Shown: in pieces, positions 1 through 64,000 of the stretch
Numbering within the stretch: position 1 is the stretch's first letter
Layout: every line of letters begins with the position of its first letter
From: Cryomorphaceae bacterium 1068
GTDB lineage: Bacteria > Bacteroidota > Bacteroidia > Flavobacteriales_D > Cryomorphaceae
Direction of reading: 5' to 3'
Length of the DNA stretch: 64,000 nucleotides
Assembly: GCA_027214385.1 (NCBI GenBank)
Contig: JAPVXR010000012.1
Span: 62,001-126,000, forward strand
The notes under the pieces: generated by a model
Databases searched by the model: none
What the model saw: only the letters and a program-made list of their open reading frames with translations
What the model was told of the DNA's origin: nothing
Position numbers and translations under genes: made by a program

Positions 1-303
1 TCCGGGTGCATAAGTTCCCATTGAGGTGGTATCTATGGAATTGCATATAGCCGTGGCCAAGCCTAGCTCGTGTTCCACCACGATGGTAATGGTGTCTTGA
101 CTGTAGAAAAATTCCGTTTCTACTATCGGGCAGCCTTGGCTGGGATGCCAGGCCGTGGCTATTACAGAAACTACATCATCTGTGGTGATGGGGGCTCCGG
201 GTATGATTTCAAGTTCTTCAATACCTTGCCCAATAGCTGTAATGGTGCTCAAGGCAAATATGAGGATCAGAAAGGGTCGGGTGAATGGGGTATTTCTATA
301 CAT
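1..303 (-). CDS. Secreted protein, N-terminal part only (runs off the window)
   Basis: The minus strand is open from an ATG at 303 to the window edge, 101 codons. Residues 1 to about 26 form a signal peptide (basic start, then a Leu/Ile/Phe-rich core ending in TAIGQG). The mature part begins EELEIIPGAP and contains a pair of cysteines in a beta-rich stretch, as in extracellular proteins of Bacteroidota. The C-terminus, where a T9SS sorting domain might lie, is outside the window. It is 39 nt downstream of the lipoprotein gene at 343-1011 on the same strand, so the two may be co-transcribed. I do not recognise the family. Confidence 0.7.
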   Translation of the reverse strand, partial: MYRNTPFTRPFLILIFALSTITAIGQGIEELEIIPGAPITTDDVVSVIATAWHPSQGCPIVETEFFYSQDTITIVVEHELGLATAICNSIDTTSMGTYAPG

Positions 304-342
304 GATTGGTCGATTAGGTAATGCTAAATTAAGTATTGATAA

Positions 343-1011
343 TTACCGAAGTAGCGTGTATCCATCAATGGAAAATGAAGTACCCATATCTCGAAGCGTG
401 TGACTCATCTTAAGCTGACTTTCGTCATAGATCAGGTAGGCATCCAGATTTAAAATAATGGGAGGCACACAAGACACGATTCGGTTATTTTGGTAATCAA
501 TGTCTTGATAGTTAAAAGTGGGCAGAAATCCGATTTCCTCACCGATAAAGGGCTCTCCATTTTCGTACTCAATAAAGCAGGTACCTTGATTGAGGTTGAG
601 GTCTTCGGGTTTGGTCAAGTAGATGGTGTCATTGCCGTAAAAGAAGAAGAGTTGGGAGAATTGCCTTTCGGGAATTAAAATATAGCCTTCACGAGAAATA
701 ACGCGGGTTTCGGATGGTTCCAATCCGCCAAAGTTGGTCGATCCTTCAGTGAACTCTTCGTAAAAGACGAGCCCTTCGGTTGTCGAGTGGATTTCGACTA
801 CTAAAGTGTCACCGCTGTAGGCGAAACTTCCTTCGGGGTCGGAACAGTCTGCCGTGTAGCGCAGATAGCGATTGATTTGGCCTTCTTGGATGTTATCGAG
901 TTCGATGGTGTTCTTTGGAGTTGGATCCGCAGGAGAATTTGAATCCTTGTCGTCGGAATTGCATGAAATAGCGAAAAAAGGGATGAGGAATAATGCAAGA
1001 TATTTTTTCAT
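343..1011 (-). CDS. Predicted lipoprotein of unknown function
   Basis: 222 aa. The N-terminus is a lipoprotein signal: MKKY, a hydrophobic core, then FFAISC with Cys17 as the lipidated residue, followed by a Ser/Asp/Asn-rich linker typical of Bacteroidota surface or periplasmic lipoproteins. The rest is acidic and beta-rich, with cysteines at intervals (ADCSDPEG, GTCFIEYENG, SCVPPI) that could form disulfides. No catalytic motif is visible and I do not recognise a family. The next gene on the same strand is a truncated secreted protein, so both may belong to a small exported-protein operon. Confidence 0.75.
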   Translation of the reverse strand: MKKYLALFLIPFFAISCNSDDKDSNSPADPTPKNTIELDNIQEGQINRYLRYTADCSDPEGSFAYSGDTLVVEIHSTTEGLVFYEEFTEGSTNFGGLEPSETRVISREGYILIPERQFSQLFFFYGNDTIYLTKPEDLNLNQGTCFIEYENGEPFIGEEIGFLPTFNYQDIDYQNNRIVSCVPPIILNLDAYLIYDESQLKMSHTLRDMGTSFSIDGYTLLR

Positions 1012-1376
1012 GTCGGTAGGTTTAATCGTTTGGTAATAGAGTGCCGAAAATTGGAAATGGTTACAGGGTGTTGTGTTTTTTTCGGTGAGCCGAAAGCGGT
1101 CTGCAAGTCTCCAGTGGTTAAGTCTGCAGTGCGTTTTTAAACGCAGAGCACTCCGAGACGGCGCGGAGATCGCTGAGAGATCCCGTTGAATTCAACTTGG
1201 TTTTTTCGGTTGTAGAGATTGTCCTTTATGGCCATTTCTTCGCGCGCTTTGCGCCTCATGAGTGCACTTTGCGGTTAGACAAGTCAAACAGATGCGGGCC
1301 ACTAGCATTTTACCTAAAAATCGGTTGATCGAGTGCGGTCAGTGAGCAAAGCCAGACCGGAGCCGAGATAACCGGC
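1012..1376. repeat. Gene-free stretch with a degenerate CGCAGAG / CTTTGCG intergenic element
   Basis: No convincing ORF. Between about 1136 and 1277 there is a decayed element. Its left side has ACGCAGAG and GCGCGGAGATCGC (1141-1173). Its right side has CGCGCTTTGCGCC and CACTTTGCGGTTA (1241-1276). Short repeated CGCAGAG and CTTTGCG words of this type recur between genes in many Bacteroidota genomes, as I recall. Here they are imperfect and appear once, so this looks like a remnant. The remainder of the gap shows nothing I can name. Confidence 0.4.
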
Positions 1377-2936
1377 TTAATCACTCAACCGATAAATCAA
1401 TCCCGCTCTCACGGCTACCCCAAATGGCAGCGTTCTGATTTGCTCATTTTCGAAAATTGGTGTCATCCAACCGCGGTAACTTGGGTTGAGGCGCAGCGAC
1501 ATGCGTTCCGAGATGCCATATTCCACCGCTACACCTGCTTGAAAGGCCAGGTAGGTTCCTTCTATCTTTTTCATCGGTGCTATCTCCAAATCAGGTGAGC
1601 CATCTTCAAGTGTGTAGTCCATGCTTGAACCAAGGATGTGATTTACTGAGAGCCCGCCGCCTGCGGTAAACGTGAAAGGGTATAGGTTGTAGACATACTC
1701 CAAACTGATTGGAATAGAAAGATAGTTGATCTGTTGACGCGCTTGAATATTGAATTCAACAGGATCGGCATCAGGAGAAAGCGTCTCAAAACCAATTCCA
1801 AATGGGTTTTCACCCGAAGTTGAATTGTATTGTGTGCTTCCAAATGAGCTCTCGACACTACCACCGAAATCAAACTGCTCTGATCCTGTTGCCGTGTTGA
1901 TCATCACTTCTACATCGCTGAATACAACCTGTGCCGAATAACTGCCTTCTTGAATCCACTGATTGTATTCCACACCTATGCTCAAGCGGAATTTTTTTCC
2001 GAGTTCGCGACTTAATTGCAATCCCGCTCCGGGAGTGATCAACCCGTTTTCAACTTTGTCGAGTTGGTTGGGAATGGCTTCGGCTCCCTCGGCTTGGGCC
2101 ACAACGCGACGGTGCGTGTAATTGGCCATTCCGTATGCAAAGAGATACCAGTCTTTTCCGGGCTCGTCGAAATAATCAATTTCCCTTTCGCGACCGGTGA
2201 ATTCGGGATTGACCAATGAGAAAGGAGAAATGCTCGAAAGCAGGGTGGGGTTGTATGCCAAAGATGAATGACTTCGCGAAGTCGTCGGTATCACTTCAAA
2301 ATTGCCTGTTGAATTTGGTTGACTTTGAGTTGGCTCAATCGGCGTTGAAGCGTTTATGCCGAGAAAGGATTCCGAGTCACCTTTTGATTTTCCTGGATTC
2401 GGAGTTGGCTCAAAGGTGTAGCCCGCCTTTGCGGCTTGATCCGTTTTTGAGGTCGATCTATCAAGGTCGCTCGATCGATTTACCGTTGAAGCAGCTTTAG
2501 CAAAATCCTCTCCTTGCGGATTTTCAACTAAATCTTTTCCTTGATTTGATTTCTTTTCGTTTTGCTCAGCTTCACGAATTTCCTCTGAGGCATTTCCTGC
2601 AATGTTTTTCTCATTGGTCGCCGAAGCTTTCTGAGCATTTTGGTCTGAGGTTCCGGTGGATTTCTCCTGAGTTTCGGAAGTCGATTCGCTCTTCTCCGTC
2701 TTGATTTTATTTTCCAATTCAGCCACGCGTGAATCCATATCGTAAAGACGGATGCCTATAAAGGCAGCCCCACCAATGGATATGAGCAAGAGCAGCAAGA
2801 GGAGGTAGCGCTTATTCCATGCGAATCCACTTTTGGACAATTCAGAAGAGATGCCTTCCCATACGGCGGGTGGCGGCTCCTCGGTATGACCGGCCAGCTT
2901 TTCCTGAAAGTATTTATCCAAATTGTTTTCTTCCAT
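1377..2936 (-). CDS. Anti-sigma-like protein with inner-membrane anchor and C-terminal outer-membrane beta-barrel
   Basis: 519 aa. Residues 1-43 are cytoplasmic and carry the motif F-x(10)-PPPAVWEGI. A single membrane helix follows at about 44-64 (YLLLLLLLISIGGAAFIG). Then comes a coiled, Glu/Ser/Asn-rich low-complexity linker of roughly 200 residues, and a C-terminal outer-membrane beta-barrel domain (about 270-519) with alternating hydrophobic strands. Without a cleavable signal peptide, one chain could hold a cytoplasmic domain, an inner-membrane helix, a periplasm-spanning linker and an outer-membrane barrel. This matches dual membrane-spanning anti-sigma factors reported in Bacteroides. 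The start overlaps the stop of the upstream ECF sigma gene by one base (TAATG), so translation is probably coupled. The role as anti-sigma is inferred from architecture and neighbour. Confidence 0.75.
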   Translation of the reverse strand: MEENNLDKYFQEKLAGHTEEPPPAVWEGISSELSKSGFAWNKRYLLLLLLLISIGGAAFIGIRLYDMDSRVAELENKIKTEKSESTSETQEKSTGTSDQNAQKASATNEKNIAGNASEEIREAEQNEKKSNQGKDLVENPQGEDFAKAASTVNRSSDLDRSTSKTDQAAKAGYTFEPTPNPGKSKGDSESFLGINASTPIEPTQSQPNSTGNFEVIPTTSRSHSSLAYNPTLLSSISPFSLVNPEFTGREREIDYFDEPGKDWYLFAYGMANYTHRRVVAQAEGAEAIPNQLDKVENGLITPGAGLQLSRELGKKFRLSIGVEYNQWIQEGSYSAQVVFSDVEVMINTATGSEQFDFGGSVESSFGSTQYNSTSGENPFGIGFETLSPDADPVEFNIQARQQINYLSIPISLEYVYNLYPFTFTAGGGLSVNHILGSSMDYTLEDGSPDLEIAPMKKIEGTYLAFQAGVAVEYGISERMSLRLNPSYRGWMTPIFENEQIRTLPFGVAVRAGLIYRLSD

Positions 2937-3502
2937 TACCCGTCAATTTCAAAAATCAAGGCTATTTTTTCTTGCAGCATGGCTCTGGCTCTGGTGAGCC
3001 TCACTTTGCTGTTGCTCTCGCTGATCTCCAGCTTCTCGGCCACCTCTCGGTGTGAGTACCCTTCTAATGCCACCAAGTTGAAAACCAGTCGAAAGTCTTC
3101 GGGCAGGCTTTGAATCACCGCCGTCAGGTCTTTTGCATTCATCTCGGTGGAGGGATTGGTATGCGTTACCGAATCCCATGCCATCACTTCTTGCCCGCGA
3201 CTTTGCGGACGTCGACTTTTTTTGCGAATATTTTCCAAAGCGGTGTTGACCATAACTCTGCGAATCCAAGCACCAAGTGGTGCATCGGGTTTGTATTGAT
3301 GCAAATCGCGGTAGACCTTCAGAAAACCATCCTGTAAGATGTCCTCCGCTTCTTCTCGGGAGGACGCATAACGCAGGCACAAGGCGAACATGACACCCTT
3401 GTGGGTATCGTAGATCGCCCGCTGGGCGTTCTTTTTGCCTTTGAGGCAAGCCTTTATAAGCTGTGTTTCATTCAGGATATTAAGAGTTGCTTCTGATGGC
3501 AC
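2936..3502 (-). CDS. RNA polymerase sigma-70 factor, ECF type
   Basis: 188 aa. Region 2 (about residues 25-95) has LCLRYASSREEAEDILQDGF and PLGAWIRR, the classic sigma-2 helix and DNA-melting region. Region 4 (about 125-180) has SLPEDFRLVFNLVALEGYSH followed by the helix-turn-helix EVAEKLEISESNSKVRLTRA. It directs RNA polymerase to a regulon that cannot be told from this sequence. The start is GTG at 3502, with no nearby ATG. Its stop overlaps the ATG of the membrane anti-sigma-like gene, which is expected to hold it inactive until an envelope signal arrives. It closely resembles the ECF factor at 40709-41305. Confidence 0.9.
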   Translation of the reverse strand: MPSEATLNILNETQLIKACLKGKKNAQRAIYDTHKGVMFALCLRYASSREEAEDILQDGFLKVYRDLHQYKPDAPLGAWIRRVMVNTALENIRKKSRRPQSRGQEVMAWDSVTHTNPSTEMNAKDLTAVIQSLPEDFRLVFNLVALEGYSHREVAEKLEISESNSKVRLTRARAMLQEKIALIFEIDG

Positions 3503-3538
3503 CTACCAGACTAGTGCCATAAATTCAGAATGGTTACT

Positions 3539-4891
3539 CTAATGACGTGATTTTTCTAATTTCGCTGCAAAGCGATTCAATAAAGTCCTGAAACGGAACG
3601 ATAAAAGAAGAGCGGACAGGGTCAATCCTCCAGCTAAGGCATACCAAATTCCCATGGCGCCCATAGCCGTATGATGAGAGAGGAGATAGGCTACCGGCAA
3701 TACCAGTATCCAATATACTCCAAAAGTAATCCAGGTGGGTACTTTTACATCGGTCAAGCCCCGCAAGGCGCCAAGTGCAACGGCTTGAATACCGTCGGAA
3801 AGTTGAAAGACTACCGCCACGATCAACATTTTGGTGGCCAAGGCCAAAACATACGGGTCGTTGGAATAGAAGCCCGCCAATTGATCACGAAAAACGAAAA
3901 TGATGATTCCGGCGACAACCATGGCAATCGCGGCCATCTTGAAAATAGTCGTTCCTGCTCTTCTCAAATTGACTGAGTCGCCTGAGCCTGCCTGGTTGCC
4001 AATACGCACGGTGGCGGCCGCCCCAAGCCCAGTCACGGCCATATAGCTCACACTCGCGATATTGATAGCCACTTGGTGCGCGGCCAGTGCCGTAGCGCTG
4101 ATCATTCCTGCGAATATCGCAGCAAGGGCAAAAGCGCTAACCTCAAAAATGTACTGCAAACCCATTGGAACTCCCAGCTGCAATAGCTTTCTAGCAATCT
4201 TTTTTCGAAAAGTGAATCCGACAAGCCTTAGCCCGTTGGCTCTGAATTTTTTGCTTTTCAATACATACCAACCCATCCAGAAGACCATCAGAATTCTAGC
4301 GATCAATGTGGCCCAGCCAGCACCATTTAGACCTAGTTCAGGAAAACCGAATTTCCCGTAGATTAGAACGTAGTTCAGGGCGACATTAATCAGATTGCAG
4401 ACAATGATCACCTTCATGGCCTCCTTGGTGTCGGAGAGTCCTTCGGCGAATTGCTTAAAGGTTTGAAAGAGCATCAGCGGAACGATGGTAGAGCCGATAA
4501 TGATAAGGTAGGGCAAGGCGAGAGGCAAGACGCCTTCGTCTTGCTTAAGCAATGGGAGCAGGGGCAAGACCGAAAGCAATCCACCGAAGAGAAGCAGGCC
4601 CACGAGTAAATTGACCCGCATGGAGTGGCGGAGCAAAGTGCCTTGAAGGTTGGTTCTTTTTTTCCCCGCTGCCTGTGCTACGAGCGGCGTGATCCCAAAT
4701 GTAACTCCGATGCCGAAGACCATAAAAATAATGTAGACGCTATTGCCAAGTGCCACGGCTGCCAAAGGCAAGGTGCCGAGCTGACCTACCATAATGCTAT
4801 CGGCTACGGAGACCATAATTTGACCGAGCTGGCCGATCATAACGGGTAGCGCAATTCGTAGGTTGAGACGATAATGTTCGGCGATGGTCAT
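3539..4891 (-). CDS. MATE family efflux transporter
   Basis: 450 aa, about twelve membrane helices in two related halves. The N-terminal half has PVMIGQLGQIMVSVADSIMVG and the second half has AAHQVAINIASVSYMAVTGLG, both typical of the MATE (multidrug and toxin extrusion) family, which exchanges Na+ or H+ for organic cations, drugs or metabolites across the inner membrane. Length is normal for the family and no key segment is missing. It lies alone, 37 nt downstream of the divergently unrelated sigma operon start. A near-consensus box, TACTTTCG, lies 8 nt before the ATG on the minus strand. Substrate cannot be inferred. Confidence 0.92.
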   Translation of the reverse strand: MTIAEHYRLNLRIALPVMIGQLGQIMVSVADSIMVGQLGTLPLAAVALGNSVYIIFMVFGIGVTFGITPLVAQAAGKKRTNLQGTLLRHSMRVNLLVGLLLFGGLLSVLPLLPLLKQDEGVLPLALPYLIIIGSTIVPLMLFQTFKQFAEGLSDTKEAMKVIIVCNLINVALNYVLIYGKFGFPELGLNGAGWATLIARILMVFWMGWYVLKSKKFRANGLRLVGFTFRKKIARKLLQLGVPMGLQYIFEVSAFALAAIFAGMISATALAAHQVAINIASVSYMAVTGLGAAATVRIGNQAGSGDSVNLRRAGTTIFKMAAIAMVVAGIIIFVFRDQLAGFYSNDPYVLALATKMLIVAVVFQLSDGIQAVALGALRGLTDVKVPTWITFGVYWILVLPVAYLLSHHTAMGAMGIWYALAGGLTLSALLLSFRFRTLLNRFAAKLEKSRH

Positions 4892-5040
4892 TGGGGCTGC
4901 GAAAGTACAGCCATTTTGAGAAGCGAAAAGAATTAGCCCTGAGTAATTTTCAAAAGGAGTCAGTAATTATGCTAGTGGCAAATTAATCTTGACCACGTCA
5001 TTTTGCAACCAACCAATACGGACTCCTTATTTTTCGTAGA

Positions 5041-6711
5041 CTAATCAATGACGATCTTCTTTGTCACTTGCCCTTGTTCTGTTTCTATTTTTAAAAGATA
5101 GAATCCAGGTATGAGGTGGGAAATGTCTAAGTGTCCTTGGCCATTGAATATCTTGGTTTCCACTATCTGACCGAGAGAATTGAACAATCTAATTTCCGAG
5201 TAGGCCAATTCTGAATCGATGCGCAAAATATTTTGGGCAGGATTAGGGTAAATTTTAATGTATTGACTAAGGTCAATGTCGTCGGTAGACAGGTAGAATA
5301 TTTCGTTGATACAAATTAGGTCGTTCGAATTGACTACGTCCACAGTACCTAAAGGGCTTGTCAGAAAAATGCAAATATTCAGCTGAACGCTGTCGCCTTG
5401 CAAGGGAGGGCCTACGCCAGTAATGTTTACCAGAGTAATGGAAACTTCATCTTGATTTGGAACCGATGTTTCAATAAGTTGCTTTCCATAAAAATCAAAA
5501 CAGATCCCATCGCTTTGAACGTAATTGAGGTGGTATTCTGACGAGGGGAAAGTGCCATCGTTTTCCACTGTAACCGTCACAGTTGCTTCGAATGGGGTGT
5601 TTCCAATTTGATTTTCAATTTCCAATGCATCTATTGAAATATCTGTCAAGCCAAGATCGACATGCCACAGTGGCGCGGGCCCTTCCACACCGTGCATCTG
5701 CCAGGCTGCATGAAGATGCCAAACAGGAAATATGAAGTTGGGGACGATAAGTCCTTTTTCCCCTGAAAGAATAAAGAAATCATCATTTCCAGAAAATCCG
5801 CGGAATTGCAGTCCAGGTAAAAGTTGCAAAGGAGTGCTCATCTCAATTTCACCGACTTCATTCATTCGGTACATTGTACCGTCTTCGTAAAAATGAAAAC
5901 CGTTGGGGCTACTGAATATGGCAAATTCATCTCCGCTATGTGAGATTGAACTCATCAATTCAAAATCATCATCGTAAAAACGCAGGAATTGGTTATCCAG
6001 AGTAGCCAAAGTATTAGCGCTAGCTGCCAATTGAACAACTCCATCTTCAAGCAGTATTGAATCCAATTCATTACCCAGCTGATCATATCGGTAGACGTTG
6101 TTTTGTTGCTCCATGACATAGTCTCCGATAAACCCTGTTACTCTGTCCCCACCTGCAGGTAAAGTATAGCTGCCAAGCAAATCTCCTTGTAAGTTGAAGT
6201 TGTAAACTGTTTTTGCATCACCATTAAAGTTGGCCGCCACAAATCCCCAAGAGGTGAGTGCTACATCAAAATCTTCATTTGTGAATGCAGTATTGAGCGC
6301 TCCTTCGGGTAAGATTTCATTTACTTCATTAATCAACGAGCCGTCTTCTAAGGACCTGACCTGATAAAACGCGATCGGTGCCGAACAATCACAGCAATCC
6401 TGACGGTAACCTAACACGCCAAAGTTGGAATCGTCAATGGGAATGAGTTCATTAAAAACAAGTACTTCAATTTCTTCCTCGGTGATGATTTCCCAATGAT
6501 TCACCCCGAAAGGACTTTTGGCTGTGAGAGCGGCTCTGCGCGCTCCATTTTCTTGAATAGACTCTGAAAGGATAAAACTCGAATCGGGGTAAAGCAGAAC
6601 ATCAGTGTAATAATTAGACATTCCGCGATGAAATGTGCCCTGATCAATTTGCCCAAAAAGGCTCGCGGATACAAGTACGAGTATGCTGGAAAGGTAGAGA
6701 TAGTTTTTCAT
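5041..6711 (-). CDS. Secreted protein with T9SS type A sorting domain
   Basis: 556 aa. A signal peptide at residues 1-20 ends at LFGQ. The middle is beta-rich, with repeated blade-like segments (about 60-340) resembling a propeller of the kind that reads out text-like repeats, then an Ig-like stretch (about 370-470). The C-terminal 75 residues are a complete type A T9SS sorting domain: IKIYPNPAQN, then LFNSLGQIV, then the final GFYLLKIE and KKIVID. The protein should therefore be exported by Sec, carried across the outer membrane by the type IX system and released or anchored at the surface. No enzymatic motif is seen. It is useful as an intact reference for the broken sorting domain at 9998-10978. 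Confidence 0.8.
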   Translation of the reverse strand: MKNYLYLSSILVLVSASLFGQIDQGTFHRGMSNYYTDVLLYPDSSFILSESIQENGARRAALTAKSPFGVNHWEIITEEEIEVLVFNELIPIDDSNFGVLGYRQDCCDCSAPIAFYQVRSLEDGSLINEVNEILPEGALNTAFTNEDFDVALTSWGFVAANFNGDAKTVYNFNLQGDLLGSYTLPAGGDRVTGFIGDYVMEQQNNVYRYDQLGNELDSILLEDGVVQLAASANTLATLDNQFLRFYDDDFELMSSISHSGDEFAIFSSPNGFHFYEDGTMYRMNEVGEIEMSTPLQLLPGLQFRGFSGNDDFFILSGEKGLIVPNFIFPVWHLHAAWQMHGVEGPAPLWHVDLGLTDISIDALEIENQIGNTPFEATVTVTVENDGTFPSSEYHLNYVQSDGICFDFYGKQLIETSVPNQDEVSITLVNITGVGPPLQGDSVQLNICIFLTSPLGTVDVVNSNDLICINEIFYLSTDDIDLSQYIKIYPNPAQNILRIDSELAYSEIRLFNSLGQIVETKIFNGQGHLDISHLIPGFYLLKIETEQGQVTKKIVID

Positions 6712-6794
6712 CCTATGAAAATAACATTCTTGAACAGCATTTCAATGAAAAGAAATGACCTTTCTCGGATTTCTATTAACTAATGTGCTTCTAA

Positions 6795-6828
6795 CAAAAA
6801 ACCCCTTCCGCAATCTGCGAAAGGGGTT
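6795..6828 (-). terminator. Rho-independent terminator of the M16 protease gene
   Basis: On the minus strand the hairpin has 13-nt arms with one mismatch (6800-6812 with 6816-6828), a 3-nt loop, and is followed by a run of T residues (6795-6799 and beyond). It lies 21 nt after the stop codon of the gene at 6850-9810. Confidence 0.85.
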
Positions 6829-6849
6829 CATTCTTCTAAATGGTTGGCT

Positions 6850-9810
6850 TTATTTCTTTACCAAGACTTCTGACTTGTCCTTTTCGGGGTAACCGAAGAG
6901 TTCTTCCAAAGTAAGTTCCTCAAGAGTACCTAGTTCTTCCAAGACTTCTTGGTTTACCAATTCTTTGTTACCAATTACGCTGAACGTGTATGGCTTTCCT
7001 TTGATGTTGTTGTCAAAGAAAGCTTGGAGATCTTCAAAACTCATTGTCTGAAGGTTCTCGTATACTTTTTCGTTCAAGTCGTAGTCGAGACCACGCTTCT
7101 GAGCGCTGAGGTAACTCCAAAAGATAGAGGCACGCGAGGTGCGATTCGTTTCGATTTGCTTCATGGCGGCATCGCGAGCTGACTCGAATTGAAGATCGGC
7201 ACGTGGCATATCGTTCATCAAAGTCATCATGGCGTTGGTAGCCTCCGGTAATTTATCTACCTGAGCACCAATGTAGGCACGCACGTAGTGGCTGTCGTCT
7301 TTTTCAGAAGGCATCGTAAAGTAGCTGTAGGCTGAGTAAGCCAAAGCTTTTGATTCGCGAATTTCTTGGAAAACGATCGATGACAATCCGCTGCCGAAGT
7401 ACTGATTGAAGAGGTTTACTTCGGGAGCCAATTCAGCATCAAACTTAGGTCCTTTGGCAGTCATCAATAGCTCGCTTTGTACCATGTCGTAATCCACGAA
7501 GTATACTTTGTTGTCGTCAATGGCAATTTCCTCGTAAACTTTCGCTTCAGGGTAATCCTTTAATTCAGCAGGAACCTTGTGATACTCGTTGATGGTCGCC
7601 ATTGCTTCCTTGTAGTCTTGCGGGCCGTAGTAGAACATCTTGTGCTTGTAAGAAGTGATTTCTTTCAAGCGGTTCACCAATTCTTCAGGCTTGATGTTTC
7701 TCAACTCTTCCTCAGACATGATGTTCTTAAGCGGATTGTCAGATCCGTACTGGGCGTATTGCGACATGGCATTGAAGAGAATCTGTCCTTTGCTTTTCAT
7801 TGCATCCTGGCGCTCTTTGAGCATCCCTTCGATCATATCGTTCATCGCTTGCTCGTCAGGCTCTACATTTGCCAATACTTTCTCGAAAAGCTGAACGCCT
7901 TCTTCCAAAGACTCATTGAGTCCTGTAAGAACCACGTAAGAACGATCGCGTGAGCTGAAAACGTCGAAGCTCAATCCGAGTTTGAACAATTCCTTGCGAA
8001 GCTCTTCGGCCGTCATGTCTGACGTTCCCAAGTAGGGGAGGTACTCAACTGCCAATGGCAAAAGTTGATCATTGTCCGTTCCCATATCGAGAATGTAGTA
8101 AAGGCTGAAAAGGTCGTTGTTTTCGTTTTTGATATTGTAAAACTCAACACCATTGTCAAATGCATCTTTGGTGATGGCTTTATCGTAATCTACGAATACG
8201 GGGTCAATTCTTCCCGACTCAACGCTATCCCATGCCAAGTAAAAGTCTGACTGAGTTTCACGATCTATTTCCACGGGAGTGATTTGAGGCTTCTCAACTT
8301 TAGTGGCATTGTTCTCTCCTAAACGTTTGTTTACTTGCACGTAGTTTTCGCCAAACCATTCATTGGCAAAAGCCACGATATCTTCTTTGGTGAGCTTGGC
8401 CATATTGTCGTATTGACCAACCACGGCATCCCACTCTTCGCCGTAGATAAAGGCGTCAACCATTTTTCCTGCTCGGCTCCAGTTGCTTTCAGACTGCTTA
8501 AGCTCTCTTAGCTTCATATCGTTTACCACGGCTTCCACCATCCAGTCTTCAAATTCTCCGTTTTTGATCATCTCTACTTGGCCGCGAAGCAATTCTGCCA
8601 CTTCGTTCAAGTCCTGACCATCACGTGGATTCCCGCTAAGCATCAACATGCTGTAGTCCTTTAGAATAGTAGGAGAACTGTATGCGCGAAGAACTTTTTG
8701 CTTTTGTACCAAATTAAGGTCGATCAAACCGGCTTGGCCGTTCGAAAGAATTCCATCCATGACTGAAAGCTTCATCGCTTCAGGAGTTCCGGCTCCCGGC
8801 AGGCGGTAACCGATGTTCACAAACTCGGCCTGAACACCGGTGATGTCTTTCACGATGGGTTCTGCAATCGGAGCTTCTTGAGCTACTTCGAATGCAGGAA
8901 CAACTCCTTTTTCATAGTCGCCGAAGTATTTTTCGATAAGCTCAACCGTTTCGTCAGGATCGATATCTCCCGAAAGAACGATCGCCATATTGTTTGGCAA
9001 GTAACGCTCCTTGAAGTAAGCGTGAATTTTCTCCATTGAAGGATTCTTCAAATGCTCACTTGTACCAATAGTCGTTTGCGTGCCGTACTGGTGAGTTTTG
9101 AACATCTCGCCCATCATCATGTAATATGCCTGACGGTAGTCGCTATCTTGAGTTCTATTGTACTCTTCGTATACTGCTTCCAGCTCTGTGTGGAAGAGGC
9201 GAAGAACCAATTCTTTAAACCTTTCGGATTCGAGTTTGGCCCATTTTTCCAATTCATTGGCAGGCACATCGTTGATGTAAACAGTCTGCTCGTACCACGT
9301 ATAGGCATTGGTTCCTTGAGCACCCAGTGAACCGATCATTTTGTCGTATTCATTAGCGATGGCGAATTTTGCCGCTTCACCTGATATGCTGTCAATCTGC
9401 GCGTAAATCGCTTTTCTTTCAGCCATGTCCGAGGTGTTTCTGTGGGCCTCGTAGAGATCAGAAACTTGCGAAATGAGCGCTTGTTCGGCATCCCAATCCT
9501 TTGTTCCGTATTCGGAAGTACCCTTGAAAAGCATGTGCTCTAAATAGTGAGCGAGTCCCGTAGCGTCGGCAGGGTCTTGCTTGCTTCCCGTGCGAACCGC
9601 AATTTGGGTGACAACGCGTGGCTCGTCTTTGTTTACAGACATGTAAACTTTGAGGCCATTGTCCAACGTGTAGATCATGGCACCGAGTGGGTCACCTTCT
9701 ACCGTTTCGTAAGTGTACTTGCTGTTTTCAGCGTCATTTCCTCCCTCTTGAACACAAGAAACTAAGAAGAGAACAGGCAGAAGCCAAAGCATTTTGAGCA
9801 GATTCTTCAT
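6850..9810 (-). CDS. M16 family zinc metallopeptidase, two-domain lipoprotein
   Basis: 986 aa. The signal ends in LVSC with Cys19 as the lipidation site, so the enzyme is tethered in the periplasm or on the outer membrane. The inverted zinc motif HxxEH is present as HYLEH (residues 88-92), with the downstream glutamate in LEAVYEEYNR. Two M16 halves are visible: the catalytic first half (about 45-480) and a second, non-catalytic half beginning near 540 (DNGVEFYNIKNEN). That is the pitrilysin/insulinase plan for degrading short peptides in a closed chamber. Between the HxxEH and the third ligand there is a family-typical helical insertion (about 100-155). It stands alone, followed by a strong terminator. 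Confidence 0.92.
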   Translation of the reverse strand: MKNLLKMLWLLPVLFLVSCVQEGGNDAENSKYTYETVEGDPLGAMIYTLDNGLKVYMSVNKDEPRVVTQIAVRTGSKQDPADATGLAHYLEHMLFKGTSEYGTKDWDAEQALISQVSDLYEAHRNTSDMAERKAIYAQIDSISGEAAKFAIANEYDKMIGSLGAQGTNAYTWYEQTVYINDVPANELEKWAKLESERFKELVLRLFHTELEAVYEEYNRTQDSDYRQAYYMMMGEMFKTHQYGTQTTIGTSEHLKNPSMEKIHAYFKERYLPNNMAIVLSGDIDPDETVELIEKYFGDYEKGVVPAFEVAQEAPIAEPIVKDITGVQAEFVNIGYRLPGAGTPEAMKLSVMDGILSNGQAGLIDLNLVQKQKVLRAYSSPTILKDYSMLMLSGNPRDGQDLNEVAELLRGQVEMIKNGEFEDWMVEAVVNDMKLRELKQSESNWSRAGKMVDAFIYGEEWDAVVGQYDNMAKLTKEDIVAFANEWFGENYVQVNKRLGENNATKVEKPQITPVEIDRETQSDFYLAWDSVESGRIDPVFVDYDKAITKDAFDNGVEFYNIKNENNDLFSLYYILDMGTDNDQLLPLAVEYLPYLGTSDMTAEELRKELFKLGLSFDVFSSRDRSYVVLTGLNESLEEGVQLFEKVLANVEPDEQAMNDMIEGMLKERQDAMKSKGQILFNAMSQYAQYGSDNPLKNIMSEEELRNIKPEELVNRLKEITSYKHKMFYYGPQDYKEAMATINEYHKVPAELKDYPEAKVYEEIAIDDNKVYFVDYDMVQSELLMTAKGPKFDAELAPEVNLFNQYFGSGLSSIVFQEIRESKALAYSAYSYFTMPSEKDDSHYVRAYIGAQVDKLPEATNAMMTLMNDMPRADLQFESARDAAMKQIETNRTSRASIFWSYLSAQKRGLDYDLNEKVYENLQTMSFEDLQAFFDNNIKGKPYTFSVIGNKELVNQEVLEELGTLEELTLEELFGYPEKDKSEVLVKK

Positions 9811-9936
9811 GGTTTTACTTTGATTTTTTCGTAAATGGATTTAGCGCGCGAAGCTAAGTGTTATCTATGAAACCGAAGCGTTTCGGCTATTAATATTCGT
9901 TAAATACCAATCAGGAATACAGGGGTAGTCATTTCT

Positions 9937-9944
9937 TAAATTTG
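9937..9944 (+). promoter_or_regulatory. Putative -7 box TAAATTTG for the gene at 9998
   Basis: Exact match to the Bacteroidota TAnnTTTG element, 53 nt before the ATG. No convincing TTTG at the -33 position, so support is moderate. Confidence 0.45.
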
Positions 9945-9997
9945 CCAAGGGGTTCTAAATTTCTATTTTCCATCCCTACTTTTAATCCCATTCTACC

Positions 9998-10888
9998 ATG
10001 AGACAGATTTTATTATGCACTGCAATATTTTTTCACTTATCATCATTCTCTCAGGAATGGGAGGGTATTTGGGAAATTGAAGAATTTGGTGATACCATCA
10101 ATTTCGAAGAAGAAACATTTCAGATTCAAATTGATACCTCCTCAACCAATCTTTGGCAAATTGGTGTGCCTTCTAAACCCATCCTTGACTCAGCGTATTC
10201 GCCGGTAAACGCACTAATTACAGATACGATTAATTCATATCCTACTTCCAATCATTCTTACTTTGATGTGGTTTTTGTTTCTGAAGACCATCCTTATTTT
10301 TTAGCTGAGCAGCTACATTTTGGTTTCACTCATAAATACGATACTGACTCTTTAAGGGATGGTGGTTTTGTCACAATTTCGGTAGATAATGGAGTAAACT
10401 TCGACAATGTATTCGAATATGACGTTGCATCCTATTTTATACCACCTGCAGATAACTCTGTAAATCTTTACACTGAGACTGATACATTGTACACAGGCGA
10501 GCCCGGTTTTTCAGGTTCCAGCGATGGATGGGTAAATACAATGATGGGTTGGAGTACTCTGTATTTGTCAACAGATGAAATCGGTTCGGCCAAAGGAGGT
10601 TGGGAAATCGACACTGTTCTCGTGCGTTTTAATTTCATTTCCGATTCAATAGCAGAGTCTAAGGACGGATGGATAATTGATGATTTTTATATTTTCAAGG
10701 TAGACGTTCTTTCAAACGTCAGAAATACTACAATCGCTCAATTCAAGATTTTCCCAAATCCGGCTACGGATATGATAACGGCTGAAACAGAAAAGGATTA
10801 CCAGAATTTGGAAATGAAGATTCGAAGTATTTCGGGGAGTGAAGCTGTAAGAAGGGCTTATGGAAATGGTAATAGAGTTCAATTGTAA
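9998..10888 (+). CDS. Secreted T9SS-type protein truncated by an in-frame stop
   Basis: 296 aa as it stands. The signal peptide ends at SSFSQ (residue 19). The body is beta-rich, with repeated aromatic and Asp/Ser segments. A type A T9SS sorting domain begins at about residue 247 (FKIFPNPATD) but the chain ends at RVQL, halfway through the domain. Reading on in the same frame past the TAA at 10886-10888 gives 29 more residues, including LESGIYLISLYGDG, which is exactly the missing second half of the domain. A single nonsense change (for example CAA to TAA) explains this. The truncated product would be expected to stall in the periplasm because T9SS recognition needs the complete domain. A sequencing error is the main alternative. 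Confidence 0.7.
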   Translation: MRQILLCTAIFFHLSSFSQEWEGIWEIEEFGDTINFEEETFQIQIDTSSTNLWQIGVPSKPILDSAYSPVNALITDTINSYPTSNHSYFDVVFVSEDHPYFLAEQLHFGFTHKYDTDSLRDGGFVTISVDNGVNFDNVFEYDVASYFIPPADNSVNLYTETDTLYTGEPGFSGSSDGWVNTMMGWSTLYLSTDEIGSAKGGWEIDTVLVRFNFISDSIAESKDGWIIDDFYIFKVDVLSNVRNTTIAQFKIFPNPATDMITAETEKDYQNLEMKIRSISGSEAVRRAYGNGNRVQL

Positions 10889-10978
10889 AATTTGAGCTTG
10901 GAGTCGGGAATTTACTTGATCTCACTATACGGTGATGGTGAATTTATAGGCACTGCACGTTGTGTGATGCAACGGTGA
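10889..10978 (+). pseudogene. Orphaned 3' end of the T9SS sorting domain
   Basis: In frame with the gene at 9998-10888 after its TAA, 29 codons then TGA at 10976-10978. The residues GIYLISLYGDGEF match the end of a type A sorting domain (compare GFYLLKIETEQGQ in the gene at 5041-6711). No start codon suggests separate translation. Confidence 0.75.
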
Positions 10979-11017
10979 ACAAGCAAGCCCCGTTGAGAGT
11001 TGTCAAATGGAAACCTC

Positions 11018-11025
11018 TATCTTTG
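11018..11025 (+). promoter_or_regulatory. Putative -7 box TATCTTTG of bshA
   Basis: Exact TAnnTTTG match 18 nt before the bshA ATG. A TTG lies 22 nt upstream (10993-10995), a loose -33 candidate. Confidence 0.5.
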
Positions 11026-11043
11026 ACCATCTGACACTTTGAT

Positions 11044-12186
11044 ATGAAAATAGGAATAGTACTTTACCCCACATTTGGCGGTAGCGGTGTAGTGGCGACG
11101 GAATTGGGGAAAGCGCTTGCGCAAAGAGGACACCAAGTTCATTTCGTCTCTTACAATCAACCGGTTCGGCTTGGTTCGTTTACCCAAAATCTCTTCTACC
11201 ACGAGGTGATTGTTTCTGAATACCCATTGTTTGACTACCCGCCTTATGAGACGGTTTTGGCTAGCAAGCTCGTGGATGTCGTGAAGTTTGAAAAACTCGA
11301 TTTGCTTCACGTACACTACGCGATACCTCATGCATCCGCAGCCTATATGGCCCAGCAGATTCTGGCTGAAGAAGGCATTCACATTCCATTTATTACGACT
11401 TTGCACGGAACAGATATCACACTGGTAGGTCGTGACAATAGCTTTGCACCTGCCATTACTTTTGCCATTAATAAGAGCAACGGTGTAACGGCAGTTTCGG
11501 AGAGTTTGAAAAACGATACTTACGAGCACTTCGACATTAAGAACGAAGTTGAAGTGATTCCCAACTTTATCTGTCCGGAACATTACCTTCCTCGTCCCGA
11601 GAAAGACTTCAGAAAGGATTATGCTCCTAATGGAGAACGCATTGTAACGCATATCTCGAATTTTCGTCCTGTAAAACGGGTAGAAGATGTAGTGCGCGTT
11701 TTCAAGAAAATACTTGATGAGGTTCCGGCTAAGTTACTTTTGGTGGGTGATGGTCCTGATCGACATCGAGTTGAACAACTTTGTCGAGAACTCGGTACTT
11801 GCAAGCATACGCACATCATTGGTAAATTGAAAAAGCCCGAAGAGGTACTTGGTATCTCAGACCTCTTCATTCTCCCTTCTGAGAAGGAGAGCTTTGGGTT
11901 GGCTGCGCTTGAGGCAATGGCTTGCGGAGTCCCCGTAATATCGACCAATACGGGAGGACTACCCGAACTAAATGTGGAGGGTCTCAGTGGACACTTAAGC
12001 CCTGTGGGTGATGTGAATGATATGGCTGTGAATGCCATTAAGATTCTGAAGGAAGATGCTGTTCTAAATGAGTTTAAAAGCAACGCTAAGGCTCGAGCAT
12101 ATGACTTCAGTATCGACAAAATATTGCCGCTTTACACCAACCTTTACAACCGCGTACTGGAAAAGCAAAAGGAAATGATCGCATAG
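11044..12186 (+). CDS. bshA: N-acetyl-alpha-D-glucosaminyl L-malate synthase BshA
   Basis: 380 aa, GT4 family, GT-B fold. It joins UDP-GlcNAc and L-malate in the first step of bacillithiol synthesis, the low-molecular-weight thiol of many Bacteroidota and Firmicutes. The N-terminus MKIGIVLYPTFGGSGVVATE is the BshA signature glycine loop, and LHGTDITLVG follows. The sugar-nucleotide site has the E-x7-E motif in EKESFGLAALEAM followed by GVPVIST. Length is as expected. The next gene starts 2 nt after the stop and is probably co-transcribed. No bshB or bshC is in the window. Confidence 0.93.
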   Translation: MKIGIVLYPTFGGSGVVATELGKALAQRGHQVHFVSYNQPVRLGSFTQNLFYHEVIVSEYPLFDYPPYETVLASKLVDVVKFEKLDLLHVHYAIPHASAAYMAQQILAEEGIHIPFITTLHGTDITLVGRDNSFAPAITFAINKSNGVTAVSESLKNDTYEHFDIKNEVEVIPNFICPEHYLPRPEKDFRKDYAPNGERIVTHISNFRPVKRVEDVVRVFKKILDEVPAKLLLVGDGPDRHRVEQLCRELGTCKHTHIIGKLKKPEEVLGISDLFILPSEKESFGLAALEAMACGVPVISTNTGGLPELNVEGLSGHLSPVGDVNDMAVNAIKILKEDAVLNEFKSNAKARAYDFSIDKILPLYTNLYNRVLEKQKEMIA

Positions 12187-12188
12187 AA

Positions 12189-12764
12189 ATGGCAAAACCT
12201 TCTGTAAAAGTTCTCGACCCGAAAGTGAGTTACACAAAGACGGGGGAGCAGCTCAGAGTTATCGTATTGGGAAAGATCGAACGCTGGAAAGAGGCGCTAC
12301 TCATGGCATGGGTAGCTGCTTGGATTTTCTGCGGAGGGATTGTCTTCCTTGAATGGCAAAGAGCCACAGACGATGAAACACAAGTCGCCTTTTTTGCTTT
12401 CTTGGTCTTTTGGGCCTATTTCCTTTGGCGTGCGGGGCGCACCATGCTCTATCGTATGGGTGGAAATGAGTTGATTGAAGTCAACGCGGATGAACTCATT
12501 TTGAAAAAGAGCTTCTTCACTTTTGGCAAAACCAAGTCGTACTTTTTGGAGAATATTGATGATTTCAAACCCGTTAAACTGTCGAAGACCTCATTTGTCT
12601 ACACCTACGAAAACGGTTGGTGGAATCTTGGAGGCGAGAAATTGAGTTTTAGGTACCAAGGACGATACGTAAAGTTTGCCATGCAAGTCGACGAGAAAAC
12701 GGTGACTACCATTTACTCATTAATCCATCGACAAATCAAAGAGAACATCAAAAGGAAGTCTTAA
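12189..12764 (+). CDS. Small membrane protein of unknown function downstream of bshA
   Basis: 191 aa. Two membrane helices at about 36-55 (EALLMAWVAAWIFCGGIVFL) and 66-83 (VAFFAFLVFWAYFLWRAG) are followed by a cytoplasmic, beta-rich C-terminal half with a conserved-looking aromatic segment (YENGWWNLGG). The arrangement of two helices and a PH-like beta domain resembles small bacterial PH-domain membrane proteins, but I cannot assign a family. It begins 2 nt after bshA. Its 3' end overlaps the convergent CoA-transferase gene by 17 nt. Confidence 0.7.
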   Translation: MAKPSVKVLDPKVSYTKTGEQLRVIVLGKIERWKEALLMAWVAAWIFCGGIVFLEWQRATDDETQVAFFAFLVFWAYFLWRAGRTMLYRMGGNELIEVNADELILKKSFFTFGKTKSYFLENIDDFKPVKLSKTSFVYTYENGWWNLGGEKLSFRYQGRYVKFAMQVDEKTVTTIYSLIHRQIKENIKRKS

Positions 12765-13815
12765 AGGCAATTCCGGAAAGCCTTGTCGTAGCCGTTCCCT
12801 CCTGATTTTCTTCCAATGTCAATTGACGCGCAGTCTCTCCATCCAGCACTAAATCAAGTCCTTTGATTTCTCCGAATGGTATTCCCTCCTCATTCATCTT
12901 TTGGGACAAATCGGAAAAATCAAATTGGGCAATTGCACCTCTTAAAATTTCATTCAGTTTTATACGATTTTGAACCCGCGAAGAGTTTGTCCTGAAGCGT
13001 GTATCAGCAAATATGTTGGCTAAATTCAATACTTTGGTCAGTTGACCGAAGTGTTTCTCGCTTCCGATAGCAAGGACAAATCGTACTCCGTCTTTGGTTT
13101 CAAACCAGTCGCCATATGGAGCGATGTTGGGATGTGCCGTTCCAATGGGTTGAGCCACTTTCCCCGCCATCAAATAATTGGAGGCTTGATTAGCCAATGC
13201 CGCAAGAGAAGCGGCTTCCAGAGAGCAAATCGTATAAGAGCCTTCCCCTGTTCGTTCTCGATGAAGCAAGGCCAAAAGTGCCGCTTCCTTTAGTTGGTGT
13301 CCCGCGAGTACATCGATCAGTGCCACCGGAAGTTTAGCAGGATTATCAGAGTCTGTACCCGTCATAGATATCCATCCGGTTTCAGCCTGGAGCACCACAT
13401 CGTAGGCGGGCCTTTCTTGATTCTCATACCCTTTCAGGTCGAGGAAAATCACTTTTGGATTTTCATTTTGAACGGTTTGGTAGTCGAGCTTAAACTTCTT
13501 TGCTACTCGCGGCTGGAAGTTGGAAATGATGAGGTCTGCTTCTTTGACTAGATTCGATATTTCGGCTATATCTTGTTTGTCAGTGAGGTCGGCCATGAGA
13601 ACATTCTTCCCATAATTCACTGAGGCGTAATAGGCCGAAGTACCGCTTTCCGATTCTCCCGTCACGCGCCACCCGCGTGTCACATCCCCTTTCGTGCGTT
13701 TATTTTCTACTTTAGTGACCTCGGCGCCAAGCTCGGCAAAGAAGGTGCCCACAGCAGGGCCTGCCAGAACGCTGGCCAATTCCACTACCTTTAATCCCTT
13801 GAAAAAATCTCTCAT
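12748..13815 (-). CDS. CaiB/BaiF family CoA transferase
   Basis: About 355 aa from the ATG at 13815, or 368 from an upstream ATG at 13854. Family members start at the equivalent of MRDFFKGLKVVELASVLAGP, which favours 13815. Class III CoA transferases move CoA between acids; the features seen are the N-terminal LAGPAVGTFFAELGAEV nucleotide-like fold, NFQPRVAKKF, and ALIDVLAGHQLKEAALLALL in the middle. Substrates cannot be inferred. The start codon shares bases with the start of the divergent gene (CATG at 13813-13816), and its 3' end overlaps the convergent gene at 12189 by 17 nt, so it is packed tightly on both sides. Confidence 0.85.
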   Translation of the reverse strand: MRDFFKGLKVVELASVLAGPAVGTFFAELGAEVTKVENKRTKGDVTRGWRVTGESESGTSAYYASVNYGKNVLMADLTDKQDIAEISNLVKEADLIISNFQPRVAKKFKLDYQTVQNENPKVIFLDLKGYENQERPAYDVVLQAETGWISMTGTDSDNPAKLPVALIDVLAGHQLKEAALLALLHRERTGEGSYTICSLEAASLAALANQASNYLMAGKVAQPIGTAHPNIAPYGDWFETKDGVRFVLAIGSEKHFGQLTKVLNLANIFADTRFRTNSSRVQNRIKLNEILRGAIAQFDFSDLSQKMNEEGIPFGEIKGLDLVLDGETARQLTLEENQEGTATTRLSGIAFKTSF

Positions 13816-14962
13816 GAATCGAATGGTATTTCTATTTGGATTGAGCTCGGCCATTTGTCTTTTGGCTTGTGCTCCGACTAATGTTCACAAAGATGTGGAA
13901 TCTGTACAAACGACTGTTCCTGTTCATGAAAAAACAGCGTCGAGTTCGCATTCTGAAGTGACCATAGGCCAAGGCGATAACGTTTCGGAGATTTTTAAAA
14001 ATCTTTCCTCTGACGTGAGGACGATCAACTTCGAACCGGGTGAGTACATCGCTTGGGATACACTACATCTTCCACGCACGGGTGGACTGGTCATCATTAA
14101 TGGAAATGGATCCGATCTGAAGCTTACAAGTATGGGGTTTTACTCCATGCCCAGCTCAAAAGATGAAGCAATGCTTTACAATCATACGCGCTATTTGATC
14201 AAAGACTTCTCGTCGATTTCTGGAGGAGAGAAGGGCGTTATGCTCGGATCATCGTTCAACACGGTTATCCAAAACATCGAATTTGTGGGGCAGAAAAATG
14301 CCGCTGTTGATTTGGTCTTCTGCCTGATGTGCATCGTTGAGAATATTCTGGTTACGAATAATTTCCACGACGGAATAGTGTTGCGGACGGGAAGAAATAT
14401 TGACACCAAAGAGATAGAGTGGGACAGGGCAGGAGTAAACAATTCACAATGCAATCATACTGAAGTCCGCTCGTGCAGGGTCTATAATCGCAAGGGTTGC
14501 ACGGGCACTTCATTTAAAATACTTCAGAGTTCAGGCGTGCGATTGGTCAATTGCATTTCTGAAGGTTGGCCCAATAAGCGAGCTGTGTACTTCGACGCCC
14601 TCGGAGCCACAACTGCTAAGTATTTTACCATTGAGAATTTTCACTTAGAGCATATTCCCGAAGAAGGCGGTCTCTGCTTTCGGAATTTCGGAAGCTTAAT
14701 TGAAGTGGATGGTTTCTTCGTTCAGAAGGGAAGTGCGACTTCTCCCGTCATTAAAATTGAGAATAACGGCAGCTATGTCTTCCGCAACTTTCCGTATTGG
14801 CCGGGAAGGGCTTGGATTGCTTCCAGCAAATCACCCAGCGTAGTGATGGAAAACTGTCCTGTCGGAATGTATAAGATTGACAGCTATTGGAGGAATACCG
14901 ATAAGGAAGGCGAGAAGATTTTTCAAGGGTATTTCAAAGCAGATAAAATGTTGCGGCCATAA
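13814..14962 (+). CDS. Lipoprotein with right-handed parallel beta-helix
   Basis: 382 aa from the ATG at 13814 (another ATG at 13823). The signal ends at ICLLAC, so it is a predicted lipoprotein. Residues about 60-340 show repeating short strands with Asn/Ile/Val ladders (GLVIINGNGSDLKL, FNTVIQNIEF, VENILVTNNFHDGIVL), typical of pectate-lyase-like beta-helices that bind or cleave polysaccharide. A TIN-FEPGEY segment at the start of the helix resembles glycan-active members. No catalytic site can be named. A longer reading from 13694 exists but would lose the lipoprotein signal and overlap the CoA-transferase gene. Confidence 0.7.
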   Translation: MNRMVFLFGLSSAICLLACAPTNVHKDVESVQTTVPVHEKTASSSHSEVTIGQGDNVSEIFKNLSSDVRTINFEPGEYIAWDTLHLPRTGGLVIINGNGSDLKLTSMGFYSMPSSKDEAMLYNHTRYLIKDFSSISGGEKGVMLGSSFNTVIQNIEFVGQKNAAVDLVFCLMCIVENILVTNNFHDGIVLRTGRNIDTKEIEWDRAGVNNSQCNHTEVRSCRVYNRKGCTGTSFKILQSSGVRLVNCISEGWPNKRAVYFDALGATTAKYFTIENFHLEHIPEEGGLCFRNFGSLIEVDGFFVQKGSATSPVIKIENNGSYVFRNFPYWPGRAWIASSKSPSVVMENCPVGMYKIDSYWRNTDKEGEKIFQGYFKADKMLRP

Positions 14963-14995
14963 AAAAGCCGACTCTCTCTCTGAGTCGGCTTGAAA
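14958..14995 (-). terminator. Terminator between convergent genes
   Basis: Perfect 10-bp stem (14965-14974 with 14982-14991) with a 7-nt loop. On the minus strand it is followed by six T residues, so it mainly ends the hydroxylase transcript from 15677. It sits directly after the stop of the plus-strand gene and may serve both. Confidence 0.8.
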
Positions 14996-15017
14996 CTAGT
15001 ATACTTCTTAGTTTCTT

Positions 15018-15677
15018 TTAAGCTGCTTGAGCCGTCTGTTTATTGACGGGCTTCTTACGTTTCTTGTAAGTTTTCTTTGGCATCGTGCGGTAAATCACAT
15101 CCCAAAGTGGAGTGGATACACCAAAGGCGATGGTATCATCCTTGTAGTGGTGAATACTGTGGTTGATCCAAAGCACATTCAAGCTATTTTTTGGTGGCTT
15201 AAAGGCGTGTATCGAGTAGTGCACGAAAAGATAAAGAGCGTACCCCATGATAAAGCCCGGAAGAAAAGTGAATACGTAGGTTCCAATTGTAAAGCGAAAT
15301 GCAAAGAATAGAACGGTAAGTATCATAATTGCTGCCGCGGGAGGCATGGCGAGTCTGGTTTTGTCTCTTGGGTATTCGTGGTGAACGCCATGAAACATGT
15401 ATTGGATGCGTTCTTTGATCTTATTGGTTGGAAGCATGTGAAAAATATGTTTATGCATAACATATTCAAACCATGTCCAGAAAATCAGTCCGAAGAAGAA
15501 GATTCCAATTCCTTCTAAAACTCCGGTGTAACCATTTGAAAAATTGATGTACAACATAACAGCCGACCCTACAAAGTAGATTGTTAAAGGCACGGAGATA
15601 TGAGTCCTAGCTAACTTCTCAAGAATGGGATTCTTAAAAAGAGCAGTAGTTCCTTGTTCCTTGGGTGAGTGTTGCAT
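15018..15677 (-). CDS. Fatty acid hydroxylase / sterol desaturase family protein
   Basis: 219 aa integral membrane di-iron enzyme. Four histidine clusters are visible: HKHIFH (75-80), HGVHH (96-100), HYSIH (153-157) and HSIHHYK (173-179), the ligand set of the superfamily that includes fatty acid 2-hydroxylase and carotenoid hydroxylases. Membrane helices lie at about 30-48, 52-72, 112-130 and 135-155. In Bacteroidota a likely substrate is an acyl chain of sphingolipids or sulfonolipids; that is inference. A TATATTTG box at 15694-15701 on the minus strand precedes the ATG by 16 nt. Confidence 0.88.
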   Translation of the reverse strand: MQHSPKEQGTTALFKNPILEKLARTHISVPLTIYFVGSAVMLYINFSNGYTGVLEGIGIFFFGLIFWTWFEYVMHKHIFHMLPTNKIKERIQYMFHGVHHEYPRDKTRLAMPPAAAIMILTVLFFAFRFTIGTYVFTFLPGFIMGYALYLFVHYSIHAFKPPKNSLNVLWINHSIHHYKDDTIAFGVSTPLWDVIYRTMPKKTYKKRKKPVNKQTAQAA

Positions 15678-15693
15678 TTAAAGTAATTTTAGA

Positions 15694-15701
15694 CAAATAT
15701 A
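15694..15701 (-). promoter_or_regulatory. Putative -7 box TATATTTG of the hydroxylase gene
   Basis: Exact TAnnTTTG match on the minus strand, 16 nt before the ATG at 15677. Confidence 0.5.
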
Positions 15702-15810
15702 TTTTGATTCTTTAAACTGTCGAAGTTTTCAATCCTGATTTTTCCTTTTAGAGCGGTTTATAACCTAAATGTGGTATAGAATTTTCCATTCTGAGAGAAG
15801 TGTTGAAAAG

Positions 15811-15840
15811 TTTGTGAATCCGGATTATTTCCTACTTTTG
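15811..15840 (+). promoter_or_regulatory. Promoter of tRNA-Leu (TTTG, 18 nt, TACTTTTG)
   Basis: TTTG at 15811-15814 and TACTTTTG at 15833-15840 match both halves of the Bacteroidota housekeeping promoter at the expected spacing. The mature tRNA begins 12 nt after the second box. Confidence 0.8.
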
Positions 15841-15852
15841 CCGCTCAATTTT

Positions 15853-15936
15853 GCCCGGGTGGCGAAATTGGTAGACGCGCACGCTTGAGGGGCGTGTGAG
15901 CTTACGCTCATGCTGGTTCGAGTCCAGTTCCGGGCA
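15853..15936 (+). tRNA. tRNA-Leu (anticodon GAG)
   Basis: 84 nt. A 7-bp acceptor stem (GCCCGGG with TCCGGGC, one G-U pair), a D arm, an anticodon stem CACGC/GCGTG with loop TTGAGGG giving anticodon GAG (reads CUC and CUU), a long class II variable arm (TGAGC-TTAC-GCTCA) and a T arm with TTCGAGT. CCA is not encoded. A terminator hairpin follows. Confidence 0.96.
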
Positions 15937-15945
15937 CATCAATGA

Positions 15946-15980
15946 AAGTCGGTTCAGAAAGAACCGGCTTTTTTTGTTTT
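15946..15980 (+). terminator. Terminator of tRNA-Leu
   Basis: 9-bp stem (15947-15955 with 15961-15969, one G-U pair), 5-nt loop, then a T-rich tract. It starts 10 nt after the tRNA. Confidence 0.9.
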
Positions 15981-16023
15981 GAGCTCTGACTTTCTTAATC
16001 TTGCTTCACCTTTTTGATTGGCT

Positions 16024-18042
16024 ATGAACATGAACAACCTCCTGTTTTGTAAGCGACAATACGTTAGCATTTTGCACGTCTGCATTTTGTTCTTTATTCC
16101 CTTTTTTCTCAAAGCTCAATTGGCTGAAAATTCAGAGTTTAAAGCGGTTGAAATCGAGAAAGTCACTGAGTTGGACTTCGTCGTTTCCGATTCTTTATAT
16201 GAAGAAGAAGATGGTGCGATATACCTCTACAATACGGGTCGTTCAAAGTTAGAATACGACCCGAGAGGGAAGCCTGAGTTAACATTGGTAAGAAAGTTTC
16301 GCATCTTGGTATTAAATGAGAAAGGACTAAATATGGCTGACCGAGCCATTTTTCTTTACATCGGTGAAAATGATGCCCAAACCATTTCGGGTGTGCATGG
16401 AAAGGTTTATAACTTGGCAAACGGGCAGGTGGAAACGGAGAAGCTTAAAAATTCAGATTGGCAGTTACATGAATACAACGATGAGTATAAAATCGCTCGG
16501 ATCACATTTAGAAATGTGAAAGTTGGCAGTATAATCGAGCTCGAATATGTGGTTTATGATCCCTTCGTATTTCGTATGGATGATTGGGATTTCCAGCTTG
16601 AAGAACCTGTGGTCTACAGTCAGTATCAAGTTTCATATCCGGGCAATTTTGGCTATAAAATCCTCAAGTTGGGTCATCACCCATTGGATCAGTCAAAGAC
16701 TTTTACTAAAAGGGTTCTGCGTGGTGCTGGCGTAGCCGCTAGTTTTGATTATGATCAAGTGAACTATCTCTTTTCAGCGAAGAATATACCTGCATTAAGG
16801 TCAGAGCCTTTTATTGATTCTCCCGAAAATTACAGGGCCACTATTTTGACCGAATTGCATTACTTCGATAATGAACGGACGGGGGAACGGACGTTCTTTT
16901 ACAATAATTGGCTCGACTCGGTAGATGAGTTTTATAAAAACGGTAAGAACCAATTTTACCTTGATGCAGAAGATTTAGGTGGATATTTTAAAGTCGAAAG
17001 TGATGACCTTTCCGAAAATGAAAAAATTAAAGATATATACGATCAAGTTCGTTCTGGTTTGCGCTCTTCGGGAGAAGAGGGCCGGATTACGATGGACCGT
17101 CGCCCTAAAGAAGTCGTTCTTTCAGGAACCGCTTCGGCCAATGAGATCAACATGATTTTGGTAAGTGCATTACGCAAGAATGGCATCGAAGCTTATCCCT
17201 TTCTATATGCCAAGCGAAACCGCAAAAAGGTATTGTCAGAATTTCCCATTTTCACTCAGTTTTACTCAATTATGGCCATTGCCTATGTGGACGATTCATA
17301 TACTTTGCTAGATGCTTCTGATATAACCCTCACTCCCGGAGAGATTGGCGAAATGTCATACAATGGTGAAGGACTTTCGGCAAAACCGAAATCCCCTAGA
17401 TGGTTTCCTCTCAAGAGCAGGCTCCCATCAAATCAAAGATGCTCTGTTGAGCTCTCGGAGGTGGACGAAACATCTGTAAATGGAGAAATGAGAGTAACCC
17501 TTTCGGGAATTTATGCAGATAGAGTAAGGCACAAATTGTCTGATACCGAGGTATCTGATCTGGGAAATTATTTTAAACTTTCAGAAGGCGTGACTTTAGA
17601 GTATGTGGATAGCAATGTAAACGAGTATGTTGACAAGCTGGAAATCAATTTTAAAATCTCAATTTCTTTGGAGACGTTTGGAGGTTCTTATGTTTTTCCT
17701 GCTGTTGTCGTAGAGCCTATCACAGATAATCCATTTGACAAAAAGAATCGAAAATACCCCGTTGTGTATCCGGACAGATGGCAAGAGTCCTACACCTGTT
17801 TGCTGCGACTTGACGCTGAAAAATACGATGTGATTGTACCGGATTCTAAGAATCTCATCCTACCCGGTGAAGAAGCAGAATTGAGTTTTGCCGCGTCATA
17901 CAATTTTGGAAGCTTGGTGGTGAGAAGCACTGTAAAAATGAATGAGGATCAATACTCCTTGGATAAGTACACCTCCCTTCGAACATTCTATGACCATGTT
18001 GTAGGAGCTCAAACATCATTTATAGAAATCCAGAAAAAGTGA
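16024..18042 (+). CDS. DUF3857 domain protein with degenerate transglutaminase-like domain
   Basis: 672 aa from ATG 16024; a TTG at 16018 is the only upstream alternative. The signal peptide ends near FLKAQ. The DUF3857 region (about 50-230) includes the RITFRNVKVGSIIELEYVV segment. A transglutaminase-like core follows (about 330-430), but where the catalytic Cys and His are expected there is SGTASANEINMI and TQFYSIM, so it is probably non-catalytic. A beta-rich C-terminal domain completes the chain. The stop overlaps the ATG of the next gene by one base (TGATG), and that neighbour has an intact core. The pair probably acts in the periplasm as one unit. Confidence 0.85.
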   Translation: MNMNNLLFCKRQYVSILHVCILFFIPFFLKAQLAENSEFKAVEIEKVTELDFVVSDSLYEEEDGAIYLYNTGRSKLEYDPRGKPELTLVRKFRILVLNEKGLNMADRAIFLYIGENDAQTISGVHGKVYNLANGQVETEKLKNSDWQLHEYNDEYKIARITFRNVKVGSIIELEYVVYDPFVFRMDDWDFQLEEPVVYSQYQVSYPGNFGYKILKLGHHPLDQSKTFTKRVLRGAGVAASFDYDQVNYLFSAKNIPALRSEPFIDSPENYRATILTELHYFDNERTGERTFFYNNWLDSVDEFYKNGKNQFYLDAEDLGGYFKVESDDLSENEKIKDIYDQVRSGLRSSGEEGRITMDRRPKEVVLSGTASANEINMILVSALRKNGIEAYPFLYAKRNRKKVLSEFPIFTQFYSIMAIAYVDDSYTLLDASDITLTPGEIGEMSYNGEGLSAKPKSPRWFPLKSRLPSNQRCSVELSEVDETSVNGEMRVTLSGIYADRVRHKLSDTEVSDLGNYFKLSEGVTLEYVDSNVNEYVDKLEINFKISISLETFGGSYVFPAVVVEPITDNPFDKKNRKYPVVYPDRWQESYTCLLRLDAEKYDVIVPDSKNLILPGEEAELSFAASYNFGSLVVRSTVKMNEDQYSLDKYTSLRTFYDHVVGAQTSFIEIQKK

Positions 18043-19889
18043 TGCGTTTTACCATTCTCCTCGCTGCCTTAATGACTGGTCTGAATACGCAAGCAATTAG
18101 TATCAATGCGATTATTGAAAAATCGAATACAACCCTTGAGGTTCGGTCGGAGAAGAAAATTCGAGAAAGCGTCCATCGAAGAATCCGGATTATTTCCGAA
18201 AAAGGAAATGAACATGCTCAACTTGCATTTTATGAAGACGATTTTAGAGAAATGCGTCTATACGATGTCAATGTATTCAATTCAACAGGTCAGTTGGTAC
18301 GCACCTTCCATAAAAAGGATTTTTCAGAACAAATGGGTCTGGAGCAGTTAAGCAGTTATGATGAATTGAGGATTTTCTATCTGGACGCTTCGCTATCGAG
18401 ATATCCATATACCATAGAATACACCTACACCTTTGAAAGAGACTATATCTTCGATTACTCTTGGTCGGCAGCCATGTCTGACTACACGATAACGGTAGAT
18501 CGGGATCTCACTTTTTCTTTGCCTGAGGAAATGGAAGTCAGTATGTTTTTCGACAGTACGGAAGTCATTCATAGCCAAGTATTGGATGATGGAATTGTGA
18601 TTCATTCGTTTCGTGCTGACTCCGCGAGAAGCTTGGTCTATGAGCCCTACTCACCTCTCAACGAAAAAGGCAGGGTTCAATTAATTTTTAACACGTTCAA
18701 TTTCAACGGTTACAAGGGGTCTTTTGAATCGTGGAGTACTTTCGGGCTCTGGATGAATGATTTGTGGGCGGATCGCAATCAGCTTTCTCGCAGTGCATTC
18801 GATGCTGTTTATCCAAGTGGCTATGAACACTTGTCTCCTAAAGAACGGGCAAGAGTGGCTTATCGCTATATCCAGAAGAATATGAGGTATGTGGCTATTA
18901 CTTATGGTATGGGTGGATTTCAGACCATGGAAGCCAATGATACCTTTAAGAAAGGCTACGGCGACTGCAAAGCACTCACCAATTTTATGCATTCGGTTCT
19001 GGCTTATGCCGATGTTGAATCTTTTCCTGCACTGGCTTATGCAGGTAGCAACCCGGTTAAAATCTATCCGGATCGTCCCACCAACTCATTTAATCATGTG
19101 ATTCTTTGCATTCCCTTGGATGGTGATACCCTTTGGACTGAATGCACGAGCAACAGGTCACCATTTAATTATTTGTCTGATTTCACCGATGACCGCTACG
19201 TGATGTTGATGACACCTACAGGCGGAAAGCTTGTGAGAACTCCTAATTATTCAGAGATGGATAATTCACAAGAAAGAAATGTACTAATCGATATCTCCGC
19301 AAATGGTTCGGCAATGGTGAACTTTGAAGGTACTTATAGAAATTTGGCTATTGATCGTTCTCCCTTTTATAGAAAAGAAATGGCCGGATTTAAAAATGAG
19401 CGAGCAATGGAGTTAGCTTCCATTATGAAGTCATTTGATGTGGAGGAAATTGAAGTTGATCTGTTTCCACAAGACCAGCCCATTATGAATGTCAATGCTC
19501 AAGTGAAGGATCGGTTGTTTGCGAAGCGAATGGGGAGTAAAATGCTGGTCAAACCTTTTCTTTTCAAAGATCGTTTTCCTGTTTTTGAAGATGATGCCCG
19601 AGAAAATGATATCTACTTTCGCAGGGGATACTCATCCATAGATACCATTCAAGTTCTTTTTCCTGAGCACTTGCATCTGAACGGCCCCATTGAAAACCAA
19701 TCCATACACACGGAGTTCGGTGAGCTTGAATTAACAGCAGTAGAGAGTGATCAAAAAGATGGGGTCATGCTCATTCGAAGGTTCTCTTTTCCGTCAGGAT
19801 TATACGCCAAGGATGAATATGCCAAAGTCAAAGAATTCTTTGAAGCCATGGAGCGAACCAACACGATAAGCCTTGTTTTAGTTCCTTAA
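18042..19889 (+). CDS. DUF3857 protein with intact transglutaminase-like domain
   Basis: About 615 aa from ATG 18042, which overlaps the upstream stop (TGATG); a GTG at 18039 is possible but less likely. The signal peptide ends near LNTQA. An N-terminal DUF3857 domain (about 30-220) is followed by a transglutaminase-like core with GYGDCKALTNFM carrying the Cys (about residue 310) and FNHVILCIPLDGDTLWTECT carrying the His and acid. The C-terminal half is beta-rich. Members of this family are periplasmic and of unknown substrate; peptide or isopeptide chemistry is inferred from the fold only. It contrasts with the upstream partner, which lacks the Cys. Confidence 0.87.
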   Translation: MRFTILLAALMTGLNTQAISINAIIEKSNTTLEVRSEKKIRESVHRRIRIISEKGNEHAQLAFYEDDFREMRLYDVNVFNSTGQLVRTFHKKDFSEQMGLEQLSSYDELRIFYLDASLSRYPYTIEYTYTFERDYIFDYSWSAAMSDYTITVDRDLTFSLPEEMEVSMFFDSTEVIHSQVLDDGIVIHSFRADSARSLVYEPYSPLNEKGRVQLIFNTFNFNGYKGSFESWSTFGLWMNDLWADRNQLSRSAFDAVYPSGYEHLSPKERARVAYRYIQKNMRYVAITYGMGGFQTMEANDTFKKGYGDCKALTNFMHSVLAYADVESFPALAYAGSNPVKIYPDRPTNSFNHVILCIPLDGDTLWTECTSNRSPFNYLSDFTDDRYVMLMTPTGGKLVRTPNYSEMDNSQERNVLIDISANGSAMVNFEGTYRNLAIDRSPFYRKEMAGFKNERAMELASIMKSFDVEEIEVDLFPQDQPIMNVNAQVKDRLFAKRMGSKMLVKPFLFKDRFPVFEDDARENDIYFRRGYSSIDTIQVLFPEHLHLNGPIENQSIHTEFGELELTAVESDQKDGVMLIRRFSFPSGLYAKDEYAKVKEFFEAMERTNTISLVLVP

Positions 19890-19991
19890 TTGATTCACTT
19901 ACATCAGTCTTTGTTGGCAGAGGACTTTGATTCGACTATCTTTATGGAGTGGTAAAATTGCTGTGCAGTTTTAATTCAAAATCTTGCTTCC

Positions 19992-21053
19992 ATGCCTGCC
20001 AAATCACGCCCAATCAACATACTTTTTGCCGTCACGATCATTCTGGCGTTAATGTTTTTCGGGAGGTCTGTTTTAGTACCATTGGCATTTTCGGTTCTCA
20101 TCGCTTTTGTGATATATCCAATTTGCCTGAGGTTAGAACGATTTGGCCTTGGTAGAGTCGGCTCTATCCTAATTGGCGAGTTGCTGGTTTTTATACTCTT
20201 CGGAGGATTGGTGCTTCTATTGATCTGGCAGTTTAGTGAATTCCTTGATCAATGGCCTATGATCAATGCCAAGTTGCAGGCAGCTATCAATCGAGTAAAC
20301 GAAATTGCAGTCGAACAATATGCCGTTCCTGCAGACGAGCAGCTGGGCTATTTGCAGTCTCTGCTATTTGAAAACACCAATCGTCTTTTCGCTTTTTTGC
20401 AAAATCTTCTTTTTGTTTCTGCTACAGGATTGGTGATGCTGGTACTTATTCCATTTTATACCGCTTTAATCCTTTACTACAGAGGTTTATGGATCAAGTC
20501 TCTGGTAGCTGCCACCGGTGAGCAACATCGACAAAAAGTACTTCGGCTGGTGAAAGGCTCCATTCAGAAGTATTTCGATTTCGTAAAAGGAATGCTTTTG
20601 GTTTATCTCATTGTGGGTATTTTGAATAGTTTCGGACTAGCCATTCTTGGTGTTCCCCACCCAATTCTTTTTGGTGTGATTGCCTCCTTACTCACTTTCA
20701 TTCCCTATTTCGGAATAGTGGTCGGCGCGCTCTTGCCAATGGCCGTGTCATGGGTGACTTTCGACAGTATATGGTATCCCATCGGTGTAGCTGCCATATT
20801 CACCATAGTTCAGTACTTGGAGGCCAATTTCATTTTTCCTCTGGCGGTGAGCGTAAAGCTGAAGGTCAATACTTTGGTCAGCATAGTGGCTATTTTTGCG
20901 GGAGCCCTTATCTGGGGTCCTGCGGGTATGATTCTATTCGTTCCCTTTCTGGGCATTCTCAAGCTTATTGCTAAGGAGGTGGAAGGCTGGGAGCCACTGG
21001 CTATTTTTCTGGGAGATGGAAGCGAAGACAATCTTGAAGAACTTTCGGAATAG
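19992..21053 (+). CDS. AI-2E family transporter
   Basis: 353 aa, about eight membrane helices. The large extracytoplasmic loop after helix 3 (about 75-150) and the C-terminal helical block with GVIASLLTFIPYFGIVVGALLP and VQYLEANFIFPLAVSVKL are the AI-2E/PerM hallmarks. Known members export AI-2 or act as Na+/H+ antiporters, so the label does not fix a substrate. The N-terminus (MPAKSRPINILFAVTIILALMFFG) supports the start. It stands alone, followed about 195 nt later by an MscS channel gene on the same strand. Confidence 0.9.
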   Translation: MPAKSRPINILFAVTIILALMFFGRSVLVPLAFSVLIAFVIYPICLRLERFGLGRVGSILIGELLVFILFGGLVLLLIWQFSEFLDQWPMINAKLQAAINRVNEIAVEQYAVPADEQLGYLQSLLFENTNRLFAFLQNLLFVSATGLVMLVLIPFYTALILYYRGLWIKSLVAATGEQHRQKVLRLVKGSIQKYFDFVKGMLLVYLIVGILNSFGLAILGVPHPILFGVIASLLTFIPYFGIVVGALLPMAVSWVTFDSIWYPIGVAAIFTIVQYLEANFIFPLAVSVKLKVNTLVSIVAIFAGALIWGPAGMILFVPFLGILKLIAKEVEGWEPLAIFLGDGSEDNLEELSE

Positions 21054-21248
21054 ATTCTGAGCAAAGTCTTTCATCATCATCTTTTCGATCTGCTTTAAGT
21101 GGTGATTCACTCCTTCTCAGTTTCTCTCACAAGCAGGTAGAGAGCATTGATTTGCCTTAACTGAGAAGAATGGAATTGGTTGATTCTTTGACCAATATTT
21201 TTCTACATCAGTTTGTGTTGCTTTCCAAAAATTGCAGACTTTCGTCCC

Positions 21249-22139
21249 ATGGAGCATCTTAAAGATTTTATGGAGTACCTCAAGGTGGTTTGGTTTGCCA
21301 ATAGCTACGCAAGGATGATCGTGGCTGTGGGTATACTCATCCTCACGATAGTGGTGAATATGCTGTTCGTAAAGGTTTTCAACAGCTTTATCCGTCGAAG
21401 GACAGATGATATGCACAATGACCCCACCAATTATAAATTTTTACGGCATGCTATTGTGGCCCTTATATATGTCGTCGGAGTGAGTGCAGCGATTTATTCC
21501 ATACCTAGTTTAAGGACACTTGCCAGTTCGCTTTTGGCAGGTGCAGGAATTTTGGCAGTAGCAGTAGGTTTTGCTTCGCAACAGGCTTTGAGCAATATGG
21601 TAAGCGGTATTTTCCTCATTATGTTTAAGCCTTTTCGGGTAAACGATCGAATTACTATTCAGAGTAATATATCGGGCGTGGTTGAGGATATTTCACTTCG
21701 ACACACTGTCATCCGTAATTTTGAAAACCGACGAGTCATCATACCTAATTCCATTATTGGAAATGAAGTTTTGGTGAATGCCGATTATGAAGAGGCACTC
21801 ATTTGTAAGTGGATTGATATGGGGATTGGCTATGGAGCAGATTATAAATTGGCCAAAAAGATCATCCAGGAAGAGGCGATGAAGCATCCCTTTTTTATCG
21901 ACAACCGCACTCCTGAAGAAAAGGAAGAAGGTGTTGATGCCGTTCGTGTACGTGTATTGAATTGGGGCGATTTCTCCATAAATATCCGCGCTTGGGTTTG
22001 GACGGCCGATAACGGTGCCGCTTTTCAATTGGGCTGCGACTTATACGAGAGCGTCAAGGAGCGTTTTGACGCCGAAGGAGTGGAGATTCCTTATCCGTAC
22101 AGAAATGTGGTGCATCACAATTTGCCAAAAGACGAATAA
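21249..22139 (+). CDS. Small-conductance mechanosensitive channel (MscS family)
   Basis: 296 aa from ATG 21249; a TTG at 21213 would add 12 residues of no family character. Membrane helices lie at about 20-40 and 65-90. The pore helix follows, with the AGAGILAVAVGFASQQALSNMV pattern (small Gly/Ala residues facing the pore), then the beta domain from FRVNDRITI to the vestibule and cage. It opens under membrane tension to release solutes after osmotic downshock. Length is that of a basic MscS. It precedes the convergent SbtA-type gene by 32 nt. Confidence 0.92.
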   Translation: MEHLKDFMEYLKVVWFANSYARMIVAVGILILTIVVNMLFVKVFNSFIRRRTDDMHNDPTNYKFLRHAIVALIYVVGVSAAIYSIPSLRTLASSLLAGAGILAVAVGFASQQALSNMVSGIFLIMFKPFRVNDRITIQSNISGVVEDISLRHTVIRNFENRRVIIPNSIIGNEVLVNADYEEALICKWIDMGIGYGADYKLAKKIIQEEAMKHPFFIDNRTPEEKEEGVDAVRVRVLNWGDFSINIRAWVWTADNGAAFQLGCDLYESVKERFDAEGVEIPYPYRNVVHHNLPKDE

Positions 22140-22171
22140 CCTCATTCCAAAAAAAATGCGAAGTGTCGACC

Positions 22172-23134
22172 TTATGTACTCTGAGCGATGTATAGATAAA
22201 GCGGCATTCCCAAAGTGATGTTAAATGGGAAAGTAATGGCCAGAGCCATTGGTAAGTACAAGCTTGGGTTAGCCTTAGGCGCAGCCAGGCGCATGGCTGC
22301 AGGTACGGCGATATAAGAAGCACTCGCCGCCAAAATCGCGAAGAGTAATCTGTTTCCCAAACTTTCGGTAAAAGTACCGCTGAATACGGCTACTGCACAT
22401 CCATTGATCACAGGTATAACAATGGCAAATATCAGCGCAAACCAACCTTTTTTCATAAAAGAGGAAAGCTCCTTTCCGCTGGTAATTCCCATATCCAGTA
22501 GGAATACCGCCAAGAACCCTTTGAAAATATCGGTAGTAAATGGCTTGATTCCTTCGGCTTGGGCATCACTGGCCAGATAGCCTATCACCAAACTTCCGAT
22601 GATGAGTAATACACTTCCATTGGTGACTGAGTGTTTTAATACCTTTCCCAGTGGTGGCTTATCGGTATTGTCTTTATTAAACAGGCTAATGAGCAGTACA
22701 CCGATAATAATCGAAGGAGCCTCCATTAGTGCCATTACGGCTACCATATGTCCGTCAAATGGTATTTTTTCCAACTCCAAAAAAGAGATAGCCGTCACAA
22801 ATGTCACCGCACTCACAGATCCATAGGCGGCGGCAATAGCGCCTGAGTTCCACACATTGAACTTGCGGCGGAGAATGAAATACGCGTAAATCGGTACGAC
22901 CAGAGCCAAGAGAATTCCAAAAAGGAGTGAATAAGCTATTTCCGTGTCAAAGTGGCTGTGTGAAAGTTCTTGTCCACCTTTGAAGCCGATGGATAGGATG
23001 AGGTACATCGAGATAAACTTCGAAGAGTTGGGAGGTATCGCTAAATCGCTTTTCAGCTGAACGGCTATAATGCCTAAGAAGAAAAATAGTAGTGCCGGAT
23101 TGGTGAGATTGTCGGCTAGTAAATGCAGGTCCAT
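22172..23134 (-). CDS. Sodium-dependent bicarbonate permease family protein (SbtA-like)
   Basis: 320 aa, about ten membrane helices. It has the SbtA-family N-terminus (NPALLFFFLGIIAVQLKSDL, then SIGFKGG) and the repeated C-terminal half with LDMGITSGKEL and ASASYIAVPAAMRLA. SbtA in cyanobacteria co-transports Na+ and bicarbonate. Here no PII-like SbtB partner is adjacent. Many non-photosynthetic bacteria carry such genes; supply of bicarbonate for carboxylases such as PEP carboxylase (32943-35672) is a possible use, by inference. Confidence 0.87.
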   Translation of the reverse strand: MDLHLLADNLTNPALLFFFLGIIAVQLKSDLAIPPNSSKFISMYLILSIGFKGGQELSHSHFDTEIAYSLLFGILLALVVPIYAYFILRRKFNVWNSGAIAAAYGSVSAVTFVTAISFLELEKIPFDGHMVAVMALMEAPSIIIGVLLISLFNKDNTDKPPLGKVLKHSVTNGSVLLIIGSLVIGYLASDAQAEGIKPFTTDIFKGFLAVFLLDMGITSGKELSSFMKKGWFALIFAIVIPVINGCAVAVFSGTFTESLGNRLLFAILAASASYIAVPAAMRLAAPKANPSLYLPMALAITFPFNITLGMPLYLYIAQST

Positions 23135-23270
23135 AACTACTCTGAATTTCCCCGAAGTTAAACTTGGAAGGAAGTTGTGCGATAGGTTTTAGGCTGCAGT
23201 TATCAACGACCTTTGTTAGGAATTTCTGTTTTCGTTCAACCACATGATTCTCTGCACCTGTATACATGTA

Positions 23271-23278
23271 TATATTTG
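23271..23278 (+). promoter_or_regulatory. Putative -7 box TATATTTG 5 nt before an ATG
   Basis: Exact TAnnTTTG match ending 5 nt before the ATG at 23284. Transcription would begin at or next to the start codon, predicting a leaderless mRNA. Confidence 0.45.
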
Positions 23279-23283
23279 TTCTC

Positions 23284-23508
23284 ATGTCTGAGAAATCGAA
23301 TAGAGCGAAGTTTTACATCATTCCATGGGCCCTGAGTGCTGCTTTTCTCATCCGAGCCATGATACTTCGCGATAGCGCGGCGACTTATGCTACGGATAAT
23401 CTGAGTATTTGGCAATCGACTTCTTTTTACTTTGTGCTCTCTTCAGTTGGTTTCATTTTGGGGCTCTATTTTCTCACACGGAAAGGTGGGAAATCAGAAT
23501 CAGATTAA
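23284..23508 (+). CDS. Small two-helix membrane protein of unknown function
   Basis: 74 aa from ATG 23284 (an upstream ATG at 23266 overlaps the promoter box, so it is less likely). Two membrane helices at about 10-28 (YIIPWALSAAFLIRAMIL) and 44-64 (STSFYFVLSSVGFILGLYFL), with a basic C-terminus. No known family recognised. It precedes the Pmp3-like gene by 30 nt on the same strand and both may be transcribed together. Confidence 0.55.
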   Translation: MSEKSNRAKFYIIPWALSAAFLIRAMILRDSAATYATDNLSIWQSTSFYFVLSSVGFILGLYFLTRKGGKSESD

Positions 23509-23538
23509 ATCCGATATCAACCGTATTAAACTATGTTC

Positions 23539-23703
23539 ATGAGTATTGTAAGAATCATTTTCGCCATCATTTTGCCACCACTGGGAGTATTTCTCACGGT
23601 AGGATTGGGTAAGCATTTCTGGATTAATGTGCTTTTGACCATTCTGGGCTTTGTACCGGGCATTGTGCATGCCGTCTGGATTATTGCCAAGAATGATGCA
23701 TAG
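23539..23703 (+). CDS. YqaE/Pmp3 family membrane protein
   Basis: 54 aa from ATG 23539 (MSIVRIIFAIILPP); an ATG at 23533 would add two residues. The chain is almost only two membrane helices: IIFAIILPPLGVFLTVGLG and INVLLTILGFVPGIVHAVWII, joined by KHFW. ILPPLGVFL and the FVPGIVHAVWII ending are the Pmp3 signature (membrane potential and salt-stress proteolipid family). This short gene is easily missed. A lipoprotein with the same domain at its C-terminus lies at 58442-59044. Confidence 0.88.
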   Translation: MSIVRIIFAIILPPLGVFLTVGLGKHFWINVLLTILGFVPGIVHAVWIIAKNDA

Positions 23704-23751
23704 ATTTCGTCATTGCAGGCCAACTGTATCATTTCAAATGACAAACAGGAG

Positions 23752-23855
23752 TATCGGTCTGAGAACCGATAACATGAAATATCGCCTCTAGAACCGATAT
23801 TTGGTATTATCGGCTTTAGAGCCGATAAATTAGATTATCTGCTGAGAAGCCGATA
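23752..23855 (+). promoter_or_regulatory. Four tandem 20-bp palindromic operators, 28-bp period, upstream of the SatD-like gene
   Basis: Four imperfect inverted repeats: TATCGGTCTGAGAACCGATA (23752-23771), TATCGCCTCTAGAACCGATA (23780-23799), TATCGGCTTTAGAGCCGATA (23808-23827) and TATCTGCTGAGAAGCCGATA (23836-23855). Starts are exactly 28 bp apart. The three 8-nt spacers differ, so it is the 20-mers that are conserved. Site 3 is the best dyad (8-bp arms). Site 4 overlaps TATATTCG (23854-23861), a one-mismatch -7 box 4 nt before the ATG at 23866. This suggests binding by a dimeric repressor, plausibly the HTH product of the gene itself. Confidence 0.85.
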
Positions 23856-23865
23856 TATTCGTGAT

Positions 23866-24465
23866 ATGATTGCAATCATCACAGGAGATATTATAAACTC
23901 CACCGAAGACGATTCGACTCAATGGCTGTCGCTCCTTAAGAAGGTTCTGAATCGCTATGGGAAAAGTCCCGAACGATGGGAGATTTTCAGAGGAGACAGT
24001 TTTCAGTTGGAGGTTGAACCCAAAAATGCCTTGCTCACAGCCTTTCATATCAAGGCGTGTATCAAGCAAACGGGTAGCAGAGATGTCAGGATGGCCATTG
24101 GCATTGGTGAGGCCACCCACAAGGCAGCGCGCATTTCAGAATCCAATGGTTCGGCCTACGTACGATCGGGAGAAAGCTTCGAGGAATTGAAAAAACAAAC
24201 CCTTGCCATTCGCACAGAGAACGAAGACATTGATGAAACCATCAACCTTATGTTGCAACTGGCTCTGCTCATCGCAGATAATTGGAGCTCGGCGGTGGCG
24301 ACAATAGTCAATGCATCCATCGAGAACCCCGACAAGCCGCAAAAAGAACTCGCGAAGCTTTTGAATAAATCTCAAAGTAGTGTGAGTGAAGCCATGTCGC
24401 GCGGAGGATATGGTGAGATGATGAAAGTGCATCAATATTATTCCAAACGAATCGATAGGCTATGA
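23866..24465 (+). CDS. SatD family protein with C-terminal helix-turn-helix
   Basis: 199 aa. The N-terminal domain (1-115) has MIAIITGDIINS, FRGDSFQLEV (41-50) and RMAIGIGEA (75-83), a pattern seen in SatD-type proteins and reminiscent of class III cyclase-like folds (Asp8, Gly-Asp at 43-44). A helical linker follows. The C-terminus holds a helix-turn-helix, ELAKLLNKSQSSVSEAMSRGG (about 161-181). This is a likely DNA-binding regulator whose N-terminal domain may sense or bind a nucleotide; that ligand is inference. It starts 10 bp after a four-site operator array and ends overlapping the DUF3307 gene by 4 nt (ATGA). Confidence 0.8.
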   Translation: MIAIITGDIINSTEDDSTQWLSLLKKVLNRYGKSPERWEIFRGDSFQLEVEPKNALLTAFHIKACIKQTGSRDVRMAIGIGEATHKAARISESNGSAYVRSGESFEELKKQTLAIRTENEDIDETINLMLQLALLIADNWSSAVATIVNASIENPDKPQKELAKLLNKSQSSVSEAMSRGGYGEMMKVHQYYSKRIDRL

Positions 24466-25178
24466 CTCTCCTCTTTATAAAAATGCTTTTGGCCCATGTC
24501 TTGGGAGATTTTGTTTTTCAGCCAAAGGGGTGGGTAGAGCATAAGCTAAAACGGCGGCATAAATCCAAGTATCTATACTTCCATATACTGATTCACCTGG
24601 CCGCCCTATTAGTCGTATTTCGTTTTGACTTCAGTTATTGGCCTGTCTTTGTGGTTGTCCCGATCAGTCATCTCGTTATCGATTTGATTAAAATAAACCT
24701 AAATAAAAAGGTGAATATCCGTAGGCTGTTTGTGTCTGATCAACTCGCTCATATCGGGGTGATTTTGGCCCTGACATTCTATTATTTTCCTGATTTTTCA
24801 ATTTCACAAGAACTGTTTTCTGAGGGAGCTCTTCTTCTATTGTTGTGTCTAATTGTTCTCACTTCCGTGGGATCAATACTTATACAGGTGTTGATGAGTC
24901 GATGGGTAGTTGCCGAGGACAAAGAAAATCAGTCGCTTCCTGCAGCAGGAAAGTACATTGGCATTTTAGAGCGACTCTTTATATTCGTTTTTGTGATACT
25001 AAATCAATGGTCAGCCATCGGATTTTTAATCACTGCAAAATCCGTTTTTCGGTTTGGCGATCTGTCTCGGGCTAAGGACCGAAAACTAACCGAGTATATC
25101 CTCATCGGGACACTTCTCAGTTTTGGCTTAGCAATTCTGACGGGGTTGGTATTCAACCGATTTTATGAAGGACTTTAA
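24462..25178 (+). CDS. DUF3307 domain membrane protein
   Basis: 238 aa. The N-terminus matches the DUF3307 family: LLAHVLGDFVFQPKGW, then HKSKYLYFHILIHL, with conserved His and Asp in the first helices. About six or seven membrane helices in total. Function is unknown. It is translationally coupled to the SatD-like regulator (ATGA overlap), a pairing I have seen elsewhere, so the regulator probably controls this membrane protein. It ends 3 nt before the convergent phosphatase gene. Confidence 0.82.
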   Translation: MTLLFIKMLLAHVLGDFVFQPKGWVEHKLKRRHKSKYLYFHILIHLAALLVVFRFDFSYWPVFVVVPISHLVIDLIKINLNKKVNIRRLFVSDQLAHIGVILALTFYYFPDFSISQELFSEGALLLLLCLIVLTSVGSILIQVLMSRWVVAEDKENQSLPAAGKYIGILERLFIFVFVILNQWSAIGFLITAKSVFRFGDLSRAKDRKLTEYILIGTLLSFGLAILTGLVFNRFYEGL

Positions 25179-25181
25179 GGC

Positions 25182-26018
25182 TTAAAGAGCATCAGCTCCC
25201 CATGGGTCTAAATAGATTCTCCTTAAGGAATCTCGCTCCGTGTTGTTAAACGAACGATCGTAATTGTAAACAGCCCCTTCCCAGGTGCCGTAAAGAGAAT
25301 TTGGCAAAACGATGAAATTCACTCCCATTTCGTCTCGGTGGACTTGCACATTATTTAGTCGTTCTTTGACATTGGCAGGTTTGTCCCATACCTCTGAGTA
25401 GTCACCCAAATTATCTCCAATGTAGAGGATGATGTCTGCCGATCCTGCTTTCACTTTCGCCCTTCTTTCAGATTTATCTGAGGTATTCGTTTTTAGAAAA
25501 ATATGACTTGAATCGGCTTGAGGTACTCCGAGACTTTGGAGATTTTTAATGGTCGCTTTCAAACCATCGGTGCTACGGTTGCTGATATAGTAAAGCTCAA
25601 CTCCGTGGCTATGCGCCCACGTTAAAAATTCGATTGACCCGGGCACAGCTTCCGCACTGGCATCTTCCACCCATTTTGCCCAAGTATCAGGCGAGTAGGG
25701 GTTGTTGGTTACTATTTGCCAAGCTGTGTATGGACTATTGTCCAAAACCGTTTCATCCAAATCGAGAATGACAGTCGGCTTTTTAACCCCTTTGGCCAAA
25801 GCCCTCTCGAGCTGAATTCCTGCAAGCTCATAAGCTTGGTAGCAGAGGGCTTTATACTCTGCAGCGCTTTGGGCGTAGAGCGTAGAGTGGATGAGGTAAT
25901 CTTGCGATTTTATTTCTGTAGAGTCTTTTCTCGCAGGCTCTGTTTGCTGGACGGCTATTTCTTCACAGGCCGTCAGGGCAATGAAAATTGAAAGAGCAAT
26001 GGCGCTGATCTTATTCAT
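25182..26018 (-). CDS. 5'-nucleotidase, lipoprotein e(P4) family (class C acid phosphatase)
   Basis: 278 aa. The signal ends at LTAC, so it is a lipoprotein. The HAD catalytic motif is VILDLDETVLDN, with the nucleophile Asp and the acid Asp two residues on. Later motifs include YYISNRS and IGDNLGDY. Family members hydrolyse NMN or other 5'-nucleotides and aid NAD salvage from the medium. Length is as expected. It lies 5 nt downstream of the PAS-protein gene on the same strand, so the two are probably co-transcribed. Confidence 0.92.
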   Translation of the reverse strand: MNKISAIALSIFIALTACEEIAVQQTEPARKDSTEIKSQDYLIHSTLYAQSAAEYKALCYQAYELAGIQLERALAKGVKKPTVILDLDETVLDNSPYTAWQIVTNNPYSPDTWAKWVEDASAEAVPGSIEFLTWAHSHGVELYYISNRSTDGLKATIKNLQSLGVPQADSSHIFLKTNTSDKSERRAKVKAGSADIILYIGDNLGDYSEVWDKPANVKERLNNVQVHRDEMGVNFIVLPNSLYGTWEGAVYNYDRSFNNTERDSLRRIYLDPWGADAL

Positions 26019-26023
26019 TTTTA

Positions 26024-27397
26024 CTACGCGTTCAGAGTTTTAAGAAATTCAAAGAGCCCGTGATGGTCATCAGATTTTAGAATGATACCATGTACACAGG
26101 TATTTCTGTTGAGACGGTCTATGAGGCTGATATCAAATCGTGAAGCCAAAATATAAACCGGAGTATGCGGGTGAGCGGCCTCAAAATCAGTTAAAAAAGA
26201 CCAGAGGTCGTCGCAAGAATCTTCGTCGAGAATGACGACTTCCGCTATACCCGTATCTTCATTGGTAGAGAGATATTCATCAAGATCTTTATTCAGATCA
26301 AAATTCATTTCGAGTGCAATGTCCTCTACTGTGTTTTTGAGGATCATACTCTGCAAGCTATCCTTGCAAATAAGGCTAACCTTTTGAATATGTGCGCTTA
26401 TGATTCCACTTTCCTCTTCAGTAGATTCTATCATATTATTAATCTCGTGGATTCTCTCATCCAGCTTAATAGCCGTTTCTTTTAAATGTTTAAGATTGTC
26501 GGCACTGTATTCCTCAGAAAGCAAGTCTACTAAGCCGATAACGGAAGAGGCAGGGCCTCTCAATAAATGTGAATTCATAAACGCATAGTCAATTAATTTT
26601 TGCGTTTGTTCCATGATGATCTGTTCTTTCTTCTTTTGCTCATCGATGTTGCGAATTATTCCCGATATTCTGAGTGGACTTCTTTTGGAGTCGCGCTCCA
26701 TCACCTTACCATCTGAGTGCACCCAGATGTACTCGTTATGATTATTGAGAACTCTATACTCGATGGAGTAATCGTCGTTTTGGCTTTCCAGTACATTGAG
26801 CCAATTGAGCTTAACTCGTTGGCGGTCGGTAGGGTGTACTTTCGAAAGGAAATATTCTTGATCGAACTCAACCACTGTCATTTCTTTTTCGAAGATACCG
26901 ACATGTGCGTCATAGACGGAAACTTTTTCAATGGATGAATACCACTCCCAAACTGCTTGATTTGAAGCTTCAAGGGAATTTTTAAGCTTCGTGATCATGT
27001 CTGAGAAAATCTCTGCATCAAGATTTCCTTTGCCCATCGATCGCATCACTCCATAGTAATAATCAGTCTTTTCTTCAAATGGCAATTTGGTCAATCGAAG
27101 TTCGTAAACACCGGTCTGACCATCTTTGCTCTGCATGTGCCAGGTCACGATTTTCGCTTCCCTTGGCTCAAGACCTTTGTGAATTTCTGTTAGTGTATTG
27201 AAATTGTTTTGATCCATGCTGAGATCATCAAATCCAACATTGAGAAGATCATCTCGATCATACCCGGATAATGCCAGAAATGCTTCATTGAACATCACAA
27301 ATTTTGATGAGTTACACCAAAACATGGGGATGAGAGACTTATTAAATGTCTCGTTGAAGAGCTCGATTTTAGAATGATCGGATAATGGCCCTGTCAT
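26024..27397 (-). CDS. PAS-PAS-histidine phosphotransfer-like protein with C-terminal receiver-like domain, no ATPase domain
   Basis: 457 aa. PAS 1 spans about 10-125 (FNETFNKSLIPMFWCN, GYDRDDLLNVGF) and PAS 2 about 135-255, with its PAC end GIIRNIDEQKKK. A histidine-kinase-like dimerisation helix follows with MNSHLLRGPASSVIGLVDLL (His277). A CA (HATPase) domain would come next but is absent: no N, G1 or G2 box is seen. Instead about 335-455 resembles a receiver: Asp346, VVILDED (Asp391), ILAS (Ser419) and ILKSD (Lys441). It may accept phosphate from another kinase or act as a scaffold. No signal or membrane helix is seen, so it is cytoplasmic. It starts the operon with the phosphatase gene. 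Confidence 0.72.
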   Translation of the reverse strand: MTGPLSDHSKIELFNETFNKSLIPMFWCNSSKFVMFNEAFLALSGYDRDDLLNVGFDDLSMDQNNFNTLTEIHKGLEPREAKIVTWHMQSKDGQTGVYELRLTKLPFEEKTDYYYGVMRSMGKGNLDAEIFSDMITKLKNSLEASNQAVWEWYSSIEKVSVYDAHVGIFEKEMTVVEFDQEYFLSKVHPTDRQRVKLNWLNVLESQNDDYSIEYRVLNNHNEYIWVHSDGKVMERDSKRSPLRISGIIRNIDEQKKKEQIIMEQTQKLIDYAFMNSHLLRGPASSVIGLVDLLSEEYSADNLKHLKETAIKLDERIHEINNMIESTEEESGIISAHIQKVSLICKDSLQSMILKNTVEDIALEMNFDLNKDLDEYLSTNEDTGIAEVVILDEDSCDDLWSFLTDFEAAHPHTPVYILASRFDISLIDRLNRNTCVHGIILKSDDHHGLFEFLKTLNA

Positions 27398-27662
27398 TGA
27401 TGGTTGGTTTGATTAGCCTTTGCTCAATATCTGATGGGGGTGAGTCATATCCATCAGCCAATGTTATTTTTTACAAAACTATTCTAATTCTCGAAAGATA
27501 AGCGCTTTCGAGGTTTTTGGCCTCTCATCAACTAAACTCGAATGTTTCTTTTAACTTCACTTCATCTCATTTATATTCCTTTTTTTTAGAGCCCCACATT
27601 TCTGATTCTTTTTTAAATTGCCTGTTTTCACCATCACCAACAATGTGATAGATTAAAATATT

Positions 27663-29564
27663 ATGATGGATTTCCAAGTAAAGAGTTTTGATGATTACAA
27701 AGCCACGTATGCCAAAAGTGTCGAACAACCTGAAGAATTTTGGAACGGAATAGCCGATCAATATTCTTGGATAAAAAAATGGGATAAAACACTCGACTGG
27801 GAGTTTGAAACTCCCTCGGTTAAGTGGTTTTTAAATGGTCAGCTCAACATTACTGAAAATTGTCTGGATCGCCATTTAGAAAAAAGAGGAAATAAACTGG
27901 CGCTTATTTGGGAGCCAAATGATCCCAAAGAGCGATTCATCAGATATACGTACCGGGAGCTTCATGAGAAAGTCTGCAAGTTTGCCAACGTCCTAAAAGC
28001 AAAGGGAATTCAAAAAGGAGATCGTATTGCGCTCTACATGCCGATGATCCCTGAATTGACAATCGCTGTTTTGGCTTGCGCCAGGATTGGAGCTGTTCAT
28101 TCGGTCGTTTTCGCGGGCTTTTCGGCCAATGCCCTAGCCGATCGAATCAACGATTCAGAATGCAAAATGGTAATCACCGCTGACGGACTTTACCGCGGTA
28201 CAAAGGAGATTCCCGTTAAACTGGTGGTGAATGAAGCACTGAAGGAATGTTCGTGTGTGGAGTCTGTTTTGGTAGTCGAAAGAACTCAATGGTCTGTGAA
28301 AATGGAAGAAGGGAGAGACTTTTGGCTTCATGAAGAATTGGAAAAAGTTGATGCCGACTGTCCCGCAGAACCAATGGATTCGGAGGATATGCTATTCATT
28401 CTTTACACTTCGGGAAGTACCGGGAAACCCAAGGGAGTGGTTCATACTTGTGGTGGATACATGGTATATGCGGGTTATAGTTTTGCCAATGTGTTTCAAC
28501 CTGAAGAGAGTGATGTGTACTGGTGTACGGCCGATGTGGGTTGGATTACCGGTCACACTTACATTATCTACGGACCGCTTCTCAATGGAACGACTACGGT
28601 TATGTTTGAAGGTGTACCTACTTATCCGGGGCCTGGTCGTTTTTGGCAAGTATGCGACAAGCATGGAGTCAATCAATTCTACACCGCACCCACCGCGATT
28701 CGCGCTTTGATGGCCCATGGAGAGGATCACGTATTAAGTTATGGCCTGTATACTTTGAAAGTACTTGGAACGGTGGGAGAGCCCATCAATCAAGAGGCAT
28801 GGGAATGGTACCACATTCACGTAGGAAAAGAAAAATGTCCTGTTGTAGATACTTGGTGGCAAACCGAGACAGGGGGGATTATGATTTCGGGATTGGGAAA
28901 TCACAGTCCGATGAAACCGACTTATGCGGGGTACCCCTTACCCGGAATTCAGCCGGTCCTGCTCGATCAAGAAGGGAATGAGATTGAAGGCAATGGAGAA
29001 GAAGGTTACTTAGCGGTAAAATTCCCTTGGCCAAGCATGCTAAGAACGACCTACGGTGATCACGAGCGCTGCAAGAACACTTACTTCTCACATTACAAGG
29101 GATACTACTTCACTGGCGATGGAGCGCGTAGAGAAGAAAATGGTATGTATCGAATCATTGGAAGAGTAGACGATGTGATCAATGTATCAGGCCATCGATT
29201 CGGAACAGCCGAAATCGAAAACGCGATTAATGCCAACGATCATTTGGTGGCTGAAAGCGCGGTGGTAGGTTATCCTCACGATATCAAAGGGCAGGGTATT
29301 TATGCCTATGTCATCACCAAAGAGAAGCCCGAAAACCCGGATAAGCTGCGTGCTGAGATTATAGAAACGGTGGTTGCTCAGATTGGGAAGATTGCCAAAC
29401 CGGACAAAATCCAATTTGTGAGCGGTCTGCCAAAAACCCGAAGCGGAAAAATCATGAGGCGAATTCTACGAAAAGTAGCTGAAGGAGACACGAGTAATTT
29501 GGGCGATACCTCCACGCTGCTCGATCCGGACGTGGTAGAAGAAATCAAGACAGGAGCTCTCTGA
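27663..29564 (+). CDS. acs: Acetate--CoA ligase (acetyl-CoA synthetase)
   Basis: 633 aa. ANL-superfamily enzyme that makes acetyl-CoA from acetate, CoA and ATP via acetyl-AMP. Visible motifs are YTSGSTGKPKGVVHT (P-loop-like, near residue 248), ADVGWITGHTYIIYGPL, the DTWWQTETGG core of the acyl-AMP site, TGDGARREENG, and the acetylatable lysine in RSGKIMRRILRK near the C-terminus. Length and order are typical of Acs. It starts with MMDF at 27663. The upstream 265 nt show no clear promoter box. It is monocistronic here. Confidence 0.95.
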   Translation: MMDFQVKSFDDYKATYAKSVEQPEEFWNGIADQYSWIKKWDKTLDWEFETPSVKWFLNGQLNITENCLDRHLEKRGNKLALIWEPNDPKERFIRYTYRELHEKVCKFANVLKAKGIQKGDRIALYMPMIPELTIAVLACARIGAVHSVVFAGFSANALADRINDSECKMVITADGLYRGTKEIPVKLVVNEALKECSCVESVLVVERTQWSVKMEEGRDFWLHEELEKVDADCPAEPMDSEDMLFILYTSGSTGKPKGVVHTCGGYMVYAGYSFANVFQPEESDVYWCTADVGWITGHTYIIYGPLLNGTTTVMFEGVPTYPGPGRFWQVCDKHGVNQFYTAPTAIRALMAHGEDHVLSYGLYTLKVLGTVGEPINQEAWEWYHIHVGKEKCPVVDTWWQTETGGIMISGLGNHSPMKPTYAGYPLPGIQPVLLDQEGNEIEGNGEEGYLAVKFPWPSMLRTTYGDHERCKNTYFSHYKGYYFTGDGARREENGMYRIIGRVDDVINVSGHRFGTAEIENAINANDHLVAESAVVGYPHDIKGQGIYAYVITKEKPENPDKLRAEIIETVVAQIGKIAKPDKIQFVSGLPKTRSGKIMRRILRKVAEGDTSNLGDTSTLLDPDVVEEIKTGAL

Positions 29565-29627
29565 TTTCTTAATCAAATGAAAAAATGATGGAATAGGTTA
29601 CTTTTAGTTTATATTTTGAATTCACCT

Positions 29628-30134
29628 ATGGAACCTGAGGTAACCGTGCCAATACTCAACAAAGAAGCTAAAGACTACATTCGTAAGGCTTCCAATCCTT
29701 TCCTCTTCAAATTGGGTTTGGGACTTAAGCTTCCTTCGGCATTGTTCTGGAGCTTACGCATAAAATCACTAAGTCTCGAAAAATGCGAGGTTACGATTCC
29801 ATTTAAATGGCGCACTCAAAATCCGTTTAGGTCCATCTACTTTGCAGCTATGGCTGGCGCGGCTGAACTCTCGACGGGTGCGCTTTGTCAATTGAGTCAG
29901 GCAGGAAAGGGAAGGTACAGTATGTTGGTCGTTGATTTTCGTGCCGAGTATTATAAAAAGGCCAACCAAAAAATCACCTTTACTTGCAATCAGGGATTGG
30001 AATTAAATGCCTTGGTCGACTCCCTCGAAATAGGCAGTTCCGATAAACTTACTATGATCTCTGCAGGCACCAATCCCGACGGAGAGGAGGTGGCCAAGTT
30101 TTTTGTTACGTGGTCTTTTAAAAGAAAGAAATAG
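29628..30134 (+). CDS. DUF4442 domain protein (hotdog thioesterase-like)
   Basis: 168 aa from ATG 29628; a TTG at 29616 is the only alternative. Family features are PSALFWSLRIKSLSLEKCEV, then PFKWRTQNPFRSIYFAAMAGAAELSTG, which form the hotdog central helix. DUF4442 proteins are thioesterase-like and are thought to act on acyl-CoA or acyl carriers. The catalytic residue is not defined. No obvious operon partner; it lies 63 nt after acs. Confidence 0.82.
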   Translation: MEPEVTVPILNKEAKDYIRKASNPFLFKLGLGLKLPSALFWSLRIKSLSLEKCEVTIPFKWRTQNPFRSIYFAAMAGAAELSTGALCQLSQAGKGRYSMLVVDFRAEYYKKANQKITFTCNQGLELNALVDSLEIGSSDKLTMISAGTNPDGEEVAKFFVTWSFKRKK

Positions 30135-30155
30135 TCTGGGATCAACGTTTTTGAT

Positions 30156-30947
30156 CTACTTGATTTTTACCATTCCCTCAAGTGCCGAGAAATCAAACTC
30201 ATCTTCCGTCATAAATTTTAATCCGCTTAGCCGGGCTTTACCTAACTGTCTTGTTAGTCCGGAGTCTTTCCTCCATTCCCAAAATTTCCAAGAGTGAGCC
30301 AAGGCAACACCATCCACATCCTTGTAGTCATGATACGAAATCGCATGCGGATCTTCCTCGGCTTCTTCTATAGTGGAACCTCCTGCGGTTACGATGTAAG
30401 CGGCCACTTCCATAAGGTGCGTTTCAGTATCTGAATAAGTGATGTACCAATCGTCGGGAGCATCGCCTACGCCTTCTCCGAATGTAAGCTTTTGGGAGTT
30501 GTAGGTTTCGCCATTTAGGGTAGTTTGTTCTTCATCAGACCAATTGGTACCGGGATCACTTAGTTTGTATGGAAACAAGAAGAAGTAGGACCAGGTGTAA
30601 GCAGCAAATCGTGCAGAACCGTGATTGTTAAAGCTCGTGTCTGCATAGACCAGGTCTTCGTCGTAATACAATTCACGACCATCTTTATAAACTATTTTTC
30701 CTTTTGAAGAATTGGTAGCTAGGATCATGCTTCCGTTAAGTCGCTCCGTTCCACCAAACTCTAAGACGATATCAAATTGAACAATCTCATTTGAGAGAAA
30801 AGCCGTTTTGGAATGAGCGGCTTCGATTCTTTGAGTTGCACTTAGTTCAACAACAGTTGATGGATTATCTGTTGTTTGTTGTTTCGAATCGTACTGAGTA
30901 CATGAGATCATAGCTACAGCGGACAGTATATAAAGTATTTCTTTCAT
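30156..30947 (-). CDS. Lipoprotein resembling the DUF6503 family
   Basis: 263 aa from ATG 30947; a longer reading to 30977 lacks a start with any signal. The signal ends at MISC, so it is a predicted lipoprotein. The body is beta-rich: EAAHSKTAFLSNEIVQFD, then VLEFGGTERLNG and an ATNSSKGKIVYKDG segment, which I associate with the DUF6503 proteins of Bacteroidota, though the match is from memory. A domain fold like LolA is possible given curved beta-sheet character, but unproven. Confidence 0.62.
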   Translation of the reverse strand: MKEILYILSAVAMISCTQYDSKQQTTDNPSTVVELSATQRIEAAHSKTAFLSNEIVQFDIVLEFGGTERLNGSMILATNSSKGKIVYKDGRELYYDEDLVYADTSFNNHGSARFAAYTWSYFFLFPYKLSDPGTNWSDEEQTTLNGETYNSQKLTFGEGVGDAPDDWYITYSDTETHLMEVAAYIVTAGGSTIEEAEEDPHAISYHDYKDVDGVALAHSWKFWEWRKDSGLTRQLGKARLSGLKFMTEDEFDFSALEGMVKIK

Positions 30948-31069
30948 GGTGGCGAATGTATGAATAAGGCATAGCAAATAATACGCGGTAAGGCGACATA
31001 TTATCTGAATTCAGTTGGCGTCCAATTATTACTTTCTAGAACTAGCGGTAGAATACAAGTTTTGATTTT

Positions 31070-31077
31070 TAGTTTTG
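31070..31077 (+). promoter_or_regulatory. Putative -7 box TAGTTTTG
   Basis: Exact TAnnTTTG match, 16 nt before the ATG at 31094. Confidence 0.45.
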
Positions 31078-31093
31078 TGGCGAATATAGATCG

Positions 31094-31684
31094 ATGAAAA
31101 GAGCTGAAATCATTCTAACATCCTTGGTCGTTATAGCCATGACGATGAACTATCTTAAGCTTCCTTTTAACGGGGTGCTGTCCGTGCTTTCCATAACAGG
31201 TTTGGCCGTTTATTATTACCCGTTTTTCCCGCTAATGGTGACGGGAAACTCTCTGAAAACTCTTTTTTCAGGAACTAAATCAAAGTCTGTGCTCTTTATG
31301 GCTTTTGTTACCGGAATCGGACTTTCTACTCTTTTGGTGGGCCTTCTCTTCAAAATACAGCTTTGGCCAATGGGCGATACATTGCTGACTGTTGGGTTGT
31401 TTTCTACCGTTGTGCTCATGGCAGTCAATGCCTTCCGATTTAAGAAAACGGCTGAAGATTTGTTTAAGGGCCTGTTGATACGCTGCGCTGTTGCTTTCTT
31501 TGTGGGGGCATTAGCCTACCTGATTTCAAACGATGCTTTGCTGGAACACCATTTTGGGGATAATCCCGAATACATGGAAGCTTATAAAGAATGGACAGAG
31601 AATCCTGATGACGCCGAAGCTATTGAGAGACTTCAGCGAGAGCAGATGAAGCTTCAAGAAGTGGAGCGTAAATCTGCAAATTAA
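31094..31684 (+). CDS. Membrane protein with GldL-like helix hairpin
   Basis: 196 aa with about five or six membrane helices over residues 5-155, then a charged cytoplasmic tail rich in Glu, Gln and Lys (LQREQMKLQEVE). The segment LLFKIQLWPMGDTLLTVGL matches the short motif FK-x-x-x-WP-(G/M)-A/D seen in GldL and in the protein at 62025-62633. Only this hairpin is shared, so a role in gliding or secretion cannot be claimed. Function is unknown. Confidence 0.65.
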   Translation: MKRAEIILTSLVVIAMTMNYLKLPFNGVLSVLSITGLAVYYYPFFPLMVTGNSLKTLFSGTKSKSVLFMAFVTGIGLSTLLVGLLFKIQLWPMGDTLLTVGLFSTVVLMAVNAFRFKKTAEDLFKGLLIRCAVAFFVGALAYLISNDALLEHHFGDNPEYMEAYKEWTENPDDAEAIERLQREQMKLQEVERKSAN

Positions 31685-31714
31685 TTTGGATCAACTAAAT
31701 AGGTGATGCAGCGA

Positions 31715-32338
31715 TCAATCCATACGGATCCCTGACTGGTCTCTGACGCGATAGATGTACAGTTCGGGTACGAAGGGTCTGATTACCTCAATCTGATTAA
31801 GTCCTTCGTTAGGTGAGTAAATGTAAGTGCTTACACTTCTTTCGCTTCCATTTTCAGAGAGAGCATACTTTTGAACACCTTGAATGTCTAGCTCCTTTAT
31901 TTCTCCTTCTGTTTCCGAAAGACTTATTTCCTCGCCAATAGGTTCATGAAAATAGAGCTTGGCTGAGCTCGACCTGATTTCACCGGCGTAGATTTTACTC
32001 TCGCGGCCATCCTTTTCGATAGTGTAGAATCCATTTCCTTTTTTAATCCTGGTGTCAGAATAGATGCTTCCATTCACATAAAGTATAGCCGTTGAGTATT
32101 GAAGCACTCCGTCTTCAAAAACAGCCAGAATCTTATTGGTCATTTGTACCTTAAATAAAACGCGAATAGTGACGTCCGAAGAAATTTCAAACTTAGTCAC
32201 GTTGCCATCATGTCTTTTGGTGGCAGTGAGGTATCCTACATCTTTTTTGTCTGATGTGATCTTGTAATGCCTCTTATACACTTGTCCATTGGCCAAGCCT
32301 ACAATCAGCAACAGGAAGATGATTAAGCTTTTTTTCAT
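31715..32338 (-). CDS. DUF6134 family secreted protein
   Basis: 207 aa. The signal peptide ends at LANGQ. The body is a run of beta strands: GYLTATKRHDGN, FEISSDVTIRVLFKVQMTNKIL and VLQYSTAILYVNG, which fits the DUF6134 family from memory. It is probably periplasmic or secreted, as no lipobox is present. It is convergent with the membrane protein gene at 31094 and probably monocistronic. Confidence 0.65.
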   Translation of the reverse strand: MKKSLIIFLLLIVGLANGQVYKRHYKITSDKKDVGYLTATKRHDGNVTKFEISSDVTIRVLFKVQMTNKILAVFEDGVLQYSTAILYVNGSIYSDTRIKKGNGFYTIEKDGRESKIYAGEIRSSSAKLYFHEPIGEEISLSETEGEIKELDIQGVQKYALSENGSERSVSTYIYSPNEGLNQIEVIRPFVPELYIYRVRDQSGIRMD

Positions 32339-32389
32339 GTTTACACCCGGTATGACATGTTCTGATTTTAATGTTACGTATTGAGTTGC

Positions 32390-32791
32390 CTAAAGGTTAA
32401 GGTTTTCAATATCTTCTTTTGATAAAGGTTTCTGTAGATAAGCTTTGATAGAGGCGTATGAAAAGGCCCTTGTTTTATCCTTAGGGTTAATACTCGAGCT
32501 CAATAATACCATGTGACTTTTGTTGAATGAAATGCTCTTGCTATTAATGAAGTCCAATACTTCCCATCCATCTTTTTGAGGCATATTGATATCTAATAAA
32601 ATCAAATCAGGTTCTTCGAACCCTATATTCTCCTGTTCTGTAAGTTCCAAGATGAAGTCTGATCCATCGTGAAATTCTCTGTAAGAACCGAATAGATTTG
32701 TGCGTTCCAGAGTCTTCTTAATCAATAATCGTGATATCGGATCATCATCTACAATCCAGACTGTTTTTGATATCTCATATGATTCTGTCAT
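32390..32791 (-). CDS. Single-domain response regulator
   Basis: 133 aa. A complete receiver domain: acidic pair in WIVDDDPISRLLI, phospho-acceptor Asp in LILLDINMPQKDGWEV, the Ser in VLLSSS, and the KPLS lysine near the C-terminus. No output domain. It may relay phosphate between a kinase and a phosphotransfer protein, for example the ATPase-less protein at 26024-27397, but that pairing is unproven and they are about 5 kb apart. There are no other two-component genes in the immediate neighbourhood. Confidence 0.9.
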   Translation of the reverse strand: MTESYEISKTVWIVDDDPISRLLIKKTLERTNLFGSYREFHDGSDFILELTEQENIGFEEPDLILLDINMPQKDGWEVLDFINSKSISFNKSHMVLLSSSINPKDKTRAFSYASIKAYLQKPLSKEDIENLNL

Positions 32792-32942
32792 GAATGACTA
32801 ACTTTTATCTGAATATCTTACGTGTAAGGTATAAAAATTTGAATGTGATGAATTTTAAGGATGTGCTTGCCTAGCGGATTATTTTTATTTCAATGCCAGT
32901 ATCATTTTTCAAAAAATTAAAATAGACAGATTAGAGCTTTTG

Positions 32943-35672
32943 CTATCCCGTATATCCCATCACCCCCGAAATAGCATTAATGCTAAGCAAGAGTGAGAGC
33001 AATAATTCCTCTTCTTTTTCTCCATAACCATACTCTTTTTGCTCCCGCCAAGTTTTTAAAAGTCCAATCTGTTTTCGCTGCAGCGGAATTAGTAACTGTT
33101 CTCGGATAGAGTCGAGCTTAAAGAGCTCATCATCTTCATCTACTTCAAAAATTGCCGCAAATTCCTTTACTGTTTTATTTCGTTCTGCTTCGAACATAGA
33201 ATGAAAGCGATTTCTGATTTCATCATTTTCTACGAGCGAAGAGTATTCTTTCATCATGATAGGATCGCTGAAGGATACTCCTGTTGCCGAGATGCTAAAG
33301 AGGTATGAAACGAATGGATCTTTACTCGCAGCTTTTTTTATTTCTGCATATTCTGCACCTCTTTCTTTTCTTAGGCTCTCCAATGTTGAGCCTAACCCAT
33401 ACCACGAGGTCATATTAAATCTTGACTGTGCCCAAGAGAATACCCAAGGTATAGCGCGCAGATCGCTCAGTGAATTGGCCCCCGTTCTTCTGGCGGGTCT
33501 GGAACCTATTCGGCCTGCTTCTATAGCATCTATGGGAGTGGCGCTGCGGTAAAATAGCATGAAATCCTTGCTAAGAATCAGTTCTTCATACACCGATCTG
33601 CTTTTCTTCGCCATCCATTCAAGCGTGTCAAATAAGTAGTGTTTCTCATTTTTTGATTTGGAGGAAAGAACTGTCTTTGCCAAGGTGCCTGCCATGAGCA
33701 ATTCCAAATTGTAGACGGCGTTCACTCGGTTGGCATATTTTTGTTCTATGGTTTCCCCTTGTTCAGTCAAGCGGATATCACCTTTCAGGCTGTTTGGTGG
33801 CAGAGCATTGATAAAATCCTTTGTAGGTCCACCGCCGCGACTTATAGAGCCCCCTTTACCGTGAAAGAATCGAATGGTCACACCATGTTTTTCGCCAATC
33901 TCGGCAAGTTCTTGCTGCCCGCGATGCAATCCCCATTGGCTCGCCAGAATCCCGCCGTCCTTATTGCTGTCGCTGTAGCCTACCATCACCTGTTGCACTA
34001 AGTAGTCATCGTCACGTAATCTCTTTTGGTAGGCGAGGGTATTTTTAGTGATGGAGTGGGAGAGAAACTCATCGAGAATCTGAGGGCCTGCCACTAAGTC
34101 ATCAATTGTTTCAAATAGAGGAACCACAGGTAGTTTGCAAACCACACCCTCTTGTTCTTTAACAAGTAGCCCTGCTTCTCTTGCTAATATGTATACAGCG
34201 AGCAAGTCAGAAACATGCCTTGTCATGCTAACGATAAGAGAACCTAAGCCTCTGCTTCCATAATTCTCCATAAAGCCTTCTAGCACTTTATAGACTTCAA
34301 CTACGGCTTTTGCTTGTTCACCTTCAAGATCATTACCTCCTGTGAAGGGCCTCAGAGTTTCAAGTTCGTTTTGAATGAATTCTGTTCTCGCTTTAAATTC
34401 ACAGCTTACATAATGATCTCCGTCCAGATCAGCTGTATTAATCAATTGAGCAATTGCTTTTTCGTGAAATACTGAATTCTGACGAATGTCCAGTTCAGCG
34501 AGGTGAAACCCAAAGGTCTCAACCAAGCGAAGCACATCGTGAATTTCTTCCTGAGCGACAGTTTTTGCACCGTAGGCCAGTAGAGATTTTTGAAGGATTC
34601 GTAAATCTTCAATTAGCTCTCGCCTTAGTCGATAATCTGTATGGTCCTTTCGAAGGGTAGTAGAGTGCCCTCTCTCAATATTAAGCGGGACTTTGCTCAG
34701 AACTAAGCCTAGAAATTGACGAAAGGCTTCTCCTTTGTTGCGAGAAAGTATTGAATCAGCTTTGCCACCCAATTCTTCCTTCATCTCCTTCACTCGAACC
34801 TGAAGGACATCAGGTGCTTTGTTCATATGAAGCTGAAAGCTGAGTGATTTAATGAGGTTTAGGAGGCTTCTACGAATTACCACAAACGCATAAAGACGAA
34901 ACATCATGAGTGTTTCTTGGGTGATTTCTGCCGTTACAAATGGATGGCCATCTCGATCTCCACCTACCCAATCGCCGAAACGGTACCTGGGAAAAGCATT
35001 TTCCTTTTTCAAGTCTTTTGAGTCGAACCCATTGGCTTCGAGAGCGTACTTCAATCTTCTATCCAATACAGGCACAACTTCAGGGAAAACTTCTGAAAAA
35101 TAGTGAAGTACATTTCTTCGTTCAGAGGGTACATCGGGCTTTTCAATAAAAATTTCTCCTGTGTGCCATAGCTTATATAGATTGCGACGCAATCTCGCTT
35201 CAGCACTCTTTTTTTCACTAGCCGAGAGCTGAGAGCTCAGCAAAGCTTTAAAGCTCAAGAATACAGACCTATGGTGCTCTAGAACGGTTGCACGTTTAGC
35301 TTCAGTGGGGTGAGCAGTAAGCACAGGCTCAATACGAAGCGAAGGAAGAGTATCAAGAATTTCGGATTTGCTAAAGCCATTCTCCAGAAGAATTTGAATG
35401 TTTTTGGCGAATAGCCCCTCCACTTTTCTCATATCGGGGTTCTCCTTTTGGCGGCGGTCTTCTACGCTAGCTTTCACTTCTACCATGTTTAGCAAGTGCG
35501 CCACTATGCTAAAGAGTTGAATATGCTTGTCTTCAAAGGTCTCTCCTCGGTAGTCTTTTATTTCGCCTACAAGAGGAAGCTGCATCGCAGTGTCTCGTTC
35601 TCCGTTTTCTTCTAGACTAATCTTGAAGTTTTTCAATAAATCGATAAAGACCATTTCTCTTTCAAAACCCAT
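32943..35672 (-). CDS. ppc: Phosphoenolpyruvate carboxylase
   Basis: 909 aa, full length. It carboxylates PEP with bicarbonate to oxaloacetate, the main anaplerotic reaction. The catalytic His is in VLTAHPTEAKRATVLEHHRS (His121), the second motif is GYSDSNKDGGILASQWGLHR, and the glycine loop is FHGKGGSISRGGGP. The C-terminus is AISGVMGYTG, close to the usual ending NTG. A near-consensus -7 box TATATTCG is on the minus strand upstream. It is monocistronic. Confidence 0.95.
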   Translation of the reverse strand: MGFEREMVFIDLLKNFKISLEENGERDTAMQLPLVGEIKDYRGETFEDKHIQLFSIVAHLLNMVEVKASVEDRRQKENPDMRKVEGLFAKNIQILLENGFSKSEILDTLPSLRIEPVLTAHPTEAKRATVLEHHRSVFLSFKALLSSQLSASEKKSAEARLRRNLYKLWHTGEIFIEKPDVPSERRNVLHYFSEVFPEVVPVLDRRLKYALEANGFDSKDLKKENAFPRYRFGDWVGGDRDGHPFVTAEITQETLMMFRLYAFVVIRRSLLNLIKSLSFQLHMNKAPDVLQVRVKEMKEELGGKADSILSRNKGEAFRQFLGLVLSKVPLNIERGHSTTLRKDHTDYRLRRELIEDLRILQKSLLAYGAKTVAQEEIHDVLRLVETFGFHLAELDIRQNSVFHEKAIAQLINTADLDGDHYVSCEFKARTEFIQNELETLRPFTGGNDLEGEQAKAVVEVYKVLEGFMENYGSRGLGSLIVSMTRHVSDLLAVYILAREAGLLVKEQEGVVCKLPVVPLFETIDDLVAGPQILDEFLSHSITKNTLAYQKRLRDDDYLVQQVMVGYSDSNKDGGILASQWGLHRGQQELAEIGEKHGVTIRFFHGKGGSISRGGGPTKDFINALPPNSLKGDIRLTEQGETIEQKYANRVNAVYNLELLMAGTLAKTVLSSKSKNEKHYLFDTLEWMAKKSRSVYEELILSKDFMLFYRSATPIDAIEAGRIGSRPARRTGANSLSDLRAIPWVFSWAQSRFNMTSWYGLGSTLESLRKERGAEYAEIKKAASKDPFVSYLFSISATGVSFSDPIMMKEYSSLVENDEIRNRFHSMFEAERNKTVKEFAAIFEVDEDDELFKLDSIREQLLIPLQRKQIGLLKTWREQKEYGYGEKEEELLLSLLLSINAISGVMGYTG

Positions 35673-35862
35673 CTGTTTTTATTTTTTCCGTAGATGACGA
35701 ATATAAATGAAAGTCAATAAACTTTATTAAAATCTAATATTAATTCACTGTTCCATCATTTTATCTTATGTGATGCTAGCCTGGTTCATAAATCTTACTT
35801 ATGAATTCAACGAAGATAGTAACTAGCTGAAAGCGGATTTATTAGAATTAATACCGCTCAAT

Positions 35863-36531
35863 TCAAGGTAGAGGACTAACCAAAAGCCTTTTTGTAGCCT
35901 CTGGGCTAAGGACTAGCGTCTTGTTTTCGGAATGGCCTATTTCCATGGTTTTGTCAAAGGGTTCCACCTTGAAAATCTCCAAAAGACTGCCTAGCTCTAT
36001 TCCCTTGCTATTTAGGTACTCCAAAAACTCTTTGGAGCTGTCATTTAATCCTTTGATTACAACTCTCTGTCCTGCTTTCATTGAAGAAAGCGGGCTGTAG
36101 TTATGTTGATGGATTTTTCCATTCTTGTCTGGTATAGGCGAGCCATGGGGATCTGTTATGGGAGAGCCAAGAATCTCATCCATTCGATTGAAAAAGGTGG
36201 GCGAATGAATGTGTTCAATTTGTTCGGCTATTTCATGTACTTCTTCCCATCCGAACCCCATTTTCTCAACGAGATACATTTCTGTAAGCCGGTGCTTTCT
36301 GATGATGGATGCGGCCAACTCCATTCCTTTTGCGGTAATTCTGATAGGGCGGTACTTCTTGTAATCTACCCACTCTTTTTCACTGAGTCTCTTTACCATA
36401 CTATTGGTGGTAGGATTACTCACATTCAAAGCTTGACTGAGATCCGAAACACTCACTTCATTTTTCTCATTTGCCAATGAGAAAAGGGCTTTAAGGTAGT
36501 TTTCTTCGGTAGGAGAAGCTTTCTTTTTCAT
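35863..36531 (-). CDS. DtxR family metal-dependent transcriptional regulator
   Basis: 222 aa from ATG 36531; a GTG at 36546 would overlap the upstream gene. The N-terminal winged HTH (about 1-70) has PTEENYLKALFSL and VSDLSQALNVSNPTTNSMVKRL. The dimerisation and metal-binding region follows with HRLTEMYLVEKMGFGWEEVHEIAEQIEHI, a DtxR hallmark. The C-terminal SH3-like FeoA domain (about 150-222) includes LLEIFKVEPF. It senses Fe2+ or Mn2+. It begins 2 nt after the stop of the acyl-ACP desaturase gene, an unusual partner, suggesting control of a di-iron enzyme. Confidence 0.88.
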   Translation of the reverse strand: MKKKASPTEENYLKALFSLANEKNEVSVSDLSQALNVSNPTTNSMVKRLSEKEWVDYKKYRPIRITAKGMELAASIIRKHRLTEMYLVEKMGFGWEEVHEIAEQIEHIHSPTFFNRMDEILGSPITDPHGSPIPDKNGKIHQHNYSPLSSMKAGQRVVIKGLNDSSKEFLEYLNSKGIELGSLLEIFKVEPFDKTMEIGHSENKTLVLSPEATKRLLVSPLP

Positions 36532-36533
36532 GA

Positions 36534-37508
36534 TTAGCGGAGCCACTTAAACTGATGCCTTTCCGTAGGTATTTTCGACCGTCGAATCACCGCATCCAGC
36601 CTTTTTGGTAGTTTTAATAAGTAGTCTCTCACCCGCTCAGCATTATCGTCCAATCCTCTGCGGTTTTCTATATCCCAGCGGTCAAGAAGCTTCTGTAGTA
36701 AATATACATAGTCTTGGCCCGTATATATTTCTAATCTGGTTGCTGCATTTGAGAAGTGTTCAAAAAGCTCACCTTGCGGCGCGCCTGACTCTCGCATCAT
36801 ATGTCCCGGCATAAGTATGCCATGTTTCATCATCGCACCAAAGGCACGCATTACTTCAGAAGGGTCATATTCAAAAAGCAAACTGATAAAATCCATGTAT
36901 GCATTGGCATGACGCATTTCGTCTGATGCGATGGCTCCACAAATCTTTGCTAAATGTGCATTTCCCTGCTTTTTACAAGCAGTAGCAACCCTCCTGTGTG
37001 TAATATTTGTCGCCAGCTCTTGGAAGGAGGTGTAAACGAAACTCTTATACGGACTATGTTCCATTCCGACGAAAAAACCATCCTGCAAAAGATAATTAAT
37101 GGTCAGTTGAAATTCCCTCATGTCTACCCTTCCGGAAAGGTATAAATACGTGTTCAGCAAATCACCGTGTCTGTTTTCTTCTGCAGTCCAACCACGCAGC
37201 CATTGGGCCCATGAGTTGGAGTTCTGCTGGTCAAAACCCTCTGTCTGCATCAACCATGATTGATAGGTAGGGAGAGCTTCTTCAGTAACGGTATCTCCAA
37301 CAAGTACAGAGAAAAGATCGTAATCGAGGGCTTGCGACAATTCTTGAATCTCTTCTACTTGAAATTGAAAGTTATCACTCTGGCTATCTGGCAGAAAATC
37401 TGCCGGTTGCCACAGATCTTCTGGTTTTGGGAGGTATTGATCGACAATGCGGAGCGCCCTGGGTTCCGCGTCCTTCATGATTTCGAGTACCTCGAGGATT
37501 TCGGTCAT
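36534..37508 (-). CDS. Acyl-ACP desaturase (soluble di-iron, fatty acid desaturase type 2)
   Basis: 324 aa from ATG 37508 (a TTG at 37514 is an alternative). Di-iron ligands are seen in the two ExxH motifs TAEENRHGD and ASDEMRHAN, plus Glu residues in the flanking helices (IQELSQALDY). All-helical, no membrane segment. It introduces a double bond into acyl-ACP, so it makes unsaturated fatty acids aerobically. This is the plant-like soluble class, found in some Bacteroidota and actinobacteria. The DtxR regulator gene follows by 2 nt. Confidence 0.9.
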   Translation of the reverse strand: MTEILEVLEIMKDAEPRALRIVDQYLPKPEDLWQPADFLPDSQSDNFQFQVEEIQELSQALDYDLFSVLVGDTVTEEALPTYQSWLMQTEGFDQQNSNSWAQWLRGWTAEENRHGDLLNTYLYLSGRVDMREFQLTINYLLQDGFFVGMEHSPYKSFVYTSFQELATNITHRRVATACKKQGNAHLAKICGAIASDEMRHANAYMDFISLLFEYDPSEVMRAFGAMMKHGILMPGHMMRESGAPQGELFEHFSNAATRLEIYTGQDYVYLLQKLLDRWDIENRRGLDDNAERVRDYLLKLPKRLDAVIRRSKIPTERHQFKWLR

Positions 37509-37845
37509 GCCCAAAGATGCTGTTATTCCTGAAATCTGACAAAAGAAATGGCGCTCAATATTTAGTGGCTAGTGCAAATCAATCGTTTTCAGATGGTCGA
37601 ACGTGCATTGAAAAGGTTTGGATATTCTGCTTTCAAACCATTTGAATAGTTAAGAATGTAGTCCACAATATAGCAGGTCTTTCAAGTTTAGCACGAAGGC
37701 GACGAGAATTGCACGCTCTGTGATAATCCAATTGAAAATTCAATTAAATAAGACCGCTCACGAGTTTTTTCGAATAATTCGGATTGGTCAACTTTTCAAA
37801 TCCAATTTCTCTTGATTTTGAAATCTTCATACCTTGGCGCAAACA
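37509..37845. other. Gene-free stretch
   Basis: 337 bp between the divergent desaturase and rhodanese genes. I see no ORF, tRNA, clear hairpin or repeat. It should hold both promoters, but no exact TAnnTTTG box stands out; TACCTTGG at 37830-37837 is a one-mismatch candidate for the rhodanese gene. Confidence 0.5.
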
Positions 37846-38361
37846 ATGATGAGAACCAAGTACCTTCTGATGCTTATGGCCTTTTTTATAATATCGCTTT
37901 CGAAAGGCCAGAACAAATGGGGTTTCGAGACCATGGTCAATACTATGTTGACAAATGTGGTTGATACCATCTCTTCTCAGGAGCTTTCAGAGATGCTAAA
38001 AAATGAGGATGTACTTCTATTGGATTCCAGAGAGTTGAGCGAGTATGAAGTCAGTCATTTGGAAGGAGCGAAGTTCATAGGGTATGACAATCCCGAGTAC
38101 GAGGTATTGGAGGGCATAGATAAATCAACGCCCATAGTGGTATACTGCTCCATCGGTAAGAGGAGTGAAAATATCGGGATCGAGCTTGAAAAACTCGGGT
38201 TTACCAATGTTTTCAATCTTTTTGGAGGAATTTTCGATTGGACGAATCGAGGATTTCCCGTTTTGGATTCCGAAGGGAATGAAGTTAAAAAAGTACATCC
38301 GTACAGCACCACATGGGGCGTTTGGGTAAATAATTACGATAAAGAGTATGGTACAGAATAA
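37846..38361 (+). CDS. Rhodanese-like domain protein, exported
   Basis: 171 aa from ATG 37846 (or 37849). The signal peptide ends near LSKGQ. A single rhodanese domain covers about 45-150: LLLDSRELSEYEVSHLEGA, then the active-site loop YCSIGKRSE with the catalytic Cys, then GGIFDWTNRGFPV. Exported rhodaneses transfer sulfane sulfur or bind oxyanions. Its 3' end overlaps the next gene by 14 nt, so the two are translationally coupled. Confidence 0.87.
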   Translation: MMRTKYLLMLMAFFIISLSKGQNKWGFETMVNTMLTNVVDTISSQELSEMLKNEDVLLLDSRELSEYEVSHLEGAKFIGYDNPEYEVLEGIDKSTPIVVYCSIGKRSENIGIELEKLGFTNVFNLFGGIFDWTNRGFPVLDSEGNEVKKVHPYSTTWGVWVNNYDKEYGTE

Positions 38362-38953
38362 CTTGTTGATGGTTTTTGCAAAGAATCCTGAATTGGGTAA
38401 GGTGAAAACCAGGCTGGCAAAGACAGTAGGCGAACACAAAGCACTTGAGATTTACCTCAAATTGCTCGAGCATACCTATGCAGTAGCTGATAAGACGTTC
38501 GCCGATAAGGCCGTTTTCTACTCGGATAAAATAGAGGAGTTTGATATTCTGGATTATTACAAGTTTCCCAAATTTCTTCAGAAAGGAGATGACCTGGGGG
38601 AGAGAATGGACCGTGCTTTCGGGGAGGCGTTTGCTCAGAACTATGAAAAAGTGGTGATCATCGGTTCAGACTGTTACGATCTAACTCCTGAGATTATTGA
38701 GGATGCATTCAGATTATTGAGCGACCATAATGTTGTAATAGGACCTGCCTTTGATGGAGGATATTATCTCTTGGGAATGGACAGACATTACTCGCACCTT
38801 TTCAAGGACAAAAAGTGGTCTACACCTGATGTGCTTTTAGATACCATTTTAGATACTAAGAAGCTCAAGCTGAGTTATACCTTATTGCCCACTCTGACGG
38901 ATGTTGACGAGGAGAAAGATCTTGGTTCCTTAAGGGGTGTGATTACCAATTAA
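38348..38953 (+). CDS. TIGR04282 family glycosyltransferase (arsenosugar biosynthesis-type)
   Basis: 201 aa. GT-A-like nucleotidyl/sugar transferase: MVFAKNPELGKVKTRLAKTVG at the N-terminus, IIGSDCYDLTPE in the middle (metal-binding acids), and GPAFDGGYYLLGMD. TIGR04282 proteins are named from arsenosugar clusters. No arsenic genes are next to it, so the name may not describe its job here. It overlaps the rhodanese gene by 14 nt. Confidence 0.83.
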   Translation: MVQNNLLMVFAKNPELGKVKTRLAKTVGEHKALEIYLKLLEHTYAVADKTFADKAVFYSDKIEEFDILDYYKFPKFLQKGDDLGERMDRAFGEAFAQNYEKVVIIGSDCYDLTPEIIEDAFRLLSDHNVVIGPAFDGGYYLLGMDRHYSHLFKDKKWSTPDVLLDTILDTKKLKLSYTLLPTLTDVDEEKDLGSLRGVITN

Positions 38954-39065
38954 ATGAGATATTTCATCGTATTGATAAAATATATGAGAGTGATATTCTC
39001 TTATTAATCAATGCGATAATGAGGTTATACAAAGTATTTTATAATCTTTAAAATTTCCTTAAGCT

Positions 39066-40352
39066 ATGAGTTCATTTATGAATATTTCCGATACCGCTGC
39101 TCCTCGAATTGTGATAGTTGGAGGTGGTTTTGGGGGACTTCAGCTCATTAAAAACTTACCGCAGGGGAAATTCCAAATTGTCTTGATTGACAAACACAAT
39201 TACCATGCTTTCCAGCCTTTGCTGTATCAGGTAGCAACTGCAGGTCTAGAGCCTGACAGTATAGCATACCCATTGCGAAAGATTTTCAAGAATCGTGGAG
39301 ATTTTTTCTTCCGTTTGGCCGAGGTGAAATCAATTGACTCTGATAAAAAGGAGATCCATACATCTCTTGGCACACTGGGGTATGATCACCTCATATTGGC
39401 AACGGGAACCGTTACCAATTTCTTTGGAAATGAGACAATCGCTGCGAAGAGTATGGGGATGAAGACGGTGCCTGAAGCGCTGAATATCCGATCCTTGCTT
39501 TTGGAGAACTTCGAAGCAGCTTTGATTACCGATGATTTGAAGGAGAGGGAAAGCCTGATGAACGTAGTGATTGTAGGGGCTGGTCCTACCGGTGTCGAGT
39601 TGGCGGGAGCTATCGCTGAACTGAGGGCCCATGTGCTTCCAAAAGACTATCCGGATTTAGACTTTCGGCGGATGAGTATTCATTTGGTAGAGGGAATGGG
39701 TAAAGTTCTTCCCCCAATGTCTGATGTGTCTTCTAGGAAAGCCCAGGATTTTCTGGAGGAATTGGGAGTCCAGGTTTGGCTGAATACAAAGGTAGAGGGA
39801 TATGATGGAAGGACGATCACCACATCGGGCAAGCCTATGCTGACGCAAACCCTGATATGGGCTGCAGGAGTGCAATGCAAGCCGCCTGAAGGGATTTCAG
39901 GAGATGATCTCGTACGTGGAAATCGTATTCGTGTCAATCGATTCAATCAGGTTGAGGGAAAGGAGGGGCTCTACGCCATTGGGGATCTGGCCTATATGGA
40001 GACGGAAAACTTTCCCAAAGGTCATCCGCAAGTAGCGCAGCCTGCAATTCAGCAGGGAAAACTTCTGGCTAAGAATCTTAACCGAATGAGAACAGGGCAA
40101 GACATGAAGCCTTTTGAATACACCGATCTGGGTTCTATGGCTACTATAGGTCGCTCTAAAGCGGTAGCCGACCTCCCGAAATTCAAAACGCAAGGCTTTT
40201 TAGCTTGGCTTATCTGGATGTTCGTACACTTAATGTCGCTTGTCGGCTTTAGAAATAGAGTGGTGGTCTTTGTGAATTGGACTTACAATTTCTTCAATTA
40301 CAATAGAGATATTCGATTGATCATAAGGCCCTTCAAGAATCGTGGGCAATAG
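39066..40352 (+). CDS. NAD(P)/FAD-dependent oxidoreductase, NDH-2 type
   Basis: 428 aa. Two dinucleotide-binding folds: IVIVGGGFGGLQLI near residue 15 for FAD, and VVIVGAGPTGVELAGAI near 168 for NADH. Family motifs include YHAFQPLLYQVATAGLEP, YAIGDLAYM and AQPAIQQGK. The C-terminal segment (LAWLIWMFVHLMSLVGFRNR) is an amphipathic or membrane-binding stretch, as in type II NADH dehydrogenases that feed electrons to quinone without pumping protons. Upstream is a 112-nt AT-rich region with no clear promoter. Monocistronic. Confidence 0.9.
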   Translation: MSSFMNISDTAAPRIVIVGGGFGGLQLIKNLPQGKFQIVLIDKHNYHAFQPLLYQVATAGLEPDSIAYPLRKIFKNRGDFFFRLAEVKSIDSDKKEIHTSLGTLGYDHLILATGTVTNFFGNETIAAKSMGMKTVPEALNIRSLLLENFEAALITDDLKERESLMNVVIVGAGPTGVELAGAIAELRAHVLPKDYPDLDFRRMSIHLVEGMGKVLPPMSDVSSRKAQDFLEELGVQVWLNTKVEGYDGRTITTSGKPMLTQTLIWAAGVQCKPPEGISGDDLVRGNRIRVNRFNQVEGKEGLYAIGDLAYMETENFPKGHPQVAQPAIQQGKLLAKNLNRMRTGQDMKPFEYTDLGSMATIGRSKAVADLPKFKTQGFLAWLIWMFVHLMSLVGFRNRVVVFVNWTYNFFNYNRDIRLIIRPFKNRGQ

Positions 40353-40708
40353 GCATTTGCTTTAGTTTCAGTTTAATTTCAACTAGCGCACTCCCTTCGG
40401 TAGCTTGCTAGGAATGTCGTCTTGTAAATTTTGAATTTGCATCAAGTCATAATTATATATTTAGTTGATTAATTGATTTTAGTTGGCAGAAAGACCAATT
40501 TTGAGGTTCTCTATTCTTGATTTCGAACCCTGGGTTAAGAGATATTTTACTACATATTCATCAAGATTTTGGGTATGGAGGTTTCTAAAGTGATTTCGTG
40601 AAATGCCATTATTGCGCCGATGTTTTTACAATTCTGCTCCACTTGATTAGCTCTTCTCCCTACAAAATTCGAAATTCAAGGATGGTTTAGACAACTATTT
40701 CAAACCGG
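40353..40708. other. Gene-free stretch before the second ECF operon
   Basis: 356 bp, AT-rich. I find no ORF, tRNA, strong hairpin, repeat or exact TAnnTTTG box. It presumably holds the promoter of the sigma-factor operon, which may be recognised by the ECF factor itself and so lack the housekeeping boxes. Confidence 0.5.
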
Positions 40709-41305
40709 ATGAGTCAATCAAGCAAAAGAGAAAGTAAAGAAGTGGATGACCAAGAATTGGCCAAAGCCTGTATGGAAGGAAATACCAAAGCACAGGCATT
40801 GCTTTATGAAAGGCATTCAGGACAAATGATGGCGCTCTGTTTGAGATACGGAAAAGACTACGAGGAGGCTCAAGATATGTTCCAAGACGGATTTATTAAA
40901 GTCTTTAATAAGCTGGATAAGTACGACGGAAAAGGCCCATTGGGCGCTTGGATCAGAAGAACCATCGCAAATAATGCCTTGGACCACCTTAGACGGACGA
41001 AGCGAGAGCAAAGAAATATTTCTCTTTTTGAAGTAGACTATAAAATTGACGCGGATATGGAGGTGCATCCTATGGAAGAGGATGAGCCGATGATAACTGC
41101 AGATAAATTGACAGAATTGATTGGCCAAATGCCGGATGGTTATAGAACGGTTTTCAACCTTTACGCGGTTGAAGAGTATACGCACAAGGAAATCGCCGAA
41201 CAACTCGGAATTACCGAAAGCACTTCTAAAACCCAGTACCGCAAGGCAAAGGCTTACATGAGAAAATTGATTTCAAACGAAATAAAACAACCTATCCGTG
41301 AGTAA
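40709..41305 (+). CDS. RNA polymerase sigma-70 factor, ECF type
   Basis: 198 aa. Region 2 has LCLRYGKDYEEAQDMFQDGF and PLGAWIRRTIANNALDHL; region 4 has QMPDGYRTVFNLYAVEEYTH and the HTH EIAEQLGITESTSKTQYRKA. It is close in sequence to the factor at 2936-3502, especially in regions 2 and 4. Its stop lies inside the next gene: the partner starts at a GTG 8 nt before the sigma gene ends. The partner is a membrane protein with an anti-sigma-like N-terminus, so this factor is expected to be held at the membrane until a signal arrives. Confidence 0.92.
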   Translation: MSQSSKRESKEVDDQELAKACMEGNTKAQALLYERHSGQMMALCLRYGKDYEEAQDMFQDGFIKVFNKLDKYDGKGPLGAWIRRTIANNALDHLRRTKREQRNISLFEVDYKIDADMEVHPMEEDEPMITADKLTELIGQMPDGYRTVFNLYAVEEYTHKEIAEQLGITESTSKTQYRKAKAYMRKLISNEIKQPIRE

Positions 41306-42401
41306 GGATTTATTTGAACAGCAAATAGGTGAGACTTTGCGAAATGCAGAATCCACTCCACCTACCGGCGCTTGGGATTTTATCAAATCGCAAATTGCCA
41401 AGCCATATGCGCCACCTTTCAAGTTTCCAACTTGGGCAGTGGTAGCCGTATCTGTCGCTCTTTTGGGCGGTATGGCCTTGAGTGATCATAGTTCTGAGAT
41501 CGTCATTTCTGGTCAAGTAGTTGCAACCACCTCCGCAGAAAAGGAGGAAAGGGTGCAGTCATCTGAGGCATATGCTAACCGTGAGAATGAAGTATTTGCC
41601 GATGACAAAGTATCAGTAGAGAATCAATTGATTGCATCGAAGACGACCGTTGATGCTAACACGGAAGAGGAGCAGGCTAAAGTTGAAAACGGCCAATCGA
41701 CACTTGCAGATGAGTCGAAATCTCAAGAGAGTTTGACTAATCAAGAGGTCGAGCAAGAAGAGTCAAGTTCAACCTTTCCAATTCAAGTGCAAGCGGTTCA
41801 GCCATTGGAGGCCTTGGTTGAACATTCAGATGAAGACACGAGAGATCCCGAATTTTTTGAGAAAAACAATACATCCACAGTTCAAAAGACCAAACCCGCA
41901 CTTACCGTTGAAGGGATAAATTCTTGTTTCACTCCTTGTGAGTTAGTACTAAGTGCAAAGGGAAATGCTGTTGAATATAGCTGGGATGCGGCTTCTTTTG
42001 GACTTATCCAAGGAAAAGCTTTGAACTTAACAATCAACGAACCGCAATCATTGACGATTTATGCGATAGCCCGATACGAAGATGGATCAGAGCGCACATT
42101 GCCAAGAATTATCGAAGTAAAGCAGGGATCGGAGCTTTTCGTTCCAAATTCATTTACGCCAAACGGTGATGGAGTCAATGATTCTTACTTGGTGAGAGGG
42201 TCAGGTATCGAGTCTTTTAGCATGACCATTATAAACTCGAAGGGAAAGGTTGTTTTCCAAACAACCAATATTAACGAGGCATGGAATTTTGATGGTTCTT
42301 CTAACGAGCTAGTGAATGAATACTACACCGCTGTTATCCGTGCTGTTGGGGTTGATGGTCGTCAAATTACCAAGAACGAGCGCTTGACGATCAATCCATA
42401 A
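41298..42401 (+). CDS. Membrane anti-sigma-like protein ending in a gliding-motility-associated (CHU_C) domain
   Basis: 367 aa. Start is GTG 41298, inside the sigma gene; no ATG is available. Residues 1-44 are cytoplasmic, with LFEQQIGETL and PPTGAWDFIKSQI matching the N-terminus of the other anti-sigma-like protein (1377-2936). One membrane helix lies at 45-62 (TWAVVAVSVALLGGMALSD). A Glu/Ser/Gln-rich linker spans about 65-200. An Ig/PKD-like domain follows (about 203-277), then CHU_C (about 279-367) with FVPNSFTPNGDGVND, the classic type B T9SS C-terminal domain. There is no cleavable signal peptide. CHU_C normally marks exported T9SS cargo, so this architecture is unusual: it could report T9SS activity to the sigma factor. 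That role is inference. Confidence 0.78.
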   Translation: MSKDLFEQQIGETLRNAESTPPTGAWDFIKSQIAKPYAPPFKFPTWAVVAVSVALLGGMALSDHSSEIVISGQVVATTSAEKEERVQSSEAYANRENEVFADDKVSVENQLIASKTTVDANTEEEQAKVENGQSTLADESKSQESLTNQEVEQEESSSTFPIQVQAVQPLEALVEHSDEDTRDPEFFEKNNTSTVQKTKPALTVEGINSCFTPCELVLSAKGNAVEYSWDAASFGLIQGKALNLTINEPQSLTIYAIARYEDGSERTLPRIIEVKQGSELFVPNSFTPNGDGVNDSYLVRGSGIESFSMTIINSKGKVVFQTTNINEAWNFDGSSNELVNEYYTAVIRAVGVDGRQITKNERLTINP

Positions 42402-43458
42402 CAGGATTGGTGTACCGCAAGTACAATCCCACGAAAGCGTCATAATCATCAGTGCCGCCCTCTACTCCTTGTATTTTCAAGTAGCTGTCGTTCACCGCTT
42501 CCGAAAATTCCGGAAAGTAGGGTGGAGCATGGCTCATTCTTTGCCAAATGGCCAAACGATCAATTTGAAGTTGCATGGGTATGGCCTCCGCCAAAATCGC
42601 CCGATCGCTCTCTTCCAATTTTCGATTGACTTCACCGGCAGTGTATCTCCACAAGGCATAGGCGGCAGAATATTCCCAAATGGGATTTCCTGAATGAATA
42701 AGAGCTATGTAGGCCACCAAGTTGGCTTCACCCTCGCTGGTTATGCCATATGCGTGCGCTATTTCATGAGCTGCCGTGAAGGTACCCGTCAAAATTCCCG
42801 CATCAGATTCTACGTTGGCCTCACCGGTATACGGGTTGTAGATCCCTCTGATTCCAATGCGTCTCAAAGCGCCTAAAGGCTTAACTCGTCTTATGGCGAC
42901 ATTGGTAGCAGTCGGATAGCCGAACTCGCTTAAAACGCTCTTTACAGCTGTATTCAGGTTGTCATAATCGACATACGGCTCTAAATCTTCCACGGAGGTT
43001 GTGTCGGTTGGCAGCTTAATGGCCATCCTTTTTTGGGCGGCCTCATTCATAACGTAGAGGTAGAGTTTAGCTACATCGTATTGATTTTTGGTTTCAGCCA
43101 AAGACATCCGTTCACCCAGACTCGGCCCGACGTAATTGTAGCCCCACAATAACAGAAATGCAGCAGTCAAGCCACCACAGAAATTCAAAAGTCTCCTGCC
43201 GAAAGAAAGCAACTTCCTCTTAGCTAGGGATTTTGGTACTCGCCAAATAAGCCATCCGATGGCGATCAAGATTAATAAATAATACCCCGAGTAGGGCAGA
43301 GCCGCTCCTACGGGGTACTGGATTTTCCTGATAATGGGAAAGATCCCTTGAAAATAGACCATCTCAAAAGCTTCAGGGAACGCTGCGAAGATCAGCCTAA
43401 GAATAAAGGCTATCCCCAGAAGTATTATTCCACCGAAGCGTTTGAATGCTTTTTTCAT
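42391..43458 (-). CDS. DUF3810 membrane protein with HExxH motif
   Basis: 355 aa. Membrane helices at about 7-25, 55-75 and 85-105 at the N-terminus. The C-terminal domain carries AAHEIAHAYG, a zinc metallopeptidase-like HExxH, with EGEANLVAYIALI downstream as a possible third ligand. DUF3810 proteins are predicted membrane metallopeptidases of unknown substrate. Its start overlaps the stop of the upstream prolyl oligopeptidase gene by 4 nt (ATGA), so they are co-translated; its end overlaps the convergent anti-sigma gene by 11 nt. Confidence 0.85.
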   Translation of the reverse strand: MKKAFKRFGGIILLGIAFILRLIFAAFPEAFEMVYFQGIFPIIRKIQYPVGAALPYSGYYLLILIAIGWLIWRVPKSLAKRKLLSFGRRLLNFCGGLTAAFLLLWGYNYVGPSLGERMSLAETKNQYDVAKLYLYVMNEAAQKRMAIKLPTDTTSVEDLEPYVDYDNLNTAVKSVLSEFGYPTATNVAIRRVKPLGALRRIGIRGIYNPYTGEANVESDAGILTGTFTAAHEIAHAYGITSEGEANLVAYIALIHSGNPIWEYSAAYALWRYTAGEVNRKLEESDRAILAEAIPMQLQIDRLAIWQRMSHAPPYFPEFSEAVNDSYLKIQGVEGGTDDYDAFVGLYLRYTNPVMD

Positions 43459-45602
43459 TTTTCGACAGGGGAGGTGCTGCCCAATTCCGTAATCCCCATT
43501 TCATAGAAAGTGAAGGCCCAAATATCAGCTTGCTCCTCAATGATTTTTGCCATCGGTTTTCCCGCTCCATGTCCCGCATCAGTTTCCACACGGATGAATA
43601 CAGGATTATTTCCTGCGTGAGCTTCTTGTAGCGTTGCAGCATATTTGAACGAATGAGCAGGCACCACACGGTCATCGTGATCACCGGTAGTAATCATTGT
43701 TGAAGGGTAGTTGGTACCTTTTTTCAAATTGTGTAGGGGCGAGTAGGCGTACAGCGCATCAAACTCTTCTTTTGAAGCCTCTGCCGATCCATACTCAGGA
43801 ATCCATCCTTTACCCACCGTAAACTTTTGGAAACGCAACATGTCCATTACTCCAACGGCTGGCAGCGCTACTGCAAACAGCTCAGGTCGTTGTGTCATAG
43901 CTGCTCCAACTAGCAAACCTCCGTTTGATCCACCTCTGATGGCTAACTGCTCTGGAGAGGTGTAGTTTTCTGCAATCAAGTATTCCGCTGCAGCGGTAAA
44001 ATCGTCAAACACATTCTGTTTATCCAACTTCATTCCTTGCTTGTGCCATTCTTCGCCAAATTCACCACCACCGCGAAGGTTAGCTACTGCGTAAACTCCG
44101 CCATTTTCAAGAAAGAAAATATTGGATACGCTGAAGCTCGGGCTCAGGCTGATGTTAAAACCACCATAGCCGTATAGCAATGCAGGGTTGTTACCGTTCA
44201 GTTCAATTCCTTTTTTGTGTACGATGAACATCGGTACCTCTGTCCCGTCCTTGCTTTTGTACTTTACTTGCTTTGAAATGTACTCTTCGGGATCGAACTT
44301 TAGGTCGGGCTTGTTGAATAACGTCGACTCTCCTGTTGCGAGGTCGAGTTCAAAGATGGTGGGAGGGTAGGTGAAAGAGTAAAACGAATAGAAAACCTTC
44401 GAGTCTTCCATTTTACCTGAAAACCCGGAAGCCGAGCCAGGCGCAGGAAATTCGATTTCTCGAATGGTGTTCCCGTCGTAATCCATTTGGAAAACTTGAG
44501 AAGTAGCGCTTTTCAAATATTCGGGAAAGAGATAGCCACCTGCGGTGCTAACATTTACCAAAGTCTCATCGCGTTCAGGAATGATGTTCTTCCAGTGCTC
44601 CAAAGTGAAATTATTCGGATCGATAGAAACCACGCGATAATTGGGTGCATCGATATCGGTCAAGGCGATGAACTTACCATCCTTGTGGTCGATAATGGAT
44701 GTTTTATTGGCAAAGCCTTCTCTCACTTTTGTGAGTTCCCCGTCGGTTTCTAAGTTTTTTACATAAAGCTCAAAGCCATCGGTTCCTGACGCGGCGTACA
44801 TAGTAAGGTATCTATCATCTTCGGTCACGCTACACCAGTGGTAGAGATCGGGGTTCTCATCATCGCGGTAGAAGAGTTTATCTTCACTTTGAGAGGTTCC
44901 TATTTTGTGGTAGTAAATGCTGTGGTACTTGTTGTCAGCACTCAATTCCGTGCCGGGGGCAGGAGCGGGGTAGCGGCTATAGTAGAAACCGTCTTTAAAC
45001 CAGCCTGCTCCTGAAAACTTAACCCATTCGAGCTCATCGTCCAGGTCTGTATTCGTAGCGATTTCTCGAATGTAAATTTTACTCCAGTCCGATCCACCTA
45101 CTGACTTGGTGTAGGCCATGTACTTGTTGTCAGCTGATGCACCGATAAGATTGATACTAACCGTTCCACCTTCCGAAAGGGAGTTGGGGTCTATAAAAAC
45201 CTGTGGATCTCCATCTTTTCCTTTTTGGAAATAGATGACAGCTTGATTTTGGAGGCCGTCATTCTTGTAGAAAAAGTAATAATCGCCCGCTCTGAATGGG
45301 GATGAGAGCCTAGGATAGTTGATCAGCTCTGTCAGGCGATCTTCTATTTGTTGTCGATACGGAATCTTTTCAAGGTAAGATTGGGTTACTGCGTTTTGTG
45401 CCTTCACCCAAGCTTCGGTGTCGGCTGCCGTATCGTTTTCGAGCCAGCGGTAAGGGTCTGCTACCTTCGTTCCGAAATAATCTTCAACAACATCAACCTT
45501 TTTCGTTTGTGGATAGGTAATGGCTTCTTTCTCTATCATAGGAGTTTCATTGCTACAGGCCACGGCGAGACCTGCAACTAAAATTAATATTGATCTTTTC
45601 AT
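43455..45602 (-). CDS. Prolyl oligopeptidase family serine peptidase (S9A), lipoprotein
   Basis: 715 aa. The signal ends at AVAC, so it is lipidated. The propeller part starts with DYFGTKVADPYRWLEND, the S9A signature. The catalytic serine is in IRGGSNGGLLVGAAM, the Asp in TGDHDDRVVPAHS, and the His in DAGHGAGKP. It cleaves short peptides after proline, probably in the periplasm as a lipoprotein. The DUF3810 gene follows with a 4-nt overlap. Confidence 0.93.
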   Translation of the reverse strand: MKRSILILVAGLAVACSNETPMIEKEAITYPQTKKVDVVEDYFGTKVADPYRWLENDTAADTEAWVKAQNAVTQSYLEKIPYRQQIEDRLTELINYPRLSSPFRAGDYYFFYKNDGLQNQAVIYFQKGKDGDPQVFIDPNSLSEGGTVSINLIGASADNKYMAYTKSVGGSDWSKIYIREIATNTDLDDELEWVKFSGAGWFKDGFYYSRYPAPAPGTELSADNKYHSIYYHKIGTSQSEDKLFYRDDENPDLYHWCSVTEDDRYLTMYAASGTDGFELYVKNLETDGELTKVREGFANKTSIIDHKDGKFIALTDIDAPNYRVVSIDPNNFTLEHWKNIIPERDETLVNVSTAGGYLFPEYLKSATSQVFQMDYDGNTIREIEFPAPGSASGFSGKMEDSKVFYSFYSFTYPPTIFELDLATGESTLFNKPDLKFDPEEYISKQVKYKSKDGTEVPMFIVHKKGIELNGNNPALLYGYGGFNISLSPSFSVSNIFFLENGGVYAVANLRGGGEFGEEWHKQGMKLDKQNVFDDFTAAAEYLIAENYTSPEQLAIRGGSNGGLLVGAAMTQRPELFAVALPAVGVMDMLRFQKFTVGKGWIPEYGSAEASKEEFDALYAYSPLHNLKKGTNYPSTMITTGDHDDRVVPAHSFKYAATLQEAHAGNNPVFIRVETDAGHGAGKPMAKIIEEQADIWAFTFYEMGITELGSTSPVEK

Positions 45603-45661
45603 AATACGAGAGGGATTTATGCAAAAATAAGAGTCTAACTGAGAATTGATTTTTTAAGCAT

Positions 45662-45693
45662 AAAAAGAGGGATGGTTTACCCATCCCGTCTTA
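45662..45693 (-). terminator. Terminator of the TPR protein gene
   Basis: Stem GGGATGG/CCATCCC (45669-45675 with 45681-45687), 5-nt loop; the minus strand ends in five T residues (45662-45666). It lies 27 nt after the stop codon at 45720. Confidence 0.72.
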
Positions 45694-45719
45694 ATAATAT
45701 TTCGATATTATGGTGTTTC

Positions 45720-46064
45720 CTACCAGGCTTCTCCGTCATCTTCGTCCAATATTAAAAGTGCTTCAGATAACTCACCTAGCGTTTTGATATCGTTCTTAAT
45801 TTTCGCCAATTCTCTACCTCTTTTGTAAAAAGTAATGGCTTCAGCGGTTTTATTTTTTTCTTCCAACAGTTTACCCAACTGGTAGTAGGTGGGAAGGTAA
45901 TCCGGGTCGTTATCGATAATCTTACGGAAAAACGAAATCGCTTTTGCGATCTTATTTTCCTTCTTGTATTCCAAGGCAGCTGCGTAGTTCAGAAAAGTAT
46001 CGTTTGGATTCTTCTCGAGCATCTCAGCTATTAGCTCCATTCGATTGTGACTTATGCCTTCCAT
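45720..46064 (-). CDS. Small tetratricopeptide repeat protein
   Basis: 114 aa from ATG 46064; a TTG at 46070 adds two residues. Nearly the whole protein is TPR helices: NPNDTFLNYAAALEYKKENK, KAISFFRKIIDNDPDYLPTYYQLGKLLEEK and AEAITFYKRGRELA, so about two and a half repeats. No signal peptide. TPRs mediate protein contacts; the partner is unknown. The C-terminus ends in an acidic DEDDGEAW tail. Probably monocistronic. Confidence 0.85.
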   Translation of the reverse strand: MEGISHNRMELIAEMLEKNPNDTFLNYAAALEYKKENKIAKAISFFRKIIDNDPDYLPTYYQLGKLLEEKNKTAEAITFYKRGRELAKIKNDIKTLGELSEALLILDEDDGEAW

Positions 46065-46176
46065 TTTCAATTTACTTTAAATGTAATGGATAAAATTAAA
46101 CTGTTTCCGCTGCTTCTCATAGTGACAGTTTGCTAAAAATCGTGAAGTTTTCAACCGGTTTTCACAGCCAAGAAGT

Positions 46177-47100
46177 CTAAACCACAGTGATTTGAGCTTT
46201 GACGTACTCCTTTAACTCATCGACTTGCTCGGATTGAAACCACTTTATGCCGTCGATCTTTCTGAACCAAGTCAATTGCCGTTTGGCATAATGACGGCTA
46301 TTCCGCTTGATCAGCCTTACAGCTTCATCCAAGTTGTAGTCGCCATCGAAAAAGGAAAAAAGCTCCTGGTAGCCTACCGTTTTCAATGGATCTGAATCTC
46401 GATAACGCAACAATGATCGAGCTTCCCTTTCCAATCCTGCTTCTATCATTTGATGTACGCGCCAATCGATTCGTTCGTAAAGCACCTCTCTTTCAGGTGT
46501 GATGCCGATCCAGATGGGTTCAAAGTCTTTTGGGGCTTTATTCTGACCCCTTAATTCGGCCAGTGGCCTTCCGCTGAGTTCGACCAGTTCTATGGCCCGC
46601 ATCACGCGAACTTGATTCTTGTAGTCAATGCTCTTTTTTGCGTCGGGGTCAGATTTGGATAGCCTTTCCAAAAGCGATGGGAGTCCCGCACTCTTGAATT
46701 GAGCGATGAGTTCTTGCCTCAAGTTGTCATCTGAAGGTAAGTCGTCTAAGCCCTCTATTAGTGAACGGAGGAAGAGCCCCGATCCACCTACCACAACTGG
46801 CAGTTTTTTGCGGCTTAAAATCTCTTGAATTCTTTGTTCGCCTTGCCTTTCAAATTCTCCTGCCGTAACAGGACTATCGATGCTACAATGATTGATGAAA
46901 TGGTGAGGAATGCCTTTCATTTCGGCGAAGGATGGCTTCGCTGTACCGATTGACATTTCGGTATAAAACTGCCTTGAATCGGCAGAGATCACTTCCCCGT
47001 TCAGAGATTGACACAGTTCAATGCCAAGGGCTGTTTTTCCCGCAGCGGTAGGCCCGCAGATCACGGGTATTTTTGGTTTAGATGATTTCGTCGTAGTCAT
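46177..47100 (-). CDS. miaA: tRNA dimethylallyltransferase MiaA
   Basis: 307 aa. It adds a dimethylallyl group to A37 of tRNAs that read UNN codons. The P-loop is ICGPTAAGKTALGIEL, followed by the DSRQFYTEMSIGTAKP segment, then the VVGGSGLFLRSLIEGL motif and the C-terminal KRNSRHYAKRQLTWFRK helix. Length is normal. The start overlaps the end of the pRiA4b-type gene by 23 nt. Confidence 0.95.
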   Translation of the reverse strand: MTTTKSSKPKIPVICGPTAAGKTALGIELCQSLNGEVISADSRQFYTEMSIGTAKPSFAEMKGIPHHFINHCSIDSPVTAGEFERQGEQRIQEILSRKKLPVVVGGSGLFLRSLIEGLDDLPSDDNLRQELIAQFKSAGLPSLLERLSKSDPDAKKSIDYKNQVRVMRAIELVELSGRPLAELRGQNKAPKDFEPIWIGITPEREVLYERIDWRVHQMIEAGLEREARSLLRYRDSDPLKTVGYQELFSFFDGDYNLDEAVRLIKRNSRHYAKRQLTWFRKIDGIKWFQSEQVDELKEYVKAQITVV

Positions 47101-47599
47101 CTATATTTTCAAAACCCTCGTCTTCTGAAGGATCTTCAAAGTCTTCGTCAAAATCTACAGGGAATGAATCTACCAACTCTTTGGAATGCTCAGCAGGAGC
47201 ATCGCCTACAGTCAAGACTACCAAAGGATAGGTTTGATCTTCCTTTGCAGTTGAGACGCCGACCAGCTCCACAAAGAAAATCCACATTCTCATAAAGTCG
47301 TAGAGATAGAGCAGCTTCTCACCTTCTTCAAAAACCATCTCGTCAAGTGGTGTATCCTTCATGGTTTTAATGCCTTCGTCTCCAAGTCCACCCATATCCA
47401 TTTGAGTGATTTCCTCGCCCTTATCCCATTCTTCATTGCTCATGTAGAAGGAAGCCATTTCATCACCTGAAAATTCAAAGGCCTCTACAATGGCCTGATG
47501 CAAGTCATCAAAAGAGTCGGAACCTTTGATTTGGATATCACGAAAGACCTCTTCCGTTTGATCAATTAGAACCCTAAAATGAAAAATATTTTCGCTCAT
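47078..47599 (-). CDS. Plasmid pRiA4b ORF-3 family protein (TnpR-type fold)
   Basis: 173 aa. The N-terminus IFHFRVLIDQTEEVFRDIQIKGSDSF and EAFEFSGDEMASFYMSN match the family once named from plasmid pRiA4b. Despite the TnpR-like name no transposon is present. The second half is acidic, ending in a Asp/Glu-rich tail. Function is unknown; family members often sit beside RNA-processing or DNA genes. TAAATTTG on the minus strand at 47607-47614 is a -7 box 7 nt before the ATG. It overlaps miaA by 23 nt, so the pair is one operon. Confidence 0.84.
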   Translation of the reverse strand: MSENIFHFRVLIDQTEEVFRDIQIKGSDSFDDLHQAIVEAFEFSGDEMASFYMSNEEWDKGEEITQMDMGGLGDEGIKTMKDTPLDEMVFEEGEKLLYLYDFMRMWIFFVELVGVSTAKEDQTYPLVVLTVGDAPAEHSKELVDSFPVDFDEDFEDPSEDEGFENIDDYDEII

Positions 47600-47606
47600 G
47601 AGGCCG

Positions 47607-47614
47607 CAAATTTA
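47607..47614 (-). promoter_or_regulatory. Putative -7 box TAAATTTG of the pRiA4b-miaA operon
   Basis: Exact TAnnTTTG on the minus strand, 7 nt from the ATG at 47599, implying a near-leaderless mRNA. Confidence 0.45.
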
Positions 47615-47640
47615 CGCAATACTTAAACGAATTATACGGG

Positions 47641-48453
47641 TCAGAAATTTAAGCTGATCCCGTTTTCGATGGAATAGATTAATTTAGTGATGGGGATAAT
47701 TGGTCGATCTTCATAAGCCAGTCTAACCCCTGTTTTAAACGAGAGCTTATCGTTAATTTGAAAATTGAGATTTGAGGCGTTGGTGTACCTGTTTCTAGTG
47801 GCATCGATATCCCTGTCATAGCCCACTTGATAGTAGAAGATTGTATTGAAATCAACATGATCACTAATTGACCACCTCACAATTACGTTTGAGCTGATCT
47901 TCAGGAATTTCACTGCGATATCTTCGGGATCAACGGATGACAACCAGCGTTCATACTCGTACATCGGCCCCAGTCCGAAGGCCAGCATAACTTTGCTTTT
48001 TCTTAGGGCATTCCATCGAGCAGTACCTCCTGCAATGAATCGAGCGCTTAACCCTCTGAATTCGTCATATTGGGCTTGACCAAAGAGTTCTGGACTAAAT
48101 CTTTCGCGAAAGAAAAATGTGCTCCGGACATGTAGATTGCCATAACTTAGGATTCTACTGGAATTGTTTTCTACGTATGAGACGTCCCCTAAAAGCATGT
48201 AAAAATGCTTACCCGGAGCATAAATGGAACTGATTTCGGAACCGAGTGCAATGAATTCAGCGCGCTCTTCTTCTGTTGCACTTCTATTGTAAAGGTCAAA
48301 GTTTGCTTCAAGTTTAAGCCGGAAAGGATCTTCCCGGCTTAAACTATCAAGTCTGAACTTTTCAATGTTCATGATTTGTCCTTTCACTTGAAGTGAACCA
48401 AAACAAAACAAAAAGAATGCGAACAGAATTTTTCCGCTGATGCGGATAATCAT
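47641..48453 (-). CDS. DUF481-like outer-membrane protein
   Basis: 270 aa. The signal peptide ends near QVKGQ. The body alternates hydrophobic beta strands and tyrosine-rich turns (RFIAGGTARWNAL, VMLAFGLGPMYEYERW, NVIVRWSISDHVDF) and ends with an aromatic-terminated strand (ISLNF), as in DUF481/YdiY-type barrels. No ligand known. It starts 7 nt downstream of the DUF6263 gene, so the two are probably co-transcribed. Confidence 0.72.
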   Translation of the reverse strand: MIIRISGKILFAFFLFCFGSLQVKGQIMNIEKFRLDSLSREDPFRLKLEANFDLYNRSATEEERAEFIALGSEISSIYAPGKHFYMLLGDVSYVENNSSRILSYGNLHVRSTFFFRERFSPELFGQAQYDEFRGLSARFIAGGTARWNALRKSKVMLAFGLGPMYEYERWLSSVDPEDIAVKFLKISSNVIVRWSISDHVDFNTIFYYQVGYDRDIDATRNRYTNASNLNFQINDKLSFKTGVRLAYEDRPIIPITKLIYSIENGISLNF

Positions 48454-48460
48454 AAATAAC

Positions 48461-49372
48461 TTAGTTCGAAATAGTGATGTTATTGATCATTTCGATAGGG
48501 ACCGTCATTCCATCAGGAATTTGAGGGTTTGGTGCTAATGTGATGCTTCCTACTATATCGTCTTTGAGTGTACCTGAAGTAACCCAACCACTTGCGACTT
48601 CAACATTTAAAGTACCTGATCTTTCTCCTTCGTAATATTGGGTAGCATCCATGCCTTGCATGCTAGTGCTGGCATTTGCAGGATCGGTTTCCAATGTTGC
48701 TTTTACATCTACAACGGCCATTCCACCTTCTACTGACTTTAACGTGTAAGTCGTTTTTGAAATAATGGGAAGTCCTGTAGATGTGAATTGTTCTTTGGTC
48801 CAAGAAGCCCCAACCTTTACAGGTTTTTCAGGAAAGATGTCAGTAGTCATTTCCAGATTTTTTGCAAGACCGTCATCACCGAAGCTACTAGCTACTTGTT
48901 CGGCCATCGCAGGACCTCCGGCCATTCCTTCAGTTGCGGTTTTAACCATTTCTTCGAGCCCCATCACTTCTTCTACCATTCCTTTCTCGGTGATCTTTGC
49001 ATCGAATTTTTTGTCTGTCAAGCTTGCAAGCACTTTTGACATGGGATCGACGGTTTCAAGTGAAGCAGTGTCAGAAGTAAACGTTTGTGTCTGCCCCATT
49101 CCTGTCATGGACATACCTACGTTGCCGTACCAGATTTTGTATGTATCTGATTTTCCGTTATCCTCGGTCAATTCCATGTAAGTAGTTGAAGAGGCTGTTG
49201 TATTGATTTCCATCACTTGGCCCATCATAGTTTGTTTGGTCACGTTTTCAACTTCCGTCTTTTGCGTGTATTTTTTTCCCTTTTCAAGGTTTAGTTTCAT
49301 GTCCACCTTTTGAGCGAGGACAATAGATGGAGCAATAAGAGCTACCCCGATTAAAGCTTTCGTAAATTTCAT
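48461..49372 (-). CDS. DUF6263 family secreted protein
   Basis: 303 aa. The signal peptide ends at IVLAQ. The protein is beta-rich and unusually methionine- and threonine-rich (QTMMGQVMEINTTASS, GNVGMSMTGMGQ, EMVKTATEGMAGG). The arrangement DMKLNLEKGKKYTQKTEVE at the start and DIVGSITLAPNPQIPDG near the end fits DUF6263. It may be a periplasmic lipid- or metal-binding protein; not shown. Same operon as the DUF481-like gene. Confidence 0.7.
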   Translation of the reverse strand: MKFTKALIGVALIAPSIVLAQKVDMKLNLEKGKKYTQKTEVENVTKQTMMGQVMEINTTASSTTYMELTEDNGKSDTYKIWYGNVGMSMTGMGQTQTFTSDTASLETVDPMSKVLASLTDKKFDAKITEKGMVEEVMGLEEMVKTATEGMAGGPAMAEQVASSFGDDGLAKNLEMTTDIFPEKPVKVGASWTKEQFTSTGLPIISKTTYTLKSVEGGMAVVDVKATLETDPANASTSMQGMDATQYYEGERSGTLNVEVASGWVTSGTLKDDIVGSITLAPNPQIPDGMTVPIEMINNITISN

Positions 49373-49532
49373 TGTCTGATTTATTTGAGTCCAAAGAACG
49401 CAAAAAAAGAGCCACGATTTATCTAGCTCATCCCATTATACTGCCGCTCATGTATGACCGGCTAAATTGGAATTCGTTCTCTTCTTTTTCTTTAGCCTGC
49501 AATGACTCTTCTTGTTGAAGAGGCTGATCGGA

Positions 49533-50144
49533 CTATTTCGAAAAACTGAGCCTCACACCGGCATTGACGATAAAGGTATTTTGCTTAAACTCGGTGAAGT
49601 TATCAAAGATGCCGTCTTGCTCTTTAAGTCCATCGTTTGTGTTGGTTAAACCAAATTCATAAGTAACGTCTACGAAGAAAATGGAAACATCCAATCCTGC
49701 ACCGACTTGTGCACCCCATTGGCTATCATTCCAATCCACGGCGTCATTGATTTCTCCATTGTCGTATTTGGTGGTCGTTAGAAACATAAGTGAAGGCCCT
49801 GCAAATGCACGAAAGTTTAAGAAAGGCTCAGTAGTCGGATCTACAAATCGGTATCCCACTAAAATTGGAATAGTAACTCCCTCAACGGTTTGATCTACGT
49901 TTACGTTTCCTGAAGAGCTGTATTCGGTAGACCTTGAAAAATAGGCAATACCGGGATTAAGGTGGAATCTATTTCCGATCATTAAGCTAGCACCTATCTG
50001 GCTGCCTATTTTTGCCTGAGTGCTTGTGCCGTCAGGCGAATCGGAGACATTGCTAAAATTCATTCCTATAAACGGACGAATTTCTACTTGTGAATGTGCC
50101 ACAAAAAAGAAAGCGAGAAAAGTGAAAGTGATTAAGTATTTCAT
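49533..50144 (-). CDS. Outer-membrane beta-barrel (porin family) protein
   Basis: 203 aa. The signal peptide ends at FVAHSQ. The remaining 180 residues are eight or so amphipathic strands (RFHLNPGIAYFSRS, GVTIPILVGYRFVD, FRAFAGPSLMFLTTT, GAQVGAGLDVSIFFVDVTYEFGL, TFIVNAGVRLSFSK), ending in a strand plus a basic residue, like small PF13568 barrels. It is distinct from the barrel of the anti-sigma-like protein. Pore function unknown. It is 53 nt downstream of the FAD oxidoreductase gene. Confidence 0.8.
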   Translation of the reverse strand: MKYLITFTFLAFFFVAHSQVEIRPFIGMNFSNVSDSPDGTSTQAKIGSQIGASLMIGNRFHLNPGIAYFSRSTEYSSSGNVNVDQTVEGVTIPILVGYRFVDPTTEPFLNFRAFAGPSLMFLTTTKYDNGEINDAVDWNDSQWGAQVGAGLDVSIFFVDVTYEFGLTNTNDGLKEQDGIFDNFTEFKQNTFIVNAGVRLSFSK

Positions 50145-50197
50145 AGTAGATAGATTTGATAATAAAGTTACGGGTTTCTTGCAAGCATTTTTGATTC

Positions 50198-51445
50198 TCA
50201 GACAATAACTTCAAGAGTTTCTGTGATTGCTTTTGCAGCATTTTCCCCCGCACGCATAGCACCATCAATAGATGCGTTGGTAAGGTAGTCACCGGCCAAA
50301 TGGATATGCTCGGTTATTTGGGTTTGTTCAGCCGGGATTGACAATGCAGGACGATCAACTGTGGGTAAAGCTTGTTTAATTTTATACTCTTTAAGAAATT
50401 CCAATTGAGATTCGTCTATATTCAAGTTCTTTGCCAAATCTGTCTTTACAACTTGTGGACTTTCGTTACCCCGAACGGTTACAGACCAGAGAGACCGATT
50501 GGGAGGAGCTGATTGAGGAACGACTTCATCATGCCGTGCATAGTTATTTACAGAGCTACTCGGACGAGCATCTAGCCCAATGGTTCTTGTCATGGATGGT
50601 AGACTATTTTCCCCACTAAAGTACATGGTTGTGGTATGTTTCCACGAAATGGGATTATCCATTTGAGTGAGCAGTTTGTCGGGGCTTGAGGCAATAATGA
50701 TCTTTTTCGTTTTAAAAAGCGACCCATCCTCTAACTCAACAGAAGGATCTTGGTTGACCTTTATAACTTTGGTGTTCAATCTGATTTCAGTTGATTTCAA
50801 TTTAGCCTTTATTTGCTTCGGAATTTCTCCCATCCCTTTGGCAGGAATACATGCACTGCCTTTCGAGAAGTTTCTAAAAACAAATCGAAACATAGCTGCA
50901 TCTGTCACTAAATCTCTCTCGAGAAAGATTCCACCAAAAAAAGGTCGAAAGAAGTTTTTGATAATTCTAGCTGAAAAGCCATAATCCTTTAGGTAATCCA
51001 AAGTTGTTTGTCGATCTCCTTCAAATATTTCCTTCAGCTTTTTTGTCTGAAGTTGTTTGGAAAGGTTGAGCATTTTAATCTTGTCAGAAAGAGACCCGAC
51101 GCGTGAAAGAGCTGTAGAAGGTAGAGCCGCAATTTTTCTGGTAGGGTCTGCTATCGAAAAGCTTCCTCTATCGTCAAAAATTTTTGCACCAGGTTCGAAG
51201 CGTTTTAGCTCCAATGCTTCAAAGTCAAGTATCTCTTTTGCCTTTTCGTAAGTATCGATAAGTACTTGAAAACCCCTTTCCAGCGTATACCCATCAACTG
51301 TATCTGTTTGAACTCGTCCACCCACCTCAGTATCCGATTCTATGATCAAGACAGAGCATCCAGCTTCTTCACATTTCATTGCGGCTACAAGCCCGGCAAC
51401 ACCAGCGCCAACAATTATGACATCGTATTGAGTTTCATTTTTCAT
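50198..51445 (-). CDS. FAD-dependent oxidoreductase, amine-oxidase/protoporphyrinogen-oxidase type
   Basis: 415 aa. The FAD-binding N-terminus is DVIIVGAGVAGLVAAMKCEE with the acidic ribose-binding residue in VLIIESDTEVGGRVQT. The C-terminus has the second FAD contact IHLAGDYLTNASIDGAMRAGE. This is the flavin amine-oxidase superfamily, which includes phytoene desaturases and protoporphyrinogen oxidases; the substrate here is not shown. Length is on the short side but complete. Monocistronic; the terminator just upstream belongs to the small gene at 51497. Confidence 0.85.
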   Translation of the reverse strand: MKNETQYDVIIVGAGVAGLVAAMKCEEAGCSVLIIESDTEVGGRVQTDTVDGYTLERGFQVLIDTYEKAKEILDFEALELKRFEPGAKIFDDRGSFSIADPTRKIAALPSTALSRVGSLSDKIKMLNLSKQLQTKKLKEIFEGDRQTTLDYLKDYGFSARIIKNFFRPFFGGIFLERDLVTDAAMFRFVFRNFSKGSACIPAKGMGEIPKQIKAKLKSTEIRLNTKVIKVNQDPSVELEDGSLFKTKKIIIASSPDKLLTQMDNPISWKHTTTMYFSGENSLPSMTRTIGLDARPSSSVNNYARHDEVVPQSAPPNRSLWSVTVRGNESPQVVKTDLAKNLNIDESQLEFLKEYKIKQALPTVDRPALSIPAEQTQITEHIHLAGDYLTNASIDGAMRAGENAAKAITETLEVIV

Positions 51446-51457
51446 GTTGGCCGAAAA

Positions 51458-51486
51458 TAAAAAAAGCAGCTTGAAGGAGGCTGCTT
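51458..51486 (-). terminator. Terminator of the small membrane protein gene
   Basis: Stem AAGCAGC/GCTGCTT (51464-51470 with 51480-51486), 9-nt loop. On the minus strand it is followed by a T run. It lies just after the stop codon at 51497. Confidence 0.75.
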
Positions 51487-51496
51487 ATAAATAAAT

Positions 51497-51736
51497 TTAA
51501 ACTTCTTGTTTGCCTAATTCGGGTCGGTCCATATAACCGAACTCCTGCTCATCTTCCAATTCTTCTCCATTGTACTCACCGTATTTGAGCACTACCCAAA
51601 CCATCCAAATGATAAGAACAGGTGACGCTGCAAAGATGAAGGCAACCCAATTTAAGAGGATTCCTGTACTGGCGAACATTGTATAAAGGAGCAGAATCAT
51701 TGATACTCCCCCAACTGCTATGGACTCGTGTTTCAT
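51497..51736 (-). CDS. Small two-helix membrane protein
   Basis: 79 aa. Two membrane helices, about 8-24 (GVSMILLLYTMFASTG) and 28-50 (LNWVAFIFAASPVLIIWMVWVVL), then an acidic cytoplasmic tail (GEELEDEQEFGYMD). The size and layout are common in Bacteroidota, and a coding reading is supported by a conserved stop-terminator arrangement. No family recognised. Confidence 0.7.
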   Translation of the reverse strand: MKHESIAVGGVSMILLLYTMFASTGILLNWVAFIFAASPVLIIWMVWVVLKYGEYNGEELEDEQEFGYMDRPELGKQEV

Positions 51737-51769
51737 AGTGTTAAAACACAGATTAAAGCAGATGGTTCA

Positions 51770-52927
51770 TCATTCACTTTCGAAATGGCGATCCTTTATT
51801 AACTGAGATACGCGATTTTCAGCATAAGTCTTTTCGGGACTCTTGAGGGTATCTTCTTGAGATATGTATAGCTCGAACATCTCCAGAGCTGCTTTGGAGT
51901 CTTGGTAGTAGATGTCATAGCTCTTCGCTAAATGATAATTGAGGATATTTCGTGCAGAAAATTTCTTTGCCATCCGAAAGGACTCAATGGCCTCTTGATG
52001 ATCGTCGCCTTCTTGCTGCATTAATCCAAGTCTCTCGTAATAGGTGCCTAAGTTGCCTGAGATGGCCTTATTTAGAGCCTGTCCATACTGAACGGTGGCC
52101 ATATCAATCTGTCCTAGCTTCTCCATGGACAAACCCATATAATAGTGTGGATAGTCAAGTTCGTTGAGAGTGTTGGACAAGGTCCTTAATATTTCAATTG
52201 CCTCTTCGTACCTACCCAGGTGATACAGAGATATTCCTGTATACCGCATTGCCAACAAAGGAGGATCATCCTTCATCAGAGGGTCCAACCACCCAATTGC
52301 ATCTTCCCATTTCTCTGAGTCAAAGGCAAGCTTGGCTTTGGTGAGTAAGCTAAATCTATTTAAAGGATCTAGGTCCAAAGCACGATTTAACAGGCTGTCC
52401 GCATCATCATATTGCCTGAAATCAAGTAATAGCTTGGCGAACCCGGTTATGGTTATTAAATCAAGGCTGTCGTTTTGATATGCCAGGGAATAATAAGCCA
52501 ATGCTTTATCCAATTTCATGGACTGCACGGCACTTTCGGCAGCTTCTCGGTAGAAATAAGCGTTGGTAGGATTGATGATAATCAGCTGCTCGTAAAGTTC
52601 CAAGGCATCACTATTCGAAGCTTTTAAGAGTTCTGCCGATGCTAGCAAGGAGGGCACATGGGTGCTATCTATCTGTAAAGCCTTATTGAGATTTTCGATC
52701 GCTTCTTTTTTTCGTCCTTTTTTAATCAAGGCTTTAGCGGTCAGGTAGTATGCATTAATGTTCCCGTTGTTATTCAGTTTCCATTTTTCACCAATGTTTA
52801 TGGCTGTCTGGATTTGCCCGTTTTCCATGGCAGTGCTGAATTGGCTATAAAAGTCTGAGTCTTCTTGCTGTGCAAGAAGAGAGGTGAGCAAAAAGGAGAA
52901 CAACAAAAGAGTGAATAGTTTCTTCAT
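51770..52927 (-). CDS. Tetratricopeptide repeat protein, exported
   Basis: 385 aa. The signal peptide ends at SLLAQ. About nine TPR motifs run from about 30 to 350, for example ALIKKGRKKEAIENLNKALQ, DADSLLNRALDLDPLNRFSL, and SLYHLGRYEEAIEILRTL. It is likely a periplasmic scaffold or assembly factor. Nothing catalytic. Probably monocistronic; the next gene downstream is a small membrane protein. Confidence 0.88.
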   Translation of the reverse strand: MKKLFTLLLFSFLLTSLLAQQEDSDFYSQFSTAMENGQIQTAINIGEKWKLNNNGNINAYYLTAKALIKKGRKKEAIENLNKALQIDSTHVPSLLASAELLKASNSDALELYEQLIIINPTNAYFYREAAESAVQSMKLDKALAYYSLAYQNDSLDLITITGFAKLLLDFRQYDDADSLLNRALDLDPLNRFSLLTKAKLAFDSEKWEDAIGWLDPLMKDDPPLLAMRYTGISLYHLGRYEEAIEILRTLSNTLNELDYPHYYMGLSMEKLGQIDMATVQYGQALNKAISGNLGTYYERLGLMQQEGDDHQEAIESFRMAKKFSARNILNYHLAKSYDIYYQDSKAALEMFELYISQEDTLKSPEKTYAENRVSQLIKDRHFESE

Positions 52928-53000
52928 GCCCCGAAGATAAGAGACCGGAGGCAGATCAACTAATTATTTAGTTTAAAGATGGGTTCAATGGTTTACCCTT

Positions 53001-53492
53001 TTACATGGCTGTCGCCAATGCAGAAATTCGGAACCAGTACGCCTGGCCTTTTTGAAGGCCTCTAACTGTAAATGATGTCGACCGAGTTTTACTATAAACC
53101 TGCCATTCTGGTTTATTAGCCTCTTCGAAATTTGCATACTCAATGACGAATAGCGAATTAGGGTCATGATAGTTCCATTCAAGGTGAATGGGCAATATGT
53201 TATTCGCTGTAGCAACTTGTAAACCTATCGGACGCATAGGTGTAGATTCAGTTGGGAAACTTTTTTCCATTCCTTTCAAGATAAAAATCAAATCAATGTA
53301 GCATTCCAACAAAAAGCCTGGACTTCCCTGTTCAGCCGAAAACAATTCGTTTTCCAATCGCTCGACAGACCATAAAAGCGCATCCAATCGATCATTCTTT
53401 TGATGAAGACCTTCACGGGCTGATCTCAAGGCAGAAATGCATCTGACTTGCAGAGAATGTTCGTTTTTTCCAATGGCGTATTGTTCGCTCAT
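53001..53492 (-). CDS. Protein with C-terminal fibronectin type III-like domain, no signal peptide
   Basis: 163 aa. The N-terminal half (1-75) is helical (EGLHQKNDRLDALLWSVERLENELF). The C-terminal half (about 80-163) has the FnIII pattern LPIHLEWNYHDP and VRGLQKGQAYWFRISALA. FnIII domains are usually extracellular in bacteria, yet no signal peptide or membrane helix is seen here. Either it is cytoplasmic, or it uses another export route. It was chosen as coding on its long, plausible amino acid use and the domain. Confidence 0.55.
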   Translation of the reverse strand: MSEQYAIGKNEHSLQVRCISALRSAREGLHQKNDRLDALLWSVERLENELFSAEQGSPGFLLECYIDLIFILKGMEKSFPTESTPMRPIGLQVATANNILPIHLEWNYHDPNSLFVIEYANFEEANKPEWQVYSKTRSTSFTVRGLQKGQAYWFRISALATAM

Positions 53493-53764
53493 TTTATTTG
53501 ATTATTCCTTGTGAGATACGATGGTTTCCCTATTTGGTTACACCGCTGTTTAGTTTTTCTTAGGTTTTAAATGAGTCGTTAGTGAGCAGTAGGCAGTTTA
53601 AAGGTTAACATTGCTTATTCAAGTTTTCATTAAGCTGTTTTTAATCTTTGAAGCGTTTCTTTAATCAGTTTTTTCAAGACTGTAATTCAATGAGCACGAC
53701 AATGATGTCCAACTCAGCCTCAACTAATTCGATATCTTTCTATTGAGATAAACGAGTTTTGACT

Positions 53765-54364
53765 TTACTCGGTCTTCGAAAAGGCTTTTTTAACATGAGT
53801 CCAAGCCTCAGAGATCTCGCCTTTGAAGTTTGACCATCCTTCTTCCGTTTCTTGGCTCATTTCTCCAAGTTTAGATTCCAGATTGCGAATAGATTTGTTC
53901 AAATCTTCTTTCTTCTCTATCCATTCATCAGATGCGTCGGATGCACCCAGGGTCATTTGCAACCTCAAAAGGTCAAAACGGGTATGCCACTCGTCAAATT
54001 TTGAATCTGCTTTTCCAGCTAATTCTCGAACATTTTTCTTCGAATCTCCCATCAGTTTTATAGATGCCTCATTCGCACCTCTAATCAATGAGGTCAACTT
54101 TTTTCTTTGCTCTTGTATCGCCTCTTTGGTTTCGGCTTTTCCAAGCGCAGCTTGTACTTCTAGCTCCTCGAGCTTTGTTCGCATTTCCACAGAAGCAATA
54201 GATGCCTCAGTTTCAAGAGAGGTTCTGGTTTCTTTTGACCAGTTGAGGATTTCTTTTTTCTGTTCTTCGAATTTATTGCTTAATTCCTTCGAGCCTAAAT
54301 GCAATTGCACACGAAGTTCATCAGCTGTAGCCCTCCAGCGATTAATAAAATTCTCTTTGTCCAT
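53765..54364 (-). CDS. Long coiled-coil protein with three internal repeats
   Basis: 199 aa from ATG 54364; an upstream reading to 54427 lacks plausible start context. The chain is almost fully helical and charged. A motif of the form L-x-(V/L)-Q-x-x-LG recurs at residues 20-24 (QLHLG), 71-75 (QAALG) and 136-140 (QMTLG), each followed by a similar Glu/Lys-rich helix. No signal peptide or membrane helix, so cytoplasmic. Function unknown. There is a shadow ORF on the opposite strand that is not a gene. Confidence 0.68.
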   Translation of the reverse strand: MDKENFINRWRATADELRVQLHLGSKELSNKFEEQKKEILNWSKETRTSLETEASIASVEMRTKLEELEVQAALGKAETKEAIQEQRKKLTSLIRGANEASIKLMGDSKKNVRELAGKADSKFDEWHTRFDLLRLQMTLGASDASDEWIEKKEDLNKSIRNLESKLGEMSQETEEGWSNFKGEISEAWTHVKKAFSKTE

Positions 54365-54573
54365 TTTGAAAAAGTTTTGGTTGCAGTAAATGTAGACAAT
54401 TCTTACTGACTTGAAAGTGGTTATCAAAGATTTTCTAAAATGTTCCCAACCTTTTCTTTTTAAGACATTCGATTCTGCCTCAACGAATTTTGGGTAATGA
54501 GGAATTTGGAAAGAAAGTATTAAAATACATAGGAAAAGTTATTTTCCTCTGCGACCCATTTCTCCGAATCAGG

Positions 54574-56157
54574 TTAGTAGAGAACCGCTGCTTGCGCATT
54601 TATTTTTCCCCATCCGAAGTTACTATCTCTAGAAGGGTAAAAGTTGGAGGCATTTTTCAAAGCTTCCAATACGTCTTCTTTTGATTGACTGAGATCATTG
54701 GACCACACTAGAGCCGCAATACCGGCTGCTGTGGCTGTTGCTACCGAAGAGCCTCCTGTATAGTTCGGGTCATTACCCGAATCAGCAAGAGTGAGTGGGG
54801 TCCTGCCAGAATTGTTGCGATCTTCCATGGTTACTACGAAATCTACTTGAGAACCACTGTGGCAAGTCGAGCACTTTTCCATAGGAGATCCTGTTTTCGT
54901 TCCAGTTACCGCTATGGTATTGCTCAAAGTAGCCGGGAAAATTACTCCTACGAACGTTGTAAACTCAAATGATGTACCCGCTGCTGTAAAGATCATTTTA
55001 CCCTGATTGTAGGCAAAGTTGATTGCATCTGTAATTTGACTGCTCGAAAAGAGATTACCCATTGACATAGAAATAATATCAACGTCGGCTCTGTTTCCCA
55101 AGAAGGTAAATGCATCGGATACACCGTCTTGTTCAGCACTCGTGTCGTGAACGACATCTTCCGCGGCTCGAATTCCGATCAGATTACTCTGAAAAGCCAC
55201 ACCGGCAAATGATCCATCACTACTGGCAGGGCCTGCAGCTGTACCCGCCATATTTGTTCCATGTCCGCAAAGGTCATCAATGCCATCGTTTTCGCAGAAT
55301 ATAAACAAGAAACAAGGGTCGTGAAATCCATAGCGCTCAACGGTCCGACTGCCGGAAAGACCACCGGAAAACTCACTGTTCAACTTTGCTTGATCAGATG
55401 AAATTCCAGTATCGATAATACCCATAGTCACTCCGTTTCCTCGGCTGCTTGCCTTCCAAGCTTTATGAATCTTCATGTCAATAAAGTTCCAACTTACTCT
55501 TGGTCCTTGAGGTGCAGTAAAGTAGTCGCTTGGGCTGGGGTTGGCTATTCCCGAGTTTCCTCCACAACCGCTGTCGGATCGCCATGGACCCTCATTCTCA
55601 AATGTAAACCCCATTGGTTCTGCATAACGTACTACACTAAAGTTACGTAGGTTGGCCAAGATTTCGTAATCCCAAATTCTGATATTGAAGTAGGGTAGCG
55701 GCTTATCGCCAAAAACCAGTAAATCTTCTGCTTCTACAGAGAGTGTCGGATACTTGCGCTTGGTCTCCGAAACCACATAATTGATCAGGCTATTCTTGGT
55801 GTTTTTCCATTCAGGTGACTCCACATCGATTTGATGAATGCTTTGATCCAAGTTGCCATATCCATCCGGCTGATATCCCACGGAAATGACACTATCCGAT
55901 GAAATCGTTGTGCTCCACAAAGTGTAGTCATCATAATTTGACCAAGACACAACGCCATATCTCTCGAGATGAGAAGAGAATTCTTGAACCAATTCAGAAT
56001 GACTTAGAGGTTCTCGATTATTCAAAGGTTCTACCGGATTAATCAGTGTCAACTCTGTATTAGCAGGATTCGAATTAACAGGAATGCTCTCTTTTTCTTT
56101 TTGGCAAGAAAGAAGTGCAATGCTTAATAAAGGGATTGTAAAATAGCGTAAGCGCAT
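54574..56157 (-). CDS. S8 family serine protease, lipoprotein
   Basis: 527 aa. The signal ends at LLSC (Cys18), so it is a predicted lipoprotein. The subtilisin triad is visible: GVTMGIIDTGIS (Asp), DDLCGHGTNMAGTAAG (His) and GGSSVATATAAGIAAL (Ser). An N-terminal extension of about 200 residues before the protease domain may act as a propeptide. The product should act in the periplasm or at the surface. The family also includes T9SS cargo, but no C-terminal sorting domain is present here. Confidence 0.9.
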   Translation of the reverse strand: MRLRYFTIPLLSIALLSCQKEKESIPVNSNPANTELTLINPVEPLNNREPLSHSELVQEFSSHLERYGVVSWSNYDDYTLWSTTISSDSVISVGYQPDGYGNLDQSIHQIDVESPEWKNTKNSLINYVVSETKRKYPTLSVEAEDLLVFGDKPLPYFNIRIWDYEILANLRNFSVVRYAEPMGFTFENEGPWRSDSGCGGNSGIANPSPSDYFTAPQGPRVSWNFIDMKIHKAWKASSRGNGVTMGIIDTGISSDQAKLNSEFSGGLSGSRTVERYGFHDPCFLFIFCENDGIDDLCGHGTNMAGTAAGPASSDGSFAGVAFQSNLIGIRAAEDVVHDTSAEQDGVSDAFTFLGNRADVDIISMSMGNLFSSSQITDAINFAYNQGKMIFTAAGTSFEFTTFVGVIFPATLSNTIAVTGTKTGSPMEKCSTCHSGSQVDFVVTMEDRNNSGRTPLTLADSGNDPNYTGGSSVATATAAGIAALVWSNDLSQSKEDVLEALKNASNFYPSRDSNFGWGKINAQAAVLY

Positions 56158-56250
56158 GGTTAGAATTATTTGGTTGTGTGCAAGTTCATCATTCTAGATG
56201 AAAAAAGAAAGAGCTCTTTAGAAGCCGTCTTATCAACAACAAGGAAATTT

Positions 56251-56258
56251 TATATTTG
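56251..56258 (+). promoter_or_regulatory. Putative -7 box TATATTTG of the M49 peptidase gene
   Basis: Exact TAnnTTTG, 20 nt before the ATG. No good -33 element. Confidence 0.45.
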
Positions 56259-56278
56259 CGCTGCTTAAAAAACGAACC

Positions 56279-58336
56279 ATGAAAAGAATTCTTTCATCAC
56301 TATTAACTGTAGTATTTGCTATCACTTTGATGACTTCATGTCAGAATGAAGGAGCAAATGATCAAACAGGTCAATCTTCAGAGAATACTTCCGACGGAAG
56401 TGAAGCCAACTTTCAAACAATGACGGAGCAATTCGCAGACATTAAAATCCTGCGATACCAAATTCCCGCATGGGATGAGCTGACCCTGCAGCAAAAGGAA
56501 TTGACATACTACCTCACGCAAGCCGGAACTGCCGGAAGGGATATGATGTATGATCAAAACTATCGCCACAATCTGACGATCAGAAGGACACTTGAAAATG
56601 TTTTTAGAAGCTTTGACGGTGATAAGTCTACTGATAGTTGGAAGGCATTTGAGACCTACCTGAAGCGCATCTGGTTTGCCAATGGTATTCATCACCATTA
56701 CTCCTACGAGAAATTCACAACCGAATTTGATCGTGTTTACTTGGAAACCTTACTTGCTGAAACGGGGTCAGAGTTGAGCGATGAAGTGATGACCGTGATT
56801 TTCGATCCAACGATAGATTCTAAGAAAGTGAGCAAAGACCCGAATAAAGACCTTGTATTAGCGAGCGCCGTAAATTTTTACGATCCTACGCTTACCGAGG
56901 CGGACGTCAACGCTTTCTACGAAGTGAAGAAGAAAGACAAAGATCCCAAACGTCCTATTTCTTATGGACTGAACTCAAAGCTCGTGAAAGAGAACGGACA
57001 AGTAATGGAGAAAACATGGAAAGTCGGAGGAATGTACGGACCTGCTTTGGAGAAAGTAGTTTACTGGCTGGAGAAGGCTAAGGCCGTTGCCGAAACGGAC
57101 AAACAGAAAGAGTCTATCGGTTACCTGATTGAATACTACCAAACGGGTGATCTCAATAAATGGGATCAATACAATATTGCTTGGGTTCAAGATACCTTGA
57201 GTACGGTAGATTATATCAACGGTTTCGTAGAGGTGTACAATGACCCACTCGGATACCGCGGTTCCTATGAAACAGTCGTTGAGATTCGCGATTTGGATGC
57301 CTCCAAAAAGATGAAGGTCATTGCTGAAAACGCTCAGTACTTTGAAGACAATTCTTCGATTCTCGATGAGCACAAGAAGGAGAACGTCGTTGGGATTTCT
57401 TACAATTTTATCAATGTCGCGGGCGAAGCAGGTGACGCCAGTCCTTCAACACCCATCGGCGTGAACCTACCCAATGCCGATTGGATTCGCGCCGAATACG
57501 GTTCGAAGTCCGTGAGTTTGGGAAACATCGTTGCGGCTTATGACAAAGCAGGAACTTCGGGATTCTTAGCAGAGTTTAGCCACGACAGTACCGAGATAGC
57601 TTTGGCCAAAAAATATGCGAAGCAAGCAGATAAACTTCATACGGCTCTTCACGAGGTGATTGGCCATGCAAGCGGAAAGTTGAATCCCGGGATTGGTACT
57701 CCAAAGGAGACCTTGAAAAACTATGCCAGCACATTGGAAGAAGGCCGTGCTGATTTGGTAGCTCTTTACTACATGCTCGATCCGAAATTGATTGAGATTG
57801 GAGTGATGGATGACTTGGGAGTGGGCTATCATGCCTATGACGATTATATCAAGAATGGATTGATGACCCAATTACGTCGTATTGAGCCGGGAGCAGTTAT
57901 AGAAGAAGACCACATGAGAAACCGTCAGATGGTTGCTGCATGGGTATTCGAAAAAGGAGAAGCTGATAATGTGATTTCGAAAGTAATGCGCGACAGTCTG
58001 ACCTACTTTGAAATCAACGATTACGATAAGCTCCAAACACTATTCGGAGATTTGCTCAGAGAAATTCAACGCATTAAGTCTGAAGGCGACTATGAAGCGG
58101 GGAAAGCTTTGGTTGAGACTTATGGTGTTCAAGTTGACCCTGTGCTACATGCCGAAGTTTTGGCAAGAACCGAAAAGTTCAATAGCGCTCCTTATGGTGG
58201 CTTTATTAATCCGCAGTTGGTGCCGATTATGGAAGATGGAAAGATCACCGAAGTAAGGGTGGAATATCCGGACGATTTTGCCACGCAAATGCTCTATTAT
58301 GCTGACGAATTCACTACCCTTCCCGATTACAATTAG
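56279..58336 (+). CDS. Peptidase family M49 (dipeptidyl-peptidase III-like), lipoprotein
   Basis: 685 aa. The signal ends at MTSC, so it is lipidated. The zinc motif is the unusual HExxxH form HEVIGH (458-463), with the second motif EEGRAD at 487-492 (usual form EECRAE). These together define M49. It removes N-terminal dipeptides from short peptides. Compared with typical members the cysteine of the second motif is Gly here, an allowed variation. A strong hairpin follows. Confidence 0.9.
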   Translation: MKRILSSLLTVVFAITLMTSCQNEGANDQTGQSSENTSDGSEANFQTMTEQFADIKILRYQIPAWDELTLQQKELTYYLTQAGTAGRDMMYDQNYRHNLTIRRTLENVFRSFDGDKSTDSWKAFETYLKRIWFANGIHHHYSYEKFTTEFDRVYLETLLAETGSELSDEVMTVIFDPTIDSKKVSKDPNKDLVLASAVNFYDPTLTEADVNAFYEVKKKDKDPKRPISYGLNSKLVKENGQVMEKTWKVGGMYGPALEKVVYWLEKAKAVAETDKQKESIGYLIEYYQTGDLNKWDQYNIAWVQDTLSTVDYINGFVEVYNDPLGYRGSYETVVEIRDLDASKKMKVIAENAQYFEDNSSILDEHKKENVVGISYNFINVAGEAGDASPSTPIGVNLPNADWIRAEYGSKSVSLGNIVAAYDKAGTSGFLAEFSHDSTEIALAKKYAKQADKLHTALHEVIGHASGKLNPGIGTPKETLKNYASTLEEGRADLVALYYMLDPKLIEIGVMDDLGVGYHAYDDYIKNGLMTQLRRIEPGAVIEEDHMRNRQMVAAWVFEKGEADNVISKVMRDSLTYFEINDYDKLQTLFGDLLREIQRIKSEGDYEAGKALVETYGVQVDPVLHAEVLARTEKFNSAPYGGFINPQLVPIMEDGKITEVRVEYPDDFATQMLYYADEFTTLPDYN

Positions 58337-58355
58337 CATTCATTGAAAGTCATTT

Positions 58356-58398
58356 ACGAAAAGAGGCTGTCTCATACGGGACAGCCTCTTTTCGTTTT
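58356..58398 (+). terminator. Strong terminator after the M49 gene, possibly bidirectional
   Basis: Perfect 14-bp stem (58358-58371 with 58380-58393), 8-nt loop, then GTTTTAT. It lies between convergent genes and the stem itself carries T runs on both strands, so it could also end the minus-strand gene at 58442. Confidence 0.9.
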
Positions 58399-58441
58399 AT
58401 TAGCATGAAGTTTTTATCCTAGTTTTCCTCTGGCTATTGCT

Positions 58442-59044
58442 TTATGTGAGAAGAATTATCAACGAATATATCAATCCCGGGAAGTAAAAGAGTAGAGTAA
58501 GGACCAGGCTAATCCAAAATTCTGTTCCTACGCCTAGAATCAGAGCGACACCCAGTGGAGGTAAGAGAACTGTTATAATTATGGTCCAAACATTCACTTC
58601 ATGAAAGTTCACGTCTCCTTTTGCGGTTTTCCCACTCACTCTATTTTTTCTAGTGTTAATTCTGAGGGGATAGGCCTTGTCAGCCGAAGGGGTATCAGCA
58701 ATCTCAAGTTCACTCTGCTTAGTTGTTACGGGTTTAGCCATTAGGGCTTTACTCAATTCTATCGAAGCAGATTCCATTTCAATTCTTTCCTCTGTCTTAA
58801 CTTTTATTACTTGAGCTTCTGATTTATTTGCCATGTCAGGTGTCTTAGCTTCGGCCAAAGCAGTTTCTTGAGAGGCATTCTCGTTTTCAGCTTTACTCGC
58901 GACAGAGGGCTTTTTAATATTTAGATTAAATCCTTTAGTATATCGTCTCTTTTGGACGATCGAGGTCGAGCCTAGTTCTGAGCTGGTTTGACAGGAAGTA
59001 GCTAATATTACTACCAGCAGGCACAATGCGGAAAGTCGTTTCAT
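58442..59044 (-). CDS. Lipoprotein with C-terminal YqaE/Pmp3 domain
   Basis: 200 aa. The signal ends at LATSC (Cys18), so the N-terminus is lipidated. A charged, low-complexity middle (about 20-145) with a Lys/Arg-rich KRRYTKGFNLNI segment is followed by a Pmp3 domain at about 150-200: WTIIITVLLPPLGVALIL and TLLFYFPGLIYSLIILL. Pmp3 domains usually stand alone, as in the gene at 23539-23703. A fusion of lipid anchor and two-helix domain is topologically odd: one end should be in the periplasm and the other in the inner membrane. Function unknown. Confidence 0.8.
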   Translation of the reverse strand: MKRLSALCLLVVILATSCQTSSELGSTSIVQKRRYTKGFNLNIKKPSVASKAENENASQETALAEAKTPDMANKSEAQVIKVKTEERIEMESASIELSKALMAKPVTTKQSELEIADTPSADKAYPLRINTRKNRVSGKTAKGDVNFHEVNVWTIIITVLLPPLGVALILGVGTEFWISLVLTLLFYFPGLIYSLIILLT

Positions 59045-59217
59045 AAAAATGTGGTTTAGTTTTAAGTAATCATTGAATTGCGAATATGATGAAAATTGTT
59101 CAGCAGGTGTAATCGTCTAACCTGAATTTACAAATGTGTATAGTTTGAAGATAAAATCCAGGAATTATGGAACTGATAGGATAAATAACTTGGTCACTTT
59201 TGCGTATTTTCAGCCCG

Positions 59218-60387
59218 ATGAAAAAGATCAGCGGCGAACCGAATCTTCTGAAAGCAGCCTTTACGCATTATATCCATACGGGTTTGGAGGTGTACCGAAA
59301 ACCGGCAATTGAGTACATGCGCCATTCTGATGAACCGATACCCGACCGAGCGGGACGGCGCCATGCCGAAGATGCTCCTTTTACTTTTATCGATCTTTTC
59401 GCCGGAATAGGCGGTTTCCGTTTTGCCCTCGAACGACTAGGTGGGCACTGCGTATTTACCAGTGAATGGGATAAGTATTCTCAAAAAACGTATTTCGAGA
59501 ATTTTGGTGATTTGCCTTTCGGCGATATTACTTCGGAAGAAACCAAATCGTTTATCCCTGACAACTTTGATATTCTCTGTGGTGGTTTTCCTTGTCAGGC
59601 TTTTTCCATTGCGGGAAAGCGAGGTGGGTTCAGCGACACAAGGGGTACGCTCTTTCATGATGTGGCTGAGATCATTCGACGCAAGCGACCGAGAGCCCTT
59701 TTCTTAGAGAATGTAAAAGGACTTTTCAATCACGACCGAGGAAAAACCCTGAAAACGATTTTAAATGTCCTCCGCGATGATTTGGGATACACCGTTCCCA
59801 ATCCGAAAGTGGTCAACGCTAGAAATTACGGAGTTCCTCAAAACCGCGAAAGAGTCTTCATCATTGGTTTTCGGGATGAAGTTGATGCTGCTGAATTTGA
59901 GTACCCTGAACCCGATGAGGAGGTCACCACTTTCGAAGAAGTTAAAGAAGAAAAACCCGTTTCGGTGAAGTACTACCTCTCGACCAAGTACCTCGAAACG
60001 CTGCGTGAACACAGACGTAGGCACGAGTCGAAAGGCAATGGCTTCGGCTACGAAATCATTCCTGATGACGGCGTGGCCAATGCCATCGTCGTGGGTGGAA
60101 TGGGACGCGAACGGAATCTGGTTTACGATGAGCGACTTACTGACTTTAATCCCGTAACCAAAATAAAGGGAGAAGTAAACCGTGAAGGAATTCGTCGTAT
60201 GACCCCCAGGGAGTGGGCCCGATTGCAAGGCTTTCCCGAAACTTTCAAGATCGTGGTAAGCGACGCTCAGGCTTACAAGCAATTTGGAAATAGCGTGGCA
60301 GTACCAGCCATCGAGGCAACTGCGCGACAGTTGATCGAAGCACTCCGGTTAAACACTCAAGCACATGTTCAGGAAAGCCATCACTGA
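59218..60387 (+). CDS. dcm: DNA (cytosine-5-)-methyltransferase
   Basis: 389 aa from ATG 59218; a TTG at 59200 adds six residues. C5-MTase motifs in order: I (FIDLFAGIGGFRFALE), IV (GGFPCQAFSIAGKRGGF with the catalytic Cys), VI (ENVKGL), VIII (QNRERVFIIGF), IX (REWARLQGFPE) and X (QFGNSVAVPA). A target-recognition region spans about 240-320. The symbol dcm is used generically; recognition site unknown. It overlaps the next gene by 23 nt, as in restriction-modification or defence operons. Confidence 0.9.
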   Translation: MKKISGEPNLLKAAFTHYIHTGLEVYRKPAIEYMRHSDEPIPDRAGRRHAEDAPFTFIDLFAGIGGFRFALERLGGHCVFTSEWDKYSQKTYFENFGDLPFGDITSEETKSFIPDNFDILCGGFPCQAFSIAGKRGGFSDTRGTLFHDVAEIIRRKRPRALFLENVKGLFNHDRGKTLKTILNVLRDDLGYTVPNPKVVNARNYGVPQNRERVFIIGFRDEVDAAEFEYPEPDEEVTTFEEVKEEKPVSVKYYLSTKYLETLREHRRRHESKGNGFGYEIIPDDGVANAIVVGGMGRERNLVYDERLTDFNPVTKIKGEVNREGIRRMTPREWARLQGFPETFKIVVSDAQAYKQFGNSVAVPAIEATARQLIEALRLNTQAHVQESHH

Positions 60388-61039
60388 CATAGAGCTCAAG
60401 GGCGATCAAATCTCCGTTTCCCGAAGTTTGGATATATCATTGAGCCAGGCAGAACAGCAAATTGCTGAGCTGAGCTATTCCGGAGTCGGACTTTCAAAAG
60501 ATCCAAAAGTCGAAAAAGCTAAGCTACTGCCTTTTGCTTTGGCTTTTTATTACCACCTTTTTTCTCAGCGATCTATCCCAACCGAAAAAGAACTATTTGA
60601 TCGATACGTCTCTTTTTCCGGAAGGGAGGAAGAGAACGAAATCATCATTGAAGAAGAACGATATTCCAAGACTGGATTACGTGCCCGACTCCTCAGAACC
60701 TATCCTTCGCTTATTAGAGATTTTCACCTCTATCTGATGCTTCAAGAATCCAACCGTTTTCAATCAGTGGGTTATTCCTTGAGTAAAGACTATTACGATG
60801 GATTGGATCTTTCATTGAATCATTCAGGGCAAGCTTTTCACCTCTCGGTTTACTTGCAAACGAAACGTTCTGCTGAATTCAAAAAGAAGAAGTACACTCG
60901 TCATGATTACATTGGAGTAAAGGAAATTGCCATTCCGCTTGAGTTTAATTCCATGGAGAAACTAGGGCAGATTTACGTCTGTACGGATGCACACATACAG
61001 ACCGTACTCCATAAGATTGAATTGGACTCGCAGTCATGA
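60365..61039 (+). CDS. Unknown protein in methyltransferase operon; possible restriction endonuclease
   Basis: 224 aa, no signal or membrane helix. The N-terminal half is helical (SLSQAEQQIAELSYSG). At about 144-168 lies YDGLDL followed by FHLSVYLQTKR: an Asp with a Q-x-K after a beta strand, which weakly resembles a PD-(D/E)xK nuclease core (D148, Q165, K167) though Glu is replaced by Gln. A basic stretch follows (KKKKYTRH). I do not recognise the family. Position, 23-nt overlap with the cytosine methyltransferase and 4-nt overlap with the next gene favour a restriction-partner role, which is inference. Confidence 0.55.
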   Translation: MFRKAITDIELKGDQISVSRSLDISLSQAEQQIAELSYSGVGLSKDPKVEKAKLLPFALAFYYHLFSQRSIPTEKELFDRYVSFSGREEENEIIIEEERYSKTGLRARLLRTYPSLIRDFHLYLMLQESNRFQSVGYSLSKDYYDGLDLSLNHSGQAFHLSVYLQTKRSAEFKKKKYTRHDYIGVKEIAIPLEFNSMEKLGQIYVCTDAHIQTVLHKIELDSQS

Positions 61040-61596
61040 ATTACGATGAGGTCTACGCATCCAATTCGGCCTACTTCGGGAAGCCATTTCCCGAAGTGAT
61101 TGACTATTTCAAGCGGCAAGGGAAAAGAGGTAATATTTTGGATGTGGGCTGCGGCCAAGGTCGCAATGCCATTCCTTTGGCCGAAATGGGGTACAAGGTT
61201 CATGGTATCGATACTTCCTCAATTGCGATCGGTCAACTAAAGACTCAATTAGAAAATATAAGTCTTAATTTAAAAGTTGAACATAAAGAATTTATCTCTT
61301 TGACCAATCTCGATCACTTCGACTTTATCCTGCTCGACGGCTTTTTCCATTTCTATGATCATGAGCTAGCTGATGAAGAAGTGAAAATGCGTCACCTCTT
61401 GGAGAATGTTCGTCCTGAATCTAAGTTGGTATTCTGCTTTGCCGATCACAGCGATTCGGTCTCAGCATTTCGGCAAATGATATCGAAATTGGCGGTTATT
61501 GAAGAGAGTCAAGTTCAATACGAGTACACCGACCCGGTTTCTCAATGGAAATTTGAAACCAATTATTTCTTTTCAGTGCTTCAATCTTTGCAATAA
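61036..61596 (+). CDS. Class I SAM-dependent methyltransferase
   Basis: 186 aa. The SAM-binding motif I is NILDVGCGQGRNAIPLAEMG, with VHGIDTSS as the acidic loop, then a DFILLDGFFHF segment. It lacks DPPY or NPPY, so it is not a DNA amino-methyltransferase of the usual kind; small-molecule or TehB-like methylation is more likely. It starts in a 4-nt ATGA overlap with the unknown gene at 60365, so all three genes form one operon. Its place there is unexplained. Confidence 0.82.
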   Translation: MNYDEVYASNSAYFGKPFPEVIDYFKRQGKRGNILDVGCGQGRNAIPLAEMGYKVHGIDTSSIAIGQLKTQLENISLNLKVEHKEFISLTNLDHFDFILLDGFFHFYDHELADEEVKMRHLLENVRPESKLVFCFADHSDSVSAFRQMISKLAVIEESQVQYEYTDPVSQWKFETNYFFSVLQSLQ

Positions 61597-61650
61597 GGAA
61601 AGGTCATCTGGAAGTTTTTTTGAGGGGTTGCACAATAAATATATATACCT

Positions 61651-61696
61651 CATAGTTCTATGTATTGAATATTGATATATATTTGCCCTATGTATT
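61651..61696 (+). promoter_or_regulatory. Promoter and probable operator of the PadR gene
   Basis: CATAG-TT-CTATG (61651-61662) is a dyad with 5-bp arms at the -33 position. TATATTTG (61678-61685) is an exact -7 box, 4 nt before the ATG at 61690. The word CTATGTATT occurs at 61658-61666 and again at 61688-61696, exactly 30 bp apart, and could be a second half-site. This fits PadR autorepression. Confidence 0.6.
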
Positions 61697-62028
61697 CAAA
61701 AGAACTGCTCAAAGGAACCTTGTCGCCGATTATTCTTAGCCTCCTCTCCGAGAACGGAAAGATGTACGGTTATGAGATTTTTATGAAGGTGAAGGAACTA
61801 TCGGATGGTAAGATTATTTTAAAGGACGGTTCGCTCTATCCCATTTTACAAAAGATGCACAAAGAGGGCTTGTTGACTTTTGAGGAAGTGGCAATTGGTA
61901 AAAGAATTAGAAAATACTACTATATAACGGCTCAAGGCGAAGAGAAGAAGCGAGACTATCTTGAAGAGTTAAAGGACTTTATGAATACCATTAATCTGGT
62001 CGTCTTTCAATCTTTCCAAACCATATGA
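61690..62028 (+). CDS. PadR family transcriptional regulator
   Basis: 112 aa from ATG 61690; an upstream start at 61672 lies inside the promoter. Winged-helix N-terminus KGTLSPIILSLLSENGKMYGYEIF, then DGSLYPILQKMHKEGLLTFEE, the recognition helix and wing, and a KYYYITAQGEEKK end, all hallmarks of PadR. It probably represses its own operon. It overlaps the next gene by 4 nt (ATGA), and that partner is a membrane protein. Confidence 0.93.
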   Translation: MYSKELLKGTLSPIILSLLSENGKMYGYEIFMKVKELSDGKIILKDGSLYPILQKMHKEGLLTFEEVAIGKRIRKYYYITAQGEEKKRDYLEELKDFMNTINLVVFQSFQTI

Positions 62029-62633
62029 AACTATCCGAAGAACAAATCATTTTTATCAGGAAAACCCTTATGGACGAAGGAATTCAGAACGAATCCCTCA
62101 CCGATGATGTCCTCGATCACATTTGTTGTGTGGTGGAGGTGCTGCTCAAGAGAGGAAAGAACTTCGATGAAGCATTAAATGAAGCCATCGATGATTTGGC
62201 ACCCAACGGACTTATAGACTTAGAAATTCAAACACGCTATTTATTAAACTCAAAACGTACAATAACCATGAAAAAGCTAATGTATTTAATAGGCTTCCTT
62301 GGAGCCGCTACACTTTCTTCGGGCATGATATTCAAACTCATGCACTGGCCAGGAGCCAACGTGATGTCCGTAGTCGGACTTGTTGCACTTGTCTTTGTCT
62401 TTGTTCCACTCTTGGCATTAGACTTCTACCGTTATGAGGTCTCAAAAGCTTTGTCAAGTCGTTTCAGTTTTTTTTCCGGGGTGATTGCTACGGTTCTTAT
62501 CGCTGTGTCAATCGTTTTTAAAATGCTTCACCTTCAGGGTGCGAGCGTGCTGCTCGTAGTCGGAGGATTTATCTTCGTTTTTGCATTCCTACCTTTCTTA
62601 TTCTTTTCGCTTTATAAGAAATCTGTTTCTTAG
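62025..62633 (+). CDS. Membrane partner of PadR with HAAS-like N-terminus
   Basis: 202 aa. The N-terminal 75 residues are a small helical domain (LTDDVLDHICCVVEVLLKRG, then FDEALNEAIDDLAPNG) like HAAS domains that accompany PadR regulators. Four membrane helices follow (about 83-105, 112-132, 145-165 and 172-195) with two short motifs FKLMHWPGANVM and FKMLHLQGASVL, repeated. The motif is like the GldL and 31094 hairpins, with unknown meaning. It likely senses an envelope condition and signals to PadR. Confidence 0.75.
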   Translation: MKLSEEQIIFIRKTLMDEGIQNESLTDDVLDHICCVVEVLLKRGKNFDEALNEAIDDLAPNGLIDLEIQTRYLLNSKRTITMKKLMYLIGFLGAATLSSGMIFKLMHWPGANVMSVVGLVALVFVFVPLLALDFYRYEVSKALSSRFSFFSGVIATVLIAVSIVFKMLHLQGASVLLVVGGFIFVFAFLPFLFFSLYKKSVS

Positions 62634-62656
62634 CTAAGTCGAAGAGAAACCTGCAA

Positions 62657-62696
62657 GAAAAAAGCCGCAGACTCCCAAGAGCCTGCGGCTTTTTAA
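62657..62696. terminator. Bidirectional terminator
   Basis: 12-bp perfect stem (62659-62670 with 62683-62694) with a 12-nt loop, with A and T runs at the two ends so it can work on both strands. It separates the convergent partner gene (ends 62633) and the TonB-receptor gene (ends 62703). Confidence 0.88.
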
Positions 62697-62702
62697 GCTT
62701 TA

Positions 62703-64000
62703 TTAAAACCTTGCTGTAGCACTTAGCACTACATTTCTGCCTGCTGCAGCTATTCCCGAACTGTACGTTCGATAGCGCTGATCGGTCAGGTTTTCGACAC
62801 CGGCACTGATTGTCCACGTGGTCGAAAGCTGATACTTCGCTCTGAAATTTAGCGTATACCAAGAAGGTGAATAGGGGTTTCCTTTTCCATCGGTAGCATA
62901 GAGATAAGGCTTGCCTTGCTCACCAACATTTAAGTCCTCGAAAGCCAATTCTCCGCTGTATTGAGTGTTCAGTTCAAGCGTAAATTCGGGTTTTACGTAG
63001 CGCAGTCTCGTTACTCCAAACCACGGTGCGGCGTGTCGTGCGGGACTGGTCGATCCATCGTCGAGTTCCTCTTCTCCATCTTGCCAATTGAACTGACTCG
63101 AAAGGGTAAAGTTTTGAGGAAGGATTACCTCAAGCTCAGCTTGGATACCATAAACCGTAGCTTCAGCAGCGTTTTGAATGGCTTGGACTTGACTTAATTC
63201 GCCTTGGTACAAGATGCTGTCTTGACCATTAAGCGTAAAGTCTCTCCGAACCAGTGCATTGTTGAGAAGGGTGTAGTATCCCGTCACACCAATTTTTACT
63301 CGATTGGCGAGAACTTTTGAAATACCCAATTCGAAATTGGTAGCGTACTCCGCATCGAGATTGGGATTTGGAATGACCACCGAGCCTGGCTCTGAGTCAA
63401 AGATCTTCCCGACATCATCGATATTAGGCGCGCGGAATCCAGTGCTTACCACCGCACCGATTCTGATATCGCTGTAGCGCTCATAAACCAGTCCGAGGCT
63501 TCCTGTAACCGCGCCATTGCTCAAGTTGGCCTCGTCAAATGGGAGAGGAGTGAGCGTGGTGTCAAACTGCGCATTGATGTCGAAGGCGTTGTAGCGAACT
63601 CCCGCATTTAGAGCCAGGTTTTTTCCCAATTCCTGACGGTAGGTAGCGTAAACACCATATGACGCCCAGTTGCTCTCAGGGTAGCGAGGAGCTGAGGGGG
63701 TGATAATCAAATCTCCTATACCGAAATCTTCACGTGTGCCGACTGATCGGACGTTGTTTAGTACTGCTTCCGCCCCATAAATCAGCTCCTTCCCTTTTCC
63801 AATCGATTTGGTCAGGTCGAGATTGACGGTATAGGCATCAACGAATTCTTCTTGAGTGAAACGAAGTGAGTCATTAAAATTGCGGTCAATTCTGCTTTCT
63901 TCAAATCGCTGATAGGCCAAACGAACCCTCAGGATATCGTAAATACTACCTTGACTTCGGTGCGTCATGCTGAGGTTGTTCATCATCCACACTTGCGGAC
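62703..64000 (-). CDS. TonB-dependent receptor, C-terminal barrel (partial)
   Basis: The frame stays open to the window edge, giving about 430 residues of the C-terminal end; the N-terminus and plug are outside. Typical barrel strands: LALNAGVRYNAFD, SLGLVYERYSDIRIGAVVSTGFRAPNIDDV (the TonB receptor C-terminal signature), ATNFELGISKVLANRVKIGV, and a final SATARF ending in Phe. The gene is a TonB-dependent siderophore- or vitamin-type receptor rather than SusC, judging by these strands, but ligand is unknown. Confidence 0.93.
   Translation of the reverse strand, partial: PQVWMMNNLSMTHRSQGSIYDILRVRLAYQRFEESRIDRNFNDSLRFTQEEFVDAYTVNLDLTKSIGKGKELIYGAEAVLNNVRSVGTREDFGIGDLIITPSAPRYPESNWASYGVYATYRQELGKNLALNAGVRYNAFDINAQFDTTLTPLPFDEANLSNGAVTGSLGLVYERYSDIRIGAVVSTGFRAPNIDDVGKIFDSEPGSVVIPNPNLDAEYATNFELGISKVLANRVKIGVTGYYTLLNNALVRRDFTLNGQDSILYQGELSQVQAIQNAAEATVYGIQAELEVILPQNFTLSSQFNWQDGEEELDDGSTSPARHAAPWFGVTRLRYVKPEFTLELNTQYSGELAFEDLNVGEQGKPYLYATDGKGNPYSPSWYTLNFRAKYQLSTTWTISAGVENLTDQRYRTYSSGIAAAGRNVVLSATARF

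Follow-up and report, generated by a model that had tools for sequence, protein, structure and literature searches.

The 64,000-nucleotide stretch of the Cryomorphaceae bacterium 1068 genome analysed here (the window) carries a two-gene operon that is preceded by an array of evenly spaced palindromes. The first gene, satD (23866-24465, plus strand, with its ATG at 23866), encodes a protein with a C-terminal HTH that matches PF16264 at 37.5 bits against a cut-off of 29, which places it in the SatD family. The second gene (24462-25178, plus strand) overlaps satD by 4 bp and encodes a membrane protein, the partner, in which a PF11750 (DUF3307) domain at residues 4-122 (99.3 bits, cut-off 23) is followed by a C-terminal module. 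Upstream of the array lies a small gene (23266-23508) with a sub-threshold match to DUF2304 (18.1 bits, cut-off 25.5). The start of satD itself coincides with a perfect 14-bp palindrome, ATGATTGCAATCAT (23866-23879), which is absent from two other loci (L010 and L011) and is probably a product of chance.

Four 20-bp dyads, to which no strand is assigned, stand in front of satD with a start-to-start step of exactly 28 bp, as the initial annotation had described. Those at 23752-23771 (TATCGGTCTGAGAACCGATA) and 23808-23827 (TATCGGCTTTAGAGCCGATA) fit the pattern TATCGG-N8-CCGATA without mismatch, and those at 23780-23799 (TATCGCCTCTAGAACCGATA) and 23836-23855 (TATCTGCTGAGAAGCCGATA) fit it with one mismatch each. 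The half-sites TATCGG and CCGATA start every 14 bp in alternating orientation, so that the 8-bp gap within a dyad is the same as the gap between dyads. TAnnTTTG is the −7 promoter consensus of Bacteroidota, and a box one base removed from it, TATATTCG (23854-23861, plus strand), shares 2 bp with the last dyad; this overlap, and the position of the ATG shortly downstream, had likewise been read correctly. Because the −7-like box sits so near the ATG, the satD mRNA could be leaderless. The 8-nt spacers differ from one another, in keeping with the view that the array is preserved as a set of sites and not as a repeated stretch of DNA, and a simple tandem repeat is ruled out by shuffles, by coding controls and by the other promoters of the window.

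The four dyads are the sole places in the 64-kb window with at most one mismatch to TATCGG-N8-CCGATA; when up to three mismatches are allowed there are 27 matches, against 18.2 expected. A scan upstream of 52 window genes (at least 150 aa each) gave 28 or 29 bp as the best period for satD alone, whose score of 90.3 compares with 59.5 for the next best score that beats its own shuffles. Forty simple shuffles were also exceeded by two further window genes, whose periods are 33 and 22 bp. The genome-wide search for further targets that had been proposed at the outset finds intact tandem dyads at satD alone: in the 4.3-Mb genome the tandem-dyad pattern is matched without mismatch only by the satD array (three overlapping matches), one other place has two mismatches and the others listed have three. 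At a tolerance of up to three mismatches the pattern has 30 matches in the genome and its reverse has 14, and no second intact tandem array was found by this pattern scan. Base composition alone was kept in the shuffles used for the 52-gene window control, the count of TAnnTTTG and the plasmid and viral arrays described below, and dinucleotides were kept in those of the 168-locus scan, the plain palindrome scan and the half-site information scan.

The array was sought at 168 satD loci, comprising the window, four family relatives, two named genomes, 85 loci from a PF16264 search, five plasmid loci and 71 loci from two further searches. The distribution of satD is patchy, with matches in 79 of 395 genomes of the phylum in the PF16264 search; the two further searches gave matches in 52 of 395 and 67 of 244 genomes, and matches already in the PF16264 set were left out. 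Also left out were one SatD fragment from the PF16264 search (G208), a SatD-like sequence (G358) and four HTH-only matches from the first further search, and five weak or partial SatD-like sequences (G202, G750, G789, G802 and G772) and seven HTH-only matches from the second. At each locus the 220 bp before the start codon were scanned for three dyads at periods of 20 to 40 bp, each arrangement being scored by the similarity of its six half-sites.

The dyads recur upstream of other satD genes, where the initial annotation had suggested that they be looked for: the best period is 28 or 29 bp in 148 of the 168 loci (28 in 68, 29 in 80), which makes 29 bp at least as common as 28 bp. The mean z over shuffles is 4.42 at 28 bp and 4.22 at 29 bp, compared with no more than 0.76 at every other period, and 134 loci score above all 40 of their dinucleotide shuffles, 131 of them at 28 or 29 bp. 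The choice between the two periods differs by subfamily: in subfamily A (the RGDSFQ type, n=124) the best period is 28 bp in 63 loci and 29 bp in 46, and in subfamily B (the TLGDEFQ type, n=44) it is 28 bp in five and 29 bp in 34. Two other scores give the same pair of periods. An earlier, noisier scan for plain palindromes at 92 loci, in which a locus was counted if it had a unique best period and at most three of 60 shuffles reached its score, gave 28 bp in 14 loci, 29 in 22, 21 in four, 20 in one and 25 in one; a half-site information score at 97 loci (at most one of 50 shuffles) gave 28 bp in 35, 29 in 45, 27 in one and 31 in one. Counting against an operator model are the 20 loci at which neither 28 nor 29 bp is best, including three at which another period (27, 30 or 31) beats all 40 shuffles, as well as nine of the 148 fitting loci at which more than two of 40 shuffles reach the score.

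Palindromes of this kind might arise by chance in AT-rich promoters, and single dyads are indeed common (127 matches with at most one mismatch, against 89 for the reversed pattern). Such an origin would not confine 131 of 134 significant arrays to two adjacent periods. In coding DNA inside satD, 28 or 29 bp is best in only seven of the 168 loci, and none of the seven coding segments that beat 20 shuffles does so at either period. Together with the 52-gene promoter control of the window, this coding control refutes chance palindromes, an explanation that can be given hardly any credence.

An overlap of the array with promoter-like boxes is also seen among relatives. With sites defined by at least 8 of 12 half-site bases matching, three sites are present in 72 of 99 subfamily-A loci and four in 14. 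In 38 of the 99 loci the start codon follows the centre of the last dyad by 17 or 18 bp. An exact TAnnTTTG occurs between the last dyad and the start codon in 34 of them, against 4.0 expected from shuffles, and most often begins within the outer arm of that dyad (21 occurrences). An operator at such a position normally blocks RNA polymerase, and since the array would occlude the −7 element, repression is the likeliest sign of regulation. Autoregulation is compatible with either sign, so SatD might bind the array and activate transcription, or only hold its own level constant; with the last dyad so close to the start codon, and often over a −7-like box, this alternative appears unlikely, if less so than the others weighed here.

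The protein that reads the sites can be sought in the half-sites themselves. Most subfamily-A half-sites consist of TAT followed by three variable bases, and particular versions of the second HTH helix of SatD go with particular bases. The window protein, with QSS..SE in this helix, faces TATCGG; among its subfamily-A relatives, QSN..SE is found with TATCTG, QNSVSG with TATCGT, most QPS or QAS with TATAG, QAAVSR with TATTAC, and both QSAVNQ and QSSVSQ with TATAAG, one QSAVNQ-type locus (L182) being without a clear site. Covariation was computed between 199 SatD columns and 11 half-site positions for 86 of the 109 subfamily-A arrays at 28 or 29 bp (effective number 65), retained if at most two of 40 shuffles reached their score, if their dyads were even and if TAT stood at offsets 10-8; subfamily B and sites that do not start with TAT (for example at L010, L092 and L101) fall outside this set. 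The axis of each array was picked by its match to TAT and not by offsets 7-5. After correction, mutual information is highest for residue 172 paired with offset 6 and for residue 175 paired with offset 5, and the best SatD columns for offsets 7, 6 and 5 are 175, 172 and 175. Both residues fall within the helix predicted at 170-179, they are S172 and E175 in the window protein, and the codons for recognition-helix residues 171-178 occupy 24376-24399 (plus strand), counted from the start codon at 23866.

High scores, if below those of the top pairs, are reached outside the helix as well (columns 23, 184 and 186 for offset 7, columns 184 and 27 for offset 6), which is what common descent would produce. 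Pairs of loci made independent by a tree of the SatD N-terminal domain alone were compared: base 6 differs in seven of eight pairs in which residue 172 differs and in five of 39 in which it is the same (p 9e-5), a contrast that is weaker when the pairs are matched for distance (7/8 against 1/8, p 0.01). The contrasts for 175-7, 175-5 and 171-7 run in the same direction and are non-significant after matching (p 0.11, 0.27 and 0.097, respectively). The stronger argument is that the recognition helix ranks above every other column, because all columns share one phylogeny. Where S172 is combined with Q175, the base at offset 6 is A, and therefore the code is not one of one residue to one base. Since no SatD column covaries with the variable half-site bases as well as recognition-helix residues 172 and 175 do, the array in front of satD is very probably bound by SatD itself. 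HTH proteins are numerous, and a different one could read the dyads, with satD merely the gene under its control. That the variable bases differ between relatives and follow the SatD recognition helix best of all SatD columns argues against such a reader, and a single intact place in the genome is ill-suited to a global regulator; we regard this explanation as improbable.

A structural model suggests what the remainder of SatD may be. An AlphaFold2 model built from an alignment of nine sequences (the window protein and related loci) reached a pLDDT of 90.8 and a pTM of 0.89, and predicts a babbab core followed by helices, including those of the HTH at 142-153, 159-166 and 170-179; a model from three sequences was poor (pLDDT 51.6), and its fold search was set aside. 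By sequence, the HTH gives weak matches in Pfam and among solved sequences, the best of the latter being HipB (E 0.008). In VIA-align the top ranks for the nine-sequence model are class III adenylyl/guanylyl cyclases, Cas10 (Cmr2) and GGDEF domains. The alignment with Rv1625c has a Z of 9.4 (rmsd 3.2, 133 residues), which ranks the listed folds and is only moderately above the best Z of 7-8 that is typical in the absence of a clear match. Foldseek agrees weakly, with one match at E <1e-3 that extends over 237 columns at 14 A rmsd.

Profile comparison points the same way. By hhalign, a SatD-A profile matches a profile of class III cyclase domains (27 of them, taken from related genomes) at 85% probability (E 6e-6 in a single comparison), against 0.15-0.24% for reversed profiles; the SatD-B profile matches the cyclases directly at only 7.4%, and SatD-A at 99.6%. 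The alignment pairs D8 with the first and G43-D44 with the second of the two metal-binding aspartates of the cyclases, and it ends before the region of the transition-state Asn and Arg. Of the 168 SatD proteins, 166 retain D8 and 167 retain D44. Judged by the predicted model and the profiles, the N-terminal domain is a putative class III cyclase/Cas10-palm fold with both metal aspartates kept, and it probably binds, or converts, a nucleotide. The Pfam mCpol family (PF18182) is absent among SatD matches with E <=1. In PADLOC-DB 2.0.0 SatD matches only Csa3, weakly (E 0.021, residues 104-178), the partner has no match, and there is no convincing match for the pair. The genome of the window (G000) has ten class III cyclase domain matches, and signalling of the cyclic-nucleotide type may therefore be rich in this bacterium.

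The locus had been described as a SatD-DUF3307 operon, a name that suits the window, where the partner does carry DUF3307, and not the family as a whole. A DUF3307-type partner stands beside SatD in 78 of 97 loci by a long-partner profile, and the frame that follows satD carries a motif of the C-terminal module at 114 of the 124 A loci and 36 of the 44 B loci. Partners of only 100-119 aa are encoded by 24 B-type operons, so DUF3307 is not part of every SatD partner. Six such short partners, encoded downstream of satD at L030, L031, L037, L042, L043 and L045, gave no Pfam match above the cut-off. A profile of the short partners matches the long ones at their C-terminal end (94.9%, E 4e-8) but not in the DUF3307 half (0.28%, against 0.37 and 0.97% for reversed controls), and for this reason the constant partner of SatD is the C-terminal membrane module, with PF11750 as an optional addition. 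This module comprises about 70 aa with the pattern ER..K..R..Y..G..S, and it stands alone in the 24 short B-type partners. It may be a minimal effector that annotation by DUF3307 has missed.

Operons of this type are also carried by plasmids and viral contigs. Nineteen such loci were collected, five of which are also among the 168 and which include three pairs of near-duplicates, a Segatella locus (Bacteroidota) and six viral contigs counted without host assignment. In a two-dyad scan the best period is 28 or 29 bp in 17 of the 19 (the two tie at L100), and in 16 of these 17 at most three of 60 simple shuffles reach the score; with three dyads the best period is 28 or 29 bp in 14 of the 19, three of the 14 being non-significant. 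The spacing is thus found with unrelated site sequences: the dyad is TTAGCC..GGCTAA in Vibrio lentus, TCAACC..GGTTGA in Enterobacter kobei, GGCCGG..CCGGCC and ACAGCC..GGTTGT in viral contigs, and TTCGCC..GGCGAA in two haloarchaeal plasmids. In the haloarchaeal plasmids (L233 and L237) the four dyads are grouped in two pairs, each with a 29-bp step, that are set apart by a longer gap. Upstream scans found no such array at the Sphingomonas and Pseudomonas fragi SatD loci, and the array at a Fusobacterium SatD locus was non-significant.

The surroundings of these operons vary. On tiny E. coli/Klebsiella plasmids (L100, NC_019077.1; L238, NZ_LR890364.1) the SatD-DUF3307 operon is nearly the sole cargo. 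The annotated genes of the 3.77-kb mobilizable E. coli plasmid are those for Rop, MobA and one small frame in addition to the SatD operon; five equally small Klebsiella plasmids encode an identical SatD, and a sixth, of 4.4 kb, encodes one with 94% identity. When E. coli genomes were searched with the pEC34A operon and its flanks by megablast, only partial matches were obtained, none covering more than 80% of the query; the matches listed cover 7% of it, its first part, which is without an annotated feature. The two genes alone gave no match in E. coli genomes by blastn. On a Sphingomonas plasmid (L253, NZ_CP048421.1, 63061-83624) the operon has a Pycsar-type cassette on one side and Toll/interleukin-receptor and ImmA/IrrE genes on the other; the neighbourhood looks like a defence island, and its own SatD copy is without the array. 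Viral contigs searched with a three-sequence SatD alignment yielded no SatD loci; an alignment of 39 sequences yielded six, and the partner alignment yielded eight loci. In a PHROGs scan of IMG/VR contigs, the operon of L244 follows tail-fibre and UmuC-like genes, that of L241 lies near a DUF6161 gene with an endolysin gene further downstream, and the neighbours of L243 had no phage match. The DUF3307 half of the partner matches PHROG 2470, a 'moron'. Neither window protein had a match among the phage records of INPHARED.

Iterons are evenly spaced sites that resemble the array, and the presence of the operon on small plasmids and viral contigs would be in line with an iteron- or parS-like site for partition, replication or recombination of a mobile element. 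The array of the window, however, occupies the promoter region of satD and of the membrane-protein gene that follows it in the operon, and arrays overlap promoter-like boxes in relatives, which makes such a role highly improbable. These comparisons draw on array searches upstream of satD genes and, for the genome of the window, on the whole genome.

The best explanation of the array is that it is the operator of a cooperative SatD autorepressor, probably nucleotide-responsive, that controls the membrane partner, and to this reading we assign a probability of roughly 0.77. The C-terminal HTH of SatD would bind each half-site, and SatD copies on neighbouring dyads would contact one another. It is proposed that such contact keeps the step fixed at 28 or 29 bp even as the sites change in sequence. 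The filled array would cover the −7 element and shut off the satD-partner operon, and the N-terminal domain would sense a nucleotide, a change of which would release or remodel the array so that the membrane partner could be made. The acid-tolerance wording published for SatD is unexplained by this operator model and counts against it.

The geometry of the array bears on how SatD units might be arranged. As was pointed out in the initial annotation, 28 bp is not a whole number of helical turns: at 10.5 bp per turn it amounts to 2.67 turns, and 29 bp to 2.76, so that successive dyads are rotated backwards by about a third or a quarter of a turn, a matter of arithmetic and not evidence of wrapping. 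In even-centred arrays of period 29 with the same axis, the half-sites are 14 bp apart within a dyad and 15 bp apart across the linker. That the spacing persists although the sites themselves differ greatly in sequence suggests that adjacent SatD units touch one another as they wind round the DNA. SatD columns 105, 128 and 151, which lie outside the recognition helix, track the period best, a signal confounded by phylogeny, and they are a candidate interface between dimers. It is unusual for an unphased grid to stay fixed while its sites drift, and to do so in bacteria, viral contigs and archaea alike; such constancy implies that the protein-protein geometry on DNA is conserved. On a more speculative reading, which is doubtful, SatD forms a nucleotide-gated superhelical filament on the 28/29-bp grid, its Cas10/cyclase-fold subunits set at a fixed angle at each 14-bp half-site, that silences a membrane effector until a nucleotide disturbance, for example by a phage, releases it. 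If this were true, the operon would be a widespread and unrecognised guard or defence module of bacteria, phages and archaea.

The name sat stands for secretion and acid tolerance in Streptococcus. The published passages on SatD (PF16264) cited here make no mention of an operator, a ligand, DNA binding or a partner. According to passages of a Tn-seq pangenome study, satD of S. pyogenes is an accessory gene (178/249) and nevertheless essential in the tested strains (PMC11323703); a passage of another study assigns a Fusobacterium SatD to acid resistance from the name of its family (PMC10326533), and in the relevant excerpt of a third DUF3307 appears once, in a row of a jumbo-phage table (PMC8504454). 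The plasmid and phage contexts, together with a gene that is accessory yet essential in S. pyogenes, suggest that the SatD operon is a guarded or defence-like module, and a regulator that restrains a harmful membrane partner would fit, with a role in defence or exclusion. In the literature searched, no paper joins SatD with DUF3307, and a search on cyclase, HTH, operator and palindrome gave no apparent report of such an operator array, judged by titles among the matches listed. An uncharacterised Pfam family is hereby turned into a testable system, for which the site, the putative reading residues, the spacing rule and the target operon are specified, and a cyclase/Cas10-like fold with metal aspartates on a predicted DNA-binding protein points to an unknown nucleotide signal.

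Several known systems share parts of this organization. Cooperative multi-site operators, NrdR boxes and iterons all present several spaced sites to one protein; unlike these, the SatD array has an unphased step of 28 or 29 bp that is held across phyla while the site sequence changes. Autoregulated toxin-antitoxin operons of the HipBA type resemble the SatD operon in that the regulator comes first, the partner second and palindromes lie at their own promoter, but SatD has a cyclase-like domain and an array fixed at 28/29 bp across phyla. In Panoptes systems the partner of mCpol is a two-helix membrane protein. SatD differs from mCpol in having an HTH and an operator array and in lacking a PF18182 match; both operons, as far as the published passages on Panoptes describe (PMC12657230, PMC12657218), pair a small protein of the Cas10/cyclase fold with a small membrane partner. 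Csa3, according to passages of its description (PMC8699464), also joins a nucleotide-sensing domain to a C-terminal HTH; it is a CARF and winged-HTH protein that responds to cyclic oligoadenylate, whereas the SatD domain is predicted to be of the cyclase/palm type and not CARF. Operator arrays and sensor-HTH proteins are therefore known kinds, and what is new is a fixed, unphased grid that extends across phyla and domains and that would be read by a protein of the cyclase/Cas10 fold.
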